A DNA stretch of 64,000 nt from Paenibacillus sabinae T27 (GTDB taxonomy: Bacteria > Bacillota > Bacilli > Paenibacillales > Paenibacillaceae). The DNA is taken from assembly GCF_000612505.1 (NCBI RefSeq), contig NZ_CP004078.1:1104001-1168000 (forward strand), in the 5' to 3' direction. The notes under the pieces were generated by a model. The model saw only the letters and a program-made list of their open reading frames with translations. It was not told the origin of the DNA and searched no databases. A program made the position numbers and the translations under genes. Of this stretch, positions 1 to 64,000 are shown in pieces (within the stretch, counting starts at the first letter, position 1; the number at the start of each line of letters is the position of its first letter).

Positions 1-1
1 G

Positions 2-382
2 GGAATTAAGCTTCATCATTATCACTGGTTTGTTACCGGTACGGACTTCTTTACGCTTCACAGCCAATTCGAAGAATACTATAACGAAGCTGCGGGCTAT
101 GTGGATGAGCTGGCTGAGCGTCTGCTGGCCATCGGCGGCAAGCCCGCTTCGACAATGAAAGAATACCTCGCTCTGTCCAGCCTGCAGGAAGCAACCGGCG
201 GCGAGAGCGCCAAGGAAATGGTGGCCGCTTTGGCCAAGGATTACGCGCTTCTTGCGGAAGAACTGAGCGCCGGCATCAACCTGGCCGAGGCATCCGGCGA
301 TCAGCCGACAGGCGATCTGTTCATCGGAATCCGGACAAATGTCGAGAAGCATGTATGGATGCTGAACGCTTACCTCGGCTAA
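2..382 (+). CDS. dps: Dps/ferritin-like DNA-protection protein (5' end cut by window edge)
   Basis: Dps proteins form hollow dodecamers that oxidise and store iron and shield DNA in starved or stressed cells. The visible frame is open from the first bases of the window, so the N-terminus is missing. It begins with KLHHYHWFVTGTDFFTLH followed by the acidic EEYYNE stretch, the classic Dps helix that supplies the inter-subunit ferroxidase His and acidic ligands. The remaining roughly 100 residues are helical and end in HVWMLNAYLG, the usual Dps C-terminal helix. A strong hairpin terminator follows, so this is the last gene of its transcript. The family call is confident. The full length and start cannot be seen. 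Confidence 0.93.
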   Translation, partial: GIKLHHYHWFVTGTDFFTLHSQFEEYYNEAAGYVDELAERLLAIGGKPASTMKEYLALSSLQEATGGESAKEMVAALAKDYALLAEELSAGINLAEASGDQPTGDLFIGIRTNVEKHVWMLNAYLG

Positions 383-444
383 GAAGGGGATGCCTGCCGG
401 CTGCACACAGGCGGCAAACGAACGGCGGCAGCTTAAGCAGCGCC

Positions 445-490
445 AAATGGCCGGTTCCAGTCGGATTATGACTGGAACCGGCCATTTTGA
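445..490 (+). terminator. Intrinsic terminator after dps
   Basis: An 18-bp perfect inverted repeat (445-462 with 470-487) has a 7-nt loop and is followed by a short T-rich run. It lies 62 bases after the dps stop. The A-rich left arm may let it also stop the leftward transcript ending at 529. Confidence 0.85.
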
Positions 491-528
491 TTTTGGCATC
501 CGTATATTAACCAGCGGGGGATGTTGGA

Positions 529-1233
529 TTACTTGATGAAGACGCCTCCGAAGGGCAGCACTTCCCTTAGGAATCGTTTGAGAATGCCGTCCTCCCGGTT
601 CTCCCTTTCAAAACGGCGGTTCTGCCGGCCGGCCTGAAAGAGGACCGGGCCGCAGCCGGTCATTTTCCAGTGATAGCTCATATGCTGGCTGGCCAGATGG
701 TTCCCGTAGACCGTCAGTTCCAGCCGGGCATTCTCGGGATAGGCGATCATGCTGCCAGCATCGACATACAGAGGCTCGACCGGGTCCAGAGCCGCCTCGC
801 ACACGGTTCCTTCGGTCAGAATACCGATGCTTCCGCTGCCGGAGAACCTGACCTTGATGAGATCACGGGTCACAATCATATTTTTCACGCTCAGAATACG
901 GGTCTGCATTTCAATGCCTTTGCTGTAATAGAACAAATGCCTGAAGTCATAGAGCAGGTCGTCTTTGCCTTCCAGCCGGACCGTTTTGATCCGGTAGCCC
1001 GGCGGCAGCGCCGCCGTGAACCTGCAGGGACCGGACATATCTGCCCGGATCAGCTTGCGCTTGCGGTACATTCCCTTAACATCCATCAGCCGGTCGGCCC
1101 GTCCCGAAGAAGGTCCCTGATACGCTATGATCTGCTGCGGATGCAGCACATGAATTTCCTCATTCTCCTCCAGCGTGAAGGTCAAGGCCTGGCCGCTTGA
1201 AGAATGTTCTTGATCCTGGACTTCCACGTTCAC
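529..1233 (-). CDS. AIM24 family protein
   Basis: The protein has about 234 residues. The block around EPLYVDAGSMIAYPENARLEL, followed by a Gly-rich GCGPVLFQAG segment, is typical of the AIM24/DUF124 family, a beta-rich fold related to tryptophan RNA-binding attenuator-like barrels. In bacteria its biochemical role is unknown; in yeast the namesake is mitochondrial. No signal peptide or membrane segment is visible. Two GTG starts are possible, at 1242 and 1233. I chose 1233 because a GAGGTGA motif sits five bases upstream. It lies 50 bases downstream of the coiled-coil protein gene on the same strand, so the two probably share a transcript. Confidence 0.75.
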   Translation of the reverse strand: MNVEVQDQEHSSSGQALTFTLEENEEIHVLHPQQIIAYQGPSSGRADRLMDVKGMYRKRKLIRADMSGPCRFTAALPPGYRIKTVRLEGKDDLLYDFRHLFYYSKGIEMQTRILSVKNMIVTRDLIKVRFSGSGSIGILTEGTVCEAALDPVEPLYVDAGSMIAYPENARLELTVYGNHLASQHMSYHWKMTGCGPVLFQAGRQNRRFERENREDGILKRFLREVLPFGGVFIK

Positions 1234-1283
1234 CGCCCTCACCTCTTCCCGATAGTCCCAGGTATTCTGCGCCGTACTGTGTA

Positions 1284-1772
1284 TTAACGAAATCTGTCTC
1301 CTTTGCTTGAGCGGCTGCGCATGCCGAGGCGGATAACCCTGGTCAGCACAAAATAGCCCGCAATCAGTCCGAGTCCTGTAAATATAGTCACCTTCAGCCG
1401 GTGGACATAGCCTTCCCGGGCGGCTCGCTCGTCCCTCAGCTCATCGACCATCGCGGTAAGCATCCGGTTTTGTTCCTGCAGAGAGGTATTTTCGCTGCGG
1501 TAGGTTTCCAGTTGATGCTGGGTCTGGTCCAGCTGATCTATCGTCTGGCCAAGCTGATCCTTCGTCTGCTCCAGCTCGCTTACGGTCTGTTGATAGCTTT
1601 CCTGCAGTTCATTTACCTGATCCGGCAGCTCAGAGAACTGCTCCAGCCCGCGGTACAAATCGCCGAATACATTCGCCTGGGCGGCTGAAGCCGGCAGACT
1701 GTAAACCAGGGAAGCCATTAACACAATGGCGCCAAGCAGACGCGGGAGTGCAGGAAGAAATTTTGATTTCAT
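1284..1772 (-). CDS. Secreted/membrane-anchored coiled-coil protein, function unknown
   Basis: The 162-residue product starts MKSKFLPALPRLLGAIVLMASLVYSLPASAA, a clear Sec signal peptide. Residues about 45-115 form a long coiled coil with repeated QLxQTxxQL heptads rich in Gln and Glu. A single transmembrane helix near residues 130-150 (VTIFTGLGLIAGYFVLTRVI) and a basic tail follow. The layout suggests an extracytoplasmic coiled coil anchored at its C-terminus. The ATG at 1772 was preferred over one at 1793 because only the former has a GGCGGTGA-like ribosome site. I do not recognise a named family. The AIM24 gene follows closely in the same direction. Confidence 0.6.
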   Translation of the reverse strand: MKSKFLPALPRLLGAIVLMASLVYSLPASAAQANVFGDLYRGLEQFSELPDQVNELQESYQQTVSELEQTKDQLGQTIDQLDQTQHQLETYRSENTSLQEQNRMLTAMVDELRDERAAREGYVHRLKVTIFTGLGLIAGYFVLTRVIRLGMRSRSSKGDRFR

Positions 1773-2147
1773 AGGTTGATCACCGCCAGACATGAAGTTG
1801 GGTTTCTTTCATACTACTATACTGATTATAGCATGTCAGCATCCGGGCAGATTGCGGCAAAAGACGCCGCCCGATCCGCGTTTTATTGTAGGGTCTGGTC
1901 TTTTTTTTTAAATCCGCGCGTCCCGGGAGGAGAAAGAGAAAACTTTCGGTATAATTCGGTATAATGAAATAAATCATTGCAATATGCAAATTATAGCGGG
2001 TGCTGCTATAGGAGCGGTTTACTTTCGGGTGAATATGCTCTTTTTTTGTCGATAATATCAAACCGAACATACATTCCATGACAAGGAGTTGTCCGCCAAT
2101 ATTGGTACATTATATAGAAGACCCAAAAAAAGAAAGAGGTGGAAATC
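1773..2147. other. Divergent intergenic region with duplicated TATAAT
   Basis: These 375 bases separate a leftward and a rightward gene. They contain an exact tandem 10-bp repeat, TTCGGTATAA twice at 1945-1964, giving two TATAAT hexamers ten bases apart (1950-1955 and 1960-1965). A small TTGC/GCAA inverted repeat lies shortly after. Near 2080-2093 there is GACAA-ggag-TTGTC, which overlaps the likely -35 of the rightward gene. No gene is seen here. Confidence 0.5.
2089..2116 (+). promoter_or_regulatory. Candidate sigma-A promoter for the 2148 gene
   Basis: TTGTCC (2089-2094) and TATATA (2111-2116) are separated by 16 bases, about 30 bases before the start codon. The -35 overlaps the right arm of a GACAA/TTGTC inverted repeat (2080-2093) that could bind a regulator. 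Confidence 0.4.
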
Positions 2148-2849
2148 ATGCATGCCAGTATTCAACCGGTTTATACATGGAGCCGCGATTGCATTTTTTC
2201 CGGAAAACCCCAAAAAGCCATCCTGCTCATTGAATGGCGCGGATTCGTACAGCCGATTACAGGGCGGAAGAAATCCTATCCAATTGCTGCGCGCGATATT
2301 GAGCTGCGTATATGGCTTGAGCCCCATGTAAGCCTGACCGGCCTGCATGGCTGCCACAAGGCGGACAGCGAAGACCGGGCGATCATTCTCTCACTGGGGA
2401 CGATCCGCGCGGGGCAGACGAAATATATCGCGTTGGATTTTGATTTGGAGCCCCGTGCGTCCGGCCGCTACGAGATGCTCTGGCTTCAGTGGGGATACCG
2501 GCAGCGGACAGGCGAACGGGAACGGGAACTGCCTGTGCAGAAGCTGACGCTGGAATACAGCCGCCACACCGGATGCATGGATGAGGTCTGCTCTTTTTAC
2601 GTCGAGAAGCACCGGGAGCTCCTGATAGCGGAGAAGACCATTACGGAGGCGCTGTCTTTATACGCCTGCGGGCGGCAGGCTGACGCCCGGGAGATGCTGC
2701 GGCGTCATGCCGACAAGCTTCTGCTGCTGGCCGTGCGCTCCGAAGACAGCGTGCTGCTGCGTCAAGCCGAGCTGCTCTATAAGCAGAGCGAAAGGAAGGA
2801 AGGATCTCTCCTTGACGAAAACGGGGAACCCCGATACGCAAGCGGGTAA
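2148..2849 (+). CDS. Hypothetical protein, unrecognised two-part architecture
   Basis: The 233-residue cytoplasmic protein has no signal peptide. ATG 2148 is preferred over the in-frame GTG at 2139 because that GTG lies inside the ribosome site GAGGTGG, five bases upstream of the ATG. Residues about 1-130 look beta-rich (AILLIEWRGF, IELRIWLEP, YIALDFDLEP, EMLWLQWGY). Residues 140-215 are helical, with a HRELLIAEKTITEAL-SLYACGRQADAREMLRRHADKLL stretch. A similar beta-then-helix tail follows the von Willebrand A domain in some bacterial VWA proteins, but no VWA domain or MIDAS motif is present. I assign no function. Confidence 0.6.
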   Translation: MHASIQPVYTWSRDCIFSGKPQKAILLIEWRGFVQPITGRKKSYPIAARDIELRIWLEPHVSLTGLHGCHKADSEDRAIILSLGTIRAGQTKYIALDFDLEPRASGRYEMLWLQWGYRQRTGERERELPVQKLTLEYSRHTGCMDEVCSFYVEKHRELLIAEKTITEALSLYACGRQADAREMLRRHADKLLLLAVRSEDSVLLRQAELLYKQSERKEGSLLDENGEPRYASG

Positions 2850-3079
2850 ATTTTTAAAAAAGATAATATAGGAATTAATACCTAAACAATCATATGAGAC
2901 TTTATGCTTACTTTTTTAAGGAGTAGTTTATAATCGCACTGTTAATTGTGTTAAAATAGTAAAATAGTTCTATTACATATCCCATTATGTGGAATTATTT
3001 AGGATTGATATAGACGCACATTTCCGAATGCAGCTTAAAGACGAATTTATTTTACTAATGTTGGCAAGGAGTAGTTAAT

Positions 3080-4042
3080 ATGACAGACCGATTAATTCGT
3101 CTGATGCGTGTAATTACGCTCGTTCAGGCCAAGCCCGGCATCCTGGCGCGCGAATTGGCCGAGCGCTGCGGCACCAGTGAGAGAACGATTTATCGGGATA
3201 TGGATGCCTTGAGCGCCATGCATATTCCAATTACCCATTTGGGCCACGGGAAGGGTTATGCTTTTATTGGTAATTTTGCGCTGTATCCCCTGGACTGGTC
3301 ATCGAAAGAAGCGGCCGCATTTTCGCAGCTTCGCGTCAATATAGATAAGATAAAGCCTTGGCTGCCCGAAGGGTTCGAGAGCGCCTACGAGAAGGTGTTG
3401 GCGGCTGATTACAAATTCAGGGCGGATCGGGAAGAGAATATGGAAAGCGCCAAGAAGGAAGCCGGCTCTCTCTTTCTCGACAGGTATGATTCCGGGACGG
3501 AGCAGTCCCATCTGATTCGCATTCTGAACGCTGTGCTGAAACAAAAAAGCATTCGAGTCGATTACTGCGATAATTCGCAGGAGGAGAGCGGAATCGAAAT
3601 CGACCCGTATTATCTGGTCCCGCTGGACAATCGTTTTCATCTCATTGGCTACTGCCACAGCTTCAAGGCCTTTCGCAGCTTTCACACCCATGACCTGACG
3701 AATATAAAGCTGCTGGATAGGCCTTTTTCCAAACAATCTTTCAATTTGCAGGCATTTACGAAGCAGAAATGGTCCGTTGAAGAAGACAGCCTACGGGTGA
3801 TGTTCAAAGTCAGGTTTTCGGACAACGCGCTGGAAGAGATCAAGCGGAGGAAACCGGAAATCGCGCCTGTAGAAATGAAACCCCAGGGCAAATATGCCTG
3901 CTTTGAAGTTTCGCTTGAGCGGGACAGGGAGTTCATGGAATGGGTGGCTAATTTTAAAGAGGAAGCGGAAATCATCGAGCCCACCCATTACCGGGAGGCT
4001 TTCCGCTATCGTATTGAGAAGTGGCTGTCGCTGTATAAATAG
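3080..4042 (+). CDS. HTH/WYL-domain transcriptional regulator (YafY-like)
   Basis: This 320-residue protein combines an N-terminal DeoR/HTH_11 winged helix (residues about 5-60, with GILARELAERCGTSERTIYRDMDAL) with a WYL ligand-binding domain (about 140-215, including IEIDPYYLVPLDNRFHLIGYCH) and a C-terminal WCX segment ending in YREAFRYRIEKWLSLYK. WYL regulators bind DNA and sense nucleic-acid or small ligands. The start has a good AAGGAG site 10 bases upstream. It stands alone in orientation with the peptide importer operon downstream, and could control it, although nothing in the sequence proves this. The family call is firm; target and ligand are unknown. Confidence 0.85.
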   Translation: MTDRLIRLMRVITLVQAKPGILARELAERCGTSERTIYRDMDALSAMHIPITHLGHGKGYAFIGNFALYPLDWSSKEAAAFSQLRVNIDKIKPWLPEGFESAYEKVLAADYKFRADREENMESAKKEAGSLFLDRYDSGTEQSHLIRILNAVLKQKSIRVDYCDNSQEESGIEIDPYYLVPLDNRFHLIGYCHSFKAFRSFHTHDLTNIKLLDRPFSKQSFNLQAFTKQKWSVEEDSLRVMFKVRFSDNALEEIKRRKPEIAPVEMKPQGKYACFEVSLERDREFMEWVANFKEEAEIIEPTHYREAFRYRIEKWLSLYK

Positions 4043-4202
4043 CGCAGTCATTTTTTTGAGTGTTTTTTTATGTAATCACATGTATGTTCATGCAAGTTGT
4101 AAAAAAAGAGAACCCGAGTTTCCAAAATTTATTCTTGTCGGAGCAGATTATATATAGTAAAGTCAATAAATATAACAACTGTGTTGGTTTAAAGCGGTAT
4201 CT

Positions 4203-4246
4203 CTTTCATGTGATGTCAGGTTAATACTTTCATGCAATGTCAGGTT
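4203..4246 (+). repeat. Two 20-bp direct repeats, 24-bp period, before the peptide importer operon
   Basis: Two copies of CTTTCATGNNATGTCAGGTT (4203-4222 and 4227-4246) differ at only two adjacent positions. They lie 88 bases before the first importer gene, in a 291-base gap (4043-4333) that otherwise holds AT-rich sequence and a weak CTCTC/GAGAG hairpin with a T-rich tail near 4253-4285. A direct repeat with helical phasing near 24 bp suits a tandem regulator site. Confidence 0.5.
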
Positions 4247-4333
4247 CGGTGCTCTCTACAGACTTTTGGAGAGTTTTTATTTTATTCAAATTTGACCTAT
4301 GTTCAATTTATACGGGAAAAGAGGTAAGCTTCT

Positions 4334-5323
4334 TTGGTTCAGCCTATATTGAAAATCGAGAATCTGCATACGCATTTCTTTACGGAAAAAGGGGAAGTGC
4401 CTGCGGTCGACGGCGTCGATCTCTATATCAATCCCGGCGAGGTGCTGGGCGTGGTGGGAGAATCGGGCTGCGGAAAAAGCGTCACCTCCCTTTCCGTGCT
4501 GAAGCTTGTGCCGAGTCCGCCTGGCCGCATTGTGGACGGCCGCATCGTCTTCAAGGGGACGGATATCGTGCCGCTTAAAGAGAAGGAAATGCGCAAAATC
4601 CGCGGCAACGCTGTCTCCATGATTTTTCAGGAGCCGATGACCTCGCTCAATCCGCTGTTCACTGTAGGGCAGCAAATTATTGAAACGGTGCGCCTGCACC
4701 GGGGGCTGTCCAAAAAGGAAGCCCGGGAGCATGCGGTCGAAATGCTGCGCAAGGTCGGCATTCCAAGACCGGAAGCGATTATTGATGAATATCCTCATCA
4801 ATTGTCGGGAGGCATGCGCCAGCGGGTAATGATCGCGATGTCGATCTCCTGTAGTCCCGAGCTGCTGATCGCGGACGAGCCGACCACGGCGCTGGATGTG
4901 ACGATTCAGGCGCAAATTCTGGATCTGATCCGCCGTCTCAACGAGGAGCAGGGCACAGCCGTCATGATGATCACCCATGATCTGGGCGTCGTTGCGGAAA
5001 TGTGCGACCGGGTAGCGGTCATGTACGCCGGCAAGGTGGTGGAGGAAGGCTCGGTGCATGATATTTTCAAAAATCCGCTGCATCCTTACACCCAGGGGCT
5101 CATCGCTTCCGTGCCGAGAATGGACGAGACTCGCGAGCGCCTGTATTCGATTCCGGGCAACGTGCCTATTTTGAGCAAAAATATGCAGGGCTGCCGGTTT
5201 GCGCCGCGCTGTTCCCATGTGATGGACATCTGCCACCAGTCTCTGCCGGAGCTAACCCTTCAGGAGAACCGGCACAGCTGCAGATGCTGGCTGCATGACG
5301 GTAGTCAGGAGGATGCGGTATGA
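4334..5323 (+). CDS. Peptide ABC importer ATP-binding protein (DppD/OppD type)
   Basis: This is one of two ATPases that power the Dpp/Opp-type importer encoded by the following genes. The 329 residues show Walker A GESGCGKS (42-49), Q-loop FQEP (98-101), signature LSGGMRQR (157-164), Walker B LLIADEP (177-183) and the H-loop THD. The C-terminal oligopeptide-transporter extension carries Cys residues ([15 protein letters not shown]), which in this family can ligate an iron-sulfur cluster. Translation probably starts at TTG 4334, with GAGGTAAG nine bases upstream. Its last four bases overlap the next ATPase gene, so the two are translationally coupled. Confidence 0.9.
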
Positions 5324-6312
5324 GCGAACATTTGCTGGAAGTGAAAGGACTCAAGAAATACTATCCGATTAATAAAGGGTTTCTTAATAAAACACAAGGC
5401 TTCGTCAAAGCCGTGGACGATATTTCGTTCGCGGTCCGCAGAGGCGAGACATTCGGCCTGGTGGGAGAAAGCGGCTGCGGCAAATCGACGACCGGACGCT
5501 CGCTGCTTCGGCTGATCGAGCCGACGGCCGGGGAGATTCTGTTCGAGGGGCAGGACATCCGCAAGCTGTCCATGGAAGAACTGCGCAAGCGGCGCCGGGA
5601 TATGCAGATTGTCTTCCAGGACCCGTTCTCCTCGCTCGACCCGCGCAATACCGTGGAGCGGATTCTGGAGGAGCCGATGATCGTGCACGGCGTTGGCGAC
5701 GCCAGAGAGCGCAAGGCCGCCGTTCAGCGGCTGGCCGATGTCGTCGGCCTGTCGAAGGCACATCTTCAGCGGTTCCCGCATCAATTCTCCGGAGGCCAGC
5801 GGCAGCGGATCGGCATCGCCCGGGCGCTTGCCCTTCAGCCGAAGCTGATTGTGGCGGACGAGCCCGTCTCGGCGCTGGACGTATCGATACAGTCGCAGGT
5901 GATTAACCTCATGCAGGATTTGCAGCGCGAATTCGGATTAACCTACATATTTATCGCGCATGATCTCAGCGTTGTGAAGCATATTTGCGACCGGGTCGCG
6001 GTGATGTATCTGGGGCGAATCGTCGAGATTACCGACAAGGAGAAGCTGTATTCCCATCCCCAGCATCCTTATACGCAGGCGCTGCTGTCGGCGGTTCCCG
6101 AGCCCGATCCGGATTTGCGGAAGGAGCGCATCATTCTCCAGGGCGAGGTGCCGAGCCCGGCGAACGCCCCGGTCGGCTGCGCCTTCAGTACGAGATGTCC
6201 GCATGTGATGGACATCTGCCGGAATACGCGTCCGCAGCTTACGGAGACGGAAGAGGGGCACCTGACGGCCTGTTATTTGTACGACGGGGAAGCCAAGACG
6301 CAGCTGGCCTAA
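5320..6312 (+). CDS. Peptide ABC importer ATP-binding protein (DppF/OppF type)
   Basis: This second ATPase of the importer has 330 residues. Walker [10 protein letters not shown] lies at 49-57, Q-loop FQDP at 99-102, then FSGGQRQRIGIARAL and LIVADEPVSALD. It has the same Cys-containing C-terminal extension (GCAFSTRCPHVMDIC) as its partner, and about the same length as known DppF. The ATG overlaps the stop of the upstream gene by four bases. A 132-base gap with no terminator separates it from the binding-protein gene. The substrate class (peptides, possibly nickel or other) cannot be settled from the ATPase alone. Confidence 0.9.
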   Translation: MSEHLLEVKGLKKYYPINKGFLNKTQGFVKAVDDISFAVRRGETFGLVGESGCGKSTTGRSLLRLIEPTAGEILFEGQDIRKLSMEELRKRRRDMQIVFQDPFSSLDPRNTVERILEEPMIVHGVGDARERKAAVQRLADVVGLSKAHLQRFPHQFSGGQRQRIGIARALALQPKLIVADEPVSALDVSIQSQVINLMQDLQREFGLTYIFIAHDLSVVKHICDRVAVMYLGRIVEITDKEKLYSHPQHPYTQALLSAVPEPDPDLRKERIILQGEVPSPANAPVGCAFSTRCPHVMDICRNTRPQLTETEEGHLTACYLYDGEAKTQLA

Positions 6313-6444
6313 AGACAGGAAGGCGGCAGGCTCTGACCGGAGATTCTGCCATATGCACAAGACACGGTTTATGGCCGCTCTCTCAATGCGGCTCTATATA
6401 AACGCATCATAAACAATTGTGGGGAGAAAGGGGTTTTAACGAAA

Positions 6445-8097
6445 ATGAAGAAATGGGGCAGTCTGGCTTTAACTTTGATGCTTGGCGCGGGTCTCGTGCT
6501 GAGCGGCTGCGGCGGCAACGACGCAAGCTCGAATAACGGCGCGGCGGCAACCAGTTCGCCGGCAAGCACGGCAACTGCCGGCGCATCAACGCAGGATACG
6601 TTGGTGGTGGGACGTGGCGGCGACTCCGCTTCGCTCGATCCGGCGATTGTTACCGACGGCGAATCTTTGAAGATCGCGCACCAGGTATTTGATTCCCTGC
6701 TCGAGTACAAGCCGGGAACCTCCGAAGTTCAGCCTTCCCTGGCGGATAGCTGGGAAGTATCGCCGGACGGCCTGACTTATACGTTCAAGCTGCATCCGGG
6801 CGTTAAGTTCCATGACGGTACAGATTTCAACGCTGAGGCGGTTGTATTCAACTTCCAGCGCTGGAGCGATCCGAAGAGCGAGTTCAAATTCGAAGGCGAT
6901 TCCTTCGATTACTATGATTCCATGTTCGGGCCGGACGGCGCGCGTGTAATTAAGGAAGTGAAGGCGGTCGACGACCTGACTGTACAATTTACGCTGAATC
7001 AGCCGCAGGCTCCGTTCCTGCAAAACCTGGCGATGACTTCCTTCGGCATCGGAAGCCCGGCAGCGATCAAAGAAAAGAAAGCGAACTTCAAGAACGAGCC
7101 GGTCGGCACAGGCCCATTCGTCTTCAAGGAATGGAAGCATAACGATTCCATTACGCTCGACAAGAACGCAAACTACTGGAAAGCAGGCCTTCCGAAGCTG
7201 AACAAGGTGATCGTCCGTTCCATTCCGGACAACTCCGCACGCTTCAACGCGCTGCAAAACGGCGAAATCGACCTGATGGAAGATTTGAGCCCTGACGATC
7301 TGTCCACACTGGAAGGCAACACCGATCTGCAAAAGATCGAACGTCCTCCGTTTAACGTGGCCTATCTGGGCTTCAACTTCAAGAAGAAGCCTTTCGACAA
7401 CGTAAAAGTAAGACAGGCGCTGAACTATGCAGTGAACAAACAAGCCATCATCGACGCATTCTTCGCCGGACAGGCGCAGCCGGCCGTCAACCCGATGCCG
7501 CCGTCCCTGTGGGGCTATAACGACCAGGTGAAGGACTATGAGTACAACCTGGACAAAGCGAAGCAATTGCTGGCCGAAGCCGGTTACCCGAACGGCCTGC
7601 CGGATACGGTAACCCTGTACGCCATGCCGGTATCCCGTCCTTACATGCCGGACGGCAAGAAGGTCGCCGAAGCGATTCAGGCGGACTGGGAGAAAATCGG
7701 CGTGAAGACCGTGATCGAGTCTCCGGAATGGGCGACTTATCTGGATGACACCAAAGCCGGTGAGAAGGACGACATCTACATGCTCGGCTGGACGGGCGAC
7801 AACGGCGACCCTGACAACTTCCTGTACACGCTGCTGGACAAGGATGCCATCCCGGGCAACAACCGCACCTTCTACGTGAATGAAGATCTTCACAAGCTGC
7901 TGATCAATGCGCAGAAGGAGACGGACCAAGCGAAGCGTGCCGACCTGTACAAACAGGCTCAAGTCATCATCAAAGAAGACGCTCCTTGGATTCCGCTCGT
8001 GCATACCACTCCGCTGCTTGCGGCCAAAGCAAACCTGAAAGGCTTTGTTCCTGGACCGACAGGTACGGAATATTACAGCGAAGTTTACTTCGAATAG
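6445..8097 (+). CDS. Extracellular solute-binding lipoprotein, family 5 (DppA/OppA type)
   Basis: The 550-residue protein captures the substrate for the importer on the outer face of the membrane. MKKWGSLALTLMLGAGLVLSGC is a lipoprotein signal, so the mature protein begins at the lipidated Cys22, followed by an Ala/Ser/Thr-rich tether. The SBP family 5 core starts at DTLVVGRGGDSASLDPA and includes LADSWEVSPDGLTYTFKL, the family signature. The gene order ATPase-ATPase-SBP-permease-permease marks a complete transporter. A strong hairpin follows in the gap before the first permease gene, which may raise the level of this binding protein relative to the permeases. Confidence 0.92.
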   Translation: MKKWGSLALTLMLGAGLVLSGCGGNDASSNNGAAATSSPASTATAGASTQDTLVVGRGGDSASLDPAIVTDGESLKIAHQVFDSLLEYKPGTSEVQPSLADSWEVSPDGLTYTFKLHPGVKFHDGTDFNAEAVVFNFQRWSDPKSEFKFEGDSFDYYDSMFGPDGARVIKEVKAVDDLTVQFTLNQPQAPFLQNLAMTSFGIGSPAAIKEKKANFKNEPVGTGPFVFKEWKHNDSITLDKNANYWKAGLPKLNKVIVRSIPDNSARFNALQNGEIDLMEDLSPDDLSTLEGNTDLQKIERPPFNVAYLGFNFKKKPFDNVKVRQALNYAVNKQAIIDAFFAGQAQPAVNPMPPSLWGYNDQVKDYEYNLDKAKQLLAEAGYPNGLPDTVTLYAMPVSRPYMPDGKKVAEAIQADWEKIGVKTVIESPEWATYLDDTKAGEKDDIYMLGWTGDNGDPDNFLYTLLDKDAIPGNNRTFYVNEDLHKLLINAQKETDQAKRADLYKQAQVIIKEDAPWIPLVHTTPLLAAKANLKGFVPGPTGTEYYSEVYFE

Positions 8098-8106
8098 CTT
8101 CATAGC

Positions 8107-8148
8107 ACACGATCTTGCCGTCGCTAAAGAGCGGCGGCAAGCCCGTGT
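8107..8148 (+). promoter_or_regulatory. Intra-operon hairpin between binding-protein and permease genes
   Basis: Outer arms ACACG/CGTGT (8107-8111, 8144-8148) and inner arms CTTGCCGTCGC/GCGGCGGCAAG (8114-8124, 8131-8141) pair across a 2x2 internal loop. No T-run follows, so it is not a normal terminator. A stable 3' hairpin in this position commonly protects the upstream message or partly stops transcription. Confidence 0.6.
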
Positions 8149-8166
8149 AAGGAAGGTGATCCGTTC

Positions 8167-9171
8167 TTGAGTTCCTACTTATTAAAACGTGTCATGGTGC
8201 TGATTCCCGTGCTGATCGGGATGACGATAATCGTATTCTCCATCATTCATGCCATTCCGGGAGATCCGGCGGAGACGATTCTGGGCCAAAAGGCGACAGA
8301 GCAGTCCAAGCAGGCGCTGCGGGAACAGCTCGGCCTCGACAAGCCCTGGATATCGCAGTACTTTGATTATATGGGCGATCTGCTAAAAGGCGATTTGGGT
8401 TCCTCTATTCGCACCAAGACGCCGATTGCCAAAGAAATCGTTCCTTACCTGGCGGCAACGCTGGAGCTTACGGTGGCCGCAATGCTGTTCGCCACCTTTG
8501 TCGGCGTAAATGCCGGCATTTTGAGCGCTTGGAAGCAGAATTCATGGTTTGACTATACCGCGATGATTATCGCGCTGATCGGCGTGTCCATGCCGATATT
8601 CTGGCTTGGCCTCATGGAACAACTCGTGTTTGCGTTAAAGCTGCACTGGCTGCCCTCGATCGGAAGGATGGATCAGCGGGACCCGGTGGAGAGCATTACG
8701 AACCTGTATGTCATCGACAGTATTTTGGCGGGACGCTGGGATCAGCTTTGGACCGTCATCAAGCATTTGATTCTCCCGAGCATTGCGCTCGGAACGATTC
8801 CGATGGCGATTATCGCCCGGATGACCCGCTCCAGCATGCTGGAGGTCATGAATTCGGACTATATCCGCACGGCCAAAGCCAAAGGATTGTCACAGTTTGT
8901 CGTTGTGTACAAGCACGCTTTGAAAAATTCGCTGATTCCCGTGCTGACCGTCGTTGGTCTGCAGACGGGAGCCCTGCTCGGCGGGGCGGTGCTGACAGAG
9001 ACGATCTTCGCCTGGCCGGGCGTGGGACGGTATATATTTGAAGCGATCAGCTCGCGCGATTATCCGGTTATCCAATCCGGAATTCTGATCATCGCTTTTA
9101 TTTTCGTTATTATCAATCTGCTTGTGGATCTGCTGTATGCCGTCATCGATCCGCGCATTCAATACAAGTAA
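8167..9171 (+). CDS. Peptide ABC importer permease (DppB/OppB type)
   Basis: This is one of two membrane subunits forming the transport channel. The 334 residues begin LLKRVMVLIPVLIGMTIIVFSIIHAIPGDP, the conserved DppB N-terminus, and contain about six transmembrane helices. The EAA loop that docks the ATPases is visible around YIRTAKAKGLSQFVVVYKHALKNSLIPVL. Translation begins at TTG 8167, with AAGGTGAT upstream. The partner permease gene starts 12 bases after the stop. Confidence 0.92.
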   Translation: MSSYLLKRVMVLIPVLIGMTIIVFSIIHAIPGDPAETILGQKATEQSKQALREQLGLDKPWISQYFDYMGDLLKGDLGSSIRTKTPIAKEIVPYLAATLELTVAAMLFATFVGVNAGILSAWKQNSWFDYTAMIIALIGVSMPIFWLGLMEQLVFALKLHWLPSIGRMDQRDPVESITNLYVIDSILAGRWDQLWTVIKHLILPSIALGTIPMAIIARMTRSSMLEVMNSDYIRTAKAKGLSQFVVVYKHALKNSLIPVLTVVGLQTGALLGGAVLTETIFAWPGVGRYIFEAISSRDYPVIQSGILIIAFIFVIINLLVDLLYAVIDPRIQYK

Positions 9172-9183
9172 GGAGGGAACCTT

Positions 9184-10077
9184 TTGTCACAGGCATCATT
9201 GAATATGAATCCGGAAACGGCTGCTGCCGAAAAGGTCTCCGGCCCTTGGCGCGACGCGTGGAAGGCATTCCGCAAAAATAAAACGGCGATGCTCGGACTC
9301 GGCATCATCGTGTTCTTCATCCTGATCGCGGTGCTGGCGCCGTTCATTGCCCCATACGATTACAAGGAGCAGGTGCTGATGGACCGGCTGAAGGCGCCGT
9401 CCGCGGATCATTGGTTCGGAACGGACGACCTTGGCCGGGATATGTTCACCCGTATTATCTATGGCGCGCGCATTTCGCTTTGGGTGGGCTTCTTCTCCGT
9501 CATCGGCTCCATTATCGTTGGCACCGTGCTCGGCGTTCTGGCCGGGTTCTACGGCAAATGGATTGACATGCTCATTTCGCGTCTGTTCGATATCCTGCTC
9601 GCGTTTCCGAGCATTCTGCTGGCGATCGCCATCGTGGCCATTCTCGGGCCGTCGCTGCAGAACGCACTCTACGCCATCGCCATCGTCAACATTCCGACCT
9701 ACGGCCGGCTTGTGCGCGCGAAGGTGCTCAGCCTGAAGTCGGAGGAGTATATTACGGCGGCGCGGGCCATCGGCATGAAGAACACCCGCATTCTGCTCAC
9801 GCATATTCTGCCGAACAGCCTGACGCCGATTATCGTGCAGGGAACGCTCGGCATCGCCACCGCGATTATTGAAGCGGCTGCGCTCGGCTTTCTTGGTCTC
9901 GGCGCCCAGCCGCCGGAACCTGAGTGGGGCAAGATGCTGTCGGATTCCCGCCAGTTTATCCAGAAGGCGCCCTGGACGGTCGTCTTCCCAGGCCTGTCTA
10001 TTATGCTGACCGTGCTCGGTTTCAATCTGATGGGCGACGGTCTGCGCGATGTGCTTGATCCCCGGACGAAAAATTAA
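9184..10077 (+). CDS. Peptide ABC importer permease (DppC/OppC type)
   Basis: This second channel subunit has 297 residues and six predicted membrane helices. The N-terminal FRKNKTAMLGLGIIVFFILIAVLAPFIAPYD segment and HWFGTDDLGRDMFTRIIYGARISL are typical of OppC_N and the DppC core. The EAA loop is at YITAARAIGMKNTRILLTHILPNSL. A TTG start at 9184 sits eight bases after GGAGGG. It is the last gene of the five-gene operon, and a terminator hairpin follows. Confidence 0.92.
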   Translation: MSQASLNMNPETAAAEKVSGPWRDAWKAFRKNKTAMLGLGIIVFFILIAVLAPFIAPYDYKEQVLMDRLKAPSADHWFGTDDLGRDMFTRIIYGARISLWVGFFSVIGSIIVGTVLGVLAGFYGKWIDMLISRLFDILLAFPSILLAIAIVAILGPSLQNALYAIAIVNIPTYGRLVRAKVLSLKSEEYITAARAIGMKNTRILLTHILPNSLTPIIVQGTLGIATAIIEAAALGFLGLGAQPPEPEWGKMLSDSRQFIQKAPWTVVFPGLSIMLTVLGFNLMGDGLRDVLDPRTKN

Positions 10078-10094
10078 CAGTTTCATAGTTTCCC

Positions 10095-10157
10095 ATACCC
10101 TTCAGATTCTTGAGTGCGGCTTTAAGCCAAGCGCCAAGGGCTGGAGGGTATTTTTTT
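10095..10157 (+). terminator. Terminator of the peptide importer operon
   Basis: ATACCCTTCAG (10095-10105) pairs with CTGGAGGGTAT (10141-10151) with one G-T pair. Seven T follow. A second small hairpin lies inside the loop. Confidence 0.75.
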
Positions 10158-10290
10158 GCGGAAAGATAATCCCGGCTTTGAATCTTGCGAGAAGTGAGGG
10201 AGAGAAGTGAGGGAGAGCCGTGAGAAAGGTGTGTGAGGTTAATTGCCTTGAATTATCTCATGTTATTTCGACAAGAATTCATAAATTATT

Positions 10291-10319
10291 TTTAAACTTA
10301 ACAAAAGCACATATATTAT
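10291..10319 (+). promoter_or_regulatory. Candidate promoter of modA-modB
   Basis: TTTAAA (10291-10296) and TATTAT (10314-10319) are 17 bases apart, 84 bases before the modA start. A GTTAT-N3-AAATGTG motif at 10335-10349 resembles a half-site in the molbindin operator (13449-13484, read on the minus strand), which hints at shared control. The -35 matches consensus only 4 of 6. Confidence 0.35.
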
Positions 10320-10402
10320 AACAAAATATATAGTCGGTTATCGAAATGTGTGCTAGAATAGCTCCTAAATCATATGAATACATACATTGGAGGATTGGGA
10401 GA

Positions 10403-11179
10403 ATGTTAAAAAAGCTAGCAATGGTAGTCATGGCGGTGGCATTATTCGCTGCTCTGCCAGCAGCATTTACAGGTAAGGCAGAGGCTGCGGGCAAGACCCA
10501 AATTATCGTATCGGCAGCAGCGAGTTTGCAGGACAGCCTGGATAAAATCGCCGTTCAATACGAAAAGGCCCATCCGAATATCGATCTCGTCTTTAACTAT
10601 GCTGCATCCGGCACATTGCAGAAGCAAATCGAGCAGGGCGCTCCGGCAGACCTCTTCTTCTCGGCAGGCGACAAGCAAATGAAAGCTCTCGTTGATGGTG
10701 GGCTCATCTCCACCCACAAAGAACTGCTGAAAAATCAACTGGTGGTTGTAGTTCCAGCAAGTTCGAAGACAAAGCTCACTACGATTTCGCAGCTTACAGG
10801 CTCTTCGTTCAAGAAGGTGGCCGTAGGCCAACCGGAATCGGTACCGGCCGGACAATATGCGCAGCAATCGCTGACTTTCAAGAAAATCTGGGACCCGCTG
10901 CAAAGCAAACTGGTCTTTGGCAAAGACGTGCGCACTGTGCTCTCCTATGTTGAAACAGGTAATGCGGACGCTGGCTTTGTCTACAAAACCGATGCTCTGA
11001 CCTCCAGTAAAGTTAAAATAGCTCTGAAAGTAGCCTCTTTCGCCCATAAACCAATTAACTATCCGCTCGGCATCGTAAAGAGCACAGAGCATAAGGCCGA
11101 AGCCGAAGCGTTCTACGCTTATCTTCAAACAAGCGCGGCAACCAGCGTATTTAAATCCTTTGGATTTTTGCTCTACTAA
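10403..11179 (+). CDS. modA: Molybdate ABC transporter substrate-binding protein
   Basis: ModA binds molybdate (or tungstate) outside the membrane. The 258 residues start at ATG 10403, preceded by GGAGGATTGGGAGA. An in-frame start further upstream would place extra residues before the signal peptide. The signal MLKKLAMVVMAVALFAALPAAFTGKAEA has an AxA-type cleavage site and no lipobox. The mature part opens IIVSAAASLQDSLDKIA, in which Ser residues contact the oxyanion, and contains NYAASGTLQKQIEQGAPADLFFSA, the ModA signature. modB follows after 25 bases. No gene for the ModC ATPase is present in the window, so one encoded elsewhere must energise the pair. Confidence 0.93.
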   Translation: MLKKLAMVVMAVALFAALPAAFTGKAEAAGKTQIIVSAAASLQDSLDKIAVQYEKAHPNIDLVFNYAASGTLQKQIEQGAPADLFFSAGDKQMKALVDGGLISTHKELLKNQLVVVVPASSKTKLTTISQLTGSSFKKVAVGQPESVPAGQYAQQSLTFKKIWDPLQSKLVFGKDVRTVLSYVETGNADAGFVYKTDALTSSKVKIALKVASFAHKPINYPLGIVKSTEHKAEAEAFYAYLQTSAATSVFKSFGFLLY

Positions 11180-11204
11180 TTATTAAAGACTGCGGGTTGA
11201 GGAC

Positions 11205-11867
11205 ATGGACATCAATTGGACCGACTTTATGGCCCCGGTGTGGCTATCGATTAAAATAGCAGTAATAACCAGCTTGGTTGTATTCATCCTGGCGGCGGCG
11301 ATTGCCAAAGCGATGGCGAACCGGAAGTTTCCGGGCCACAGCCTGATCGAAACCGTGCTCTTGCTGCCCTTGGTTCTTCCGCCTACGGTTGTGGGTTTTG
11401 TACTTCTGGTCGTGTTGGGAAGAAGAAGCTGGCTTGGCGAATGGTACGAAAATTTAACCGGTGGAACGATTCTGTTCACCTGGGGATCGGCGGTAATTGC
11501 GTCCGTCGTGGTCGCTTTTCCGCTCGTTTACCGCACGCTGAAAGCCGGTTTCGAGGGCGTCGACCGAGATTTGGAAGATGCGGCGCGCGCGCAGGGGGCG
11601 GGAGAGTTTCAAGTGCTCCGCTATGTTACGCTTCCGCTCGCCATCCGGACACTTGCAGCAGGTTATGTTCTTGGCTTCGCCCGCGGACTCGGCGAGTTCG
11701 GAGCGACGATCATGGTGGCCGGGAATATTCCCAATCGTACCCAGACGATTCCGACAGCCATTTATGTGGCCGTAGACGGCGGAGACATGACGCTTGCATG
11801 GCTGTGGGTCATTTCCATTATCGCCATCTCGGCGATCATGCTGATGTTTGTCAACCGGTATTCCTGA
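11205..11867 (+). CDS. modB: Molybdate ABC transporter permease
   Basis: This is the membrane channel of the molybdate importer. The 220 residues contain about five transmembrane helices. LLLPLVLPPTVVGFVLLV is a ModB signature, and the ATPase-docking EAA loop reads LEDAARAQGAGEFQVLRYVTLPLAIRTLAAG, followed by RGLGEFGATIMVAGNIP. Length is normal for ModB. It is the last gene of a two-gene operon and is followed by an 11-bp-stem terminator. The lack of an adjacent modC is shared, as I recall, with the B. subtilis yvgL-yvgM pair. Confidence 0.93.
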   Translation: MDINWTDFMAPVWLSIKIAVITSLVVFILAAAIAKAMANRKFPGHSLIETVLLLPLVLPPTVVGFVLLVVLGRRSWLGEWYENLTGGTILFTWGSAVIASVVVAFPLVYRTLKAGFEGVDRDLEDAARAQGAGEFQVLRYVTLPLAIRTLAAGYVLGFARGLGEFGATIMVAGNIPNRTQTIPTAIYVAVDGGDMTLAWLWVISIIAISAIMLMFVNRYS

Positions 11868-11886
11868 AAAGGGACGTATAACGCAG

Positions 11887-11946
11887 ATAAACCCTCCTTC
11901 ATCCGGCAGCGTAGAGGCTTAATGGATAGGGGAGGGTTTATTTTTA
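11887..11946. terminator. Terminator between modB and the convergent regulator gene
   Basis: ATAAACCCTCC (11887-11897) and GGAGGGTTTAT (11931-11941) pair perfectly, and TTTTT follows on the plus strand. The A/T-rich arm ends let it act in both directions between the two convergent genes. Confidence 0.75.
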
Positions 11947-11997
11947 AGTGTTCAGCGTTTGAAGAGTGGGAAAGCTATTTCGTTCCAGCGTAAGGGC

Positions 11998-12975
11998 TTA
12001 CGTTTCGTAAATGATATTCCCGGTTTCGGACAAGTCATATCCGTAGATCGAGCCCAATTCATTATGCAGCGCCTTGGAGCGGCATAACTCGAGTACAGCC
12101 GAGATCCACTCCCGGTTCTCGGGACGTTTCAGCATCACGAGGTCGTACTTTTCCTGGATTAGCGGAATGAAATCCACGCCTTCAACCATGCGGGCGGCTT
12201 TTTCGTTTCCGACGCCGACATCGGCTTCGCCCCGGGCAATCTTCCCGGCAACCGTCAGGTGGTTGATTTCTTCCGTTAAATAACCGTCGATCTTCGTTCC
12301 GTCTACACCGTTTAGGCGCAGCTGCTCATCAAGCAGCACCCGGGCCCCCGATCCTCTTTCCCGGTTAACGAGCCGCAGACCCGGTTGTCCTAGATCTTTC
12401 CAGCTTTGCAGCCCCTTGGGATTCCCCTTCTGTACATAGAGGCCCGCCGCTCTACCCAACAGGCGGACGACAATGAAGCTGGAGCCTACGAGGAGCTTGC
12501 GGATGTAAGGAATATTATATTCGCCCGAATCGCCGTCAAGCAGATGCGTGCTGACGATATCCGATTCCCCGCGGTACATGGAAATCAGACTGTCCAAGCT
12601 GCCCGCATAGGAACGCAGCGGGCGCAGCGAGGGCGAGAACTTTTCCAAATGCTGCGCCAGAATATCCAGACTGATATCCTGTCCGGTAATAACGATATCT
12701 CGCGCCGATGATCGGAACCCCCCTGGAATAGCGGCATTATGGGCGAGGCCTGTGCTCTGAACCGGGGGCTGTACCGGAGCAAGCATGGGAGCCTGACGTC
12801 CGATTCCTCTGGACTGCTGCTTGTACAGTTCAAGATCCGAAGAGTCCACGCGCATTTGTTTGCCGACCCGATAAGAAGAAAGCTCGCCTTTTTTAATAAG
12901 ATCATAGACCTTAAGCTTTGATATCTTAAGCAGCTGGGCAACCTCTTCGGTTGTATAGGATGTATTGTCGGACAT
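11998..12975 (-). CDS. Helix-turn-helix / periplasmic-binding-fold regulator, probable molybdate regulator (YvgK type)
   Basis: The 325-residue protein has an N-terminal excisionase-type HTH_17 domain (residues 6-55, TTEEVAQLLKISKLKVYDLIKKGEL) joined through a Pro/Gln-rich linker to a PBP-like domain (about 90-310) resembling ModA-type receivers. RLVNRERGSGARVLLDEQL and GEADVGVGNEKAARMV are typical. Proteins of this build sit beside mod genes in Firmicutes and are thought to sense molybdate or molybdopterin. Start ATG has AGGAGG upstream. It is convergent with modAB and upstream of the molbindin gene region. Its role as regulator of both is inference from neighbourhood and domains. Confidence 0.8.
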   Translation of the reverse strand: MSDNTSYTTEEVAQLLKISKLKVYDLIKKGELSSYRVGKQMRVDSSDLELYKQQSRGIGRQAPMLAPVQPPVQSTGLAHNAAIPGGFRSSARDIVITGQDISLDILAQHLEKFSPSLRPLRSYAGSLDSLISMYRGESDIVSTHLLDGDSGEYNIPYIRKLLVGSSFIVVRLLGRAAGLYVQKGNPKGLQSWKDLGQPGLRLVNRERGSGARVLLDEQLRLNGVDGTKIDGYLTEEINHLTVAGKIARGEADVGVGNEKAARMVEGVDFIPLIQEKYDLVMLKRPENREWISAVLELCRSKALHNELGSIYGYDLSETGNIIYET

Positions 12976-13092
12976 AAAATAAAGCCTCCTAAAAATTGGG
13001 CTGCGCCCGGCAGCCGTCGCACTGCTAGTGCATTAACACAAGACTACCTTATTTTTGGCCCGGGCGCAATTATTGCGGGCGGAGAATACAAA

Positions 13093-13132
13093 AGAACCGG
13101 ACGCACATCTCCTTGGATGTGTATCCGGTTCT
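13093..13132 (-). terminator. Terminator of the molbindin gene
   Basis: Read on the minus strand, 17-base arms (13116-13132 and 13093-13109) pair with only mismatch/wobble positions near the middle, and a T-rich stretch follows. It lies 37 bases beyond the molbindin stop. Confidence 0.75.
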
Positions 13133-13168
13133 CTTTGCGTCGGATTACCATGAAGCGGGCAGCCGCCC

Positions 13169-13372
13169 TTAAGCCATGAGCAAAACCGAGGAAGCTTTGA
13201 AAAGAGCGGTTACGGTAGAGCCTTCTTTAATACCAAGTTCTTCAAGGGCATCCAAAGAGATAATGGAAGTAATCTTCTGTCCGCCGGCATCAATAACAAC
13301 CTCTGCATTGATCGGACCTGCTTTGACCAGCGTTACGGTACCTTCCAATTGGTTTCTAGCGCTAAGTTTCAT
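13169..13372 (-). CDS. Molbindin-like TOBE-domain protein (Mop)
   Basis: The 67-residue protein is a single TOBE/Mop domain: MKLSARNQLEGTVTLVK, then INAEVVIDAGGQKITSIIS, then LGIKEGSTVTALFKASSVLLM. Mop proteins assemble into hexamers that bind about eight molybdate ions and buffer the cellular pool. The spacing of these three blocks and the size match known molbindins. Start ATG is preceded by AGAGGAGAG. It has its own promoter with a palindrome at the transcription start and its own terminator. Together with modA, modB and the HTH-PBP regulator it makes a molybdate homeostasis group. Confidence 0.9.
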   Translation of the reverse strand: MKLSARNQLEGTVTLVKAGPINAEVVIDAGGQKITSIISLDALEELGIKEGSTVTALFKASSVLLMA

Positions 13373-13448
13373 TTGAGAACTCTCCTCTCATTTTTGGGTA
13401 ATAAAGAGATGTATAGTTAAGTGATTCTTGATGTCCAGTTATAATCAG

Positions 13449-13484
13449 TTATATCAAAACAAAACCAAAACATATTTGATATAA
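13449..13484 (-). promoter_or_regulatory. Inverted-repeat operator at the molbindin transcription start
   Basis: TTATATCAAA (13449-13458) and TTTGATATAA (13475-13484) form a perfect 10-bp inverted repeat with a 16-base gap. It begins right where transcription from the promoter at 13489-13517 should start, a typical position for a repressor. Confidence 0.6.
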
Positions 13485-13488
13485 CGAA

Positions 13489-13517
13489 ATTATACTACAT
13501 AATGTTGGGAAAAACAA
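13489..13517 (-). promoter_or_regulatory. Sigma-A promoter of the molbindin gene
   Basis: On the minus strand TTGTTT (13517-13512) and a perfect TATAAT (13494-13489) are separated by 17 bases. Transcription would start near 13482, giving a leader of about 110 bases. Confidence 0.7.
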
Positions 13518-13723
13518 GATATTCTGAGTATTTATGATATATTCCGTGAAAATGCATCACTTTACCGAGGAAAAGCGGAATTTTTCCTGAAAAAGAGCGA
13601 AAAGAGCGGAAAACGGGATTCAAGTGCGAATATGAAAAATATAAGCGGATTAATGAAACTTTTGCCGAAAATGAACTATAATGAAGTATTAAAGACAGAA
13701 TGCTATATAAAGGGGTGGGGGAT

Positions 13724-15139
13724 ATGACACTGATTGAACAAAGAGAACACCGCCAATATCCGGAGATCACCCGGCAGGAGACGTCGCGGGCCGTATACGA
13801 ACGCGATTATTCCCGGCTTATCCATTCGCCTACCTTCCGCAGGCTTCAAGGGAAATCCCAAGTATTCGGCGCAGGCACCGGCGATTATTACCGGACGCGC
13901 CTGACGCATTCGCTCGAAGTGGCGCAAATTGCCCGCGAAGCGGCCAAGAGCCTGCTGCGCTCGTATCCCGAAGTCGAAACGGGACAAGCCGAAAATCCGG
14001 GCCTGGTCATTGATCCCGAGGTCGTCGAATGTGCATCGATCGCCCATGATTTCGGCCATCCGCCGTTCGGACATAAAGGGGAAGAAGTGCTAGACAACAT
14101 ATTGGACCGTATGATTGAGGAGAAGACGACGCAGAAGGCGCTGGTGACGGGCGCGGCGGCGGACCCGGTCCGCAAGCTCGAAATCTTTAATGAGATGCGA
14201 ACCAAATATGAGCATTTTGAAGGGAACGCGCACAACTTCCGGCTGATCATGTTTCTGGAAAAGCGCGAAAATATCGACGGACTGAATCTGTCGGATGCCG
14301 TACTGCTTGGTATCAACAAGTACCCTTTTCCCGGAACGGTGCTCAAAAAAGGGATGTACCAGCATGAGTGGGAATATATCTCGCATGTCCGCTCCGAATG
14401 GGGCATTCCGGAAGGCAAGAAGACGCTTGAAGCCCAGTTGATGGATTTGTGCGACGATATCGCTTACTCCGCCCACGACCTGGAAGACGGCATCAAGGCC
14501 GGAAAAATCGAGGTTCATGAGTTTTTTATGCGCGATCCGTATATTATCAGGCTGATTGTCGAGAAGATCATGACGCTGGAGGATTCTTTCTGGCACGGAT
14601 GGACGGAGGAAGCGATACGGCCGAAGGTGGAAGAGGTGCTGGATTCGTTCCTGCGCGTCTGGAAGGAGAAAATGCCGACCTGTGAAAATGATTACTCCCG
14701 GACCCGCCGCGAAGTCAAAGCCTATTGGGTCAGCACTTTTGTCGGCAGCCTCGGTGTCATCCCGGACGGCGACTGGAAGAAGGTTACCTTTATTAAGGAA
14801 GGAAAAGAAGACGAAGACCTGCTGCGCACGGTAAGCGTCCTGAAAAGCTTTGCCTGGGTGACGATGATCCGCGATCTCCGTGTACAGCGGCTGCAGAAGC
14901 GCAGCGAATGGATTGTGCGGAAGCTGTGGGGCGCTTTTGTTGACCCGGATACGTCGAAGGCGATTATCCCGACCGATTGGCTGCAGCGTTTTGAAAAGGA
15001 CCAGCGCCGGCCAAAACCGATCTGGACCTGGGAGCATATGGTAATCGACTATATTGCGGGAATGACGGATGCTTTTGCCGAGAAAATCTACAATGAGCTG
15101 TTCGGGCTTAAAGTCGGCTCGATCTACGATTTGGATTAA
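13724..15139 (+). CDS. dgt: Deoxyguanosinetriphosphate triphosphohydrolase family protein
   Basis: dGTPases hydrolyse dGTP (or other dNTPs) to the nucleoside and triphosphate, and help balance dNTP pools. The 471-residue protein shows an HD phosphohydrolase domain: H62 in RLTHSLEVAQIA, H108-D109 in IAHDFGHPPFGHKGEE, and a downstream Asp in YSAHDLEDGI. The N-terminal RLIHSPTFRRLQGKSQVF is a dGTPase signature that contacts nucleotide. I chose ATG 13724, with AGGGGTGG upstream, over an ATG at 13700 that lacks one. The gene stands alone. Whether dGTP is the preferred substrate is not visible. Confidence 0.88.
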   Translation: MTLIEQREHRQYPEITRQETSRAVYERDYSRLIHSPTFRRLQGKSQVFGAGTGDYYRTRLTHSLEVAQIAREAAKSLLRSYPEVETGQAENPGLVIDPEVVECASIAHDFGHPPFGHKGEEVLDNILDRMIEEKTTQKALVTGAAADPVRKLEIFNEMRTKYEHFEGNAHNFRLIMFLEKRENIDGLNLSDAVLLGINKYPFPGTVLKKGMYQHEWEYISHVRSEWGIPEGKKTLEAQLMDLCDDIAYSAHDLEDGIKAGKIEVHEFFMRDPYIIRLIVEKIMTLEDSFWHGWTEEAIRPKVEEVLDSFLRVWKEKMPTCENDYSRTRREVKAYWVSTFVGSLGVIPDGDWKKVTFIKEGKEDEDLLRTVSVLKSFAWVTMIRDLRVQRLQKRSEWIVRKLWGAFVDPDTSKAIIPTDWLQRFEKDQRRPKPIWTWEHMVIDYIAGMTDAFAEKIYNELFGLKVGSIYDLD

Positions 15140-15241
15140 AGAGATACTCAATACTGCTTTGCTCTTGACGCCCGGCTTTGCGAAATGCAGAGAGGGCGTT
15201 TGTTGTGGACGGCTGTAATAGAAACGAAAGGAGGGATGAGG

Positions 15242-16180
15242 ATGGACTACATAGAGATGCCTTACTTATATATATTTCGAAGTCACGAGAACGAAAGCGG
15301 ACTGTGCTCTTTGGAGCTGGAGGTATTATTGCAAGGGGATGTCCTGTCTCCGGGACTCGTTATTGCCCGGGAAAAGATTGATCCTTGCCGAAGTCCGTTT
15401 ATATTAGGCAGAATTGATATTCAATGCGCATCGGAATCGCTGGAAGCCATAGGGGAGTTTGCTGCCGGAATCGGGTTTGAAGCGGGAGAGACCTTTAAGC
15501 TGATCTGTCCGAAGGAAGGGGGCGGAACCTTTGAAGAACGCAAAGAGCTGGAGAGAACCGTCGGCAGGCGGATGACCGGCATGGCCGATTTGCGGTCGCC
15601 GGACCGCGTATTCGGACTGGTCAAGCATAATGGCATTATTATGCTTGGCGAGTACCATGAGAGCGACAGAAGCTGGCAGGAGCGGAAGCTTAAGCCGCAT
15701 AACTATTCCACGGGGCTCAGTGTGGCGCTGGCCAGGTCGGCCGTCAACATCGCGGCCCCGCGTCCGGAAGGCCTGCGGGTTCTCGATCCGTGCTGCGGGA
15801 TGGGGAGCGTTCTGATTGAAGGGCTGTTCATGGGGATGGACATGACCGGCTGCGATCTCAATCCGCTCGCCGTGCGGGGGGCGAAGGGGAATCTTCGCCA
15901 TTTCGGCTACCCGGAGCATATCGTGACGCTCGGGGACATGAGAAATCTGTTCGGCCGTTATGACGCGGCTGTGCTGGACATGCCTTATAACCTGTGCTCC
16001 GTTCTCTCGCCGGCGGACACAAGAGAAATGCTCGAAGCTCTCCGCCGGTTAACCGGCCGCGCGGTCATTATTTCCACGCAGCCGGTTCAGGAGAGTATTG
16101 TCGCGGCCGGCTTTGAAATCAAAGGCGGCTGCACGGTGTTCAAGGGAACCTTCAGACGGTCGCTCTGGCTCTGCCTTTAA
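15242..16180 (+). CDS. TRM11-like RNA guanine-N2 methyltransferase family protein
   Basis: The 312-residue protein has an uncharacterised N-terminal half and a C-terminal class I SAM methyltransferase. LDPCCGMGSVLIEG (residues about 181-194) is the SAM-binding motif I, TGCDLNP is motif II, and DMPYNL near 244 stands where N2-guanine methyltransferases carry (D/N)PPY, here with Met. This architecture resembles archaeal/eukaryal TRM11 and bacterial relatives acting on tRNA guanine. ATG 15242 was chosen because AGGAGG lies seven bases upstream. Its stop overlaps the convergent dehydrogenase gene by four bases. The target RNA is unknown. Confidence 0.7.
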   Translation: MDYIEMPYLYIFRSHENESGLCSLELEVLLQGDVLSPGLVIAREKIDPCRSPFILGRIDIQCASESLEAIGEFAAGIGFEAGETFKLICPKEGGGTFEERKELERTVGRRMTGMADLRSPDRVFGLVKHNGIIMLGEYHESDRSWQERKLKPHNYSTGLSVALARSAVNIAAPRPEGLRVLDPCCGMGSVLIEGLFMGMDMTGCDLNPLAVRGAKGNLRHFGYPEHIVTLGDMRNLFGRYDAAVLDMPYNLCSVLSPADTREMLEALRRLTGRAVIISTQPVQESIVAAGFEIKGGCTVFKGTFRRSLWLCL

Positions 16181-17133
16181 TATTGGCGGAGGTAGTCAAC
16201 CACATTGACCGTGGGAGCGCCATGAGCCAAATAAGATTTCATATTTTCGGTAAAAATACCGACGAGGCGGTTGCTGTAATGATCGGTCAAGCCGGCGACG
16301 TGGGGAGTGATGATCACCTGCTTCATGTCCCATAAGGGATGATCTTCGGGCAGCGGTTCCGCTTCGAACACATCCAGCCCCGCGCCGCGAAGCCTTCCGT
16401 TCTCCAGCGCTTCGATCAACGCCTCCGTATCGGTGGTGCCTCCGCGGCCGATATTGATGTAATAGGAGCCCTCCTTAAATGAGGAGAACACGGAGGCATC
16501 GAACAGACCGCGGGTCTCGCCTGTAAGCGGGAGCGTGTTAATGACAAAATCGCCCTCGGCCACGGCATCCTTAAGCCGGCTGGTCGTGTACATGGCGTCA
16601 AAGCCGGGCAGCGGATCATCAATCCGGCGCACGCCTATGGTTCTCATTCCGAAAGCTTTGGCGATTCTGGCCGTTGCGGCTCCGATTTCGCCGGTGCCGG
16701 CGATGACAACTGTCTTGCCCGTCAGCTCGGTCTCGGTTTCATCCGAATTCCAGATACGGCGGTCCTGATTGCGGATGGCTGTATGCAGGTTGCGAACGAA
16801 CATCAGCATATATCCGAAGATAACCTGGGAGATCGGTTCGGCGTGCACGCCGCTGGCGTTGGTCAGCACAATTCCCCGCTGCTCCAGCCGGTCAAGCGGC
16901 AGCTTGTCGACTCCGGCAGACCAGGCCTGAACCCAGCGGAGCGGAGTGCCTTCGCGAAGCAGGAGGCCTGAAATTCCTTTCGCCCAGCTGATCACGATTT
17001 CCGCCTCGGCAAGCGCTTCAAGATCCGGCTGTTTGGCGTCGCACTGCACAAAGGTATAGCCGGGAGCGGCCTTGCGGATCGCTTCCACTTGTTCTTTTGT
17101 CAAAGGCTGCAGACATACAATCGATTTTGCCAC
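16177..17133 (-). CDS. D-2-hydroxyacid dehydrogenase family protein
   Basis: This 318-residue NAD(P)-dependent oxidoreductase belongs to the phosphoglycerate dehydrogenase/D-lactate dehydrogenase superfamily. The Rossmann motif is VVIAGTGEIGAATARIA. The catalytic set is visible as Arg in NIGRGGTTDTEAL, Glu in DVFEAEPLPEDHPLW and His in ITPHVAGL. It lacks the C-terminal ACT domain of SerA, so a role in serine synthesis is unlikely. The substrate is probably an unknown 2-keto or 2-hydroxy acid. Translation starts at GTG 17133, nine bases after GGGAGGG. It overlaps the convergent methyltransferase gene by four bases. Confidence 0.88.
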   Translation of the reverse strand: MAKSIVCLQPLTKEQVEAIRKAAPGYTFVQCDAKQPDLEALAEAEIVISWAKGISGLLLREGTPLRWVQAWSAGVDKLPLDRLEQRGIVLTNASGVHAEPISQVIFGYMLMFVRNLHTAIRNQDRRIWNSDETETELTGKTVVIAGTGEIGAATARIAKAFGMRTIGVRRIDDPLPGFDAMYTTSRLKDAVAEGDFVINTLPLTGETRGLFDASVFSSFKEGSYYINIGRGGTTDTEALIEALENGRLRGAGLDVFEAEPLPEDHPLWDMKQVIITPHVAGLTDHYSNRLVGIFTENMKSYLAHGAPTVNVVDYLRQY

Positions 17134-17220
17134 AATCGTCCCTCCCGACAGTAAACTTTATTAATTAGAAGCTTAATATTCCATAAGCATAGCAAATCCG
17201 CGAAGAAAGGTGAAATGAAC

Positions 17221-17820
17221 ATGGATGACGGAATAAAGAACGGCAAGAGGGACATGACTCCCGAGAGATTGTTTACGGCTGTAAGATTGTCCCCCGAACT
17301 TCGCGGAGCCGCTTCAGACATGTGCCGCAGGCTCTCCCGGGAGCTGCCCTTTGCAAAATGGACGCATGAGGAGGACTACCACATTACACTCCAGTTTCTG
17401 GGCGATACCGACCCGAGGAGCATTCCCGAGCTAGTGTCGGCGCTGAAGAAGTCCGCGGCGGACTTCGGGCCATTCACCTTGTCGCTGCGCGGCACGGGCG
17501 TCTTCGGCCCTCCGTCGGCACCGCGCGTTCTGTGGGCGGGATTGGACGGAGAAACGGACCGGCTAAGGGAATTGCACAGCCGGATTGTGTCAGCTACGGA
17601 ACCGCTGGGATTTCGCGCCGAGGAGCGTGCGTACAAGCCCCATGTGACGCTGGCCCGCAAATACAGGGGGGAGCGGGGGTTTGACTCCCAATATCTTGAT
17701 GCGCTCACACGGGAAGAGAGCGTTCTGCAGGCACCCTGGAGAGTGGATGAGTGGGTTCTTTTTGCAACGCGGATGCATAACAAACCGATGTATGAAATTG
17801 TCGAAAAAATAAAAATTTAA
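17221..17820 (+). CDS. thpR: RNA 2',3'-cyclic 3'-phosphodiesterase (2H family)
   Basis: ThpR opens 2',3'-cyclic phosphate ends of RNA and was first described as a 2'-5' RNA ligase. Both catalytic HxT motifs are present: H54-I-T56 in YHITLQFLGD and H141-V-T143 in KPHVTLARKY. The length of 199 residues is normal. AAAGGTG lies eight bases before ATG 17221, so I favour it over the ATG at 17215, which would sit almost on the ribosome site. It is transcribed alone, away from the dehydrogenase gene. Biological substrates are not well known for this family. Confidence 0.88.
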   Translation: MDDGIKNGKRDMTPERLFTAVRLSPELRGAASDMCRRLSRELPFAKWTHEEDYHITLQFLGDTDPRSIPELVSALKKSAADFGPFTLSLRGTGVFGPPSAPRVLWAGLDGETDRLRELHSRIVSATEPLGFRAEERAYKPHVTLARKYRGERGFDSQYLDALTREESVLQAPWRVDEWVLFATRMHNKPMYEIVEKIKI

Positions 17821-17905
17821 TAAAAAAAGAAGGTTAAACCTGTTCAAACCTCTCATTTTCGGTTACATATAGTTAGGAATGTGCCGTGAAATTAGGAGGA
17901 ATGAA

Positions 17906-18856
17906 ATGTCTGTATTCAAATTGAACCGCTGGGTGATGCCGCTGTTCGGCGTTATTCTGGTGTGTTTCTCTGCGATAATTTTGCTTGTGCCCGGACTGGG
18001 CCGGAGCGAAGAGCGGGACAAGGTCCACCTGGGCCGATGGCAGTCTCCGCGTCTTTCGTCTGCGGCGGACTCGGGCGAGACAGCCGTGCAAACGGCTGAC
18101 AGGACTAAGCCGGCGGCGAAATCGGGCCGGACGGCGCGAATCGCCATCGTCCGGCAGGTCCAGCCCAAGCTGTCCGATGTATACCGGTCACCCCGGCACG
18201 CCTGGGAGCCCATGCTCGCCGCCGAATGGCTGAGCGCCAAAGCGTGGCGCCGGACGGCTCAAGCCACCTCGCTCGAAGCGCCAAGGGGCGGGACCTTCAA
18301 GGCCGCCGCCGTAAGCATCCCGCAAAGCGTGCGGGAAGCAAGGCGTAAGGCAGCTATCGGGGTGAAGGCGGGCCAGTCCGCGGTCAATAAGGCTGCCGCA
18401 TCCAAGCTACATCCCCCTGCAATACTCTACTTCTCACGGAACAGGCTGTTAAGCCGGGAAGAGCGTCATCAGGCGACCCGGAGCTACGCGGTATCCGTAG
18501 AAGATGTGCTTCTGCTGGAGCGAATCGTCATGGCAGAGGCAGAAGGCGAACCGTACAAGGGCAAGGTGGCAGTCGCCAACGTTGTCCTAAACCGGCTGCG
18601 GTCAGCCAATTTTCCCGATACGATCAAAGAAGTGATCTACCAGAAATATCAGTTCAGCCCCGTAGCCAACGGGCGGCTGAATCGGGTCAAGCCTAACCGT
18701 GAATCGGTCCGGGCGGTGGCTGATGCGCTTTCCGGAGTGAAGGCCGTCACCGACGATACCTATTATTTTCTTTCGCTTACGCTGGCCCAGGATCTTAGCG
18801 TGCATCATTCCCGAACTTTTTCCAAAAAAATTGGAAATCACAGCTTTTATAGATAG
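17906..18856 (+). CDS. SleB-like cell-wall hydrolase
   Basis: The 316-residue protein has an N-terminal membrane anchor or signal (WVMPLFGVILVCFSAIILLVPGL), a basic Ala-rich region of about 150 residues with no clear fold, and a C-terminal Hydrolase_2/SleB catalytic domain (about 200-316). The catalytic glutamate is in ERIVMAEAEGEPYKGKVAVANVVLNR, and FSPV plus TYYFL match the family. SleB-type enzymes are lytic transglycosylases that open spore cortex peptidoglycan during germination, and SleB relatives act on the vegetative wall. No N-terminal peptidoglycan-binding domain is visible, so it is not a canonical SleB. AGGAGG precedes ATG 17906. Confidence 0.8.
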   Translation: MSVFKLNRWVMPLFGVILVCFSAIILLVPGLGRSEERDKVHLGRWQSPRLSSAADSGETAVQTADRTKPAAKSGRTARIAIVRQVQPKLSDVYRSPRHAWEPMLAAEWLSAKAWRRTAQATSLEAPRGGTFKAAAVSIPQSVREARRKAAIGVKAGQSAVNKAAASKLHPPAILYFSRNRLLSREERHQATRSYAVSVEDVLLLERIVMAEAEGEPYKGKVAVANVVLNRLRSANFPDTIKEVIYQKYQFSPVANGRLNRVKPNRESVRAVADALSGVKAVTDDTYYFLSLTLAQDLSVHHSRTFSKKIGNHSFYR

Positions 18857-18911
18857 TTGATCTTCCTCGTACAGGGTAATCTAACTATATGTACAGAGGA
18901 GGGGAAAAATT

Positions 18912-19595
18912 ATGAAAATTACTTACTACGGCCATTCCGCGCTGCTGGTTGAAGGGACTGGCGCCAGCATTATCATTGATCCGTTCTTGTCGGGGAATCC
19001 TCATTCGGGAATCGCGCCGGGAGATATCCGGGTGGACGCCGTACTGCTGACCCACGGGCACTCCGATCACCTCGGGGATGCGGTGGAGATTGCCAAGAAC
19101 AACGATTGCCCGATCTTCGCGGTCTACGAGCTTGCGGAATACTGCCGGATTAAAGGCGCAAAAGTCAAGCACTTGAATATTGGCGGCGGGCTTACCTATT
19201 CCGGATTCACCGTAAAATATACCCCCGCCTTCCACTCCTCGTCCATACAGGAGGGAGACTACTGGATTTATCTTGGCCAGCCTGCGGGAATCCTGCTGAA
19301 CCTTGACGGTAAAACGCTGTTCCATGCCGGGGACACCGCGCTGTTCGGCGATATGAGGCTGATCGGGGAACGCAATGCCATCGATCTTGCTGCGCTGCCG
19401 ATCGGGGATATGCTGACGATGGGGCCGGACGATGCGCTGCTGGCGGCGCGGTGGCTGCGGGCAGCCAAAGTCATTCCGCTGCATTACAACACGTTTCCGG
19501 GTATCGAGCAGGACGGAGTTCAGTTCTGCGACAGGCTGAAGCAGGAGGGCATTGACGGCTATCCGCTGAAAGCCGGGGAAAGTCTGGAGATTTAG
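18912..19595 (+). CDS. UPF0173 metal-dependent hydrolase (metallo-beta-lactamase fold)
   Basis: The 227-residue protein is a compact metallo-beta-lactamase-fold enzyme of the UPF0173/YtkL group. The metal-binding motif H48-x-H50-x-D52-H53 lies in LLTHGHSDHLGDA. Further ligands are His in YTPAFHSS, the Asp in FHAGDTALF and the final His in PLHYNTFPGIEQD. Substrates of this group are undetermined. The RBS GGAGGGG lies upstream of the ATG. It is followed by a terminator shared with the convergent glycosyltransferase gene. The fold and family are secure; function is not. Confidence 0.9.
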   Translation: MKITYYGHSALLVEGTGASIIIDPFLSGNPHSGIAPGDIRVDAVLLTHGHSDHLGDAVEIAKNNDCPIFAVYELAEYCRIKGAKVKHLNIGGGLTYSGFTVKYTPAFHSSSIQEGDYWIYLGQPAGILLNLDGKTLFHAGDTALFGDMRLIGERNAIDLAALPIGDMLTMGPDDALLAARWLRAAKVIPLHYNTFPGIEQDGVQFCDRLKQEGIDGYPLKAGESLEI

Positions 19596-19654
19596 TTGAA
19601 AAGATGAGCTCGCCGTATCTATCTGTAACGGCGATTTCAGTCCCATCTGACATC

Positions 19655-19693
19655 AAAAAAGGATGACCGGTGTAAAATCCGGTCATCCTTTTT
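19655..19693. terminator. Bidirectional terminator
   Basis: A-rich left arm plus GGATGACCGG (19655-19670) pairs with CCGGTCATCC plus T-run (19679-19693). It is symmetric and lies between two convergent genes. Confidence 0.9.
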
Positions 19694-19715
19694 GCAGTTT
19701 CGTGTTAAGCCAAGG

Positions 19716-20903
19716 TTAAGGCGTCAGATATATCGCTTCATCGGGGCAAGGTTGGGATTGGGCGCTGAGGCTCCCGGACAGATCCTTCGGGTTCCCTAGC
19801 ATCTCCAGCACCGTTGCCGCGCAGTTCCCCGGCTGGTAACGGTCGGGCGAGAGGCGGCGGCGGCGCTGTTCCTCCAGCTCCGCGTATTCGCGGCGCAGCA
19901 GCCGGAACCATTTATCGACGACCTTCTCGGAATCAAGCATCTCGGCAAGTCCGAGTTCAACGAAGTATTGGCTGTTCTTCTCTTCCTGCCCGGGTATGGC
20001 CTGATAGAACAGCATCGGAATGCCTTTGGCCAGCGCCTCCGTGCAGGTCATGCCGCCCGGCTTCGTAATCAGCAGATCCGCGGCGTCCATCAGCTTATTG
20101 ACATCGCTGCTGTATCCGATAATAGTAACGTTCGGATGGCGGAGCCGGGGGTCGCTGCGCAATTTTTCCACCAGTTTATTATTGCTGCCCATACAGAAGA
20201 CGAGCTGAATCTGATCGATCTTCGCCGTCAGCGCGTTCATGATCTCTTCGCCGAACATCAGGCCCCAGCCCCCGCCCATAATAAGCACGGTAGGCATATT
20301 TGCCAGTCCAAGCTCCTGTCTTAGCGTCTCTTTGCTGGAACGTTCCCAGAACTTGGGGTGGACGGGGATGCCCGTTACCGTCACCTGGTCGGCGGGAATG
20401 CCGCGTCCCGTCAAAATCGACTTGACCCTGGAAGTGGAGACGAGATAGCGATTCGCCTCTGCGTTAACCCAGCTTCCGTGCGCGTCATAATCTGTAATCA
20501 AAGTGTAAAGCGGCACATTCAGCCCCAGATGCTTCAGCCGGGATACGACGGCGGCGGGAAGGGGATGCGTGCATATAATAAGATCGGGCTTAAGCTGCTC
20601 GATGACTTGCCGGGCATGTGTATAGAAAACCCGGTGCAGCGCAAGCTTGGTGAACCGGTTCAGTGATCTGTGGTATTGGGTCTTGTACAGCATGCCGACC
20701 AGCTTCGGCTGGCTGCTGACCGTCTTGCGGTAGGCGGAAAGAATCCATGGAGCCACCGTCGGGTTCAGAAATTTGCCCAGCTCGATGACCCGGCACTGGA
20801 CTGCAGGATTAAGGCGCTTGATCCCTTCAGCCAGAGCATAGGCTGCCCCTGTATGGCCCGTGCCAAACCCTTCCGAAAACAGCAGTACTCTTTTCTTTCG
20901 CAT
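19716..20903 (-). CDS. MGDG synthase/UgtP-type processive glycolipid glycosyltransferase
   Basis: The 395-residue protein has the two Rossmann domains of a GT28/GT-B enzyme. The N-terminus RVLLFSEGFGTGHTGAAYALAEGI is the MGDG_synth acceptor domain, and the C-terminal VLIMGGGWGLMFGEEI and LITKPGGMTCTEALAKGIPMLFY bind the UDP-sugar. Such enzymes glucosylate diacylglycerol, providing glycolipids and the lipoteichoic acid anchor; close relatives in Bacillaceae also include uncharacterised glycosyltransferases. The ATG at 20903 has GGGTGA six bases upstream, so the longer frame starting at 20957 is not needed. It is transcribed as a single gene. Confidence 0.82.
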   Translation of the reverse strand: MRKKRVLLFSEGFGTGHTGAAYALAEGIKRLNPAVQCRVIELGKFLNPTVAPWILSAYRKTVSSQPKLVGMLYKTQYHRSLNRFTKLALHRVFYTHARQVIEQLKPDLIICTHPLPAAVVSRLKHLGLNVPLYTLITDYDAHGSWVNAEANRYLVSTSRVKSILTGRGIPADQVTVTGIPVHPKFWERSSKETLRQELGLANMPTVLIMGGGWGLMFGEEIMNALTAKIDQIQLVFCMGSNNKLVEKLRSDPRLRHPNVTIIGYSSDVNKLMDAADLLITKPGGMTCTEALAKGIPMLFYQAIPGQEEKNSQYFVELGLAEMLDSEKVVDKWFRLLRREYAELEEQRRRRLSPDRYQPGNCAATVLEMLGNPKDLSGSLSAQSQPCPDEAIYLTP

Positions 20904-21111
20904 AATGTCACCCGCTACTTTCCGTATCGATAGAATTGCAAAGTTTGTTACATTCACTATACGCTATTTTTGCTCAGAAATTCTGCCTCATAATCACATT
21001 ATACAAATAAGACGTAAATAGAAAGTTAAAACACTGCAAAAACTAAAAATAAAACATTCTGGAAGGTATTGCAATCCGGCGGTCATGGTGGTAAATTTAT
21101 TAATGACTGAA

Positions 21112-21134
21112 TGACTAAATTCGTAAAATGGTCA
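21112..21134. promoter_or_regulatory. Operator-like site upstream of the tetR gene
   Basis: This 23-bp imperfect palindrome has TGAC at one end and GTCA at the other. It shares TGAC, AA at 6-7, AAAAT at 14-18 and GTCA at 20-23 with a 23-bp site at 21919-21941 before the yhgE-type gene. It lies 51 bases before the regulator start. Confidence 0.55.
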
Positions 21135-21185
21135 GTATCGATTGAACAGCATTGCGCAAAGCGGTGGAAAGGACGTGCTTAACCA

Positions 21186-21770
21186 GTGGCAGCGGTGGAC
21201 CGAAGGCAGCAGGTGATCAAGGCGGCGGCGAAATCTTTTTCATTATTCGGCTACAAGGCGACAACGATGGATCAGGTGGCGAAAATCGCGAATGTCGGCA
21301 AGGGCACCATTTATACTTTTTTTTCGAACAAGGAACAGCTCTTTGACGAAATTCTGCGCGGAGTCATTCTTGATTTGAAACATATCGCCGAACGGGAGAT
21401 CAGGCGCGACAAGCCGTTCTTCGATAATCTGCAGCGGGTGCTGGACGCCCTGCTGGAATTCCGAAGTGAGCACGAGCTGTTCATCAAGCTTTCCCAGGAA
21501 AAGCGCGAATTCGGCACGCCGCAGGCGCAGGAAGGCCTCGACAAGATCGAGAGTGTCATCCTCGGGTATATCGAACGGGAGGTGGAGTACGCCATCGGGC
21601 AGGGTCAAGTGAAGCCGTGCGATCCCAAGGTAGTATCGGCGGTTATGCTGAAGCTGTATGTTGTGCTGACTTCGGAGATGGGCAAACTGCGTGAGCCTCT
21701 GGACAAGGAGCAGATCAAAGCGTATTTCCGGCTGTTTCTGGCCGAGGGGCTGGAACTGAAGCAGGTGTAA
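21186..21770 (+). CDS. TetR/AcrR family transcriptional regulator
   Basis: The 194-residue repressor-type protein has a TetR_N helix-turn-helix at residues about 8-55 (RQQVIKAAAKSFSLFGYKATTMDQVAKIA, then GKGTIYTFFSNKEQLFDEIL). The C-terminal all-helical ligand domain is not conserved. It precedes a YhgE/Pip membrane protein gene in the same direction, and the two promoters share a 23-bp sequence, which supports local control and autoregulation. Start is GTG 21186, with GGAAAGGA 12 bases upstream, a rather long spacing. The inducing ligand is unknown. Confidence 0.88.
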   Translation: MAAVDRRQQVIKAAAKSFSLFGYKATTMDQVAKIANVGKGTIYTFFSNKEQLFDEILRGVILDLKHIAEREIRRDKPFFDNLQRVLDALLEFRSEHELFIKLSQEKREFGTPQAQEGLDKIESVILGYIEREVEYAIGQGQVKPCDPKVVSAVMLKLYVVLTSEMGKLREPLDKEQIKAYFRLFLAEGLELKQV

Positions 21771-21918
21771 GGAGGAGGCGGAAGGCCGTTCCCGATTAAG
21801 ACGCTTTTTTGCTGCGGAATTCATTTATGAGGGAAGAAGATAGGAAAAACAACAGCTAAAGAGGGATTCGGCAACATCTTCGAGAGGCTCCGATAGGAGT
21901 TTTTCTTATCCCTTTGAT

Positions 21919-21941
21919 TGACCAATCGGGGAAAATAGTCA
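21919..21941. promoter_or_regulatory. Operator-like site upstream of the YhgE/Pip gene
   Basis: Second copy of the 23-bp imperfect palindrome seen at 21112-21134, with ends TGACCAAT and AAAATAGTCA. It is located 58 bases before the start of the membrane-protein gene. Confidence 0.55.
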
Positions 21942-21998
21942 GTTGTTATTTCAGCAACACAACAGAGTATAAAGAAAATGCATAAGGAGAGGACCGGA

Positions 21999-24350
21999 TT
22001 GAAATCATTATCTGTCTTTACCAAAGACGTGGGCGCGGTATTCAAGAAGCCGATGACGCTGATTACCGTTCTGGTCGTCCTGTTCATTCCGATACTGTAC
22101 AGCGGAGTGTATCTGAAGGCGTTCTGGGACCCGTACGGCAATCTGGATAAGATGCCCATTGCTATCGTTAATGAAGATAAGGGCGCCGATTACGAGGGAA
22201 CCCGGCTGAATGCCGGGCATGATCTGGTGGAGGAGCTCAAGAAGAGCAAAGACTTCGACTGGAGCTTTGTGAGCCGCGAGCAGGCGGCGGCGGGACTGGA
22301 GAAAGACGAGTATTATGTGGCGATCATTGTGCCGGAGAACTTCTCGGCCAATGCGACGACACTGCTGGATGACCACCCGACGCCTGCGCAGCTCATTTAC
22401 GAGCCGAAGCAGGGCGAGAATTTCACGGCAAGCACCATTGCGAATTCGGCGGCCAAGGAGCTTAAAGCCAAAGTATCCGCGAAGATTACGGAGGCGTATG
22501 CGAATTCCGTCTTTGACAAAATCGCCGACATCTCCAGCGGGCTTGGCGAAGCCAGCGACGGCGCCACCAAAATCGCCGACGGGGCCGTCAAGCTGGACGA
22601 CGGCGCGTCCAAGCTGAAGGATAATCTGGTTGTCCTCAGCGATGGCGCGGGCAAGCTGCTAAGCGGCGTACAGCCGCTGAAGCAGGGGGCCGCCGCGCTC
22701 AAGACCGGCGCCGCCCAGCTTCAGGCGGGCGGGAGCTCTCTGGCCAGCGGGCTGAACCGGCTGTCCGCCGCCCATAAGCAGCTTGCGGACGGCGCGGCGA
22801 AGTCGGCGGCGGGCGCCAAGCAATTGAGCGGCGGGCTGCAGCAGGCAGCCCAGGGGGCGGCGAAGCTTCAGACCGGAGCGGAAGCTGTTGCGGACGGCGG
22901 AGCGAAGCTTAAGAGCGGAGCGATGTCCGTCGCGGACGGCAGCGGCAAGCTGCAAGCCGGGCTGGCTGCTTCCGTCGACGGCAGCGCGAAGCTGGCGGAC
23001 GGACTGAAGGCCTCGGCCGACGGCAGTGCGAAGGTTAGCGCCGGGGCCAAGAGCGTCTCGGATGGCCTCCAGCAGCTGGCGGCCGCCAATCCTACGCTTG
23101 CGGCGAGCGCCGATGTGCAGAAGCTGATCGCCGCAAGCAAGGCGGTGGCCGACGGCAGCGCGCAGCTTCAGCAGAGCCAGGCGCAGCTCGCCCAGGGCGC
23201 AAGCGACTTGCACAGCGGCCAGGAGCAGCTGGCGGCGGGCGCTGCGCAGGTGCATGACGGAGCGCAGCGGGTCGCGGCCGGCGCTGGCGAGCTGAACGGC
23301 GGAGCGCAGCAGCTGAACGCCGGTGCGCAGCAGCTGGCTGCGGGGCAGCAGAAGCTTGCGGGGGGCGCGTCGGCGCTTGCCGACGGCGGAAGCAAGCTGT
23401 CGGCCGGCATGCAGCAGTTCGGGGCGAAGCTCGGCGAGGCGGCGCAAGGCGGCAGTAAGCTTGCGGAAGGCAGCGCCAAGCTGGAATCGGGCGCGTCGGC
23501 GTTTGCGGCCGGAGTCGCCAAGCTTGGCGGCGGCATCGGCTCCGTAGCGGAAGGATCGCAGAAACTGGCTGATGGCGCCGGAGACCTGAAGGACGGCACA
23601 GAGGGCCTGAAGTCCGGATCAGCGGAGCTTGCGGGCAAGCTCGGCGATGCAGCGGTTAAGACGGACGTCAATCGGACAGACGGGACCGCAAGCATGTTCG
23701 CGGAGCCGGTCGAGCTGAATCAGGAAACCTTGAGCAAAGTGCCGAACTACGGTACCGGGCTTGCTCCCTACTTCCTGTCCCTGGGCCTGTTCGTGGGTGC
23801 GCTGATCTGTACGATCATCATCTCTCTCCGCAATGTTACCGTGGAGGAGGCGACCGGGTTTAACCGGTTTGTCAGCCGCACGCTGATTTTCTCCGCCATG
23901 AGCCTGCTGCAGTCTCTGGTGGCCGCTTCGATCCTGCTCTACGGTATAGGACTCGAAGTGCAGAGTGTGCCGAGATTTTACGCATTTACGTTCATCGCGA
24001 GCCTTTCGTTCATGTGGGTGATCCAGGCTCTCGTTACCTGGCTGGATCAGCCGGGCCGATTCGTTGTCATCGTGCTGCTGATCTTCCAGCTCACGACAAG
24101 CGCCGGCACATTCCCGCTTGAGGTGATTCCGAAATGGATGCAGTCGATTCATCCGCTGCTCCCGATGAGCTACAGCGTGCAAGGCTTCAGATCGGTCATC
24201 TCTACGGGCGATTTCGGCAAAATGTGGAGCGATGCGGGTACGCTGGCCGTTTATGGCGTCATCTTCCTCATTCTGACATTTTTCTACTTTATAACCCGCG
24301 GACGCGACTCGCAAACCGAATTAAATAGTGAACAAGTTTTGTCTGTATAA
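21999..24350 (+). CDS. YhgE/Pip family membrane protein with long Gly/Ala/Asp repeat region
   Basis: The 783-residue protein has one N-terminal transmembrane helix (TLITVLVVLFIPILYSGVYL), an extracytoplasmic domain with IVNEDKGADYEG and VPENFSANATTLL, a repeat region, and about five C-terminal helices of ABC-2 permease type. Residues about 185-560 consist of many copies of an 11- to 14-residue unit of the form LADGAxKLxxGA, predicted to make a long coiled, rod-like structure outside the membrane. Relatives include the phage infection protein Pip and EsaA of type VII secretion. TTG 21999 is chosen because AAGGAGAGG lies six bases before it; ATG 21978 has no ribosome site. Confidence 0.87.
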   Translation: MKSLSVFTKDVGAVFKKPMTLITVLVVLFIPILYSGVYLKAFWDPYGNLDKMPIAIVNEDKGADYEGTRLNAGHDLVEELKKSKDFDWSFVSREQAAAGLEKDEYYVAIIVPENFSANATTLLDDHPTPAQLIYEPKQGENFTASTIANSAAKELKAKVSAKITEAYANSVFDKIADISSGLGEASDGATKIADGAVKLDDGASKLKDNLVVLSDGAGKLLSGVQPLKQGAAALKTGAAQLQAGGSSLASGLNRLSAAHKQLADGAAKSAAGAKQLSGGLQQAAQGAAKLQTGAEAVADGGAKLKSGAMSVADGSGKLQAGLAASVDGSAKLADGLKASADGSAKVSAGAKSVSDGLQQLAAANPTLAASADVQKLIAASKAVADGSAQLQQSQAQLAQGASDLHSGQEQLAAGAAQVHDGAQRVAAGAGELNGGAQQLNAGAQQLAAGQQKLAGGASALADGGSKLSAGMQQFGAKLGEAAQGGSKLAEGSAKLESGASAFAAGVAKLGGGIGSVAEGSQKLADGAGDLKDGTEGLKSGSAELAGKLGDAAVKTDVNRTDGTASMFAEPVELNQETLSKVPNYGTGLAPYFLSLGLFVGALICTIIISLRNVTVEEATGFNRFVSRTLIFSAMSLLQSLVAASILLYGIGLEVQSVPRFYAFTFIASLSFMWVIQALVTWLDQPGRFVVIVLLIFQLTTSAGTFPLEVIPKWMQSIHPLLPMSYSVQGFRSVISTGDFGKMWSDAGTLAVYGVIFLILTFFYFITRGRDSQTELNSEQVLSV

Positions 24351-24385
24351 CATTTAATGAAATCGCCGCCGGCGGTTTTCACCGG

Positions 24386-24409
24386 AGCGCCCTTTTGGGG
24401 CGCTTTTTG
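24386..24409 (+). terminator. Terminator after the YhgE/Pip gene
   Basis: AGCGCCC (24386-24392) and GGGCGCT (24398-24404) pair across a short loop, followed by TTTTT. Confidence 0.8.
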
Positions 24410-24423
24410 GTGCATACAGGAAA

Positions 24424-24437
24424 AGAAAACGCTTTCC
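24424..24437 (+). promoter_or_regulatory. Candidate CcpA cre site upstream of gltB
   Basis: AGAAAACGCTTTCC matches the catabolite-responsive consensus TGAAARCGYTTWCW except at the first base and the last. A second cre-like sequence follows 41 bases later. Upstream position suggests either activation of gltB or binding with no effect. Confidence 0.4.
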
Positions 24438-24464
24438 ACCTTATGTTACAAAAGGATTACATGA

Positions 24465-24478
24465 GTAAAACGTTTTCA
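24465..24478 (-). promoter_or_regulatory. Second candidate cre site upstream of gltB
   Basis: Read on the minus strand it is TGAAAACGTTTTAC, with one mismatch in the right half. The remaining gap up to gltB holds a TATAAT at 24581-24586 without a clear -35. Confidence 0.35.
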
Positions 24479-24695
24479 TTTTATAAGCACTTATTCATTC
24501 TTAATGTATAATTATTCATGCAGCAGATTATTTAAGCTTTATTTCTCTAAAGCTGTGACGCAAAAGCTAATCTTAATCGGTATAATAAAAAAGTTTAAAT
24601 TGCGCTCATGTAAGGTCGATGATAAAATAATATAACCAATCTGCGTTGAATAATTATTAATAATGCCCCACTTTATTATAGAAAGGTTGCGTAAG

Positions 24696-27600
24696 ATGAG
24701 ACACACAGAACTGCCCCCTAAACAGGGCCTTTACGATCCCCAGTTCGAGAAAGATGCCTGCGGTATGGGCTTTGTTGCCCATATTAAAGGAAAGCCCTCT
24801 CATGAGATTGTCAGCAACGCCTTAACCATGCTCGCCAATATGGAGCATCGCGGAGGCCAGGGAAGCGAGCCGAATTCCGGCGACGGCGCGGGCATTATGC
24901 TGCAAATTCCGCACCGGTTCTTCTCCGAAGAAGCGAAAGCGCTCGGGTTTGAACTGCCGGAGGCGGGCCGTTACGGTGTCGGTATGCTTTTTGTGTCTCA
25001 TAACGAAAGCATCCGCACCGAGCATGAGCGCATCCTGAGCAACATTATCGCCGAAGAAGGGCAGACCGTGCTCGGCTTCCGTGAAGTTCCGACACGCGAC
25101 GACATGCTGGGCAAGACGGCCAAGGCCGCCAAGCCTTATGTCCGTCAAGTATTTATCGGCCGGTCCGCTGATATTCAGGACGATCTTGCCTTTGAACGCA
25201 AACTGTACGTAATCCGCAAACGGGCGGAGCTCACAATCCGCTACGGCGGATTGGAAGAAGGAGACTCCTTCTATATTCCGAGCTTGTCCTGCCGCAAAAT
25301 CGTTTATAAAGGAATGCTGACCACCGAGCAGGTGGGGCAGTTCTATCTTGATCTTCAGAACGAAAAGCTGGAATCGGCGATCGCGCTTGTCCACTCGCGT
25401 TTCAGCACGAATACGTTCCCAAGCTGGGAGCGCGCGCATCCGTACCGCTTCATGATCCACAACGGCGAAATCAACACGCTGCGCGGCAACGTGAACTGGA
25501 TGCATGCACGGCAATCCCTGTTCAAGAGCGAAGTGTTCGGCGGCGATCTGGAGAAGATCAAGCCGGTTATCAACCCGGACGGTTCCGACACCGCGATGTT
25601 CGACAACACGTTCGAGTTCCTGTACCTGAGCGGACGTTCCCTGCCTCATGTGGCCATGATGATGGTTCCGGAGCCGTGGAGCAACCACGACAGCATGGAC
25701 GAGAAGAAGAAGGCATTCTACGAATACCACAGCACCCTGATGGAGCCGTGGGACGGTCCGGCCGCCATGGGCTTCACCGACGGTGTGCAAATCGGCGCCA
25801 TTCTTGACCGCAACGGGCTGCGGCCTTCACGCTACTATGTAACGAAGGACGATTTGATTATTCTGTCCTCCGAAGCGGGCGTACTGGATATCGCTCCGGA
25901 GAACGTGCTGTACAAGGACCGCCTGAGACCGGGCCGGATGCTGCTGGTCGACACGAAGGAAGGCCGGATTATTTCCGACGAAGAAGTGAAGGCGGCGATC
26001 GCTTCCGAGCGTCCGTACCGTGAATGGCTTGACGAGCATCTGATCGGCCTGAGCGAGCTTCCGGACGCTCCGGAGCTGCCGAATCCGAAGCATGACAACG
26101 TCCAGCAGCTGCAGCAGTCTTTCGGCTACACGTTCGAGGATCTGCGCAAGGTGCTTGAGCCGATGGCGTCAAGCGGCGCCGAAGCGGTCGGCTCCATGGG
26201 CTACGACGCTCCGCTGGCGGTGCTGTCCGACCGTCCGCAGCGGCTGTATAACTACTTTAAACAAATGTTCGCCCAGGTAACCAACCCGCCGATCGACGCG
26301 ATTCGCGAAGAGCTGGTTACTTCGACGACAACGACAATCGGACCGGAGCGCAATCTGCTTAATCCAGAACCGGAAAGCTGTAGACAGATCGCGCTGGATA
26401 CACCGATCCTGTCCAATGAAGACTTTGCCAAGATCCGTCACGTGCGCCGCGCCGGCTTCAAGTCGATGACCATTCCGATTCTGTTCCCGGCCGAGCTGGG
26501 AGCCGAAGGACTGCGCACCGCGCTTGACCGTCTGAGCGAAGCCGCCGACCGGGTAATCGACAAGGGGCACAATATTCTTATTCTGTCCGACCGCGGCGTA
26601 GACCGCGAGAATGCGGCTATTCCGGCTCTGTTGGCCGTATCGAGCCTGCATCACCATCTGATCCGTCAAGGCACGCGGACCAAAGTAACGATTCTGCTTG
26701 AATCCGGCGAGCCGCGCGAAGTGCATCACTATGCGCTTCTGCTTGGCTACGGCGTGAGCGCGGTCAATCCGTACCTGGCGTTCGAGAGCCTGGACGACAT
26801 GATCGCCCAAGGTCTGCTGAGAGGCGTTTCGCATGAAAAAGCCGTGAAGAACTACATTAAAGCCGCGACTAAGAGCGTGGTCAAAATCCTATCCAAGATG
26901 GGGATTTCCACAATTCAGTCCTACCGTGGCGCCCAAATCTTCGAGGCGGTCGGCCTGAATTCCGAGTTCGTGGACCGCTACTTCACCTGGACGCCGTCCC
27001 GCATCGGCGGCATCGGTCTGGAAGAAGTGGCCGCGGAAGCGCTGGTGCATCATAACCGCGCCTTCTCCGATAAGGATGGCACGGATAAAGTGCTGGATTC
27101 CGGCGGCGAATACCAATGGCGCAGCGACGGAGAGGATCATCTGTTCAACCCGCAGACGATTCATCTGCTTCAGCATTCCGTCCGCAGCGGCGATTACGAT
27201 ATGTACAAGAAATACTCCGCTCTGGTTCAGGGCGAGAGCAAGAAGCATCAGACGCTTCGTTCCCTGCTTGAATTCAAGCCGGTAGGAGAGGCTATTCCGC
27301 TGGAAGAAGTGGAACCGATCGAATCGATCATGAAACGCTTCAAGACCGGCGCCATGTCCTTCGGCTCGATCAGTAAGGAAGCGCACGAGACGCTGGCGAT
27401 TGCGATGAACCGCATCGGCGGCAAGAGTAATACCGGCGAAGGCGGGGAAGATCCGGCGCGCTTTACTCCGGACGCCAATGGCGATTCCCGCCGCAGTGCG
27501 ATCAAGCAGGTCGCATCCGGCCGGTTCGGCGTAACGTCGAACTACCTGGTGAACGCCGACGAGATTCAAATCAAGATGGCGCAGGGCGCGAAGCCGGGCG

Positions 27601-29291
27601 AAGGCGGACAGCTTCCGGGACGCAAGGTGTATCCTTGGGTTGCCGAGGTTCGCGGTTCCACGGCGGGCGTGGGTCTGATCTCTCCGCCTCCTCACCATGA
27701 TATTTACTCGATCGAGGATTTGGCGGAGCTGATTTACGACCTGAAGAACGCCAATCCGCGCGCAAGCATCAACGTGAAGCTCGTATCCGAGGTTGGTGTC
27801 GGAACGATCGCTGCTGGTGTAGCGAAAGGCCGCGCCGACGTCATCCTGATCAGCGGTTACGACGGAGGCACCGGCGCGTCGCCGATGAACTCCATCCGCC
27901 ATGCGGGTCTTCCGTGGGAACTGGGTCTTGCCGAGACGCATCAGACGCTGATGCTGAACAATCTGCGCGACCGGATCGTGCTGGAAGCCGACGGCAAAAT
28001 GCTAAGCGGCCGCGACTTGGCGGTGGCTGCGCTGCTGGGCGCCGAAGAGTTCGGATTTGCCACCGCTCCGCTGGTGGCTGTGGGCTGCATTATGATGCGT
28101 GTCTGCCAAATGGACACTTGTCCGGTCGGCGTCGCAACGCAGAATCCGGATCTGCGCAAGAACTTTGCAGGCGATCCGCAGCATGTCGTTAACTTTATGA
28201 CATTCGTCGCCCAGGATCTGCGCGAAATTATGGCGAGCCTCGGCTTCCGCACCATTGAAGAAATGGTCGGACGCACGGACTGCCTGGATGCGGTTCAGGC
28301 TTCGTATCATTGGAAGAAGAAGGGCGTCGACCTCAGCGGATTGCTGCATACGCCAGAGCTGCCTGAAGGCAGCACGCGTTACAACACCAAGAAGCAGAAC
28401 CATGGCCTGGAAGAGACGCTGGACGTATCCAAGCTGCTCTCTCTTGCAGCTCCGGCGCTCGAGAACGGAACGGTTGTGGAGGCATCCCTGCCGATTACGA
28501 ACGTTAACCGCGCCGTCGGTACGATTCTCGGCAGCGAATTGACGCGCAAATACGGCGCAGCCGGCTTGCCGGATGACACGATTCGCCTGCACTTCACAGG
28601 ATCTGCCGGACAAAGCCTTGGGGCATTCATGCCGAAGGGTATCACCATTACGGTTGAGGGCGACACGAACGACTACATCGGTAAAGGCCTCTCCGGAGGC
28701 AAGCTGATCGTCAAGCCGTCTCCGAAAGCGACGTTTGTCGCCGAGGAGAACATCATTGTCGGCAACACGGGATTCTACGGAGCGACAAGCGGTGAAGCTT
28801 ACATCAGCGGTATTGCCGGCGAACGCTTCGCAGTCCGCAACTCCGGTGCCAAGGTTGTCGTTGAAGGCGTGGGCGACCACGGCTGTGAATACATGACCGG
28901 CGGACGCGTCGTTGTCCTTGGCGAAACCGGACGCAACTTCGCGGCGGGGATGTCGGGCGGTATCGCCTATGTATTCGATCCCGATAATTCGTTCATCAAC
29001 CGCTGCAACCTGGAAATGGTTCTGCTGGAGCGCGTGGAGGAGAGCGAAGAGATCGAAGATCTGCACGGCATGATCGTCCGCCATACGGAGCTGACGGGCA
29101 GTGCGCTCGGCCAGCGTGTGCTGGACAATTGGCAGGATAACCTGCCGAAATTCGCCCGCGTTATTCCGAAGGATTACAAACGGATGATGGACCAAATCCG
29201 CAAGGTTGAGGAAACCGGCCTTACCGGCGAAGCCGCAATGATGGCCGCTTTTGAAGCGAACATGCGAGAATTGGCACGGGTTGGCGGTTAA
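24696..29291 (+). CDS. gltB: Glutamate synthase large subunit
   Basis: The enzyme transfers the amide of glutamine to 2-oxoglutarate to give two glutamates. The 1531-residue protein has the class II glutaminase domain starting at Cys22 (EKDACGMGF), which becomes the N-terminal nucleophile once the short propeptide is removed. A central domain follows, then the FMN-binding synthase domain. The 3Fe-4S ligands are C1131, C1137 and C1142 (C-x5-C-x4-C). Then comes the GXGXG beta-helix (about 1270-1510). ATG 24696 has AAAGG nine bases upstream and gives the usual short propeptide. The small-subunit gene gltD is not next to it. Two cre-like sites precede it. Confidence 0.97.
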
Positions 29292-29327
29292 TAATAAAGC
29301 TAATATTTTTGAAATAACGCATTGCAG

Positions 29328-29365
29328 GCGGCAGTTCGGAGCGAGTCTCCGAGCTGCCGCTTTTT
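29328..29365 (+). terminator. Terminator of gltB
   Basis: 14-base arms (29328-29341 and 29347-29360) with one G-T pair and a 5-base loop, followed by TTTTT. Confidence 0.9.
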
Positions 29366-29463
29366 GTTTACCAATAAGAGGTTCAAAAAAAATTGCAGTA
29401 TTTTTGCGTCCTGCGTCGTCTAACCTAATATAGGGAATTTTTGCAAAATCATAAGGAAAGGAT

Positions 29464-30405
29464 GTGTGCAATCGAATGACGGAAAATAGAGCGGTTCAGC
29501 AGCCGGTCGCCCGGCTTCTCGGTGTAACCAAACAGATCGGCAGCAAAACGCTGGTCAACGATTTGACGCTCGATATCCCGGCGGGACAGATCTTCGGCTT
29601 TCTCGGTCCGAACGGCGCGGGCAAGACAACGACGATCCGAATGATGGTCGGGCTGATCTCGATCAGCAAGGGAGACATTACGATTGGCGGAAGAAGCATA
29701 AGGACGAATTTTGAAGAGGCGGTAGCGCAGGTCGGCGCGATTGTGGAAAATCCGGAAATGTACAAATTTTTGACCGGGTACCAGAATTTACGCCAGTATG
29801 CGCGTATGGTCAGCGGAGTTACCAAGCAGCGCATTGATGAGGTCGTACGGCTTGTTGGACTGAACAATCGGATTCATGACAAAGTGAAGAGCTATTCGCT
29901 TGGCATGCGCCAGCGTCTTGGAGTGGCCCAGGCCTTGCTTCACCGCCCCAAACTGCTGATTCTGGACGAACCGACCAACGGGCTTGATCCGCAAGGTATC
30001 CGCGAGCTGCGCGACTACCTGCGAAGACTGTGCCGGGAAGAAGGGACCAGCGTCTTTGTCTCCAGTCACTTGCTCTCCGAAATGGAACTGATGTGCGACA
30101 GCGTGGCGGTCATTCAGAACGGCAAACTGGTGGATGTGCGTCAGCTCAAATCTGTGGGAGAAGCTGAAGCAGGGCCGCTGAGCAGGGAGATTTTGTTCGA
30201 AGTGAACGACCCGGGAGCGGCACATGCGCTTATCGGCGGAACCGTGGAGGCTGAAGGCCTTGTCGTAAGAGCTCTCCGGAGCGATATCCCCGGATTGAAC
30301 GAGCGACTGGTTGGCGGTGGAATTCAAGTATTCGGCATAAAAGAAGTGGTCGTTTCGCTTGAAGACCAATTCCTGAAGATGACGGGAGGTGAAGGCATTG
30401 AGTAG
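29464..30405 (+). CDS. ABC transporter ATP-binding protein (bacitracin/lantibiotic-type exporter)
   Basis: The 313-residue ATPase pairs with the permease encoded next. Walker A is GPNGAGKTT, the signature region reads YSLGMRQRLGVAQALL, and Walker B is LLILDEPTNGLDPQG. The SLGMRQR signature and the C-terminal extension of about 90 residues are typical of BcrA/NatA-like exporters that remove antibiotics or ions. Start is uncertain: GTG 29464 lies six bases after AAGGA, while ATG 29476 has no well-spaced site. A weak TTGCGT-N16-TAATAT promoter lies upstream. The gene overlaps the permease gene by eight bases. Confidence 0.88.
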   Translation: MCNRMTENRAVQQPVARLLGVTKQIGSKTLVNDLTLDIPAGQIFGFLGPNGAGKTTTIRMMVGLISISKGDITIGGRSIRTNFEEAVAQVGAIVENPEMYKFLTGYQNLRQYARMVSGVTKQRIDEVVRLVGLNNRIHDKVKSYSLGMRQRLGVAQALLHRPKLLILDEPTNGLDPQGIRELRDYLRRLCREEGTSVFVSSHLLSEMELMCDSVAVIQNGKLVDVRQLKSVGEAEAGPLSREILFEVNDPGAAHALIGGTVEAEGLVVRALRSDIPGLNERLVGGGIQVFGIKEVVVSLEDQFLKMTGGEGIE

Positions 30406-31180
30406 TTTTTCGTCGCTTGTACATAACGAGAATATTAAAATATACAGACGCATCCGTACCTGGATCATGCTGTTTCTGCTCGTTGTCTTGAGCATCCTGA
30501 TGCCGGTGCTCATATACGTTACCAGCGAACCGCAGTACCGGCCGGGCATGTGGAACAGCTTTCAAATGACGCTCAGCGCCATGTTTTTCTTGAATACGAT
30601 TTTTACCGTTGTTATCGCTTCGGATGCCGTCGCGGGCGAATTCTCATGGGGGACGATCAAGCTGCTGCTGATCCGGCCCTGGAGCAGATCGAAGATCCTG
30701 CTGTCAAAATATGTGGCGATGGTGCTGTTCAGCATTCTCACGACGGTACTGCTAGCGGTTTGTGCGTTCGGTGCATCCCGCATCCTGTTCCCGACTGAAG
30801 GAGCGTCCACGCTGGTCGGCAGCTGGAGTCAGGGAACCTACAGTTTGCTGGATATCGGCTGCCGGTATATCGAGTTGTTCCTGACCGCGGCGATTGCCTT
30901 CATGGTTTCCAGCGTGTTCCGCGCAAGCGGGCTGGCGATCGGCTTGTCGCTGTTTATTATGTTCGCCAAGGATGTATTTACCGCCATTTTCAGTCCCGAG
31001 CGTTATGAATGGGCGAAGTACCTGCTGTTTACCCACATGAACCTGAGCTCATATCTGGTTTCCGACCAAGGACCTGGAGGCGTGACCCTTGGCTTCTCCA
31101 TTGCGGTGCTAGCTATTTATTATGCCGTATTTCTGCTGTTGTCCTGGGTCGTGTTCAGCCGCAGAGACGTCGCCGGGTGA
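30398..31180 (+). CDS. ABC-2 type transporter permease
   Basis: The 260-residue membrane partner of the preceding ATPase has about six transmembrane helices, starting with TWIMLFLLVVLSILMPVLIYV. The segment AVAGEFSWGTIKLLLIRPWSRSKILLSKY is the coupling region seen in BcrB/NatB-like permeases. TTG 30398 is preferred because GGGAGGTG lies six bases before it; the GTG at 30389 falls inside that ribosome site. The substrate cannot be told, and the lack of a sensor kinase nearby argues against a classic bacitracin-resistance module. No terminator is seen in the 53 bases before the convergent bactofilin gene. Confidence 0.85.
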   Translation: MSSFSSLVHNENIKIYRRIRTWIMLFLLVVLSILMPVLIYVTSEPQYRPGMWNSFQMTLSAMFFLNTIFTVVIASDAVAGEFSWGTIKLLLIRPWSRSKILLSKYVAMVLFSILTTVLLAVCAFGASRILFPTEGASTLVGSWSQGTYSLLDIGCRYIELFLTAAIAFMVSSVFRASGLAIGLSLFIMFAKDVFTAIFSPERYEWAKYLLFTHMNLSSYLVSDQGPGGVTLGFSIAVLAIYYAVFLLLSWVVFSRRDVAG

Positions 31181-31233
31181 CCGGAAAAATAAACAAGAAA
31201 CCACAGGCCTGCCCCGCCACCTTTGAGGTATGG

Positions 31234-31677
31234 CTAGGATGCGTGCCCGTCCTGTTCATAATCATGTTCCGCATTCGCGGCGCATTCTGAGGTCCATATC
31301 GAACCGTTCGCTCCTTCGGGAGCGGGCGGTTCTTCCATTTCGACCAGCCCGTTCAGGACGCCGCCTTCCATAATGGACAGCTTGCCGGCGGCCGCGCTGC
31401 CGTGCAGACTGCCTGTCGAGGTCAGAGTCAAACCGTGCTTCGCAGTGACATCCCCGAATACTTTGCCGGCGATAATCACCTCAGCGGCCGTAATGCTAGC
31501 ATGGACACGTCCCTGCTCGCCGATCGTCAAGGTGCCCCCGCAGCGGATTTCTCCCGTAAACCCGCCGTCGATGCGCAGATTGGTGTCGCATTGAACCTTT
31601 CCTTCCAGGTTTCCTCCATGGCCAAACAGCGAATCTGTCTGCAGGGCTGGCCGTCCTTTTCCTTTTTTATTCCACAT
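31234..31677 (-). CDS. Bactofilin (polymer-forming cytoskeletal protein)
   Basis: Bactofilins polymerise without nucleotide and organise wall-modifying enzymes at chosen cell sites. The 147 residues are dominated by a right-handed beta-helix: repeated short strands with Gly turns (NLEGKVQCDTNLRIDGGFTG, TLTIGEQGRVHASITAAEVIIAGKVFGDV, LTLTSTGSLHGSAAAGKLSI). The C-terminal acidic Pro-containing tail is disordered. RBS GGAGG lies nine bases before ATG. The gene is 35 bases downstream of an M23 peptidase gene on the same strand, a conserved pairing that points to control of peptidoglycan cutting. Confidence 0.9.
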   Translation of the reverse strand: MWNKKGKGRPALQTDSLFGHGGNLEGKVQCDTNLRIDGGFTGEIRCGGTLTIGEQGRVHASITAAEVIIAGKVFGDVTAKHGLTLTSTGSLHGSAAAGKLSIMEGGVLNGLVEMEEPPAPEGANGSIWTSECAANAEHDYEQDGHAS

Positions 31678-31712
31678 GCTTCATTCCTCCATTTCCTCTT
31701 TGCGGTTGATGT

Positions 31713-32963
31713 TCATTTCGGATGGACATAGGACAAAGGGTTCACGGTCTTGTTCTGCTTGCTGACTTGGAAATGCAGATGCGGGCCGGTGCTTCTTCCG
31801 GTGCTGCCGACCTGTCCGATTCGTTGGCCTTTGACGACCTTGTCTCCGGCGGATACCGCCAAGCTGCTGAGATGCATGTAAGAGGTCTTTAGCCCGTTCT
31901 CATGGTCAATCACGATGTAATTGCCGCGGGCAGGAGACCGTTCGGCGGCCATCACGGTTCCGCCCTGAGCGGCAAACACGAAATCGCCGGTCTCGGCCGC
32001 AATGTCGATCCCGGCATGAAAAGAAGAACTTCCTTTAAAGGGATCGGAGCGGTAGCCAAAGCTGGAGGAGACGACCCGGGAGGAGGTGGGCCACAGGAAA
32101 GCCTTCGTCAGGTTCGCGCTATCACGAAGCGTCTGACGCTGGAGATCGGCCTCCGCTTGCTGGGCGTCCAGAACCGTTTGGGAAAGGCTGTGGATCATCT
32201 CTTCGAGCATGCCGCCGATCTCCGTAAGCTCGTCTTTGGTCTCCCGGATGGTACCGATCTGCCCGTAGGAAGCTACATATTCTCCGCCAACCCGTAAGGA
32301 GGGGGTATCCAGGATGGCGGCTGTAAAAGCTCCAATTCGGATGGTGATCGCCGAAGGAGAAGCAGAGCTAACAGACGCCGCGAATGGAGGCTTTTTTACG
32401 GTACCTCCGTCAGTAGCGAGCGCGATTCGTTTATCAGAGCTGTCCGAAATGACGTCAAAACCGGTTTTCATTCCGGATACGGCGCCATCAGCCGATAAGG
32501 CAGCCGTATCCAGGGCCGCTTCGCGTTTGTCCGGATCAGGAACCGCTTTAGCCCCCGTTTTCTTCGCGGCCGGTTCTTTGTCTGAAGCTCCTTCCTTTTG
32601 CCGGTCTATGAGGTCCTGCAGCTCCTGTTCCAGCGCATCTACGCTTTTGAGCTGCTCCTTGATTGCTTGGGCTTCTTTCGAGAGAGCGGCGGCTTCGCTT
32701 TGAACTTGTCGCAGCGTTTGATCCTTATCCGCGATCTTGGCTTCCAGACGAACATTTTGCGAGGACAGGGCGGCGGCTTCCGCTTCAAGCTCCTGTACGG
32801 AGCGGGAGGCATGGTAATGCATGGAACTGATCAGACTGGACAGAGACAGAACGGCGGCGGCCGGCAAGGCCATCGCCATCGGCCTGGATAGCTGAAGCTG
32901 TCTGACCGGACGCCCGGCATCCCGGACGACGAGAAGGGTAATCTTATCCGATCGGCTTTTCAT
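31713..32963 (-). CDS. Membrane-anchored M23 metallopeptidase with coiled coil
   Basis: The 416-residue protein begins MKSRSDKITLLVVRDAGRPVRQLQL, has one transmembrane helix (AMALPAAAVLSLSSLISSM), a coiled coil (about 55-115), a linker and a C-terminal LytM/M23 zinc endopeptidase domain (about 305-410). HAGIDIA provides the H-x3-D ligands and HLHFQV the H-x-H ligand and catalytic pair, so it looks active. It likely cuts peptidoglycan cross-bridges outside the membrane. ATG 32963 has AAGGAGATG upstream, so the 47 extra residues of the longer frame are rejected. It shares a transcript with the bactofilin gene. Confidence 0.9.
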   Translation of the reverse strand: MKSRSDKITLLVVRDAGRPVRQLQLSRPMAMALPAAAVLSLSSLISSMHYHASRSVQELEAEAAALSSQNVRLEAKIADKDQTLRQVQSEAAALSKEAQAIKEQLKSVDALEQELQDLIDRQKEGASDKEPAAKKTGAKAVPDPDKREAALDTAALSADGAVSGMKTGFDVISDSSDKRIALATDGGTVKKPPFAASVSSASPSAITIRIGAFTAAILDTPSLRVGGEYVASYGQIGTIRETKDELTEIGGMLEEMIHSLSQTVLDAQQAEADLQRQTLRDSANLTKAFLWPTSSRVVSSSFGYRSDPFKGSSSFHAGIDIAAETGDFVFAAQGGTVMAAERSPARGNYIVIDHENGLKTSYMHLSSLAVSAGDKVVKGQRIGQVGSTGRSTGPHLHFQVSKQNKTVNPLSYVHPK

Positions 32964-33166
32964 AACATCTCCTTCCTGCGCCCGGACGAATAACGCTTGC
33001 ATCCGGAAGCTTGGCTGTTCAAGTTGTCCATATAACTCTATGTATTCCGGTCTGGACGGGTTCATGACATGCGAATGATTGAATAATGCGGGGATTTTTG
33101 GCAAAACCTGTACTGATGCAGCTCAAACGCTCTGTCGCGAACGACAGCAAAGGAGGCTTGGACGGT

Positions 33167-34597
33167 ATGAAAATATTCGCTGCACTGCTGTGCTTGTTTA
33201 TTGTCCAAATCATTGGGATTCTGTTACTTGAATATCGCCGTCCCCAGAGAGCAGTCGCCTGGCTTGCTCTGCTCTTTTGCTGTCCGCCGCTCGGGCTGCT
33301 GATTTATTGGGCTATGGGCCGGGACTATAGAATGAACCGGAAGCTTAAAGGCCGGGAAGCCGAAACACGCCGCGGACTCCACAGGCACGCTGAAGATCGG
33401 AGCCAGGCCGTAACCAGCGCGGAGGATACAGGAAACCCGGAGCTGACCGGGCGCTCGGAGCTGCTGCGTCTGCTGTCGGGACTGACTGAAAGTCCGGTTA
33501 CCGGCAGAAACATGACCCGGATTCTGGTTAACGCGGATGAAACGTACGATTCGATGCTTGAAGCGATGGAGGCCGCGTCCGAGCACATCCATCTGGAGGT
33601 TTATATTTATCAAGATGACGAAACCGGGGAGAAATTCCAAGATGTCATGATCCGCAAAGCCCGGCAGGGCGTAAAAGTGCGCTTGCTGCTCGATGGACTG
33701 GGCTGCCGCAAGCTGAGCCGCCGCTTTGTGCGGTCGTTATCTGCAGCCGGGGTCGAGGTGCACCGGTTTCTGCCGCCGCTCGCGTCGCTGCCCGCCGGAC
33801 GCTTCAATTACCGTAACCACCGTAAAATCCTTATCGTCGATGGTCTGGTTGGCTTTACCGGCGGAATCAATATCGGCGATGAATATCTGGGCAAAGACCC
33901 GAAAATGGGATTTTGGCGTGACACCCATCTGAGGCTGGAGGGCGACGCCGTCTACTTTATTCAGCATATTTTCCTGAAAGACTGGCGGCTCGCCTCCGGT
34001 GAGCGTTTGAGCCATCCGCGCCTGTTCCCTGTCCATGCCTGCGAAGGCAAGGAGGCGGTTCAAATCATCGGCAGCAGTCCGGGCGCAGCTATTGACGCCT
34101 CAGAGGCTATGATTTTTGGAGCACTAAGCGCCGCAGAGAAGCGGATTTGGATCGAGACCCCTTATTTTATCCCGGACCCGGCCATTTTGCGGGCGTTAAA
34201 AACAGCTGTTCTAAGGGGGGCGGATGTGCGGATTATCATTCCGGATAAACCCGACCACCCGTTTGTTTACAACGCCTCTCTTTCGTATGTGGAGGATTTG
34301 CTGGATGCGGGCGTGAAGTTTTACCGCTACCACAAGGGTTTCATGCATGCGAAGATATGGATCGCCGATGGCCTGATGGCCTCGGTCGGGAGCGTTAATC
34401 AGGATATGCGGAGCTTCTATTCCAATTTCGAGCTGTCCGCCGTGCTGCTTCATCCGAAACGAATCGAAGAGCTGGCTGGCCAGTTTCAGCGCGATCTGGA
34501 AGAGAGCGAAGCGATGGATATGAATGGCTTTGGCAAAAGGGGAAAAGCCGCCCGGGCCAAGGAAGAAGTTTGCCGCCTGCTTTCTCCGCTTCTGTGA
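33167..34597 (+). CDS. cls: Cardiolipin synthase
   Basis: Cls joins two phosphatidylglycerol molecules into cardiolipin in the membrane. The 476-residue protein has two N-terminal transmembrane helices (FAALLCLFIVQIIGILLLEY; AVAWLALLFCCPPLGLLIYW) and two phospholipase D HKD motifs, HRKILIVDGLVGFTGGINIGDEY near 217 and HAKIWIADGLMASVGSVNQD near 394, both intact. Residues 75-105 form a charged linker somewhat longer than usual. ATG 33167 is preferred since AAAGGAGG precedes it, so the frame upstream is not translated. It is divergent from the M23 peptidase gene. Confidence 0.93.
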   Translation: MKIFAALLCLFIVQIIGILLLEYRRPQRAVAWLALLFCCPPLGLLIYWAMGRDYRMNRKLKGREAETRRGLHRHAEDRSQAVTSAEDTGNPELTGRSELLRLLSGLTESPVTGRNMTRILVNADETYDSMLEAMEAASEHIHLEVYIYQDDETGEKFQDVMIRKARQGVKVRLLLDGLGCRKLSRRFVRSLSAAGVEVHRFLPPLASLPAGRFNYRNHRKILIVDGLVGFTGGINIGDEYLGKDPKMGFWRDTHLRLEGDAVYFIQHIFLKDWRLASGERLSHPRLFPVHACEGKEAVQIIGSSPGAAIDASEAMIFGALSAAEKRIWIETPYFIPDPAILRALKTAVLRGADVRIIIPDKPDHPFVYNASLSYVEDLLDAGVKFYRYHKGFMHAKIWIADGLMASVGSVNQDMRSFYSNFELSAVLLHPKRIEELAGQFQRDLEESEAMDMNGFGKRGKAARAKEEVCRLLSPLL

Positions 34598-34670
34598 AAG
34601 AAAAACTGACAGGAGATCCCTGATAACGGGGGTTATTTGGCCTGTCCATTCATTATCGGGTATCCCAATG

Positions 34671-34679
34671 TGATATAAT
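34671..34679 (+). promoter_or_regulatory. Extended -10 promoter of the YitT-family gene
   Basis: TGATATAAT fits the extended -10 pattern TGnTATAAT, 44 bases before the start codon. No good -35 is seen, as expected for extended -10 promoters. Confidence 0.5.
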
Positions 34680-34722
34680 ATAAGGACTACCTAAAAAATA
34701 CGGCAAAGACAGGGGGAGTTCT

Positions 34723-35631
34723 ATGGGCACGAGTCCACAAATTCTAGTTAAAGAGGAACCGAATAAGCCCCAGAAATCCGGGACAGCCAAGACAGCCAGA
34801 CTGGCTCAGCGTACCGTGATGATGGTGATCGGAGCAGGCATGATGGCCGTAGCGCTTGAAATTTTCCTCGTTCCGAATCAGATGGTCGATGGCGGCATAA
34901 CCGGCATTTCGATTATGCTGTCGCATATTTTTGATATTCCCCTCGGCATTTTGCTAACCCTTCTCAACCTTCCTTTTCTTATCGTCGGCTATAAGCAAAT
35001 CGGCAAGACATTCGCGTTGTCCACATTGTTTGCGGTCGTCGTAATGTCGATTGGTACACAGCTGCTGCATCCCGTGCAGCCGATTACGGTCGAGCCGCTG
35101 CTTGCGGCGGTATTTGGCGGCGTGATTCTCGGGGTCGGCGTTGGTCTTGTGGTACGTTACGGCGGATCGCTGGACGGTACGGAAATTGTGGCGATTCTGG
35201 TTGCCAAGAAGCTGCCTTTTTCCGTAGGCGAAGTCGTGATGTTCTTTAATCTGTTTATTTTGACGGGAGCGGGCTTTGTATTCGGTTGGAATAACGCCAT
35301 GTTCTCGCTGATTGCCTACTACATTGCTTTCAAAATGATCGATGTTACCCTCGAAGGTCTGGACCAATCGAAGTCGGTCTGGATTATAAGCGACAAGTAC
35401 CGCGATATCGGCGAAGCGCTGACGGAGCGGCTAGGCCGGGGTGTCACTTACCTGCAGGGAGAGGGCGGATTTTCGGGCGAGGACAAGAAAGTGATATTCG
35501 TCGTGATTACCCGGCTTGAAGAGGCCAAAATGAAGGCAATCGTTGAAGATTGGGATTCCGATGCGTTTGTCGCGGTCGGCAATATCCATGATGTCAAGGG
35601 CGGACGCTTTAAAAAGAAATCCATCCACTAG
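34723..35631 (+). CDS. YitT family membrane protein (DUF161/DUF2179)
   Basis: The 302-residue protein has a 35-residue hydrophilic N-terminus, five or six transmembrane helices with the conserved GGITGISIMLSHIFDIPLGILLTLLNLPF motif, and a C-terminal cytoplasmic DUF2179 domain (about 215-300, DKYRDIGEALTERLGRGVTYLQGEGGFSGEDKKVIFVVI). This layout defines the YitT/YpjC/YvjA family, abundant in spore formers and of unknown transport function. RBS GGGGGAG precedes ATG. It is monocistronic, followed by a terminator. Confidence 0.92.
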   Translation: MGTSPQILVKEEPNKPQKSGTAKTARLAQRTVMMVIGAGMMAVALEIFLVPNQMVDGGITGISIMLSHIFDIPLGILLTLLNLPFLIVGYKQIGKTFALSTLFAVVVMSIGTQLLHPVQPITVEPLLAAVFGGVILGVGVGLVVRYGGSLDGTEIVAILVAKKLPFSVGEVVMFFNLFILTGAGFVFGWNNAMFSLIAYYIAFKMIDVTLEGLDQSKSVWIISDKYRDIGEALTERLGRGVTYLQGEGGFSGEDKKVIFVVITRLEEAKMKAIVEDWDSDAFVAVGNIHDVKGGRFKKKSIH

Positions 35632-35660
35632 AACTTTTAATATAACAAAAACCACATTCC

Positions 35661-35698
35661 AAAACCTCCGCTTCGCAGCTGCGAAAGACGGAGGTTTT
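35661..35698. terminator. Bidirectional terminator between YitT and NHEJ genes
   Basis: AAAACCTCCG (35661-35670) pairs with CGGAGGTTTT (35689-35698), and an inner TTCGC/GCGAA stem extends it. Symmetric A and T tracts suit both convergent transcripts. Confidence 0.85.
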
Positions 35699-35726
35699 GC
35701 CTTTAACGGCCCTGAACAACGATTCG

Positions 35727-36611
35727 CTACCGAAGGCCGGCGATGACAAGCTCAATCGGCTGCGGGGGCAATTGCTCGATCAGATCCCCCATGACGCGCA
35801 GACGTTCTTCAATATTCAGTAGATGGAATTCCTCAGGGGAGACGTTCCTGATAACCTCGTCCCAAGTAAGCGGCGTCGATACGGTCGCCAGCGGGCGGGC
35901 ACGGGGGGTATAGGGGGCGGCCAGCGTTTTGCCGCGGTAATGCTGGAGGTAATCGAAGTAGATTTTGTCGCCACGCTGTTTCTTCAGCCGCTCCAGTGTG
36001 AACAGCCCGGGATGCTTCTCGGTAACATAACGGCCGACCAGATGCCCGACCTTCCGAAGCTCGTCAAACGTAACTCCCTGCTTGATCGGCACAATAATCT
36101 GCACTCCGGTCGCTCCCGACGTCTTCGGAACCGAGGAGAGCCCGAGGGATTTCAGCACCTCACCGACAATCGCCGTCGCTTCCATAATCCGGGGCTCCAC
36201 CTCGCGGGATGGATCAAGGTCGATCATCCATTCGCAAGGAAGGCTGCTTCCGGCGTAATGAAGCGAAGGATGGAACTCCAGCGCGGCCAGATTGCCGAGC
36301 CAGAGCAGCCCCGGAAGCCCGTCCAGTGAAATATAGTTAATGTCTTCGTGTATAACGGTGCGGATAAAGGGCGGCAGCGGTTCAGGCGCGTTCTTTTGAT
36401 AAAAGGACTTGCCCTCCACTCCATGAGGGTAGCGGATCACTGTCAGGAGCCGGTTCCTCAAATAGCGGAGCAGATAGGGCGAAAGGGCGGCAAGCTTCTC
36501 CAAATAGATGCGCTTGGTGATACTCTGTTCCGGCCACAGCGGCTTGTCGGGATTGGTAATGGTGACCGATTGTCCTTCGATCGTAATGGAGCCTTTGATG
36601 GCGGCTGGCAT
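35727..36611 (-). CDS. ligD: LigD-type NHEJ polymerase (stand-alone)
   Basis: The 294-residue protein matches the polymerase/primase domain of bacterial LigD, an archaeo-eukaryotic-primase fold that fills gaps during non-homologous end joining. It opens with VTITNPDKPLWPEQSITKRIYLEKL and carries the metal-binding DLD in EWMIDLDPSREVEPR, then TSGATGVQIIVPI and RYVTEKHPGLFTLERLKKQRGDKIYFDYLQHYRGKTLAAPYTPRARPLATVSTPLTW in several conserved blocks. It stands as a separate gene, whereas in many bacteria it is fused to the ligase. Start ATG 36611 has GGAGG upstream. It is third in the ku-ligase-polymerase operon. Confidence 0.93.
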   Translation of the reverse strand: MPAAIKGSITIEGQSVTITNPDKPLWPEQSITKRIYLEKLAALSPYLLRYLRNRLLTVIRYPHGVEGKSFYQKNAPEPLPPFIRTVIHEDINYISLDGLPGLLWLGNLAALEFHPSLHYAGSSLPCEWMIDLDPSREVEPRIMEATAIVGEVLKSLGLSSVPKTSGATGVQIIVPIKQGVTFDELRKVGHLVGRYVTEKHPGLFTLERLKKQRGDKIYFDYLQHYRGKTLAAPYTPRARPLATVSTPLTWDEVIRNVSPEEFHLLNIEERLRVMGDLIEQLPPQPIELVIAGLR

Positions 36612-36636
36612 TCGGCATTCCTCCAAAAATGAATAA

Positions 36637-37581
36637 TTAGCGCTTCGGGAGCCGGCACTCCGATGGAGAGAGATTAAGCCTGGCTTGAATGCTGGGGTGG
36701 CGCAGCGTGCCGGAATCGGTCCACTCCAGAAAATGGATCTTGAATACCAGCTCCGGACGAATCCAGAAGGCTCCTTTGACCCGCTGCGGAAGCGAAGCGA
36801 ACGGCATGTCCTCTGCAGCGAGACGGTGTGACAGTGCGGTTAACTCCCGCCAGTCCCTTACCGTCATTTTCCCTGTGCCTGCATGTCCGATATAATGCAG
36901 ACGCCCGTCATCGCCATATAGCCCAAGCAGCACGGCATTGACCGTGCCGTCCCGGAAGGTGACGCCTCCCGCGACGGCATTGAGATCGGAAATGATTTTG
37001 CATTTGAGCCAGCGCTTGTCTTTCCCGCCCGGCGAGTAGACGCTGTTCACATCCTTGCAAACAATGCCTTCAAGCCCTTGTGCGCGAGCGGCCGCGAGCA
37101 GCGCGGTGGGATCGTTGTAGCTCGGCACGGCCTGCACATGCGGATGGGGCCGAAGCATTTCCTCAAGTAGGTTCCGGCGCTCCAAGAACGGCCGATCCAG
37201 TGTCCACACCCCGTTGCAGTATAAAATATCAAATACCATATACAAAATGGGAATTTGCCGGACCGTCGCAGCGATGGCCGATTCTTTCCTTAGGCTGTCG
37301 CGGCGCATCACTTCGTGAAAAGAGGGCTTTCCTTCGCAAAGCGCGATAACCTCGCCGTCCAGGATGGCGGAACCCGCTTTACAGTAGCTCTCCGCTGCGG
37401 CGATTTCCGGGTATTGCTTGGTCCGATAATTTTGGCGCCGGTTAATCAGCTCGGTGGAGCTTCCGTCGTAATAGGAAAGCATGCGGACGCCGTCCCATTT
37501 AATCTGGGCGATCCACTGGTCTCCGGCAGGCGGCCGGTCTGCGATGACCGGCTCAAACGGAACGATGGGCGTCAGTTTCAT
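36637..37581 (-). CDS. ATP-dependent DNA ligase of NHEJ (stand-alone LigD ligase domain)
   Basis: The 314-residue enzyme seals double-strand breaks held by Ku. Catalytic Lys28 lies in IKWDGVR (the KxDG motif I). Motif III is AILDGEVIAL, motif IV is LEGIVCKD and motif V is RWLKCK. A C-terminal OB-fold follows, ending HPSIQARLNLSPSECRLP. Length is that of the ligase domain alone, with no polymerase or phosphoesterase domain. The gene starts 12 bases after ku and ends 25 bases before the polymerase gene, so the operon likely makes a three-piece NHEJ machine. Confidence 0.93.
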   Translation of the reverse strand: MKLTPIVPFEPVIADRPPAGDQWIAQIKWDGVRMLSYYDGSSTELINRRQNYRTKQYPEIAAAESYCKAGSAILDGEVIALCEGKPSFHEVMRRDSLRKESAIAATVRQIPILYMVFDILYCNGVWTLDRPFLERRNLLEEMLRPHPHVQAVPSYNDPTALLAAARAQGLEGIVCKDVNSVYSPGGKDKRWLKCKIISDLNAVAGGVTFRDGTVNAVLLGLYGDDGRLHYIGHAGTGKMTVRDWRELTALSHRLAAEDMPFASLPQRVKGAFWIRPELVFKIHFLEWTDSGTLRHPSIQARLNLSPSECRLPKR

Positions 37582-37593
37582 CGCCGCCCCGCC

Positions 37594-38667
37594 CTAGGAT
37601 ACCGTTTGCTTGTTCTTCGCGCTGCGGCGCTTCGGCTTGGGCGCAATGACAGGCGCCGGGGAAGAAGCCTCAGCTGCTCCGCCTGCCGGCACAGCGCTTC
37701 CGGCTGCCGGAGCGTCCTTAGCTCCGGCGGCCTTCGCCGCAGGCCCGGCGATTCCCGCAGCTGGTTCTCCCGCGCCGGCTCCGCTTTTGTCTGCGGCCGT
37801 GGCCCCGGCAGCTTTCCCAGCGGATTTCTTCCGCCCGCCCGCCGCTTTACGGGGTTTGGCGGCAGGGGTGGTCGCCGGGCTGCCCGGATCGGACGGAATG
37901 TGCTGAACGGCCTCAATGCTCGCTTGGAGCGCGGCCATCAGATCGATGACATTCGTCTCCTGCCTAGCCGGAGCAATGCGGATTTCCTCGCCGGCCACTT
38001 TGCTGGAGATCAGGTCAAGCATCCGCTTGCGGTAATCATCCGTGTATTTACCCGGCTCAAACGGCGTCGACAGCTGAGAGATGAGCAGCTTGGCCATATC
38101 CAGCTCCTTATCGTTCACCGCGCCGGCTTCCGGCAGACTCGGCACCTGGGATACCGGCCGGATCTCATCCGGGTAGAACATCGTCTCGATCGATAAGCAG
38201 TTCTCCAGAACGCGGATCGCGGCCAGGCTGCTTTTGGAGCGGATCGATATTTTGGCGACGCCGATTTTCCCGGTTTGGCGCATCGCCTCCATCAACAGCC
38301 GGTAAGCGCCCGCCCCGGCCTGATCGGGTGACAAATAATACGTTTTTTGAAAATAAATCGGGTCAATTTCCTTCAAATCTACAAAGTCGAGGATCGTAAT
38401 ATTCTTGGTGCTCTCTTCCGTGAGCGCGTCCAGCTCGTCTTTCTCGAAAATAACGAATTTGCCCTTCTCATACTCATAGCCTTTGCCGATTTCCTCCCAG
38501 GCGACCTCCTTGTCGCACACCGGGCATTTGCGCACATAGGACAGAGGGCTGCCGCAAGCTTTATGAATGTAACGCAGGGAGACATCCTTATCCTCGGTGG
38601 CCGAGAACATTTTGACCGGCACATGCACAAGTCCGAAGCTGATGGCGCCTTTCCAAACGGTATGCAT
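37594..38667 (-). CDS. ku: Ku protein with long Ala/Pro/Lys tail
   Basis: Ku dimers encircle broken DNA ends and recruit the NHEJ ligase and polymerase. The N-terminal 260 residues are a typical bacterial Ku core: MHTVWKGAISFGLVHVPVKMFSAT, RYIHKACGSPLSYVRKCPVCDKEV, and DFVDLKEIDPIYFQKTYYLSPDQAG. Then comes a tail of about 95 residues made almost only of Ala, Gly, Pro and Lys, ending KPKRRSAKNKQTVS, which should bind DNA non-specifically like a histone H1-type extension. ATG 38667 sits eight bases after GAGGTG. It is the first gene of the NHEJ operon. Its neighbour on the other side is the spore gene sspH. Confidence 0.95.
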   Translation of the reverse strand: MHTVWKGAISFGLVHVPVKMFSATEDKDVSLRYIHKACGSPLSYVRKCPVCDKEVAWEEIGKGYEYEKGKFVIFEKDELDALTEESTKNITILDFVDLKEIDPIYFQKTYYLSPDQAGAGAYRLLMEAMRQTGKIGVAKISIRSKSSLAAIRVLENCLSIETMFYPDEIRPVSQVPSLPEAGAVNDKELDMAKLLISQLSTPFEPGKYTDDYRKRMLDLISSKVAGEEIRIAPARQETNVIDLMAALQASIEAVQHIPSDPGSPATTPAAKPRKAAGGRKKSAGKAAGATAADKSGAGAGEPAAGIAGPAAKAAGAKDAPAAGSAVPAGGAAEASSPAPVIAPKPKRRSAKNKQTVS

Positions 38668-38934
38668 CGCATAACACCTCATTTTGTGTAGTATTCGGGC
38701 TCTTTCGGGAAGCCCTGCCACGCTTTGAAGATGAAGTTCCCTCGGTATGAATGATCTGAAAAATTCTGCTTTGGCTTAGTATGAACGCCAGCCGTCTTTT
38801 TACACCTTGAAGAAATTCGGTTATGCCGCCCGTCTTGGCTGGAATAGATCGAATCGCTGCCGGGGAAAATAACCCTGCCATGGTTTACGCAAATGGATGG
38901 CATGGCGCGAAGGGGAATGGAGGCGGGAAAATCG

Positions 38935-39117
38935 ATGTTTCCTGAAAGCGGATGGCAGGATCAGGAAGGGGATCCCGAGATCAGCGGGACGGCCGTGAAC
39001 TGGGAAGAGCTTACCGCGCCGCGCTCCGAGGACGAGATTGTTCCCGGAACGGATAATCTGGATGCTGACCGGACGATTGGCGGTCTGGCGCCGGAAGAGC
39101 GGGATGAGCTGAAATAA
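38935..39117 (+). CDS. Small acidic hypothetical protein
   Basis: About 60 residues, very acidic and hydrophilic (NWEELTAPRSEDEIVPGTDNLDADRT), with no membrane segment or known motif. The start is unclear: ATG 38935 has GGAGG at 11 bases, whereas ATG 38917 and 38893 are also in frame. It sits between ku and sspH, divergent from ku. Small acidic proteins of this sort are common near spore genes, but I recognise no family. Confidence 0.5.
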   Translation: MFPESGWQDQEGDPEISGTAVNWEELTAPRSEDEIVPGTDNLDADRTIGGLAPEERDELK

Positions 39118-39198
39118 GGCTCTGAATAAAAACACTGTAATGATAGCGGACAATAGGGCTAGGCATTCAGCATTCTGACAAAAGGGAGGAAGATGACG

Positions 39199-39384
39199 AT
39201 GGATATACAGCGTGCGCAGGATATTTTTGCTTCTAAGGACAACATTGCCGTACATCTGGACGGAGAACCGGTATGGATCGAGCGTGTGGATGCGGCCAAT
39301 GGCATGGCGACCGTCCAGGTCGGTTCGCGTCCAACCGATGTACAGACGGTCGGCGTCGACCGGCTGGAAGAGCAGAAGCGTTAG
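39199..39384 (+). CDS. sspH: H-type small acid-soluble spore protein
   Basis: The 61 residues MDIQRAQDIFASKDNIAVHLDGEPVWIERVD match the SspH family, starting with (M)xxxRAQEI and containing the NVxxxGxPVxI core. H-type SASPs are made in the forespore and are minor spore-core components, unrelated to the DNA-binding alpha/beta SASPs. I prefer ATG 39199, since GGGAGG is nine bases upstream; ATG 39193 would be only three bases away. A bidirectional terminator follows. This gene firmly marks the organism as a spore former. Confidence 0.9.
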   Translation: MDIQRAQDIFASKDNIAVHLDGEPVWIERVDAANGMATVQVGSRPTDVQTVGVDRLEEQKR

Positions 39385-39407
39385 CCGTCTATGTAACCTT
39401 GGCGGTT

Positions 39408-39450
39408 CAAGCAAAAAGCCCGCGCCGAGAACGCGCGGGCTTTTTGCTTG
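39408..39450. terminator. Bidirectional terminator after sspH
   Basis: 18-base perfect arms (39408-39425 and 39433-39450) contain AAAAAGCCCGCGC and GCGCGGGCTTTTT. It lies between convergent sspH and the MFS gene. Confidence 0.92.
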
Positions 39451-39468
39451 CCGAAATGTTCTGCCATG

Positions 39469-40752
39469 TTACTGCCTGATGAACCAGGCGCTGACAACCC
39501 CTGCCGCCGCCATGCCCACACAGATATAGAGCGCTGCGATACCGCTGCCGGCGGCTTCGCTGAAATAGGCAAGGATAGGGGCTGCGACAGCGCCGCCGCC
39601 GTTGCCGAAAATCGTATACATGGAGCTGGACCGGATCGCCGCTTTGGAATCGACCAGTTCGGAAGGCAGCGACCAGAACGGACCGCTGACAATGGATGTT
39701 GAAGCGTACGCCAGAATCAGCATGAAACCGAGCCATTTGATGGAAGTATACGGCACGGCGGCAATCGTGATTACCGAGAGCAAAGCGCCGATTAGCAGGA
39801 CAGGATACCGCCGTCCTTTAAATACAAAGTCCGAAACAATCCCGCCAAGAGGTGCGGTTACGAACGAGACGAAAAAAGTGGCTCCAAGGATCGCGGCCGC
39901 TGTCTTATCCGGAATGTTCAGATCGATGGACAGCAGGCGCGGCAGGAAGGAGCTCAGGCCGTAAATCAGCCAGCCGTTGACAAATACATAGACAGCGGCG
40001 GCCCAGACTCTTGACCGGCGCAGCGCTTCTTTCATTGTTTTGGGCTTGATATACTTTGAATTTCCTGTGGCCGTTCCGGGATTCTGCCCGGAGGCGCCGC
40101 TGCCCCCCAGCAGCTGGTCAATCGAGGACACGCCGGGATAGACCTCATTCAAGCCTTTTACCGTGAAGAACACCACGGCCGCAAGGATCACTCCAGGCAC
40201 GCAGACCATAATCGCGCTGGCCGTCTGCCAGGATATTCCTGAGTCCGTCAACATCGGGCCAACAATGGAGGGAACGGCAAACCCCACGCCTTGAAAGCCG
40301 AACAAAATGCCTGAAGCGATCCCTCTTTGCCGGGTAGGGAACCATACGGAAGTCCCGCCGACGATCGCGCCGATGATCAGCCCGCCCGAGATGCCCTGAA
40401 TGAAGCGCAGCGCCAGTATGCCGAAGTAGCTGTCTCCCGCAACCGGAAATAGCAGAGTAGCGACCGTATCGATCAGAATACCGGCTGTGACGGTTCTACG
40501 TGGGCCCCATTTGGCTCCCCAAGCCCCTCCGATGAGGGGAAAGAGGGTATACGCGATCATGGACGAGGTGATCAGAAGGGTAACCTCCGTCGCCGAAATT
40601 TTCCATCCCCTTTGAATGGTAATTCCGAATACGGAAATCAATTGCAGGCTCATAAAAAAATGGGCAAAAACAATGACATGGACGAATAATACGTACCAGC
40701 GATAGACAGGGGGAGCATCGAGTTTCTTTACAGTAATCGCCAGTTGGCTCAA
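39469..40752 (-). CDS. Major facilitator superfamily transporter
   Basis: The 427-residue membrane protein has about 12 transmembrane helices in two six-helix bundles. The loop 2-3 motif is seen as GGAWGAKWGPRRTVTAGILIDT, and the second half repeats it as GGIVSDFVFKGRRYPVLL. A cytoplasmic loop rich in Gly/Ser/Lys lies in the middle. The family covers drug exporters and organic-acid transporters, and I cannot name the substrate. Translation probably starts at TTG 40752, eight bases after AAGGAGATG. It is divergent from a DMT transporter gene. Confidence 0.85.
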   Translation of the reverse strand: MSQLAITVKKLDAPPVYRWYVLFVHVIVFAHFFMSLQLISVFGITIQRGWKISATEVTLLITSSMIAYTLFPLIGGAWGAKWGPRRTVTAGILIDTVATLLFPVAGDSYFGILALRFIQGISGGLIIGAIVGGTSVWFPTRQRGIASGILFGFQGVGFAVPSIVGPMLTDSGISWQTASAIMVCVPGVILAAVVFFTVKGLNEVYPGVSSIDQLLGGSGASGQNPGTATGNSKYIKPKTMKEALRRSRVWAAAVYVFVNGWLIYGLSSFLPRLLSIDLNIPDKTAAAILGATFFVSFVTAPLGGIVSDFVFKGRRYPVLLIGALLSVITIAAVPYTSIKWLGFMLILAYASTSIVSGPFWSLPSELVDSKAAIRSSSMYTIFGNGGGAVAAPILAYFSEAAGSGIAALYICVGMAAAGVVSAWFIRQ

Positions 40753-40902
40753 ATGCTCATCTCCTTTTCAGCAGTATTCAGCATTATCTTTGAAACGAAT
40801 ATTGAAAAATTTCATTCTCCTTACTCAAATGCTGTTATAATCTTGTTAACCGTTTTGACGGAACTGAAAAACCGGATTACACATAGAAATGAGCTGATTC
40901 AC

Positions 40903-41904
40903 TTGAACTTGAAGCCTCTGCTTTACGGCGTCTGCTCGGCGCTGTTCTTTGCCATCACTTTCGTTCTGAACCGCCGTATGGAGCTGTCCGGGGGAAGCTG
41001 GGCGTGGAGCTCCTCGCTGCGGTATTTTTTCACGCTGCCCTTTCTGCTGGCCCTTGTAGCCGGACGCCGGAGATTGAAGCCGCTCCTTAGGGAAATGGCG
41101 GACAAGCCTTGGCACTGGCTGCTGTGGGGAACAGTTGGCTTCGGGCTGTTCTACGCCCCGATTACCTTCGCGGCAGCATACGCCCCCGGCTGGCTTACGG
41201 CCGGAACATGGCAAATTACGATTATTTCCGGCTCCCTGCTGGCGCCGCTGTTCGTTACCCGGATACAAGGATCTCAAGGATTGATGGTCACAAGGGGCAA
41301 AATCCCGCTTCGCGGACTTGGCCTCTCCCTGATTATTCTCGCTGGCGTTGCGCTGCTTCAGCTGGAACATGCGCAGAGGCTGTCGGCCTCACAGGTGCTG
41401 CTTGGCATCGTACCCGTTCTCATCGCTTCCTTCGCCTATCCGCTCGGCAACCGCAAGACGATGGAGCTGTGCGGCGGCCGGCTGGACGTCTTCCAGCGCA
41501 TTCTTGGAATGACGCTGGCCAGCATGCCTTTCTGGGCGCTGGTCGCGCTGCTCGGCTGGAAGGAGGCGGGCCTTCCTTCGGAAGGACAGCTCGTTCAGTC
41601 TGCGATTGTCGCGCTTTCATCGGGCGTTGTGGCGACGGTTCTGTTCTTCCGGGCCACTGATATGGTCAGACACAGCATGACGGGACTGGCTGCGGTTGAG
41701 GCCACGCAGTCGCTTGAGGTGCTGTTTGCCCTGCTTGGGGAGATGGTCATCCTGTCCGCTCCCGCTCCGGCTGCTATTTCCTGGGCCGGAATTGCCGTTA
41801 TTATTATTGGCATGGTCTTGCACAGCTTATTCTCCCACTCCAAGCCGAAGAAGGAACGCAAGGGGAAGCGGGGCGAAGTGGAGAGCATTTCCGCGGCGCA
41901 GTGA
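40903..41904 (+). CDS. DMT-superfamily transporter, multidrug resistance efflux type
   Basis: About 333 residues with ten transmembrane helices arranged as two EamA-like repeats. LLYGVCSALFFAITFVLNRRMELSGGSWAWSSSLRYFFTLPFL is the conserved start of the bacterial multidrug resistance efflux transporter group (EmrE-like fold). The tail is basic and hydrophilic (SKPKKERKGKR). The frame opens further upstream, but the sequence there is not membrane-like and lacks a ribosome site. TTG 40903 is a tentative start, as is TTG 40909. Substrate is unknown. Confidence 0.75.
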   Translation: MNLKPLLYGVCSALFFAITFVLNRRMELSGGSWAWSSSLRYFFTLPFLLALVAGRRRLKPLLREMADKPWHWLLWGTVGFGLFYAPITFAAAYAPGWLTAGTWQITIISGSLLAPLFVTRIQGSQGLMVTRGKIPLRGLGLSLIILAGVALLQLEHAQRLSASQVLLGIVPVLIASFAYPLGNRKTMELCGGRLDVFQRILGMTLASMPFWALVALLGWKEAGLPSEGQLVQSAIVALSSGVVATVLFFRATDMVRHSMTGLAAVEATQSLEVLFALLGEMVILSAPAPAAISWAGIAVIIIGMVLHSLFSHSKPKKERKGKRGEVESISAAQ

Positions 41905-41927
41905 CAACCTGGTGTCCTGGGGGCGTG

Positions 41928-41956
41928 TTGCGGGAAGGCTGTGGGACCGATATAAT
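41928..41956 (+). promoter_or_regulatory. Sigma-A promoter of the tsaE-tsaB-rimI-tsaD operon
   Basis: TTGCGG (41928-41933) and a perfect TATAAT (41951-41956) are 17 bases apart, about 55 bases before the first gene. Confidence 0.65.
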
Positions 41957-42014
41957 TAAAAGTATTCAAAATTTCGGACGATAGCTGCGGATACGCCGCT
42001 CTGTCAAAGGATGG

Positions 42015-42506
42015 TTGTTGCAGTTGGAAAATAATCCGGAAGCGGTATTTACCTTTCGCTCCCGCAGCCTGCGGGAGACGGAAGCGCTGGCGCAGGAGCT
42101 GGCCTCCGCAGCCGAGCCGGGCTGGGTCATCGGCCTCGACGGCGATTTGGGTGCGGGCAAGACGGCGTTCTCGCAGAGCTTTGCCCGGCATTTGGGCGTT
42201 CAGGGCATTGTCAGCAGTCCTACGTTTACGATTATCAAGGAATATGCGGGCCGAGTCCCGCTGTATCATATGGATGTGTACCGGCTCTCGCTTGAGGAAG
42301 CGGATGAGCTGGGTCTGGACGAATATTTTTTCGGACAAGGAATTTGTTTGGTGGAATGGAGCAGCATTATCGCGGAGATTATGCCTGAGCGGCATATGCA
42401 TATCCGCCTGGAGACGACCGGGCCGGAGGAACGCGTGATTACAGTAGCCGGAACCGGAGAGCCTTATGCGGGCGTCTGCCGCGGACTGATACAGAAGTGG
42501 GGTTAA
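42015..42506 (+). CDS. tsaE: tRNA t6A biosynthesis ATPase TsaE
   Basis: TsaE is the ATPase that drives the TsaB-TsaD complex forming N6-threonylcarbamoyladenosine at position 37 of ANN-reading tRNAs. The 163-residue protein has Walker A GDLGAGKT (43-50), then SPTFTIIKEYAG and HMDVYRL, both family signatures, and an essential Trp in LVEWSSII. Start is TTG 42015 or 42018, just after AAAGGA. It is first in a four-gene operon, seven bases before tsaB. Confidence 0.95.
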   Translation: MLQLENNPEAVFTFRSRSLRETEALAQELASAAEPGWVIGLDGDLGAGKTAFSQSFARHLGVQGIVSSPTFTIIKEYAGRVPLYHMDVYRLSLEEADELGLDEYFFGQGICLVEWSSIIAEIMPERHMHIRLETTGPEERVITVAGTGEPYAGVCRGLIQKWG

Positions 42507-42512
42507 GAAAGA

Positions 42513-43343
42513 ATGACGAGTGCAAAAGAACAGCCGCGCAAGCGGTTTTTGGCGTTGGATACGGCGACGGCAACGCTCGGCGTAGCGGTAACAGAAAGCG
42601 GCAGCGTGGTGCATGAAATCAATGCGTCGGGAGAACGCAACCATTCCGTGCATCTTCTGCCGATCATCGGGGAGGCATTGCGAGCCTCGGGCGGCGCCGA
42701 AATGCTGCAAGGCATCACTGTCGGCGTAGGCCCGGGCTCCTATACGGGAACCCGGATTGCCGTGACGGCGGCCAAGTCGCTGGCGTGGAGCTGGAAGCTT
42801 CCCGTCGCCGGCGTGTCCACCCTTCAGGCGCTGGCCTGGGGCGGCTGGAATGCCGGTACGGGAAGCCCGGAGGACGCCGCCTCAGGCGTCCGGCCCGGAG
42901 AGGGCTTCGGGCCGGACTGGATTGTTCCGCTGCTCGACGCCCGGCGCGGACAGGCTTATACGGCGCTGTTCGCCGCGCAAGGCGGAGACGCGCCTCGGCG
43001 TCTGGCGCCGGACTCGATCCGCCTCATGGCGGATTGGGTGCGGTCACTTGCCGAGCGTCTGGAGGCTGCCAAGGCGCAGGGGGAGTCTCCCCGCCGCCTG
43101 TGGTTTGTCGGCGAGACGGCGGTACATGGCGGCGAGGAATCACTGAAGCCGCTGGAGGGAGCCGCCGAGCTGCACGCTCAGCCTTATGAGCTGGAAGGGC
43201 GCTGGATCGGATTTCTCGGGGAAGCTCGGCATGCGTCGGGGGACACCGACGACGTGCACAGCCTGATCCCGAATTATACGCAGCTTGCGGAAGCGGAAGC
43301 GAATTTGCTTAAAGCCGGCAAAGGGGGCGTGAAATCGAGATGA
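42513..43343 (+). CDS. tsaB: tRNA t6A biosynthesis protein TsaB
   Basis: TsaB is an inactive ASKHA-fold paralogue of TsaD that scaffolds the t6A complex. The 276 residues include FLALDTATATLGVAV, then GVGPGSYTGTRIAVTAAKSLAW, the TsaB hallmark, and DARRGQAYTALF. A Gly/Pro/Asp-rich insertion near 115-135 lengthens the usual 230-residue protein. The stop overlaps the rimI start by four bases, giving translational coupling. Confidence 0.95.
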   Translation: MTSAKEQPRKRFLALDTATATLGVAVTESGSVVHEINASGERNHSVHLLPIIGEALRASGGAEMLQGITVGVGPGSYTGTRIAVTAAKSLAWSWKLPVAGVSTLQALAWGGWNAGTGSPEDAASGVRPGEGFGPDWIVPLLDARRGQAYTALFAAQGGDAPRRLAPDSIRLMADWVRSLAERLEAAKAQGESPRRLWFVGETAVHGGEESLKPLEGAAELHAQPYELEGRWIGFLGEARHASGDTDDVHSLIPNYTQLAEAEANLLKAGKGGVKSR

Positions 43344-43834
43344 TGGAAGCTGAACCGGCAAAAGGGCGGGAAGAAGGCCTTGTTTTTCGGCTCATGAAAG
43401 TGGAGGATATCCCCGATATTCTGGTGATCGAACGGGAAGCCTTTACAATGCCCTGGACGGAGGAAGCCTTCCGCAATGAGCTGACGCATAATCATTTTGC
43501 CAAATATATGGTGATGGAATATGAAGGACGCATTATCGGTTACGCGGGAATGTGGGCGATTGTGGACGAAGCGCATGTGACGAACATTGCCCTGCTTGAG
43601 GAATACCGGGGTCGCAAATGGGGCGAAAGGCTGCTGGATGAGCTGATGAGAACCGCCTCCTATCTCGGGATGAAGTCAATCACGCTGGAAGTGCGGGTAT
43701 CAAACGACATCGCCCAGAATTTGTACCGCAAAAAGGGCTTTCGCCCTGCCGGACTCCGCAAAGGATATTACTCCGACAACCGCGAGGATGCAATGATCAT
43801 GTGGGCGGATCTGCCGTCTTACCTGGAGATATAA
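43340..43834 (+). CDS. rimI: Ribosomal protein S18 N-acetyltransferase
   Basis: RimI is a GNAT enzyme that acetylates the N-terminus of ribosomal protein S18. The 164 residues have the acetyl-CoA loop in LEEYRGRKWGERLLDELM, followed by LEVRVSNDIAQNLYRKKGFRPAGLRKGYYSDNREDAMIMW across the RimI C-terminal pattern. The N-terminal MKVEDIPDILVIEREAF is standard. Its start overlaps tsaB. The tsaB-rimI-tsaD order is widely conserved. A 37-base gap separates it from tsaD. Confidence 0.93.
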   Translation: MMEAEPAKGREEGLVFRLMKVEDIPDILVIEREAFTMPWTEEAFRNELTHNHFAKYMVMEYEGRIIGYAGMWAIVDEAHVTNIALLEEYRGRKWGERLLDELMRTASYLGMKSITLEVRVSNDIAQNLYRKKGFRPAGLRKGYYSDNREDAMIMWADLPSYLEI

Positions 43835-43871
43835 GAGTGAACAGGTTCATGGAAGGAAGAGTGGAATTAAA

Positions 43872-44921
43872 ATGAAGGACGAAACGGGCGCTCAGAAGCC
43901 TGTCTATATATTGGCGATCGAGACGAGCTGCGACGAGACGTCGGCGGCTGTTGTAAAAGACGGCTGGGAGGTGCTGTCGAACATCATCTCCAGCCAGATC
44001 GAGACCCACCGCGCGTTCGGCGGGGTAGTGCCCGAAGTGGCCTCCCGCAAGCATGTGGAAGTTATTACCCTTATCGTTGAAGAGGCGCTTGCCCAGGCGG
44101 AAATAACGCCGGATAAGCTTGACGCGGTGGCGGTCACACAGGGGCCGGGACTGGTCGGCGCGCTGCTGGTCGGGGTAGTGGCGGCCAAGGCGCTGGCGCT
44201 GGCCTGGAACAAGCCGCTGATCGGAACGCATCATATCGCCGGGCATATTTACGCGGCGCGTCTGGTGAAGGAGCTGGAATATCCGGCGCTGGCGCTGGTC
44301 GCTTCCGGAGGGCATACGGAGCTGGTCAGCCTGGAATCGGAAGGGCGATTCAAGATCATCGGCCGCACACGGGATGACGCCGTCGGCGAGGCTTACGACA
44401 AGGTGGCCCGTGCGCTCGGGTTCCCTTATCCCGGTGGTCCGCATGTGGACAAGCTGGCCCATGAAGCGGCGGAAGCGGCTGCGCTTCCCCGGGTGTGGCT
44501 CGAGCCGGACTCCTATGATTTCAGCCTCAGCGGCCTGAAGTCGGCCGTGCTGAATCTGGTGAACCAGAGCCGGATGAAGGGGCAGGAGCCCGATGCGGCG
44601 GCTATCGCCCGGGGGTTTCAGGAGTCCGTCGTTGAAGTGCTGGTCGAAAAAGCGGTTCGTGCCGTCCGTGCCACGGGCGCCCGGCAGCTGCTGCTCTGCG
44701 GCGGCGTCGCTGCGAACCGGGGCCTCCGCGAAGCGCTGACCGCACGCTGCGGGAAAGAGGGCATCGAGCTGATTATTCCTCCCGCCGTCTTCTGCACCGA
44801 TAACGCCGCCATGATCGGCGCCGCGGCCTATACGAAGTGGCTGCATGACGGAGGAACGCCGCTGGATATGGTAGCCGATCCCGGCTTCTCTCTCGAACAT
44901 TGGTCGGTACAAACCTCTTGA
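43872..44921 (+). CDS. tsaD: tRNA N6-threonylcarbamoyl transferase TsaD
   Basis: TsaD transfers the threonylcarbamoyl group to A37 of tRNA. The 349 residues show ETSCDETSAAVV, the metal-binding H121-x3-H125 in GTHHIAGHIYAA, the SGGHTEL loop and FCTDNAAMIGAA near the end. Length is typical. RBS GGAAGAG lies ahead of ATG. The stop codon TGA lies within the -35 of the promoter for the following T-box leader, so the two transcription units overlap at their junction. In B. subtilis the orthologue (gcp/ydiE) is followed directly by the ABC-F gene; here the leuA-type unit is placed between them. Confidence 0.96.
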   Translation: MKDETGAQKPVYILAIETSCDETSAAVVKDGWEVLSNIISSQIETHRAFGGVVPEVASRKHVEVITLIVEEALAQAEITPDKLDAVAVTQGPGLVGALLVGVVAAKALALAWNKPLIGTHHIAGHIYAARLVKELEYPALALVASGGHTELVSLESEGRFKIIGRTRDDAVGEAYDKVARALGFPYPGGPHVDKLAHEAAEAAALPRVWLEPDSYDFSLSGLKSAVLNLVNQSRMKGQEPDAAAIARGFQESVVEVLVEKAVRAVRATGARQLLLCGGVAANRGLREALTARCGKEGIELIIPPAVFCTDNAAMIGAAAYTKWLHDGGTPLDMVADPGFSLEHWSVQTS

Positions 44922-44947
44922 CAGCAGGGAAGTCCGGCGCGTATAAT
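44918..44947 (+). promoter_or_regulatory. Consensus promoter of the T-box/leuA unit
   Basis: TTGACA (44918-44923) and TATAAT (44942-44947) are both perfect, with 18 bases between them. The -35 contains the tsaD stop codon. Transcription should start near 44954, at the foot of the first T-box. Confidence 0.85.
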
Positions 44948-44954
44948 TTTGGCA

Positions 44955-45338
44955 ATCATAACGATAAACGCGATGATCGGAAACAGTAAGGTTAATTCCG
45001 GGGATGAAGAGAGCTGCGGGTAGGTGCGACGCAGCCGAAGGAGACCTGAACTCGTCCGGGAGCGGAGCGGCGGAATCACGTATGTCAGGCTTAAGCTGAT
45101 CAGCTGACTTACGTTAACCGGCAGTGCACGGCCGGTGGGCAGTACGCCGTTACGGGGCGTTCCCGTGATAGAACGGTCATTCGAATGGGGTAAGCCCTCA
45201 GGCTTAACCGGACCTCGGATGACGGCAAAGGGGATATTTCGATGAAGCCGCCTTAAGCGCGCCGAGCCGAAATATCAACAAGAGTGGTACCGCGAAGGCA
45301 CAGCCTGTCGTCTCTTGAAGAGACGGCGGGCTTTTTTT
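44955..45338 (+). ncRNA. T-box leader 1, leucine (specifier CTC)
   Basis: A T-box senses uncharged tRNA and lets transcription pass the terminator. The T-box sequence AGAGTGGTACCGCG is at 45281-45294. The terminator, GCCTGTCGTCTCT with AGAGACGGCGGGC and seven T, is at 45303-45338. Stem I has the distal hairpin GCTGCG/CGCAGC near 45012-45036. After TGAA the specifier CTC (Leu) is at 45051-45053. The specifier reading comes from alignment with the second T-box and with usual specifier-loop position, so it is likely but not proven. Confidence 0.92.
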
Positions 45339-45359
45339 GTTTTAAATAATAGCTGAAAG

Positions 45360-45742
45360 TGTATAACGCGATGAACGGGAGCAGTAGAAGGAAGATGGCA
45401 GGCAGAGAGCTGCGGGTCGGTGCGACGCAGCGGCCATCTCCTTTGAATCTCGCCCGGGAGCGGAGCGGCGGAAACCGCGGCTTGCAGCCCTGCCCATTGG
45501 AATCCCGGATTGGCCATCCGGATATCCGGGAGGCAGGCCAGGCGGCGGCGCGTACGCAGCTTACGGATCGTCCCCGTTACCGGACCTTCTCTGATAAGAC
45601 GCGCTCTCCAATGGAGGGCGCTATAAGAGAAGATGAGCTGGACGCAGCCGGGGACTGAACAGATTCCCGTACAGGCGCGTCAAGAAGAGTGGTACCGCGG
45701 AGGGGAAACCCGCCGTCTCTTTGGAGGAGACGGCGGGTTTTT
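45360..45742 (+). ncRNA. T-box leader 2, leucine (specifier CTC)
   Basis: A second complete T-box lies directly in front of the leuA-type gene. It has the same distal stem I hairpin as the first, specifier CTC at 45449-45451 followed by GCCCGGGAGCGGAGCGGCGG nearly as in copy 1, T-box AGAGTGGTACCGCG at 45686-45699 and a terminator with perfect 14-base arms (45706-45719, 45727-45740). Stem I and the T-box core are alike in the two copies while the middle has diverged, so this is an old duplication. No good promoter is seen between them, so both act in series. Confidence 0.92.
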
Positions 45743-45775
45743 GCGTTTTAATCTAACAATCGGGAGGAATTTATA

Positions 45776-46960
45776 ATGACCATACAGAACCGAAAGAAGA
45801 TTCACATCTTTGATACGACGCTCAGAGACGGAGAGCAGGCGCCGGGAGCAAGCTTGACCCCGGAGCAAAAAATCATGCTCGCAGGCAAGCTCGCCGAGCT
45901 TGGGGTAGATGTAATGGAGCCGGGATTTCCGGTATCCAGCCCAGGTGATTTTGCGGCGGTGCAGGAGATTTCCCGCCAAATCCGGAACGTCGAGATTTGC
46001 GGCTTTGCCAGGGCCGTCAGAGGCGATATTGATGCCGCCGTCAAGGCGACGCAGGACGCGGAGAGACGGCGCATCCATCTGTTTATCTCGTCGTCCGACA
46101 TTCATCTGCGCCACCAGCTGCGCAAGAGCCGGGGAGAAGTCGTGGCGACGGCGAGGGAAATGACAGCCTACGCCCGGCAGTTCTGCGATACCGTGGAGTT
46201 TACGGCCATGGACGCCGCGCGGACAGGTATCGACGACCTGATTGAAATGGTCGAGGCTGTCATTGAGGAAGGCGCGACCATTATCAATCTGCCGGATACC
46301 GTCGGCTACGCGCTGCCGCAGGAATACGGCGAGATGTTCCGCCGGGTGCGGCTGGGAGCCAGAGGCGGCGATAAGGTCAGCTACAGCGCCCACTGCCATA
46401 ACGATCTAGGCCTGGCCGTCGCCAACAGCCTTGCTGCGATTGCCGGAGGCGCGACGCAGATTGAAGTCACCGTAAATGGGATCGGCGAGCGGACGGGAAA
46501 CTGCGCACTGGAAGAGCTGGCGATGGCGCTGGAAACCCGGGGAGAGGCGCTGAACGCAGCTTCGGGGCTGGCCTTGAACAAGCTGTACGAAACTTCGCGC
46601 CTGGTCAGCGAGACGATGCATTTTCCAGTTGCCTACAACAAGCCGGTTATCGGCCGGAACGCCTTCCAGCATGAATCGGGCATTCATCAGGACGGGCTGC
46701 TCAAAGACCGCAGCACCTATGAGATCATGGACCCGGAACGCCTCGGCATCCCCCGCAGCATGATCGTCCTTGGCAAGCATTCGGGACGGCACGCGCTCAA
46801 GGACCGGGCTGCTCAATACGGCATCACCCTGGAGCCGGCCGAACTGGAGAAGGTGTACGAATTGTTCAAGGCGGCGGCAGACCGCCAAAAGACGGTCAGT
46901 GATGAAGAGCTGCTGGAGCTGGTCAAACAGACCACCGGACACCAGGGCCAAGAGGTATAA
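45776..46960 (+). CDS. leuA: 2-isopropylmalate synthase, short form without the regulatory domain
   Basis: The enzyme condenses acetyl-CoA with 2-oxoisovalerate in the first step of leucine synthesis. The 394 residues show [21 protein letters not shown], the metal site [31 protein letters not shown] and the LeuA region [13 protein letters not shown]. The protein ends near residue 394, so it lacks the 120-residue C-terminal LeuA dimerisation domain that binds leucine and should not show normal feedback inhibition. Control probably rests on the two leucine T-boxes. Related homocitrate or citramalate synthases are possible alternatives, but the leucine specifiers favour isopropylmalate synthase. 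Confidence 0.85.
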
Positions 46961-47204
46961 TCGGGGCGAGGTTCAAGGCGTTAGCAAAGGGGATCGGCGC
47001 CAGGCTCCGATCAGGCAAGGTTATCTTGCAGGGGATCGGCTTGAAGCGAAGCGCACACGTGCTGTACAAGGGAGGTGGCGGCCAGCTGAAGAAATGACCG
47101 TGGCTATTTCCCAGGGAATGAACAATAAAGCCGATGTTTTGCGTGGCTGGAGCTGCGTTCGCTGGGAGGGAAGCGATTGGGGCAAAGCCGCCGCAAGTGT
47201 TTCG
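46961..47204 (+). other. Untranslated region after leuA, unexplained
   Basis: These roughly 240 bases hold no convincing gene. Its 3' end (GCCGCCGCAAGTGTTTCGACCC and on to a T-tailed hairpin) has the layout of a T-box antiterminator/terminator end without the GGTGGNACC core, so it may be a degraded third T-box or just 3' untranslated RNA. A 60-codon frame at 47094-47276 runs through the terminator and is not credible. Confidence 0.3.
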
Positions 47205-47241
47205 ACCCGCTGCCCTTCACAGGTCGGCGGGTTCTTTTTTT
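47205..47241 (+). terminator. Terminator downstream of leuA
   Basis: ACCCGCTG (47205-47212) pairs with CGGCGGGT (47225-47232), followed by a C and seven T. Confidence 0.75.
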
Positions 47242-47286
47242 GGCATAAATCGAGTTATAGTTCAAGAGGGATGTAATTTGTCAAGC

Positions 47287-47546
47287 TGTGGACAAGGTTA
47301 TCCACATATTCCGCCGAATCTGTGTAAAAACTGTGTAAGATCAGCAATCAAGCATCTTTTTTTAATCCCCGGAACAGGGCATAAGTTTTCAACAGAAAGA
47401 TATAAAAAATGTGGATAATGTGGATAATGCGGTGGATAAAAAAGTCCTTGACAGCGCGAACAGCGATTTGACGCAAAAAAAAGGGCCCAAAGGCCCTTTT
47501 TTTGGTAATAGTTATACACGATATTTGGGGACAACCCTGTGGACAA
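47287..47546. promoter_or_regulatory. DnaA-box cluster between leuA and the ABC-F gene
   Basis: Three perfect DnaA boxes are present: TTATCCACA at 47298-47306 (+), and TGTGGATAA at 47410-47418 and 47419-47427 (both -). Near-perfect copies (one mismatch) lie at 47287-47295, 47431-47439 and 47538-47546, and a weaker one at 47512-47520. DnaA boxes are 9 bp, so six good copies in 260 bp is far above chance. No dnaA, dnaN or AT-rich unwinding element is nearby, so it is not the chromosomal origin. It fits the regulatory DnaA-box clusters known from Bacillus. Confidence 0.8.
47475..47503. terminator. Bidirectional terminator after the ABC-F gene
   Basis: Eight A, GGGCC, loop CAAA, GGCCC and seven T, about 60 bases beyond the stop of the leftward ABC-F gene. 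It lies inside the DnaA-box cluster. Confidence 0.85.
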
Positions 47547-47563
47547 TCTATTAGGATCTGATC

Positions 47564-49525
47564 CTAATTTGTAGCGTCCGCGAGAATTTCCCATTCGCCA
47601 AAAAACTCAGCGAGCCGCTGTTTTTTTTCATTCAAATCCCGTTCATGCTCCTGCAGCGCCACGTAATCCTGATAGATTTCCGGCTTGGTCATCTCTGTTT
47701 CGACAACCGCGATCTCTTCCTCCAGCTTGGCGATGGATTCCTCCAGTTCGGCCAGCCGGCGCTGACGGTTCCGCTCCTCACGTTTGGCCTGCTTATCCGT
47801 TTCATATGAAGCGGCGCCTCCTTTGTCGGAAGCGGGGGCCGGACCTTTATCGGTGCCGCCCACAGGAGTGGTTGCAACACTGACGGCATCCTCGCTGGCG
47901 AGATCCTCCAGCTCTCCTTTTTTGGCAACATAGTCGTCGTAATTTCCGAGATACGGGTCGATTCCGCCCGGATGAAGCTCGAGCACGCGCTCAGCCATTT
48001 TGTTCAGGAAGTAACGGTCATGTGATATAAAGAGCAGGGTTCCTTCAAAGTCGATCAGCGCCGATTCGAGCACCTCGCGGCTGACAAGGTCGAGATGGTT
48101 GGTCGGTTCGTCGAGAATGAGCATATTGGCGCCCCGCAGCATCAGCTTCGAGAGCGCAACCCGGGCTTTTTCACCGCCGCTGAGGGCGGCTATTCTCTTC
48201 TGAACATCCTCGCCGCTGAACAGGAAGTTGCCGAGTATCGTCCGGATTCGCGCCTCCTCCAGCATCGGATATTCGCTCCAGAGTTCCTCCAGCACCGTAT
48301 TTTTCGGGTTCAGCCGGGTCTGTTCCTGGTCGTAATAGCCGATTTTGACCTTGGTTCCCCAGGTCACGCTTCCGGCGGAAGGCTCGCGGGAGCCGATCAG
48401 GCATTGCAGCAGCGTCGACTTGCCGATACCGTTCGGACCGACCAGAGCGGCCGTCTCGCCCCGGCGAAGCTCGAAGGATGCGTTTTTGAACAGAGGATCG
48501 CCCTCTGCGAAGGCTACGGCGACTTCCCTGACCTGCAGCACTTCCTTGCCGGAATGGAACGAGGGCTCGAAGGAGAAGTTCGCTTTTTTCAGATCGCCGA
48601 GCGGCCGTTCGATCCGATCCATCTTCTCCAGCGCCTTGCGCCGGCTCTGCGCCCGTTTGGTTGTGGAGGCCCGCACGATGTTGCGCTGCACGAATTCCTC
48701 CATCTTGGCGATCTCGTCCTGCTGCTTCTCGTACTGTTTGAGCCTGCTCTCATACTCCGCGGCCTTGAGATCCACATAGCGGCTGTAATTGCCTGTATAC
48801 CGGCGGGACTCATGGCGTTCGATTTCCACAATGGCCGTCACCAGCCGGTCAAGAAAATAGCGGTCATGGGATACGACGAGGATGCCGCCGGAATACCCGC
48901 GCAGATAGTCCTCCAGCCAGGTCAGCGTTTCGATGTCCAGATGGTTGGTCGGTTCGTCCAGCATCAGCAGGTCAGGAGCCTGAAGCAGAATGCGGGCGAG
49001 CGCGAGGCGGGTCTTCTGCCCGCCGCTCAAGGTCGAAATCGGCGTGTCGGGAGGGAAATCCCCGAAGCCCATTCCGTGGAGTACGCTGCGGATGCGCGTA
49101 TTCATTTCGTAGCCGCCGTTGTCCTTGAACCAGTCCGAACGGGTGGAATACCGTTCCAGCAGCTCTTCATACCGCTTCTCGTTCTCAGCCGCAGCCGGGT
49201 CGGCAATTTGCTCCTCCAACTGCCGCAGCTCGGCCTCCGCCTCGATCAAGGGGGCGAACACGGCGAGTATTTCCTCCTGAATGGTGCGGTCAGACTGCAG
49301 ACCGCTGTTCTGCGCTAAATAACCGACGGTTGTTTCCTTGGATTTATAAATTTGACCGGAATCATAGGACAGCTCACCGGCCAATATCTTAAGCAGGGTC
49401 GACTTTCCGGCTCCGTTGACGCCGACGAGTCCGACCCGCTCTTTCTCATTTACCTGCAGGTTGATGCCTTCCAGCACGGGCTGGATGCCGTATAATTTCG
49501 TGATACCTGTCGCTTGAAGAAGCAT
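47564..49525 (-). CDS. ABC-F family ATPase (YdiF-like, ribosome-associated)
   Basis: ABC-F proteins have two ATPase domains and no membrane part, and act on the ribosome E site to resolve stalls or protect against antibiotics. The 653 residues contain Walker A GVNGAGKST and GPNGIGKST, signatures LSGGQKTRLALARI and LSGGEKARVALSKL, and two LDEPTNHLD Walker B motifs. The inter-domain linker (about 240-310) is charged and helical, and the C-terminal 110 residues form a coiled coil (ERNRQRRLAELEESIAKLEEEI). It corresponds in position to B. subtilis ydiF. ATG 49525 is used; a GTG at 49543 lies in the ribosome site. Confidence 0.93.
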   Translation of the reverse strand: MLLQATGITKLYGIQPVLEGINLQVNEKERVGLVGVNGAGKSTLLKILAGELSYDSGQIYKSKETTVGYLAQNSGLQSDRTIQEEILAVFAPLIEAEAELRQLEEQIADPAAAENEKRYEELLERYSTRSDWFKDNGGYEMNTRIRSVLHGMGFGDFPPDTPISTLSGGQKTRLALARILLQAPDLLMLDEPTNHLDIETLTWLEDYLRGYSGGILVVSHDRYFLDRLVTAIVEIERHESRRYTGNYSRYVDLKAAEYESRLKQYEKQQDEIAKMEEFVQRNIVRASTTKRAQSRRKALEKMDRIERPLGDLKKANFSFEPSFHSGKEVLQVREVAVAFAEGDPLFKNASFELRRGETAALVGPNGIGKSTLLQCLIGSREPSAGSVTWGTKVKIGYYDQEQTRLNPKNTVLEELWSEYPMLEEARIRTILGNFLFSGEDVQKRIAALSGGEKARVALSKLMLRGANMLILDEPTNHLDLVSREVLESALIDFEGTLLFISHDRYFLNKMAERVLELHPGGIDPYLGNYDDYVAKKGELEDLASEDAVSVATTPVGGTDKGPAPASDKGGAASYETDKQAKREERNRQRRLAELEESIAKLEEEIAVVETEMTKPEIYQDYVALQEHERDLNEKKQRLAEFFGEWEILADATN

Positions 49526-49832
49526 GACAAATGAAACCTCCACCTTATAAGACTTCGCTTGCGGCAGCGATCAACGCCGCTGTATCGCTCATGGACCTTT
49601 ATTCCTAATCATAGTGTACATGAAAAGACTTTTTTGCGCGAGGTCAAAGGGTTCCGGGGGCGTCTTGGCGAATTCGGAATAACAGTGGTAAACTGGAGAT
49701 AAGGATTTACCCTGAAATGTAAGACATTATTCCGCTGCCGGCTGTGAGCTATGAGTTACACTTGAAGCGGGAATCTATAATATTATGGTGAACCAAGGAT
49801 AAAGGCTTGGGCGAATGTAAGGAGGCAAAAGG
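49526..49832. other. Divergent intergenic region between ABC-F and 5-FCL genes
   Basis: About 307 bases with no gene. A TATAAT at 49776-49781 directly followed by ATTATGG lies 52 bases before the rightward start and may be the -10, but no -35 stands at the right spacing. Nothing else is recognisable. Confidence 0.4.
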
Positions 49833-50480
49833 GTGACACACGCGGACTTGCAGCTTGCCGCCTACAAGCGCGAGCTGCGCCGAAGCGCCGTCTCCGTCCG
49901 TGACGGAATCCCTCCGGTACGGAGGGAGGAGTTATCCTCGCTTGTATGCCATCATGCATGGCAGTGGCTGGAGGAGACCGGTGCGGACTCGGTTATGGTG
50001 TACGTTCCCTTCCGTTCAGAGCTGGATACGCGCCCACTGATTGAGCGGTGCTGGAAGGCGGGCCGCAGGGTCGTTCTGCCCCGCGTCCATGCCAGTTCCG
50101 GGGAGATGACCCTGCACGCCGTAGAATCATGGAGCGAGCTTGAGCCGGGAACGTACGGCATTCCAGAGCCTGCGGAGAGCCTTTCTGCAGTTGAGAAGGG
50201 AAGCGAGCCGCCCGTCGTTTTCGTTCCGGGCCTGGCCTTTGATGCCAGGGGAGGCCGGCTTGGCTACGGCCGGGGCTACTACGACCGGCTGCGGGCCCGT
50301 CTGTACGGAGCCTCCGCATCAGGTGCGGAGTGGAAATCGGTGTGGGTCGGTCTCGCTTACGGCGCGCAGATCTTGAATGAGGTGCCCATGGAAGCCCATG
50401 ACGCTTTTATGGACATGCTGATTACCGAGAAAGGAATACTGCATTGCACTGCCGAAGGAAAGGGGATTGACGCAAGATGA
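49833..50480 (+). CDS. 5-formyltetrahydrofolate cyclo-ligase
   Basis: This ATP-dependent enzyme turns 5-formyl-THF into 5,10-methenyl-THF, returning stored folate to the one-carbon pool. The 215 residues include [16 protein letters not shown] at the N-terminus, [17 protein letters not shown], and the signature [20 protein letters not shown]. Start is GTG 49833, with AAGGAGG at nine bases. The stop overlaps the moaC start by four bases. In B. subtilis the orthologue lies elsewhere, so its place here is a lineage feature. Confidence 0.93.
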
Positions 50481-50953
50481 AGTTAACGCATTTCAACGGT
50501 CAGGGCAGAGCGCGCATGGTTGATGTCAGCGATAAGGAAGTGACCAAGCGCGAAGCTACTGCGAAGAGCAGGGTAACGATGGCGCCGGAAACGCTTGACG
50601 CCATCAAAGCCGGAGCCATAGGCAAAGGCGATGTGCTTGCCGTCGCCCAAGTCGCCGGCATTATGGCCGCCAAGAAAACGGCCGACTGGATACCGATGTG
50701 CCATCCGCTGCCTTTGACGGGCATCGATATCCGTTTCTCAGACAACACCAAAGATGAACTATATATAGAAGCGACTGTCAAGACCACCGGCAGAACGGGC
50801 GTTGAAATGGAAGCCCTGACAGCCGTCTCCGCCGCAGCGCTGACGGTATACGACATGTGCAAGGCGCTGCAGAAAGACATGGTCATCGGGCCGACGCTGC
50901 TTGCGTCCAAGACGGGCGGCAAGAACGGCGATTATGCACGGGAAGAAGTGTAG
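50477..50953 (+). CDS. moaC: Cyclic pyranopterin monophosphate synthase MoaC
   Basis: MoaC makes cyclic pyranopterin monophosphate from the MoaA product in molybdenum-cofactor synthesis. The 158 residues have [16 protein letters not shown], the active-site [20 protein letters not shown] and [23 protein letters not shown]. Length and motifs are standard. It overlaps the folate gene by ATGA and is followed after 41 bases by a MogA/MoaB gene. It complements the molybdate uptake genes at 10-13 kb. Confidence 0.96.
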
Positions 50954-50994
50954 TCCTATCAGTACATAATGAAAACAGAGAGGAAGGAGAACCT

Positions 50995-51480
50995 ATGGCG
51001 TGGAAGACAGCAATCCTGACGGCCAGCGACAAGGGGGCTCGGGGCGAGAGGGAGGATACGAGCGCTCAAGTGATCCGCGAGCTGGTGGAGGAGGAGCTTG
51101 GAGGGGAGATCGTAGAGTACCGGATTGTCCCCGACGAGCCGGATGAAATTATTGCGGCGCTCATCGAATTGACCGATTACTTTCAGGCCGATCTGGTTCT
51201 GACCACAGGCGGTACCGAGCTTGCCATCCGGGATGTGACGCCGGAAGCGACGCGCCGGGTGATCGAACGGGAAGTGCCGGGCATGTCTGAGGCGATGCGG
51301 AGTACGGTAATGCAGAAGAACCGCGCCGCCATGCTGTTCCGGGGGATCTGCGGCATCCGCGGCCGGACGCTGATCGTCAATCTGCCGGGCACTCCCAAGG
51401 GCGTGCATGAGCATTTGGCCGCCATTATGGATCAGCTGCCGGAGGCGCTGCTGATGGTAACCGGCCAATATCGGCAGTAG
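50995..51480 (+). CDS. moaB: MogA/MoaB-family molybdopterin adenylyltransferase
   Basis: The 161-residue protein belongs to the MoCF_biosynth family, which adenylylates molybdopterin before metal insertion. It shows AILTASDKGARGEREDTSAQVI, then LVLTTGGTELAIRDVTPEATRRVIEREVPGMSEAMR over the TTGGTG-like nucleotide-binding loop, and NLPGTPKGVHEHL. The frame extends upstream over moaC, but AAGGAG before ATG 50995 fixes the start. In B. subtilis the rex repressor gene stands between moaC and the tat genes; here this gene is in that place. Confidence 0.9.
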   Translation: MAWKTAILTASDKGARGEREDTSAQVIRELVEEELGGEIVEYRIVPDEPDEIIAALIELTDYFQADLVLTTGGTELAIRDVTPEATRRVIEREVPGMSEAMRSTVMQKNRAAMLFRGICGIRGRTLIVNLPGTPKGVHEHLAAIMDQLPEALLMVTGQYRQ

Positions 51481-51539
51481 GAACTGCGTTCATCGGGAGC
51501 TTGCGGCTCCAATTCTCCAAACAACTGCTTCCGTTTGGA

Positions 51540-51600
51540 TTTCGACATACATTACAGATGCAAGTGTGATTTAAGTTATGGTATGATATAGTTGTCGAAA
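51540..51600 (+). promoter_or_regulatory. tatA promoter region flanked by inverted repeat
   Basis: TGGTATGAT (51579-51587) is an extended -10. TTTCGACA (51540-51547) and TGTCGAAA (51593-51600) flank it as a perfect 8-bp inverted repeat 45 bases apart. The arms may be an operator pair; no regulator is suggested. Confidence 0.4.
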
Positions 51601-51640
51601 ACGGTGTCACGAACGGAACAGGGAACAAGGAGGAATGAAC

Positions 51641-51877
51641 ATGTTTAACGGTATTGGGGCTCCGGGCATCATACTGCTTGTCATTCTGGCGCTGCTGCTC
51701 TTTGGTCCTAACAAGCTGCCCGAACTGGGCCGCGCAGTCGGAAGGACCTTCCGTGAGTTCAAGGAAGGAACCCGCGATATAATGGCCGACTCCGAGCCGG
51801 CGGTCAAGAGCGAGCCGCCCGCGCCGGATCAGGCGCAGAATGCGCCCGCCTCCCTTGAGAAGCGTTTGCCGGAATAA
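51641..51877 (+). CDS. tatA: Twin-arginine translocase subunit TatA/TatE
   Basis: TatA forms the pore that moves folded proteins with a twin-arginine signal across the membrane. The 78 residues are one transmembrane helix (PGIILLVILALLLFG), the FGPNKLPELGRAVGR hinge, an amphipathic helix and an acidic Pro/Ala tail. ATG 51641 is eight bases after AAGGAGG, whereas 51635 would be too close. tatC follows after a hairpin, giving the minimal TatA-TatC system of Gram-positives, as in B. subtilis tatAy-tatCy. Confidence 0.93.
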   Translation: MFNGIGAPGIILLVILALLLFGPNKLPELGRAVGRTFREFKEGTRDIMADSEPAVKSEPPAPDQAQNAPASLEKRLPE

Positions 51878-51912
51878 GCAGGTCCGGAATTTTTATAGGT
51901 AGAACCAATGCG

Positions 51913-51960
51913 GAGGCGCCCTCTAAGTCCCCGGACTTTACGGGGTGCCTCTATTTTTTT
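51913..51960 (+). terminator. Hairpin with T-run between tatA and tatC
   Basis: GAGGCGCCC (51913-51921) pairs with GGGGTGCCTC (51942-51951), followed by seven T. As a terminator inside the tat unit it would lower tatC relative to tatA, matching the excess of TatA needed. Confidence 0.7.
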
Positions 51961-52004
51961 GAAATAAAATAAGGCTGGCGGCCGGAAGAAGAGGGGCTAA
52001 TCGC

Positions 52005-52769
52005 TTGGAACCCGGAAAAATGACGATTGTCGAGCATCTCACGGAGCTGCGCAGAAGAATCATAGCCGTGCTGGTCGTCTTTACCATCGGTCTGGCGGGC
52101 GGGCTGTTCTGCGCGAAGCCGGTCTATGAATATCTGATCCATGCCGACCTGGCTCAGGGCTTCGTGCTGCATGCTTTCGCCTTCTGGGACGGCATCGGCA
52201 TGTATATGAAGATTGCCATGGCCGTGTCGCTGATGGTATCCATCCCTTTCATCGTCTTTCAGCTTTGGGCCTTCGTCAGTCCCGCTCTGCGGCCGGAGGA
52301 ACGGAGCGCAGCCCTGCGGTATGTGCCGTATGCGCTAATTTTGTTTGTGGCCGGTCTTCTCTTCGCTTATTACATCGTGTTTCCGATGGCACTCTCCTTC
52401 ACCGTCTCGGTGACGCGCGATCTGGGACTGGAGGAGACGTACGGCATCGCGCAGTATTTCAATTTTATGTTCAGCCTGGTGCTGCCGATGGCGCTGCTGT
52501 TCGAGCTGCCGCTGATCGTCATGTTTCTCACCAAGATTCGGCTGCTGAACCCGCTCCGTCTGCGTAAAATGCGCCGCTATGCCTATTTTGCGCTGGTCTT
52601 TATCGCCGTCGTCATTACGCCGCCGGATTTCATCTCGGATTTTCTGGTCACTGTTCCTCTGATTGTTCTTTATGAATTCAGCGTATTTCTGTCCGCGGCT
52701 GTTTACCGCAAGCAGCTGATCGCCGACGCGGCGCTGGAGGCAAGATACGCCGCGGGAGACCATGCTTGA
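52005..52769 (+). CDS. tatC: Twin-arginine translocase subunit TatC
   Basis: TatC is the multi-spanning receptor for twin-arginine signals. The 254 residues have six transmembrane helices and the conserved N-terminal MTIVEHLTELRRRI, plus FVSPALRPEERSAALRYV in the first loop region, and FELPLIVMFL. Start is TTG 52005 with GAGGGG upstream. It lies in the same direction as groES, separated from it by a terminator and the heat-shock promoter. Confidence 0.95.
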   Translation: MEPGKMTIVEHLTELRRRIIAVLVVFTIGLAGGLFCAKPVYEYLIHADLAQGFVLHAFAFWDGIGMYMKIAMAVSLMVSIPFIVFQLWAFVSPALRPEERSAALRYVPYALILFVAGLLFAYYIVFPMALSFTVSVTRDLGLEETYGIAQYFNFMFSLVLPMALLFELPLIVMFLTKIRLLNPLRLRKMRRYAYFALVFIAVVITPPDFISDFLVTVPLIVLYEFSVFLSAAVYRKQLIADAALEARYAAGDHA

Positions 52770-52840
52770 ACGAAGGCTGGGCCCTACGGATTCCCGAAAG
52801 CGGCAGGCATATTTTGACGGGCTATGGATAGAATGAAAGA

Positions 52841-52875
52841 GAGTGCGGCTTGGACAACCTGCCGTATCTTTTTTT
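52841..52875 (+). terminator. Terminator of tatC
   Basis: GTGCGGC (52843-52849) pairs imperfectly with GCCGTAT (52861-52867), followed by CTTTTTTTT. It separates tat from the groE unit. Confidence 0.55.
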
Positions 52876-52908
52876 CCAAATTCGAGTAGAAAAAAAGAGC
52901 AAAAGGAC

Positions 52909-52937
52909 TTGAAATCCGCAGTCAAGTTGAGTAATAT
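52909..52937 (+). promoter_or_regulatory. Sigma-A promoter of groES-groEL
   Basis: TTGAAA (52909-52914) and TAATAT (52932-52937) are 17 bases apart. Transcription would start near 52944, a few bases before the CIRCE element. Confidence 0.75.
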
Positions 52938-52948
52938 AAAAATTGTTG

Positions 52949-52975
52949 TTAGCACTACTGACTGTCGAGTGCTAA
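52949..52975. promoter_or_regulatory. CIRCE element (HrcA operator)
   Basis: TTAGCACTA-N9-GAGTGCTAA matches the CIRCE consensus TTAGCACTC-N9-GAGTGCTAA with one change, in the last base of the left arm. HrcA binds it to repress groE at normal temperature. Confidence 0.95.
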
Positions 52976-53114
52976 CAGGCCCGAAAGATATGCCAGCCGG
53001 ACTGCCGACTCTCATATCTCATGAATGACCCGGAGCATGCTTTTTCCGGAGCATCATTCTTTCTAACCCTGTGTTCAAGCATAACAACATAATTTTCAAA
53101 GGAGGCTATTTTTC

Positions 53115-53396
53115 ATGATCAAACCTTTAGGTGAACGCGTATTGGTGGAACCGATCGAGCAGGAGGAAACGACTTCGTTCGGAATCGTGCTTCCGGACTC
53201 GGCGAAGGAGAAGCCGCAGGAAGGCAAAATCATTGCCGTAGGCAGCGGCGCTCTGAAAGACGGAGTTCGCGTACCGCTGGAAGTGAAGGAAGGCGACCGC
53301 GTCATTTTCTCGAAGTATGCCGGAACCGAGATCAAGTATGAAGGCAAAGAATATTTGATTATGAAAGAAAGCGACATTCACGCTATTCTGGGTTAA
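53115..53396 (+). CDS. groES: Co-chaperonin GroES
   Basis: GroES caps the GroEL chamber in ATP-driven protein folding. The 93 residues begin [28 protein letters not shown] and contain the mobile loop, then [36 protein letters not shown]. Length is standard. The gene is preceded by a sigma-A promoter and a CIRCE operator, and has a GGAGG ribosome site. groEL starts 64 bases later in the same transcript. Confidence 0.98.
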
Positions 53397-53445
53397 TTCC
53401 CGAAGGCGTTCATAAGACTTTAATACCGATACTTACAATTCATAG

Positions 53446-55089
<1,644 letters not shown>

Positions 55090-55161
55090 TAGGGCTCTAA
55101 GCCCTTATGCATCAAGGGTTTTTGTAACAGAAACACCGTTTGACACCATATGTATATTTTC

Positions 55162-55199
55162 GAGGCCTTCCAGGTTACCCTGGGAGGCCTCTTTATTTT
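55162..55199 (+). terminator. Terminator of groES-groEL
   Basis: 13-base arms (55162-55174 and 55179-55191) with a 4-base loop, one G-T pair, and a TTTATTTT tail. Confidence 0.92.
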
Positions 55200-55394
55200 G
55201 ATAATAAAATTGAACTATTCCGAGTGTTATGGTTTAATATAGATAAGCCACTCAATTAATCACATCTGTGATGAAGTTTGCATGTAAATTACATGTCATT
55301 TAATATAACGCGAATAGGGAATGTTTATAACAAAACACCTCATTATTTCGACTTTCTTCGAGTTTTTATATAAAAATGTGATTAAAAATAACAT

Positions 55395-55412
55395 AAAATT
55401 GTAGACAATTTT
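55395..55412. promoter_or_regulatory. GntR-type operator 1, overlapping the -35
   Basis: AAAATTGT-AG-ACAATTTT is an 18-bp inverted repeat with the core ATTGTnnACAAT. It overlaps the -35 TAGACA of the nine-gene operon. The same core recurs at 55522-55539. Confidence 0.7.
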
Positions 55413-55430
55413 GTTTTCCGTATGTATTAT
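55402..55430 (+). promoter_or_regulatory. Promoter of the gntR-metN-type operon
   Basis: TAGACA (55402-55407) and TATTAT (55425-55430) are 17 bases apart. Transcription should start near 55437, giving a 157-base leader that contains the second operator. Confidence 0.65.
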
Positions 55431-55521
55431 AAGGCTAACTTCTACGAGATGAGCAGACAGATGTAAGGTTTCAATTTTAGTCGCAAGCTGAAAGAAAGTG
55501 GACCGGGGGAAACTAATTATA

Positions 55522-55539
55522 ATAATTGTATACAATTAT
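55522..55539. promoter_or_regulatory. GntR-type operator 2, in the leader
   Basis: ATAATTGTATACAATTAT is an 18-bp perfect palindrome with core ATTGTATACAAT. It is centred 127 bp downstream of operator 1 and 63 bp before the regulator start. GntR FCD-group regulators recognise TNGTnnACNA-type cores, so both sites likely bind the product of the first gene. Confidence 0.7.
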
Positions 55540-55593
55540 ACAGTTATACTTTTAGAGCCGGAATTAGCTGATTTTTGACTAGGAGATGGATAT

Positions 55594-56274
55594 ATGAACA
55601 GTTCTGTTATGCGAACGCGCAGGTTATCCAAAGATAATACTTATTTTGCGTTAAAACAAAAAATTATCGATAGCGAGCTCAAGCCTGACGAAAATGTACA
55701 TGAAGAAAGTTTGGCCGCTTTGCTTGGTGTAAGCCGCACTCCTTTAAGAGAGGCTATTCAAAGGTTGGAGAATGAGGAGTTTCTCGTCCGGCAGCCGAAT
55801 GGAAGGCTTAGAGTAGCACCAGTAACCGTCGAAGAGGTTAAACAAATCTTTCTGATCCGCAGCATGCTGGAGGGTTATATCGCCAAGAGTGCCGCCAAAA
55901 ACGCCACGGATAAAGATATTCAAAATTTAACAGTCATGATTGAAAATATGAAGCAGTCCTTTCAGGCAGGACAGAGTCAGGATTTTGTTTCCTACGGCTT
56001 TGAATTCCATGATTATTTATCTGAAATGAGTGATCTTAAGACCTTTGTGAAAATCTTGAATCATCTGAGAGATCACGCGCTTCGCTATTGCCGGTTTGTT
56101 TCTCTTCATGGCGATTGGAACACACAGGCGGATGAAGAACATAGCTATATCTTGCAAATGATTGCTGACAGAAACGAAGACGGAGCTGAAAAAGCGATGC
56201 AAGATCATATATTAAGCAGTCTGTCCGCCGCATTGGAGAGAATACAAGGCATTCAAGCAAACAGAGAGGATTGA
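55594..56274 (+). CDS. GntR family regulator, FadR/FCD subgroup
   Basis: The 226-residue regulator has a winged helix at about 15-80 (ALKQKIIDSELKPDENVHEESLAALLGVSRTPLREAIQRLENE) and an all-helical FCD ligand domain (about 88-215, MLEGYIAKSAAKNATDKDIQNL, FEFHDYL, ILNHLRDHALRY, DEEHSYILQMI). FCD proteins often hold a metal and bind a carboxylate ligand. It is the first gene of the operon, eight bases before the PLP-enzyme gene, and two palindromes of the right type lie in its promoter region. The likely ligand is a substrate of the pathway, so autoregulation and induction by it are inferred. Confidence 0.9.
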   Translation: MNSSVMRTRRLSKDNTYFALKQKIIDSELKPDENVHEESLAALLGVSRTPLREAIQRLENEEFLVRQPNGRLRVAPVTVEEVKQIFLIRSMLEGYIAKSAAKNATDKDIQNLTVMIENMKQSFQAGQSQDFVSYGFEFHDYLSEMSDLKTFVKILNHLRDHALRYCRFVSLHGDWNTQADEEHSYILQMIADRNEDGAEKAMQDHILSSLSAALERIQGIQANRED

Positions 56275-56281
56275 GTTTGAT

Positions 56282-57496
56282 ATGAAGACAGAATGGAGTA
56301 TGGACACGAAGATTATTCATGAGAGCCAGTTTCCGGACCCGCAAACGGGCGCCATCTCTCAAACGCTCGTACCTGCAGTCGCTTATGCGTTCCCTGATGC
56401 GGAAACAGCGGCCGCAGTTGTTGCTGGAGAGGAAGAAGGCGTTTATTACGGCAGATACGGAAACCCTACATCCCGCACACTGGAGAAAAAGATAGCCGCA
56501 CTGGAAGGCGGGGAAGACGCTTTAGGCGTATCCAGCGGAATGGCGGCCATCTCCATTGCTCTTCTCGGCTTCTTGAAGCATGGCGATCATGTCCTGGTGA
56601 CCAAGGATGTATATGGAGGCACCTACAGCTTTCTGACTTCTCTGGCGCCAAGGTTCGGCATAGAATTTGATTTTGTCGATTGTACGGATATCGATTCAAT
56701 GATTAAGGCGATCAGGCCGAATACCAGAGCCGTCTACATCGAAACTCCCTCTAATCCCAGATTGACCATTCTGGATATCGGACAAATCTCGGAAGCCTGC
56801 AAAGCCTACCAGCTCCCCGTTATTGTCGATAACACCTTTATGAGTCCTTGCTTGCAGAAGCCTTTGGAGCTGGGGGCCGATGTTGTGGTACACAGCGCTA
56901 CTAAATATATTAATGGTCACGGGGATGTCCTGGCAGGATTTATTGTAGGAAAAAAAGACACCATCCAGTTCATGAGAAAGAAACTGATGGGCGATTTGGG
57001 GCAAAATTTAAATGCCTGGGACGCATTCCTGATCTTAAGGGGAATGAAGACCATGGCCTTGAGGGTAGAAAGACATTGCAGCAACGCCCAGAAAATTGCC
57101 GAGTACCTGGAGTCTCATCCTTTTATTGATAAAGTGTTTTATCCAGGCTTAAAGTCTCATCCTCAACACGAGCTGGCTAAAACGCAAATGAAGGGTATGG
57201 GTGGGATTGTTTCTTTCGAAGTAAAAGGCGGCTTAATTGAAGGAAAAAAATTAATAAACTCGCTGCAATTAGCGATGATTTCATTCAGCTTGGGAGATCC
57301 GGAAACCCTGGTTCAACATCCGGCTTCAATGACGCATGCATCCATTCCACAGGAGGAGCGAATGAAATTTGGGATTACGGATGGATTAATCCGCGTGTCG
57401 GTTGGGCTCGAGGATGCTGATGATATTATAGGCGATTTCGATCAAGCTCTGAGTGCCCTGTTTTCTGCTTCTGAAACCAAAATCATAACGAAATAA
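56282..57496 (+). CDS. PLP-dependent C-S lyase, Cys/Met metabolism family
   Basis: The 404-residue enzyme belongs to the cystathionine gamma-synthase/gamma-lyase/methionine gamma-lyase family. PLP is bound to Lys208 in SATKYINGHGD. Y57 and R59 of YGRYGNPT, Y111 in DVYGGTY and D183 complete the site. Methionine gamma-lyases usually carry a Cys where Gly113 lies here, so this protein looks more like cystathionine gamma- or beta-lyase than a dedicated methioninase, though substrate cannot be decided by eye. Start ATG 56282 overlaps nothing. The neighbours (amidohydrolase, Met transporter) suggest cleavage of an imported thioether amino acid to a thiol, ammonia and a keto acid. Confidence 0.87.
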   Translation: MKTEWSMDTKIIHESQFPDPQTGAISQTLVPAVAYAFPDAETAAAVVAGEEEGVYYGRYGNPTSRTLEKKIAALEGGEDALGVSSGMAAISIALLGFLKHGDHVLVTKDVYGGTYSFLTSLAPRFGIEFDFVDCTDIDSMIKAIRPNTRAVYIETPSNPRLTILDIGQISEACKAYQLPVIVDNTFMSPCLQKPLELGADVVVHSATKYINGHGDVLAGFIVGKKDTIQFMRKKLMGDLGQNLNAWDAFLILRGMKTMALRVERHCSNAQKIAEYLESHPFIDKVFYPGLKSHPQHELAKTQMKGMGGIVSFEVKGGLIEGKKLINSLQLAMISFSLGDPETLVQHPASMTHASIPQEERMKFGITDGLIRVSVGLEDADDIIGDFDQALSALFSASETKIITK

Positions 57497-57509
57497 AAGG
57501 GGGAAGTCC

Positions 57510-58679
57510 ATGTCTACTAAACAGCCGGATCAGATTGAACAAGCTTTAGGCAGTCAATTGATTGAAGTTCGCAGAAATCTTCACCGTGAGCCTGAATTAT
57601 CGTATGAAGAATTTAAAACGACAGAGAAACTGCGGAATTGGCTGACGGACGCCAATATTCGCATATTGAACCTCCCTTTAGAGACGGGACTCATCGCAGA
57701 AATCGGAAGCGGAGATGGGCCAATCGTAGCCATTCGCTGTGATATCGACGCACTCCCGATTGAAGAGCAGACCGGATTGCCCTTCGCGTCCGAGATTCCG
57801 GGGAAAATGCATGCATGCGGTCATGATTTTCATACAGCTGTCATTTTAGGGGCCGCATACTTGTTAAAAGCCCGTGAAGACGAGCTGCCCGGAAGGGTTA
57901 GAGTATTGTTTCAGCCGGCTGAGGAAACCGGTCATGGGGCTGAAAGCGTCTTGGCATCGGGAGGGCTTGAAGGTGTAGCTGCCATATTTGGTCTTCATAA
58001 CTCTCCAGAACTGCCCACAGGATCATTCGGAACGAGAACCGGAGCTTTAACCGCGGGTGTTGACCGGTTTGAAATTACGGTAAAAGGCATCGGGGCTCAC
58101 GCCGCAACTCCGGAGAATGGTGTGGATTCCATCGTAACGGCGGCTCAAATCATTACGGCGCTTCAGACGATTGTCAGCCGCCAGAACAGCGCAAGCGAGC
58201 CGGTTGTGCTGAGCGTTACCCGAATCCAGGGAGGGTATACCTGGAATGTGCTGCCGGAGATGGTTGAACTGGAAGGCACCGTTCGAACGCATAATGAAGA
58301 GATTCGCCGCATAATCCCGGTGAAAATGACGCAAATCATCGAAGGAATTGCTGCGGCAGCCGGGGCGGAGGCCAAGCTCCATTGGTATTCGGGGCCGCCG
58401 GCAACGATAAATGACGGATACTGGGCAGATTTTACCAAAGAGATCGCCGAACAGGCAGGGTATGAGGTACATGATATCCCGCCGCAAATGGGAGGTGAAG
58501 ACTTCTCCTTGTACTTGCAGAAGATCCCGGGCGCGTTTGTAAATATCGGAACCGGTCCCGCTTATGCGCTTCATCATCCGCGTTTTGATGTAGACGAGAC
58601 TGCATTATTGCCGGCTTCTGAGTATTTTGCTTTATTGGCGGAGCAAGCGCTCCTGAGGCTGAAGGAGGAAAGTTTATGA
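57510..58679 (+). CDS. M20-family amidohydrolase (N-acyl amino acid deacylase-like)
   Basis: The 389-residue metallopeptidase-fold enzyme has the HACGHD motif at 101-106, in which C103 replaces a metal ligand as in the IAA-amino acid hydrolase/YxeP group, and catalytic E138-E139 in FQPAEETGHGAESV. A dimerisation domain follows (about 180-290, GIGAHAATPENGVDSIV). Relatives remove acetyl or other acyl groups from amino acids; in B. subtilis such enzymes act on N-acetyl-S-alkylcysteines. The gene begins 14 bases after the C-S lyase gene, and its stop overlaps the metN start by four bases, so it is translationally tied to the transporter. Confidence 0.87.
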   Translation: MSTKQPDQIEQALGSQLIEVRRNLHREPELSYEEFKTTEKLRNWLTDANIRILNLPLETGLIAEIGSGDGPIVAIRCDIDALPIEEQTGLPFASEIPGKMHACGHDFHTAVILGAAYLLKAREDELPGRVRVLFQPAEETGHGAESVLASGGLEGVAAIFGLHNSPELPTGSFGTRTGALTAGVDRFEITVKGIGAHAATPENGVDSIVTAAQIITALQTIVSRQNSASEPVVLSVTRIQGGYTWNVLPEMVELEGTVRTHNEEIRRIIPVKMTQIIEGIAAAAGAEAKLHWYSGPPATINDGYWADFTKEIAEQAGYEVHDIPPQMGGEDFSLYLQKIPGAFVNIGTGPAYALHHPRFDVDETALLPASEYFALLAEQALLRLKEESL

Positions 58680-59719
58680 TTGAATTAAAGAATGTTTATA
58701 AGACGTACACCCGCAAAGGGATATCGATCGAAGCCTTGAAGGAAATCAATTTAAAGGTGGAAAAAGGCGATATTTTTGGGGTGATCGGCTATAGCGGCGC
58801 GGGAAAGAGCACATTGATTCGTTTGGTCAATTATTTGGAAAGACCGACGAAAGGCCAGGTTTTTGTGGACGGGCATGATTTAGGTAAATACAGCGTTAAA
58901 GAGCTGCGTGCCGCCAAAAAAAACATCGGCATGATCTTTCAGCATTTCAACCTGCTCGAATCGAAAAAGGTATATGATAACGTGGCCATTCCCCTCATTT
59001 TATTGAAAAAGAATAAAGACGAAATTCGCCAGCGGGTGCTGGAGCTGCTGGAGTTTGTTGGATTAGCCGACAAAGCGGGCAGCTATCCGAGCGAATTGTC
59101 AGGCGGACAGAAGCAGCGCGTCGGGATTGCCAGAGCGCTTGCCTCAAACCCCTCCATTCTCCTTTGCGATGAAGCGACATCAGCGCTCGACCCGCAGACG
59201 ACACGCTCCATTTTACAGCTTTTGAAGAAAATCAATGCGGAATACAACATCACGGTTATGATCATCACCCACGAAATGTCAGTCATTCAGGAGATTTGCA
59301 ACAAGGTGGCGGTCATGGAACAAGGACGGATTATCGAGCAGGGAAGCGTTCTGGAGGTATTCGGACATCCGCAGCATCCGACCACGCAAAATTTTGTGAA
59401 GACCGTCATTCAGAACAGCATCACAGACAGCGTGCAGAAATCCATAAAAAGGGAACCGGGCAGCGGCATTTACAAATTGGAATTTATCGGACAATGCGCT
59501 TCGGAGCCCATCCTGTATAAAATGATTCGTTCCTATGATGTGCAGGTCAATATTCTGTTTGCCAATATGACCGAGATTGAAGAAACGACACTTGGGAAAG
59601 TGATTGTTCAGTTAAAAGGGGAGACTGCCGAGGTGGATAAAGCCTTGTCTTTCATAAAAAGCAGTGGAGTCGGTGTAGAGGAGGTGGAAAAGCATGATGT
59701 CAACTACAGTTACAACTGA
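58676..59719 (+). CDS. metN: Methionine-type ABC importer ATP-binding protein with NIL domain
   Basis: MetN powers uptake of methionine and related compounds. The 347 residues show Walker A GYSGAGKST (38-46), ELSGGQKQRVGIARAL, ILLCDEATSALDP and THEM, with FGHPQHPTTQNF at the end of the ATPase domain. A C-terminal NIL domain (about 270-345) normally binds the substrate from inside and shuts the transporter. The gene overlaps the amidohydrolase gene by four bases and the permease gene by 26. The substrate may be methionine or an analogue, given the surrounding catabolic genes. Confidence 0.92.
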   Translation: MIELKNVYKTYTRKGISIEALKEINLKVEKGDIFGVIGYSGAGKSTLIRLVNYLERPTKGQVFVDGHDLGKYSVKELRAAKKNIGMIFQHFNLLESKKVYDNVAIPLILLKKNKDEIRQRVLELLEFVGLADKAGSYPSELSGGQKQRVGIARALASNPSILLCDEATSALDPQTTRSILQLLKKINAEYNITVMIITHEMSVIQEICNKVAVMEQGRIIEQGSVLEVFGHPQHPTTQNFVKTVIQNSITDSVQKSIKREPGSGIYKLEFIGQCASEPILYKMIRSYDVQVNILFANMTEIEETTLGKVIVQLKGETAEVDKALSFIKSSGVGVEEVEKHDVNYSYN

Positions 59720-60353
59720 TCAGTTTATGCAGGCGATTGTTGATACCATTTATATGGTGGGGATGTCCCTGTTTGTAGGGTCTTTAATTGGAATACCTAT
59801 CGGGATTTTACTTGTGATTACCCGTCCGGGCGGGATTTTGGAGAACAAAATCCTGTACACCATGATAAATCCGGTGATCAACATTGTCCGCTCCCTGCCT
59901 TTTATTATACTGCTCGTTGCCATTATTCCGTTTACCCGGTTGATTGTTCAGACTTCAATTGGGACAAGCGCAGCGATCGTACCCCTGATCATTTATATCG
60001 CGCCCTACATCGGACGCTTGGTAGAGAATTCTCTGCTTGAAGTCAATCCGGGAATTATGGAAGCGGCAGAGGCGATGGGGGCTACACCTTTTCAAGTCAT
60101 CTGGCATTTTTTACTACCCGAGGCTTTCGGATCGTTAATTCTGTCCCTGACGACGGCGACGATCGGCTTGATTGGCGCGACCGCGATGGCGGGAACGGTT
60201 GGCGGCGGCGGAGTCGGAGACTTGGCGATCGTATATGGATACCAGCGATTTGACACCGTTGTCGTAATTGCCACTGTTGTTGTCCTTATTATTTTCGTTC
60301 AAGGAATTCAGTCATTTGGCAACATTTTGGCGAGAAAGATTCGCCGTTACTAA
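59694..60353 (+). CDS. metI: Methionine-type ABC importer permease
   Basis: The 219-residue permease has five transmembrane helices. NIVRSLPFIILLVAIIPFTR and the docking loop NPGIMEAAEAMGATPFQVIWHFLLPEAFGSLI are characteristic of MetI, as is TVGGGGVGDLAIVYGYQRF. Start ATG 59694 lies five bases after GGAGGTGG. It overlaps the metN end by 26 bases. A 30-base gap leads to the URO-D-type gene that separates it from metQ. Confidence 0.93.
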   Translation: MMSTTVTTDQFMQAIVDTIYMVGMSLFVGSLIGIPIGILLVITRPGGILENKILYTMINPVINIVRSLPFIILLVAIIPFTRLIVQTSIGTSAAIVPLIIYIAPYIGRLVENSLLEVNPGIMEAAEAMGATPFQVIWHFLLPEAFGSLILSLTTATIGLIGATAMAGTVGGGGVGDLAIVYGYQRFDTVVVIATVVVLIIFVQGIQSFGNILARKIRRY

Positions 60354-60383
60354 AGAATAACTTTAAGGGGAGGAAAACGACAG

Positions 60384-61418
60384 GTGAGTGAATGGAGCAA
60401 ACAAGACCGGTTTAACGCCATTTTATCCGGTGAAAGAGCGGATCGCCCGATTGTCAGCGGCTGGCGTCATTTCATCGACAAGGAACAAAATGCGGATGAT
60501 TTGGCGGAAACAACGATTTCGTTTACCAAAAAATATGATTGGGATTGGGTCAAAATTAATCCGAGAGCTACTTATCTGGCTGAATCCTGGGGAAACAAGT
60601 ATGATTTTCAGGACTATCAAACCGTATTTCCGAGACAGGAAACGACCGCCGTTCCGGCAGCAGCCAATCTTTGGGATCTTGAGGTGAAGAAAGCCGCGGA
60701 ATCAGCCCCGTTATTGGAGCAATTGGACGCGGTGCGGAAGATTCGCCAAGGACTGCCGGATACCCCTCTGATTCAAACCGTTTTTTCGCCACTTACCGTA
60801 CTGCTCTTTATTGTAGGCCGGTCTGCTTATGTAACCAAAACGGTGTTTGGCATTGAGAATCCCGTTACCCTGGAATCGTTGTTTACCGAGCACCGGGCCG
60901 CGGCGCATCATGCGCTGCATGTGATTTCGTTAACCTTGGCCGATTATGTAACAGAGCTGAAGCAAGCGGGGTCGGACGGACTGTTCTATGCGGTGACGGG
61001 TACAGCTCATCCGGGCATGTTCGATGAAGCGAGGTTTAATGAGTTTTCCAGACCTTATGATTCGATTGTACTCGAGGCGGCGAGCTACGGGAAAAATGTT
61101 CTGCATACTTGCGGAACCTACTCCCAGCCTGAAAGGTTTAACGACTACCGGATCGACGGCATCAGCTGGGACACGAAGGCAGAAGGAAATCCGGACCTGG
61201 ATGCGGCTTTAACGGCTACCAAGGTAGGCGGCGTCGACCATGCTTTGTTTGCGGCAAATGACATTGCTCAAATTCAGCAGCAGGCCGAGGAAGCCTTGAA
61301 CAAGATGAGTGACCAGCCTTTTATTCTCGCTCCCAATTGCGCAATCCCGCTTAACGTAACCGATGAAGCATTAAAGCAGCTAAAAAAATCCGTTTTTGAA
61401 AAGGAGACAAGAGTATGA
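60384..61418 (+). CDS. URO-D-fold protein with thiol-methyltransferase zinc motif
   Basis: The 344-residue protein belongs to the uroporphyrinogen decarboxylase/MtaA-MtbA fold family. H241-x-C243 in NVLHTCG and C319 in APNCAIP, 75 residues apart, match the H-x-C-x(n)-C zinc motif of methylcobamide:thiol methyltransferases, which true uroporphyrinogen decarboxylases lack. The TIM-barrel blocks DGLFYAVTGTAHPGMF and GISWDTKAEG fit the fold. Start is GTG 60384, with GGGGAGG upstream; the stop overlaps metQ by four bases. It lies between metI and metQ in a thioether-utilisation-like operon, so zinc-dependent methyl transfer to or from a thiol is a reasonable hypothesis. No cobalamin-binding protein gene is nearby. 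Confidence 0.8.
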   Translation: MSEWSKQDRFNAILSGERADRPIVSGWRHFIDKEQNADDLAETTISFTKKYDWDWVKINPRATYLAESWGNKYDFQDYQTVFPRQETTAVPAAANLWDLEVKKAAESAPLLEQLDAVRKIRQGLPDTPLIQTVFSPLTVLLFIVGRSAYVTKTVFGIENPVTLESLFTEHRAAAHHALHVISLTLADYVTELKQAGSDGLFYAVTGTAHPGMFDEARFNEFSRPYDSIVLEAASYGKNVLHTCGTYSQPERFNDYRIDGISWDTKAEGNPDLDAALTATKVGGVDHALFAANDIAQIQQQAEEALNKMSDQPFILAPNCAIPLNVTDEALKQLKKSVFEKETRV

Positions 61419-62254
61419 AAAAGTTATTGCTCGTTCTTTTAGTTGGGGTTGTAGCATTGTTGTCGGCTTGCGGCTCGAATAAGGGCTCGAATTCAGGAGC
61501 TGCGCCGGAAGAAAAGAAAGAGATTACCGTTGGATTTGGCGTTGGTACCTATGAAGAACAATTCCGCCAGTCGATTCTGCCGATTCTGGAGAAAAAGGGC
61601 TACAAGGTTAACATCAAGACCTTCTCTCAAAACATGCAGGTAAACCCGGCCATGAAGGAAGGCTCCATTGACGCAAGCATCTTCCAAAGTACGGCGTACA
61701 TGGAAGCGATCAATAAAGAAATTGGCGCGGACATGGTTGGTATCGCCTATGTGCCGGGAGCGCCGCAAGGTCTGTACTCCGTCAAGCACACCACACTCGA
61801 TGATGTAAAAGACGGCACTACCGTTGCTGTCCCCAATGATCCGGTTAACCAGGAACGCGCTCTTCGCATTCTGGAGGAGCTTGGATGGGTTAAGATTAAA
61901 GAAGGAGCAGGTGTAGAGGACTTTAACATTAACAGCATGGAGCCGGACAAGTATAAAATTGATATTAAAATTCTGGACCCTGCGCAAATTCTGGTATCGC
62001 TCAAAGATGTCGATTATGGAGTCGTCAACGGAAACTACATTGCGAACGCCGGCCAAAAAATTACAGACGCATTGAAAATCGAAAATACGCCAATGCAGCA
62101 CAGAATCATCGTATCCATCAACAAGAAGGATGAAAATACCCAATGGGCCAAAGACCTGAAGGCCGCCTATGAGTCTCCGGAGTTTGAAGCGTATATCAAG
62201 GGGATAGAGAAATACGACGGGTTCATCCTGCCTGAAGCGTGGAAAAACAATTAA
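61415..62254 (+). CDS. metQ: Methionine-type substrate-binding lipoprotein
   Basis: The 279-residue NlpA/MetQ lipoprotein supplies the MetN-MetI importer. The signal MKKLLLVLLVGVVALLSAC ends in a lipobox with Cys19. The mature part opens ITVGFGVGTYEEQFRQSILPILEKKGYKV and has MQVNPAMKEGSIDASIFQSTAYME and VAVPNDPVNQERALRILEELGWVKI, typical of MetQ. It starts on the stop of the URO-D gene (ATGA overlap). Its separation from metNI by a catabolic gene is unusual and suggests tight co-production of uptake and metabolism. Confidence 0.92.
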   Translation: MKKLLLVLLVGVVALLSACGSNKGSNSGAAPEEKKEITVGFGVGTYEEQFRQSILPILEKKGYKVNIKTFSQNMQVNPAMKEGSIDASIFQSTAYMEAINKEIGADMVGIAYVPGAPQGLYSVKHTTLDDVKDGTTVAVPNDPVNQERALRILEELGWVKIKEGAGVEDFNINSMEPDKYKIDIKILDPAQILVSLKDVDYGVVNGNYIANAGQKITDALKIENTPMQHRIIVSINKKDENTQWAKDLKAAYESPEFEAYIKGIEKYDGFILPEAWKNN

Positions 62255-62271
62255 GCAAGGAAGTGGACGAG

Positions 62272-63078
62272 TTGATCGGAAAACAGATTCACTTTATCGG
62301 CGGCGGACAAATGGCTGAGGCCATTATCCGCGCCGTTATAAACAATCAAACCATATCTGCGGATCGAATGAGCGTAACGGATATCAATGAGGCGCGTCTT
62401 CAGTTCCTTAATAAGACTTACGGAGTGAACACGGACAGCTCTCAGGAGAAATATCTGGGCGAAGCAGACTTGATTGTGATTGCTGTCCGGCCGCAGGACA
62501 ATTTGGCTGCATTAGGACAAGCTGTACAGAAGTTCGCAACACCTACCACCGCAATCGTTTCGATTGTGGCGGGTGTAACGATGGAGAAGCTGGCCGGATT
62601 TTTTGGAGCCGAACGCCCCATTATCCGGGTTATTCCTAATACGTTGACCGATACGGGTTACGGCTATAGCGGGGTTGCCTTAAACGCCTACGCCAATAAG
62701 GATCAGGTAGACGGCTTCCTGCACGGATTCGGAAAAGTCCAATATTTGGACGAGGCGTTGATTGATATCTTTACCGGATATGGTGTTGCCGGACCGAATT
62801 ACATTTATTATTTCATTGAATCGCTTGCGGATGCTGGTGTGCTCGCCGGATTGCCGCGGGAACAAGCGTGGAACGTTGCGCTGGAAAATTGCGTTGGAGC
62901 TGTTGCCATGCTGAAGCACACCGGACTACATCCAAGACAACTGCTTGACATTAATAACTCCCCCGGCGGTGTAGGCATTCATGGCTTATATGAGCTGAAC
63001 AACAGCGATTTCGCGGCCGGCCTGCAAAGAAGCGTTTTGGCGGCTGTAAAGCGGACGACCGAGTTAGGGGAGAAATAA
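62272..63078 (+). CDS. Pyrroline-5-carboxylate reductase-like NAD(P)H oxidoreductase
   Basis: The 268-residue protein has the ProC fold: Rossmann motif IHFIGGGQMAEAIIRAVI (G10-G12), VIAVRPQDN, the helical dimer domain with GYGVAGPNYIYYFIESLADAGVLAGLPREQA, and SPGGVGIHGLYELNNSDFAAGLQRSVLAAVKR, where true ProC has SPGGTT. The substrate-loop change and the operon context suggest a cyclic imine or ketimine other than pyrroline-5-carboxylate. TTG 62272 is preferred since AAGGAAG lies eight bases ahead; the longer frame from GTG 62239 overlaps metQ and lacks a ribosome site. Confidence 0.8.
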   Translation: MIGKQIHFIGGGQMAEAIIRAVINNQTISADRMSVTDINEARLQFLNKTYGVNTDSSQEKYLGEADLIVIAVRPQDNLAALGQAVQKFATPTTAIVSIVAGVTMEKLAGFFGAERPIIRVIPNTLTDTGYGYSGVALNAYANKDQVDGFLHGFGKVQYLDEALIDIFTGYGVAGPNYIYYFIESLADAGVLAGLPREQAWNVALENCVGAVAMLKHTGLHPRQLLDINNSPGGVGIHGLYELNNSDFAAGLQRSVLAAVKRTTELGEK

Positions 63079-63080
63079 CA

Positions 63081-63845
63081 ATGGCATCGAAAAATTGGGA
63101 TCATCTTGTTCATTATGTCAATGATTTGGACCAGCCGGTTAAGCTCTTCCTGGATCATGGTTTGGTCGCCTTCAAGGGAGGATCGCATACGGAGTGGGGA
63201 ACCTATAACAGCTTAAGCTATTTCGGGTTAACCTACATCGAGTTTCTGGGTATTGAAAATCTTGAATTGGCGAAGTCGACGGAGCATAACCGTGTGGTGA
63301 AAGATGCGGTTGACACATTGCCAGAGCATGAAGCTTTGAGCAGAGTCGTTATTCGGACCGATGATATTGAAGAAATGGCCGCTTCTTTGGGAGCGGCAGG
63401 CTTAAAGCTTTCTCCCATAATGGATGGCAAGCGTCTGGATAACAAGGGCAGATTAATCGAGTGGCGGATGATGACCATCGACGGCGATTTTGAAGGACTG
63501 GTCTATCCGTTTATCATTCAATGGAAGGGGACGGACGCGGAGAGATTGGAGCGCTTAACGGCATCCGGCATTATTCAGCCTCATCCCGCCGGTCATGCCG
63601 AAATGAAAAGAGCGGTATTTCATGTCTCCGATCCGGCAGCCGCCGCCGAGCATTGGGGAAGATTGTTTGACCTGACCGCCTTGGAGTCAGATGATAAATC
63701 CGTCAGCCTTAAGATTGGCAATCAATTTTTTGACTTCGTAAAAGGGGACGAGAATCAGTTCAAACAAGTGATTTTTGAAACGGATTCTGTAAAGCTGAAA
63801 GGGGAAACCCTTCGGATTGGTGAAGGAGAATATGTCTTCGCTTAA
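63081..63845 (+). CDS. VOC/glyoxalase-like domain protein
   Basis: The 254-residue protein resembles the Glyoxalase_3 group of the vicinal-oxygen-chelate superfamily. NWDHLVHYVNDLDQPVKLFLDHGLVAFKGGSH gives the first beta-alpha-beta module with His7, and TYNSLSYFGLTYIEFLGIEN follows. The second module includes RAVFHVSDPAAAAEHWGRLFDL. Metal ligands are plausible at H7 and E66, but not certain. Members of the superfamily isomerise, epimerise or cleave oxygenated substrates. It begins three bases after the reductase gene and is the last gene of the operon, followed by a terminator. Confidence 0.75.
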   Translation: MASKNWDHLVHYVNDLDQPVKLFLDHGLVAFKGGSHTEWGTYNSLSYFGLTYIEFLGIENLELAKSTEHNRVVKDAVDTLPEHEALSRVVIRTDDIEEMAASLGAAGLKLSPIMDGKRLDNKGRLIEWRMMTIDGDFEGLVYPFIIQWKGTDAERLERLTASGIIQPHPAGHAEMKRAVFHVSDPAAAAEHWGRLFDLTALESDDKSVSLKIGNQFFDFVKGDENQFKQVIFETDSVKLKGETLRIGEGEYVFA

Positions 63846-63857
63846 TATTTGATTATT

Positions 63858-63902
63858 AGAGGCTTTCCATAAGGTCAATGAACCTTTGGGAAGCCTCTTT
63901 CT
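63858..63902 (+). terminator. Terminator of the nine-gene operon
   Basis: AGAGGCTT with AAGCCTCT (63858-63865, 63891-63898) and inner AAGGT/ACCTT pair, followed by TTCTTTTT. It ends the operon starting at 55594. Confidence 0.88.
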
Positions 63903-64000
63903 TTTTAATTTTTTAGGAATAAAAATCTATTTACTACCATAATTCGACAAAATTTCTGTTCTGTTGATGGTAGAATGAGTTTGCGGTTAAGAAATGGATT
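63903..64000. other. AT-rich intergenic end of window
   Basis: No gene is visible. TTCTGTTCTGTTGATGG and nearby TAGAAT at 63971-63976 may belong to a promoter of a gene beyond the edge. Confidence 0.4.

Follow-up and report, generated by a model that had tools for sequence, protein, structure and literature searches.

The type 1 mlp gene clusters (Kountz and Balskus 2023, PMC10418091) encode at least two Mlps, URO-D methyltransferases that have corrinoid partners, and are reported solely from obligate anaerobes; ClMlp2 is active in vitro with free methylcobalamin. Along with MtaA, MtbA and MtsA, they share with the locus described here, a nine-gene operon of Paenibacillus sabinae T27, the URO-D fold with a His-Cys-Cys motif and a sulfur-metabolism neighbourhood that includes methionine transporters (PMC10418091). 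In contrast, the operon possesses a single URO-D protein accompanied by P5CR-like and VOC proteins, its nine genes include neither a corrinoid protein (by Pfam) nor an activase, and its hosts are Bacillales. Members of this order are mostly aerobic or facultative.

The B. subtilis scm/yxe operon for S-(2-succino)cysteine breakdown (PMC9706529, PMC12757645) likewise combines an ABC importer with an M20 deacylase for an S-substituted cysteine, and the M20 enzyme of the present operon has YxeP as its best PDB match. No acetyltransferase, YxeK monooxygenase or 2SL lyase is named among the nine genes, which contain URO-D, P5CR-like and VOC proteins instead. The MesA-D core methionine synthases (PMC7857596) are zinc-thiolate methyltransferases without a folate domain, and MesD is aerobic and corrinoid-free; they belong to the Meth_synt_2 family rather than URO-D, and no MesX is named among the nine genes. 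Besides a MetH-like protein, the host genome already encodes a 780-amino-acid frame with Meth_synt_2. Searches of an open-access paper collection returned no description of the operon, in keeping with the initial annotation, which had called it undescribed.

Gene layout and putative GntR control

The window, the whole analysed stretch of 64,000 nucleotides, carries at 55594-63845 nine genuine open reading frames, all read from the + strand and spaced -26 to +30 bp apart, which suggests a single transcript. Their Pfam families (in gene order GntR+FCD, Cys_Met_Meta_PP, Peptidase_M20+M20_dimer, ABC_tran+NIL, BPD_transp_1, URO-D, Lipoprotein_9 (NlpA/MetQ), P5CR_dimer+F420_oxidored and Glyoxalase_3) are those initially assigned; the assigned gene order was not retained, as the URO-D gene sits between the MetI and MetQ genes. 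The features are as follows.

55399-55408, no strand: second operator-like site, TTGTAGACAA, overlapping the -35-like hexamer
55402-55430, +: sigma-70-like promoter, TAGACA-17-TATTAT (consensus match only)
55526-55535, no strand: main putative GntR operator, TTGTATACAA, extended TGTATACAATTATAC (motif conservation)
55594-56274, +: GntR/FCD regulator (ORF, Pfam)
56282-57496, +: Cys/Met-metabolism PLP enzyme, MGL-like, accessory (Pfam, NCBIfam)
57510-58679, +: M20 amidohydrolase, accessory (Pfam, NCBIfam, PDB match)
58676-59719, +: MetN-type ATPase with NIL domain (Pfam, NCBIfam)
59694-60353, +: MetI-type permease (Pfam, NCBIfam)
60384-61418, +: URO-D-fold protein (Pfam, motif, predicted fold)
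61415-62254, +: MetQ/NlpA-type binding lipoprotein with remodelled ligand site, FQSTAY (Pfam, alignment)
62239-63078, +: P5CR-fold reductase, SPGGVG replacing SPGG(S/T)T (Pfam, NCBIfam)
63081-63845, +: two-domain VOC protein, Glyoxalase_3 (Pfam)
63858-63898, +: intrinsic terminator hairpin (-24.9 kcal/mol, z -4.9), then a T-rich tail

The strong hairpin and T-rich tail bear out the terminator predicted for the operon end. No Rfam family matched at its gathering score within 50000-64000. The candidate GntR site, in the form TTGTATACAATTATAC, is conserved: in 32 of 34 loci the extended motif lies between -450 and +60 relative to the start of the GntR ORF, and it turned up nowhere else when both strands of 80 loci (1.46 Mb) were scanned. 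The second operator-like site is also present in the close relatives L021 (with one change) and L023.

Conservation and distribution

Of 79 related loci that were scored, 49 combine the URO-D, MetQ, P5CR-like and VOC genes; close URO-D, P5CR-like and VOC genes are confined to the same 25 of 245 Paenibacillaceae genomes. A six-gene core is found across many Bacillales. Since other genera also carry the block and the three diagnostic genes go together across the 245 genomes, the nine-gene block is a conserved unit to a degree beyond chance, and the conserved operon proposed at the outset is thereby upheld. The enzymes that stay constant are URO-D, P5CR-like and VOC; GntR, M20 and the PLP enzyme play an accessory part. 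What is probably a decayed second operon copy was detected; together with the patchy distribution, it points to gain and loss of the operon over time. The operon is A+T-richer than its surroundings (48.0% GC versus 55.2% in window positions 1-55000), as had been noted. Composition does not support the acquisition deduced from this excess, since the operon is A+T-richer than its flanks in only 4 of 15 loci checked (out of 80); the excess is not an operon property in the other loci.

Importer, reductase and accessory enzymes

Like the MetNIQ methionine importer, the operon encodes a NIL-domain ATPase, a MetI permease and an NlpA lipoprotein. In contrast to it, three of the seven methionine contacts of MetQ (NmMetQ numbering) are replaced, namely Y81 by Asn, H100 by Ser and N238 by Ile, the last column being alignment-dependent with an Arg adjacent to the Ile; R156, N213, F98 and Y103 are kept. 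FQSTAY is present in 52 of 54 aligned MetQs and FQHKPY in the other two; L042 and L043 have additional MetQs of 31-32%. The NCBIfam scores lie below the cut-offs for MetN (397.4 against 499.7 bits), MetQ (96.8 against 228.85) and, just barely, MetI (208.4 against 212). Because MetQ lacks equivalents of Y81, H100 and N238, the proposed import of methionine or of a free thioether amino acid is unsupported.

The P5CR-like protein exceeds the TIGR00112 cut-off (203.3 versus 196.75 bits). Its SPGGVG segment retains the Ser of SPGG and has Gly in place of Thr in at least 95% of 49 aligned sequences, so that of the substrate contacts Ser233 and Thr238 of PYCR1, which we take to map onto this motif, the Thr is missing. 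Both of the host's other P5CR-type proteins retain it.

The M20 enzyme passes the TIGR01891 amidohydrolase model (379 versus 153.75 bits). Its best PDB match and closest solved relative is YxeP (1ysj, 421.6 bits), an N-acetylcysteine deacetylase. The M20 enzyme and the sulfur theme put forward initially are supported. For the PLP enzyme, methionine gamma-lyase (MGL) is the closest NCBIfam model. The marks of methionine gamma-lyase itself are lacking: TIGR01328 scores 479.7 bits against a cut-off of 549.7, and none of 13 close MGL-like proteins has Cys115 of the C. freundii enzyme, all 12 operon copies carrying Gly and L075 carrying Asn. Judged from these replaced residues, the database names methionine-binding MetQ, P5C reductase and methionine gamma-lyase are misleading. 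M20 is encoded in 27 of the 49 core loci and the MGL-like enzyme in 11, which does not support the central role that the initial annotation gave to the two. Its order of deacylation, C-S cleavage and methyl transfer is likewise unsupported, as core loci without M20 or MGL exist; these suggest, without proving, that the URO-D step precedes the other two.

The URO-D protein and the proposed pathway

The URO-D protein has H241-x-C243...C319, a set of the thiol-methyltransferase type that was correctly recognised at first and is invariant among operon URO-D proteins, and a KxNPRATY signature. Its predicted fold resembles MtaA and HemE, with MtaA closest. It thus has the URO-D fold with His-x-Cys...Cys that marks soluble CoM methyltransferases; the models for these miss their cut-offs (NF004889, 55.4 of 244 bits; MtaA, 37.1 of 400).

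We tentatively propose that the operon, under GntR control, serves to take up and break down a single small compound, probably sulfur-containing, with methyl transfer that needs no dedicated corrinoid shuttle. MetN, MetI and the remodelled MetQ would import a carboxylate-bearing molecule with a substituted alpha-nitrogen, at best guess an N-acyl S-methyl thio-amino acid or, alternatively, a methyl-onium compound. The URO-D enzyme would hold the sulfur on its His-Cys-Cys metal site, presumably zinc, and move the S-methyl group, in either direction, between thiols or thioethers without such a shuttle protein. In hosts that possess them, the YxeP-like M20 enzyme would deacylate the freed N-acyl thiol and the MGL-like enzyme may cleave the product. 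The P5CR-fold enzyme would reduce (or oxidise) some imine, though not pyrroline-5-carboxylate, and the carbon product would be transformed by the VOC enzyme.

An unlikely alternative has an imported betaine or sulfonium (e.g., a proline-betaine-like compound or a sulfonium acid) as methyl donor, with URO-D holding homocysteine on the metal and taking the methyl, and the P5CR-like and VOC proteins processing the demethylated skeleton. BHMT transfers methyl from betaine to homocysteine, with a fold other than URO-D. In favour of this are the loss of the Thr that contacts a P5C analogue in PYCR1 and a Meth_synt_2 gene (c11; the L061 copy was scanned) between an MGL-family gene and MetN in L061, L064, L065, L066 and L069 and nearby in L063; however, the frequency of M20 indicates an amide rather than a betaine, and the URO-D methyltransferases of PMC10418091 have corrinoid partners. 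Slightly less likely again, the URO-D protein would be a different sort of metal-thiol enzyme (e.g., a decarboxylase or C-S lyase) that moves no methyl. Against this, host HemE, the only other PF01208 protein in the genome (HemE-like), lacks the His-x-Cys that is invariant in the operon proteins, and BLASTP matches between the two are weak (best E 0.026 over 87 columns).

Dependence on free methylcobalamin, on MetH or on a carrier missed by the domain search is improbable: the closeness to MtaA, the MetH-like host protein (assigned by eye) and the in vitro activity of ClMlp2 would allow it, yet the nine genes provide no carrier, the three B12-binding domains found in the genome (MetH-like and two radical-SAM-type, by eye) are not read as a shuttle, and type 1 clusters have been reported from obligate anaerobes alone. 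Ordinary methionine uptake and degradation by MetNIQ and methionine gamma-lyase with unrelated passengers, which the family names, the MGL model and the near-threshold MetI score recall, is disfavoured as very improbable, as the MetQ contacts and Cys115 are lost, all four models stay under their cut-offs, the MGL-like gene is infrequent and the supposed passengers are the most constant genes.

URO-D proteins with KxNPRATY-like and His-x-Cys...Cys motifs were found in Bacillales, Lactobacillales, Actinomycetota and Chloroflexota, and distant relatives lie next to importers of five further types, in some cases along with amide hydrolases or C-S lyases. It is possible, if doubtful, that these proteins form a corrinoid-protein-free branch of the URO-D superfamily that acts generally as a metal-thiolate demethylase, works with six or more types of importer and founds in Bacillales a new six-gene pathway with a non-P5C imine reductase and a two-domain VOC enzyme.

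The pathway appears to employ a relative of the methane-forming methyltransferases, yet shows no sign of a B12 carrier protein. If this is true, ordinary Bacillales carry out methanogen-like methyl-sulfur (or methyl-onium) chemistry with no corrinoid shuttle, so that what carries the methyl becomes open to direct test, and routine annotations of MetQ, P5C reductase and methionine gamma-lyase would be corrected in many records. With one operator-like site, one binding protein and few enzymes, the operon offers a compact test set.

Organisation and conservation of the operon

The nine genes, in the order GntR/FCD, Cys_Met_Meta_PP (the MGL-like PLP enzyme), M20, MetN, MetI, URO-D, MetQ, P5CR and VOC (Glyoxalase_3) by Pfam family, are separated by gaps of -26 to +30 bp. 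The operon is an assembly different from the described system with which it was compared, and no account of it was found in open-licence PMC papers. An Rfam scan of window 50000-64000 returned no family at gathering score. The features are as follows.

55399: second operator-like site, TTGTAGACAA, overlapping a -35-like hexamer
55402-55430: promoter-like pair ahead of the operon
55526: TAATTGTATACAA block
55594-63845, + strand: the nine genes
63858-63898: hairpin terminator (-24.9 kcal/mol, z -4.9) after the operon

Just past the window end (L121:3024-5670), an AgrB-like gene lies beyond this terminator, together with small LytTR-like genes; both kinds were recognised by eye.

The operon is a conserved unit. 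With 31 aligned URO-D proteins as the query, 91 loci with a relative were obtained and the best 80 of the 91 kept; URO-D, MetQ, P5CR and VOC are all present in 49 of the 79 scored from these. The hosts of these core loci are Bacillota (Paenibacillus, Fontibacillus, Bacillus, Neobacillus, Robertmurraya, Gracilibacillus, Amphibacillus, Enterococcus lemanii and others). MetN and MetI occur in 46 of the 49, with divergent placement in L050, L051 and L067, and the accessory genes are GntR (32), M20 (27) and MGL-like (11). Across 245 Paenibacillaceae genomes, close URO-D, P5CR-like and VOC proteins share one identical set of 25, at cut-offs (E <1e-150, <1e-80 and <1e-90, respectively) chosen post hoc with the lists already known, and URO-D and VOC lie 1657-1952 bp apart in all 25 carriers. 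As counter-examples, however, six further Paenibacillaceae genomes encode a 41-46% URO-D but none of its partners at the thresholds applied, and three carry a weaker VOC and lack a URO-D match.

A 49% VOC relative in one Paenibacillaceae genome (L119:7040-7873) has no labelled URO-D or P5CR neighbours. Paenibacillus ihuae GD6 carries two operon subtypes (L030 and L033) ~108 kb apart, only one with the MGL-like gene. The P. sabinae chromosome itself probably holds a second, decayed copy at ~1206.4-1209.1 kb (L122:447-3059), ~38-41 kb beyond the window end. It comprises a divergent M20 (68% to the operon M20), a URO-D-like stretch of 17-19 residues, matched at E 1e-4 to 2e-3 in a tblastn search of this 6.5 kb, and a MetQ of the operon type (80% to that of P. 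phytohabitans L053), with no P5CR or VOC match in this region.

Operator-like sites

The GntR protein presumably binds an operator-like site near the start of its own gene. In 29 of the 34 GntR-bearing loci, the sequence TTGTATACAA is found between positions -130 and +60 relative to the start of the GntR ORF; five copies fall outside this region, the L026 copy being 384 bp upstream of GntR. An extended form, TGTA[TC]ACAAnTATAC, is found at -450 to +60 in 32 of the 34, the two loci that miss it (L039 and L040) having the short site, and no other copy occurs on either strand of 80 loci (1.46 Mb). The block TAATTGTATACAA is identical across 11 aligned leaders (11 of 35 GntR-bearing loci, the window included). 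In Sporosarcina (L075), copies of the site precede both GntR and the MGL-like gene.

Misleading database names

The database names of MetQ, the P5CR-like protein and the PLP enzyme mislead. According to PMC6739813, NmMetQ holds methionine through R156, N213 and N238 at the alpha groups and Y81, F98, H100 and Y103 at the thioether. In the operon MetQ, by comparison, Y81 is replaced by Asn and H100 by Ser, and N238 is aligned to Ile. Two of the three alpha-group contacts are kept; loss of the missing one from NmMetQ weakens L-methionine binding >100,000-fold (PMC6739813). The host has five other MetQ-type proteins: the four aligned all have the His and Asn, two being without the Tyr, and the fifth is that of L122.

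The P5CR-like consensus (n = 49) reads GVAGPNY and SPGGVG, and the host ProC SGSGPAY and SPGGST; this housekeeping ProC is located separately, adjoining a frame taken by eye as ProA. PYCR1 grips a substrate analogue via Ser233 and Thr238 (PMC7560826), a pair of which the P5CR-like protein keeps the Ser alone, Gly replacing the Thr in at least 95% of the aligned sequences (n = 49). All named public records of this P5CR-like protein among the 120 of 354 matches listed (P0122 onward) are called pyrroline-5-carboxylate reductase. Cys115 of C. freundii MGL belongs to a Cys115/Tyr113/Arg60 triad (PMC4717258); at this position all 12 operon copies of the PLP enzyme have Gly, and L075 has Asn.

Distant relatives and the proposed order of reactions

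Several importer types other than MetNIQ adjoin distant URO-D relatives: PAAT-like (L052 and L068, by eye), branched-chain-type (L078 by scan; L071, L079, L080 and further Chloroflexota loci via shared gene clusters), Pot-like (L076, L082 and, by eye, L116), ECF (L086 by scan, L089 via shared clusters) and dipeptide-like (L115, L117 and L118, by eye). Amide hydrolases there are M20 (L075, L080, L116), HyuA (L082; HyuA/HyuB in L116 by eye), M18 (L082) and M24 (L086), and C-S lyase relatives are MGL-like (L075, L076, L080, L087) or PatB-like (L078, below its cut-off). Most of these loci show neither kind of enzyme: among the 27 that lack operon partners, scoring recorded an M20 or MGL-like neighbour in 3. 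Chloroflexota L097-L100 have common neighbours of other kinds, for example FAD synthetase and tRNA synthetase in L097. A Meth_synt_2 gene, which we take to be YxjG/YxjH-like, stands between an MGL-family gene and MetN in L061 (scanned), L064, L065, L066 and L069; another such gene is nearby in L063. In the URO-D tree, whose deep support is uneven and whose long branches meet, the MetNIQ-type proteins form approximately a single group, with the two PAAT-like loci within or basal. In Lactobacillales L086 and L089 the URO-D relative immediately follows the ECF module, whose S component could reveal the substrate.

The best PDB match of the M20 enzyme, which is present in many hosts, is YxeP. According to PMC12757645, ScmP/YxeP deacetylates N-acetylcysteine and, to a minor extent, N-acetylmethionine, but it does not act on N-acetyl-S-(2-succino)cysteine. 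This specificity, the altered alpha contacts of MetQ and the adjoining thiol-type enzyme fit removal of the S-substituent before deacylation. That the imported compound is instead a betaine or sulfonium is a less probable alternative. On the first reading, an N-acyl thio-amino acid would lose its S-substituent first and be deacylated afterwards, and URO-D is the candidate that may take off a methyl S-substituent, by methyl-group transfer.
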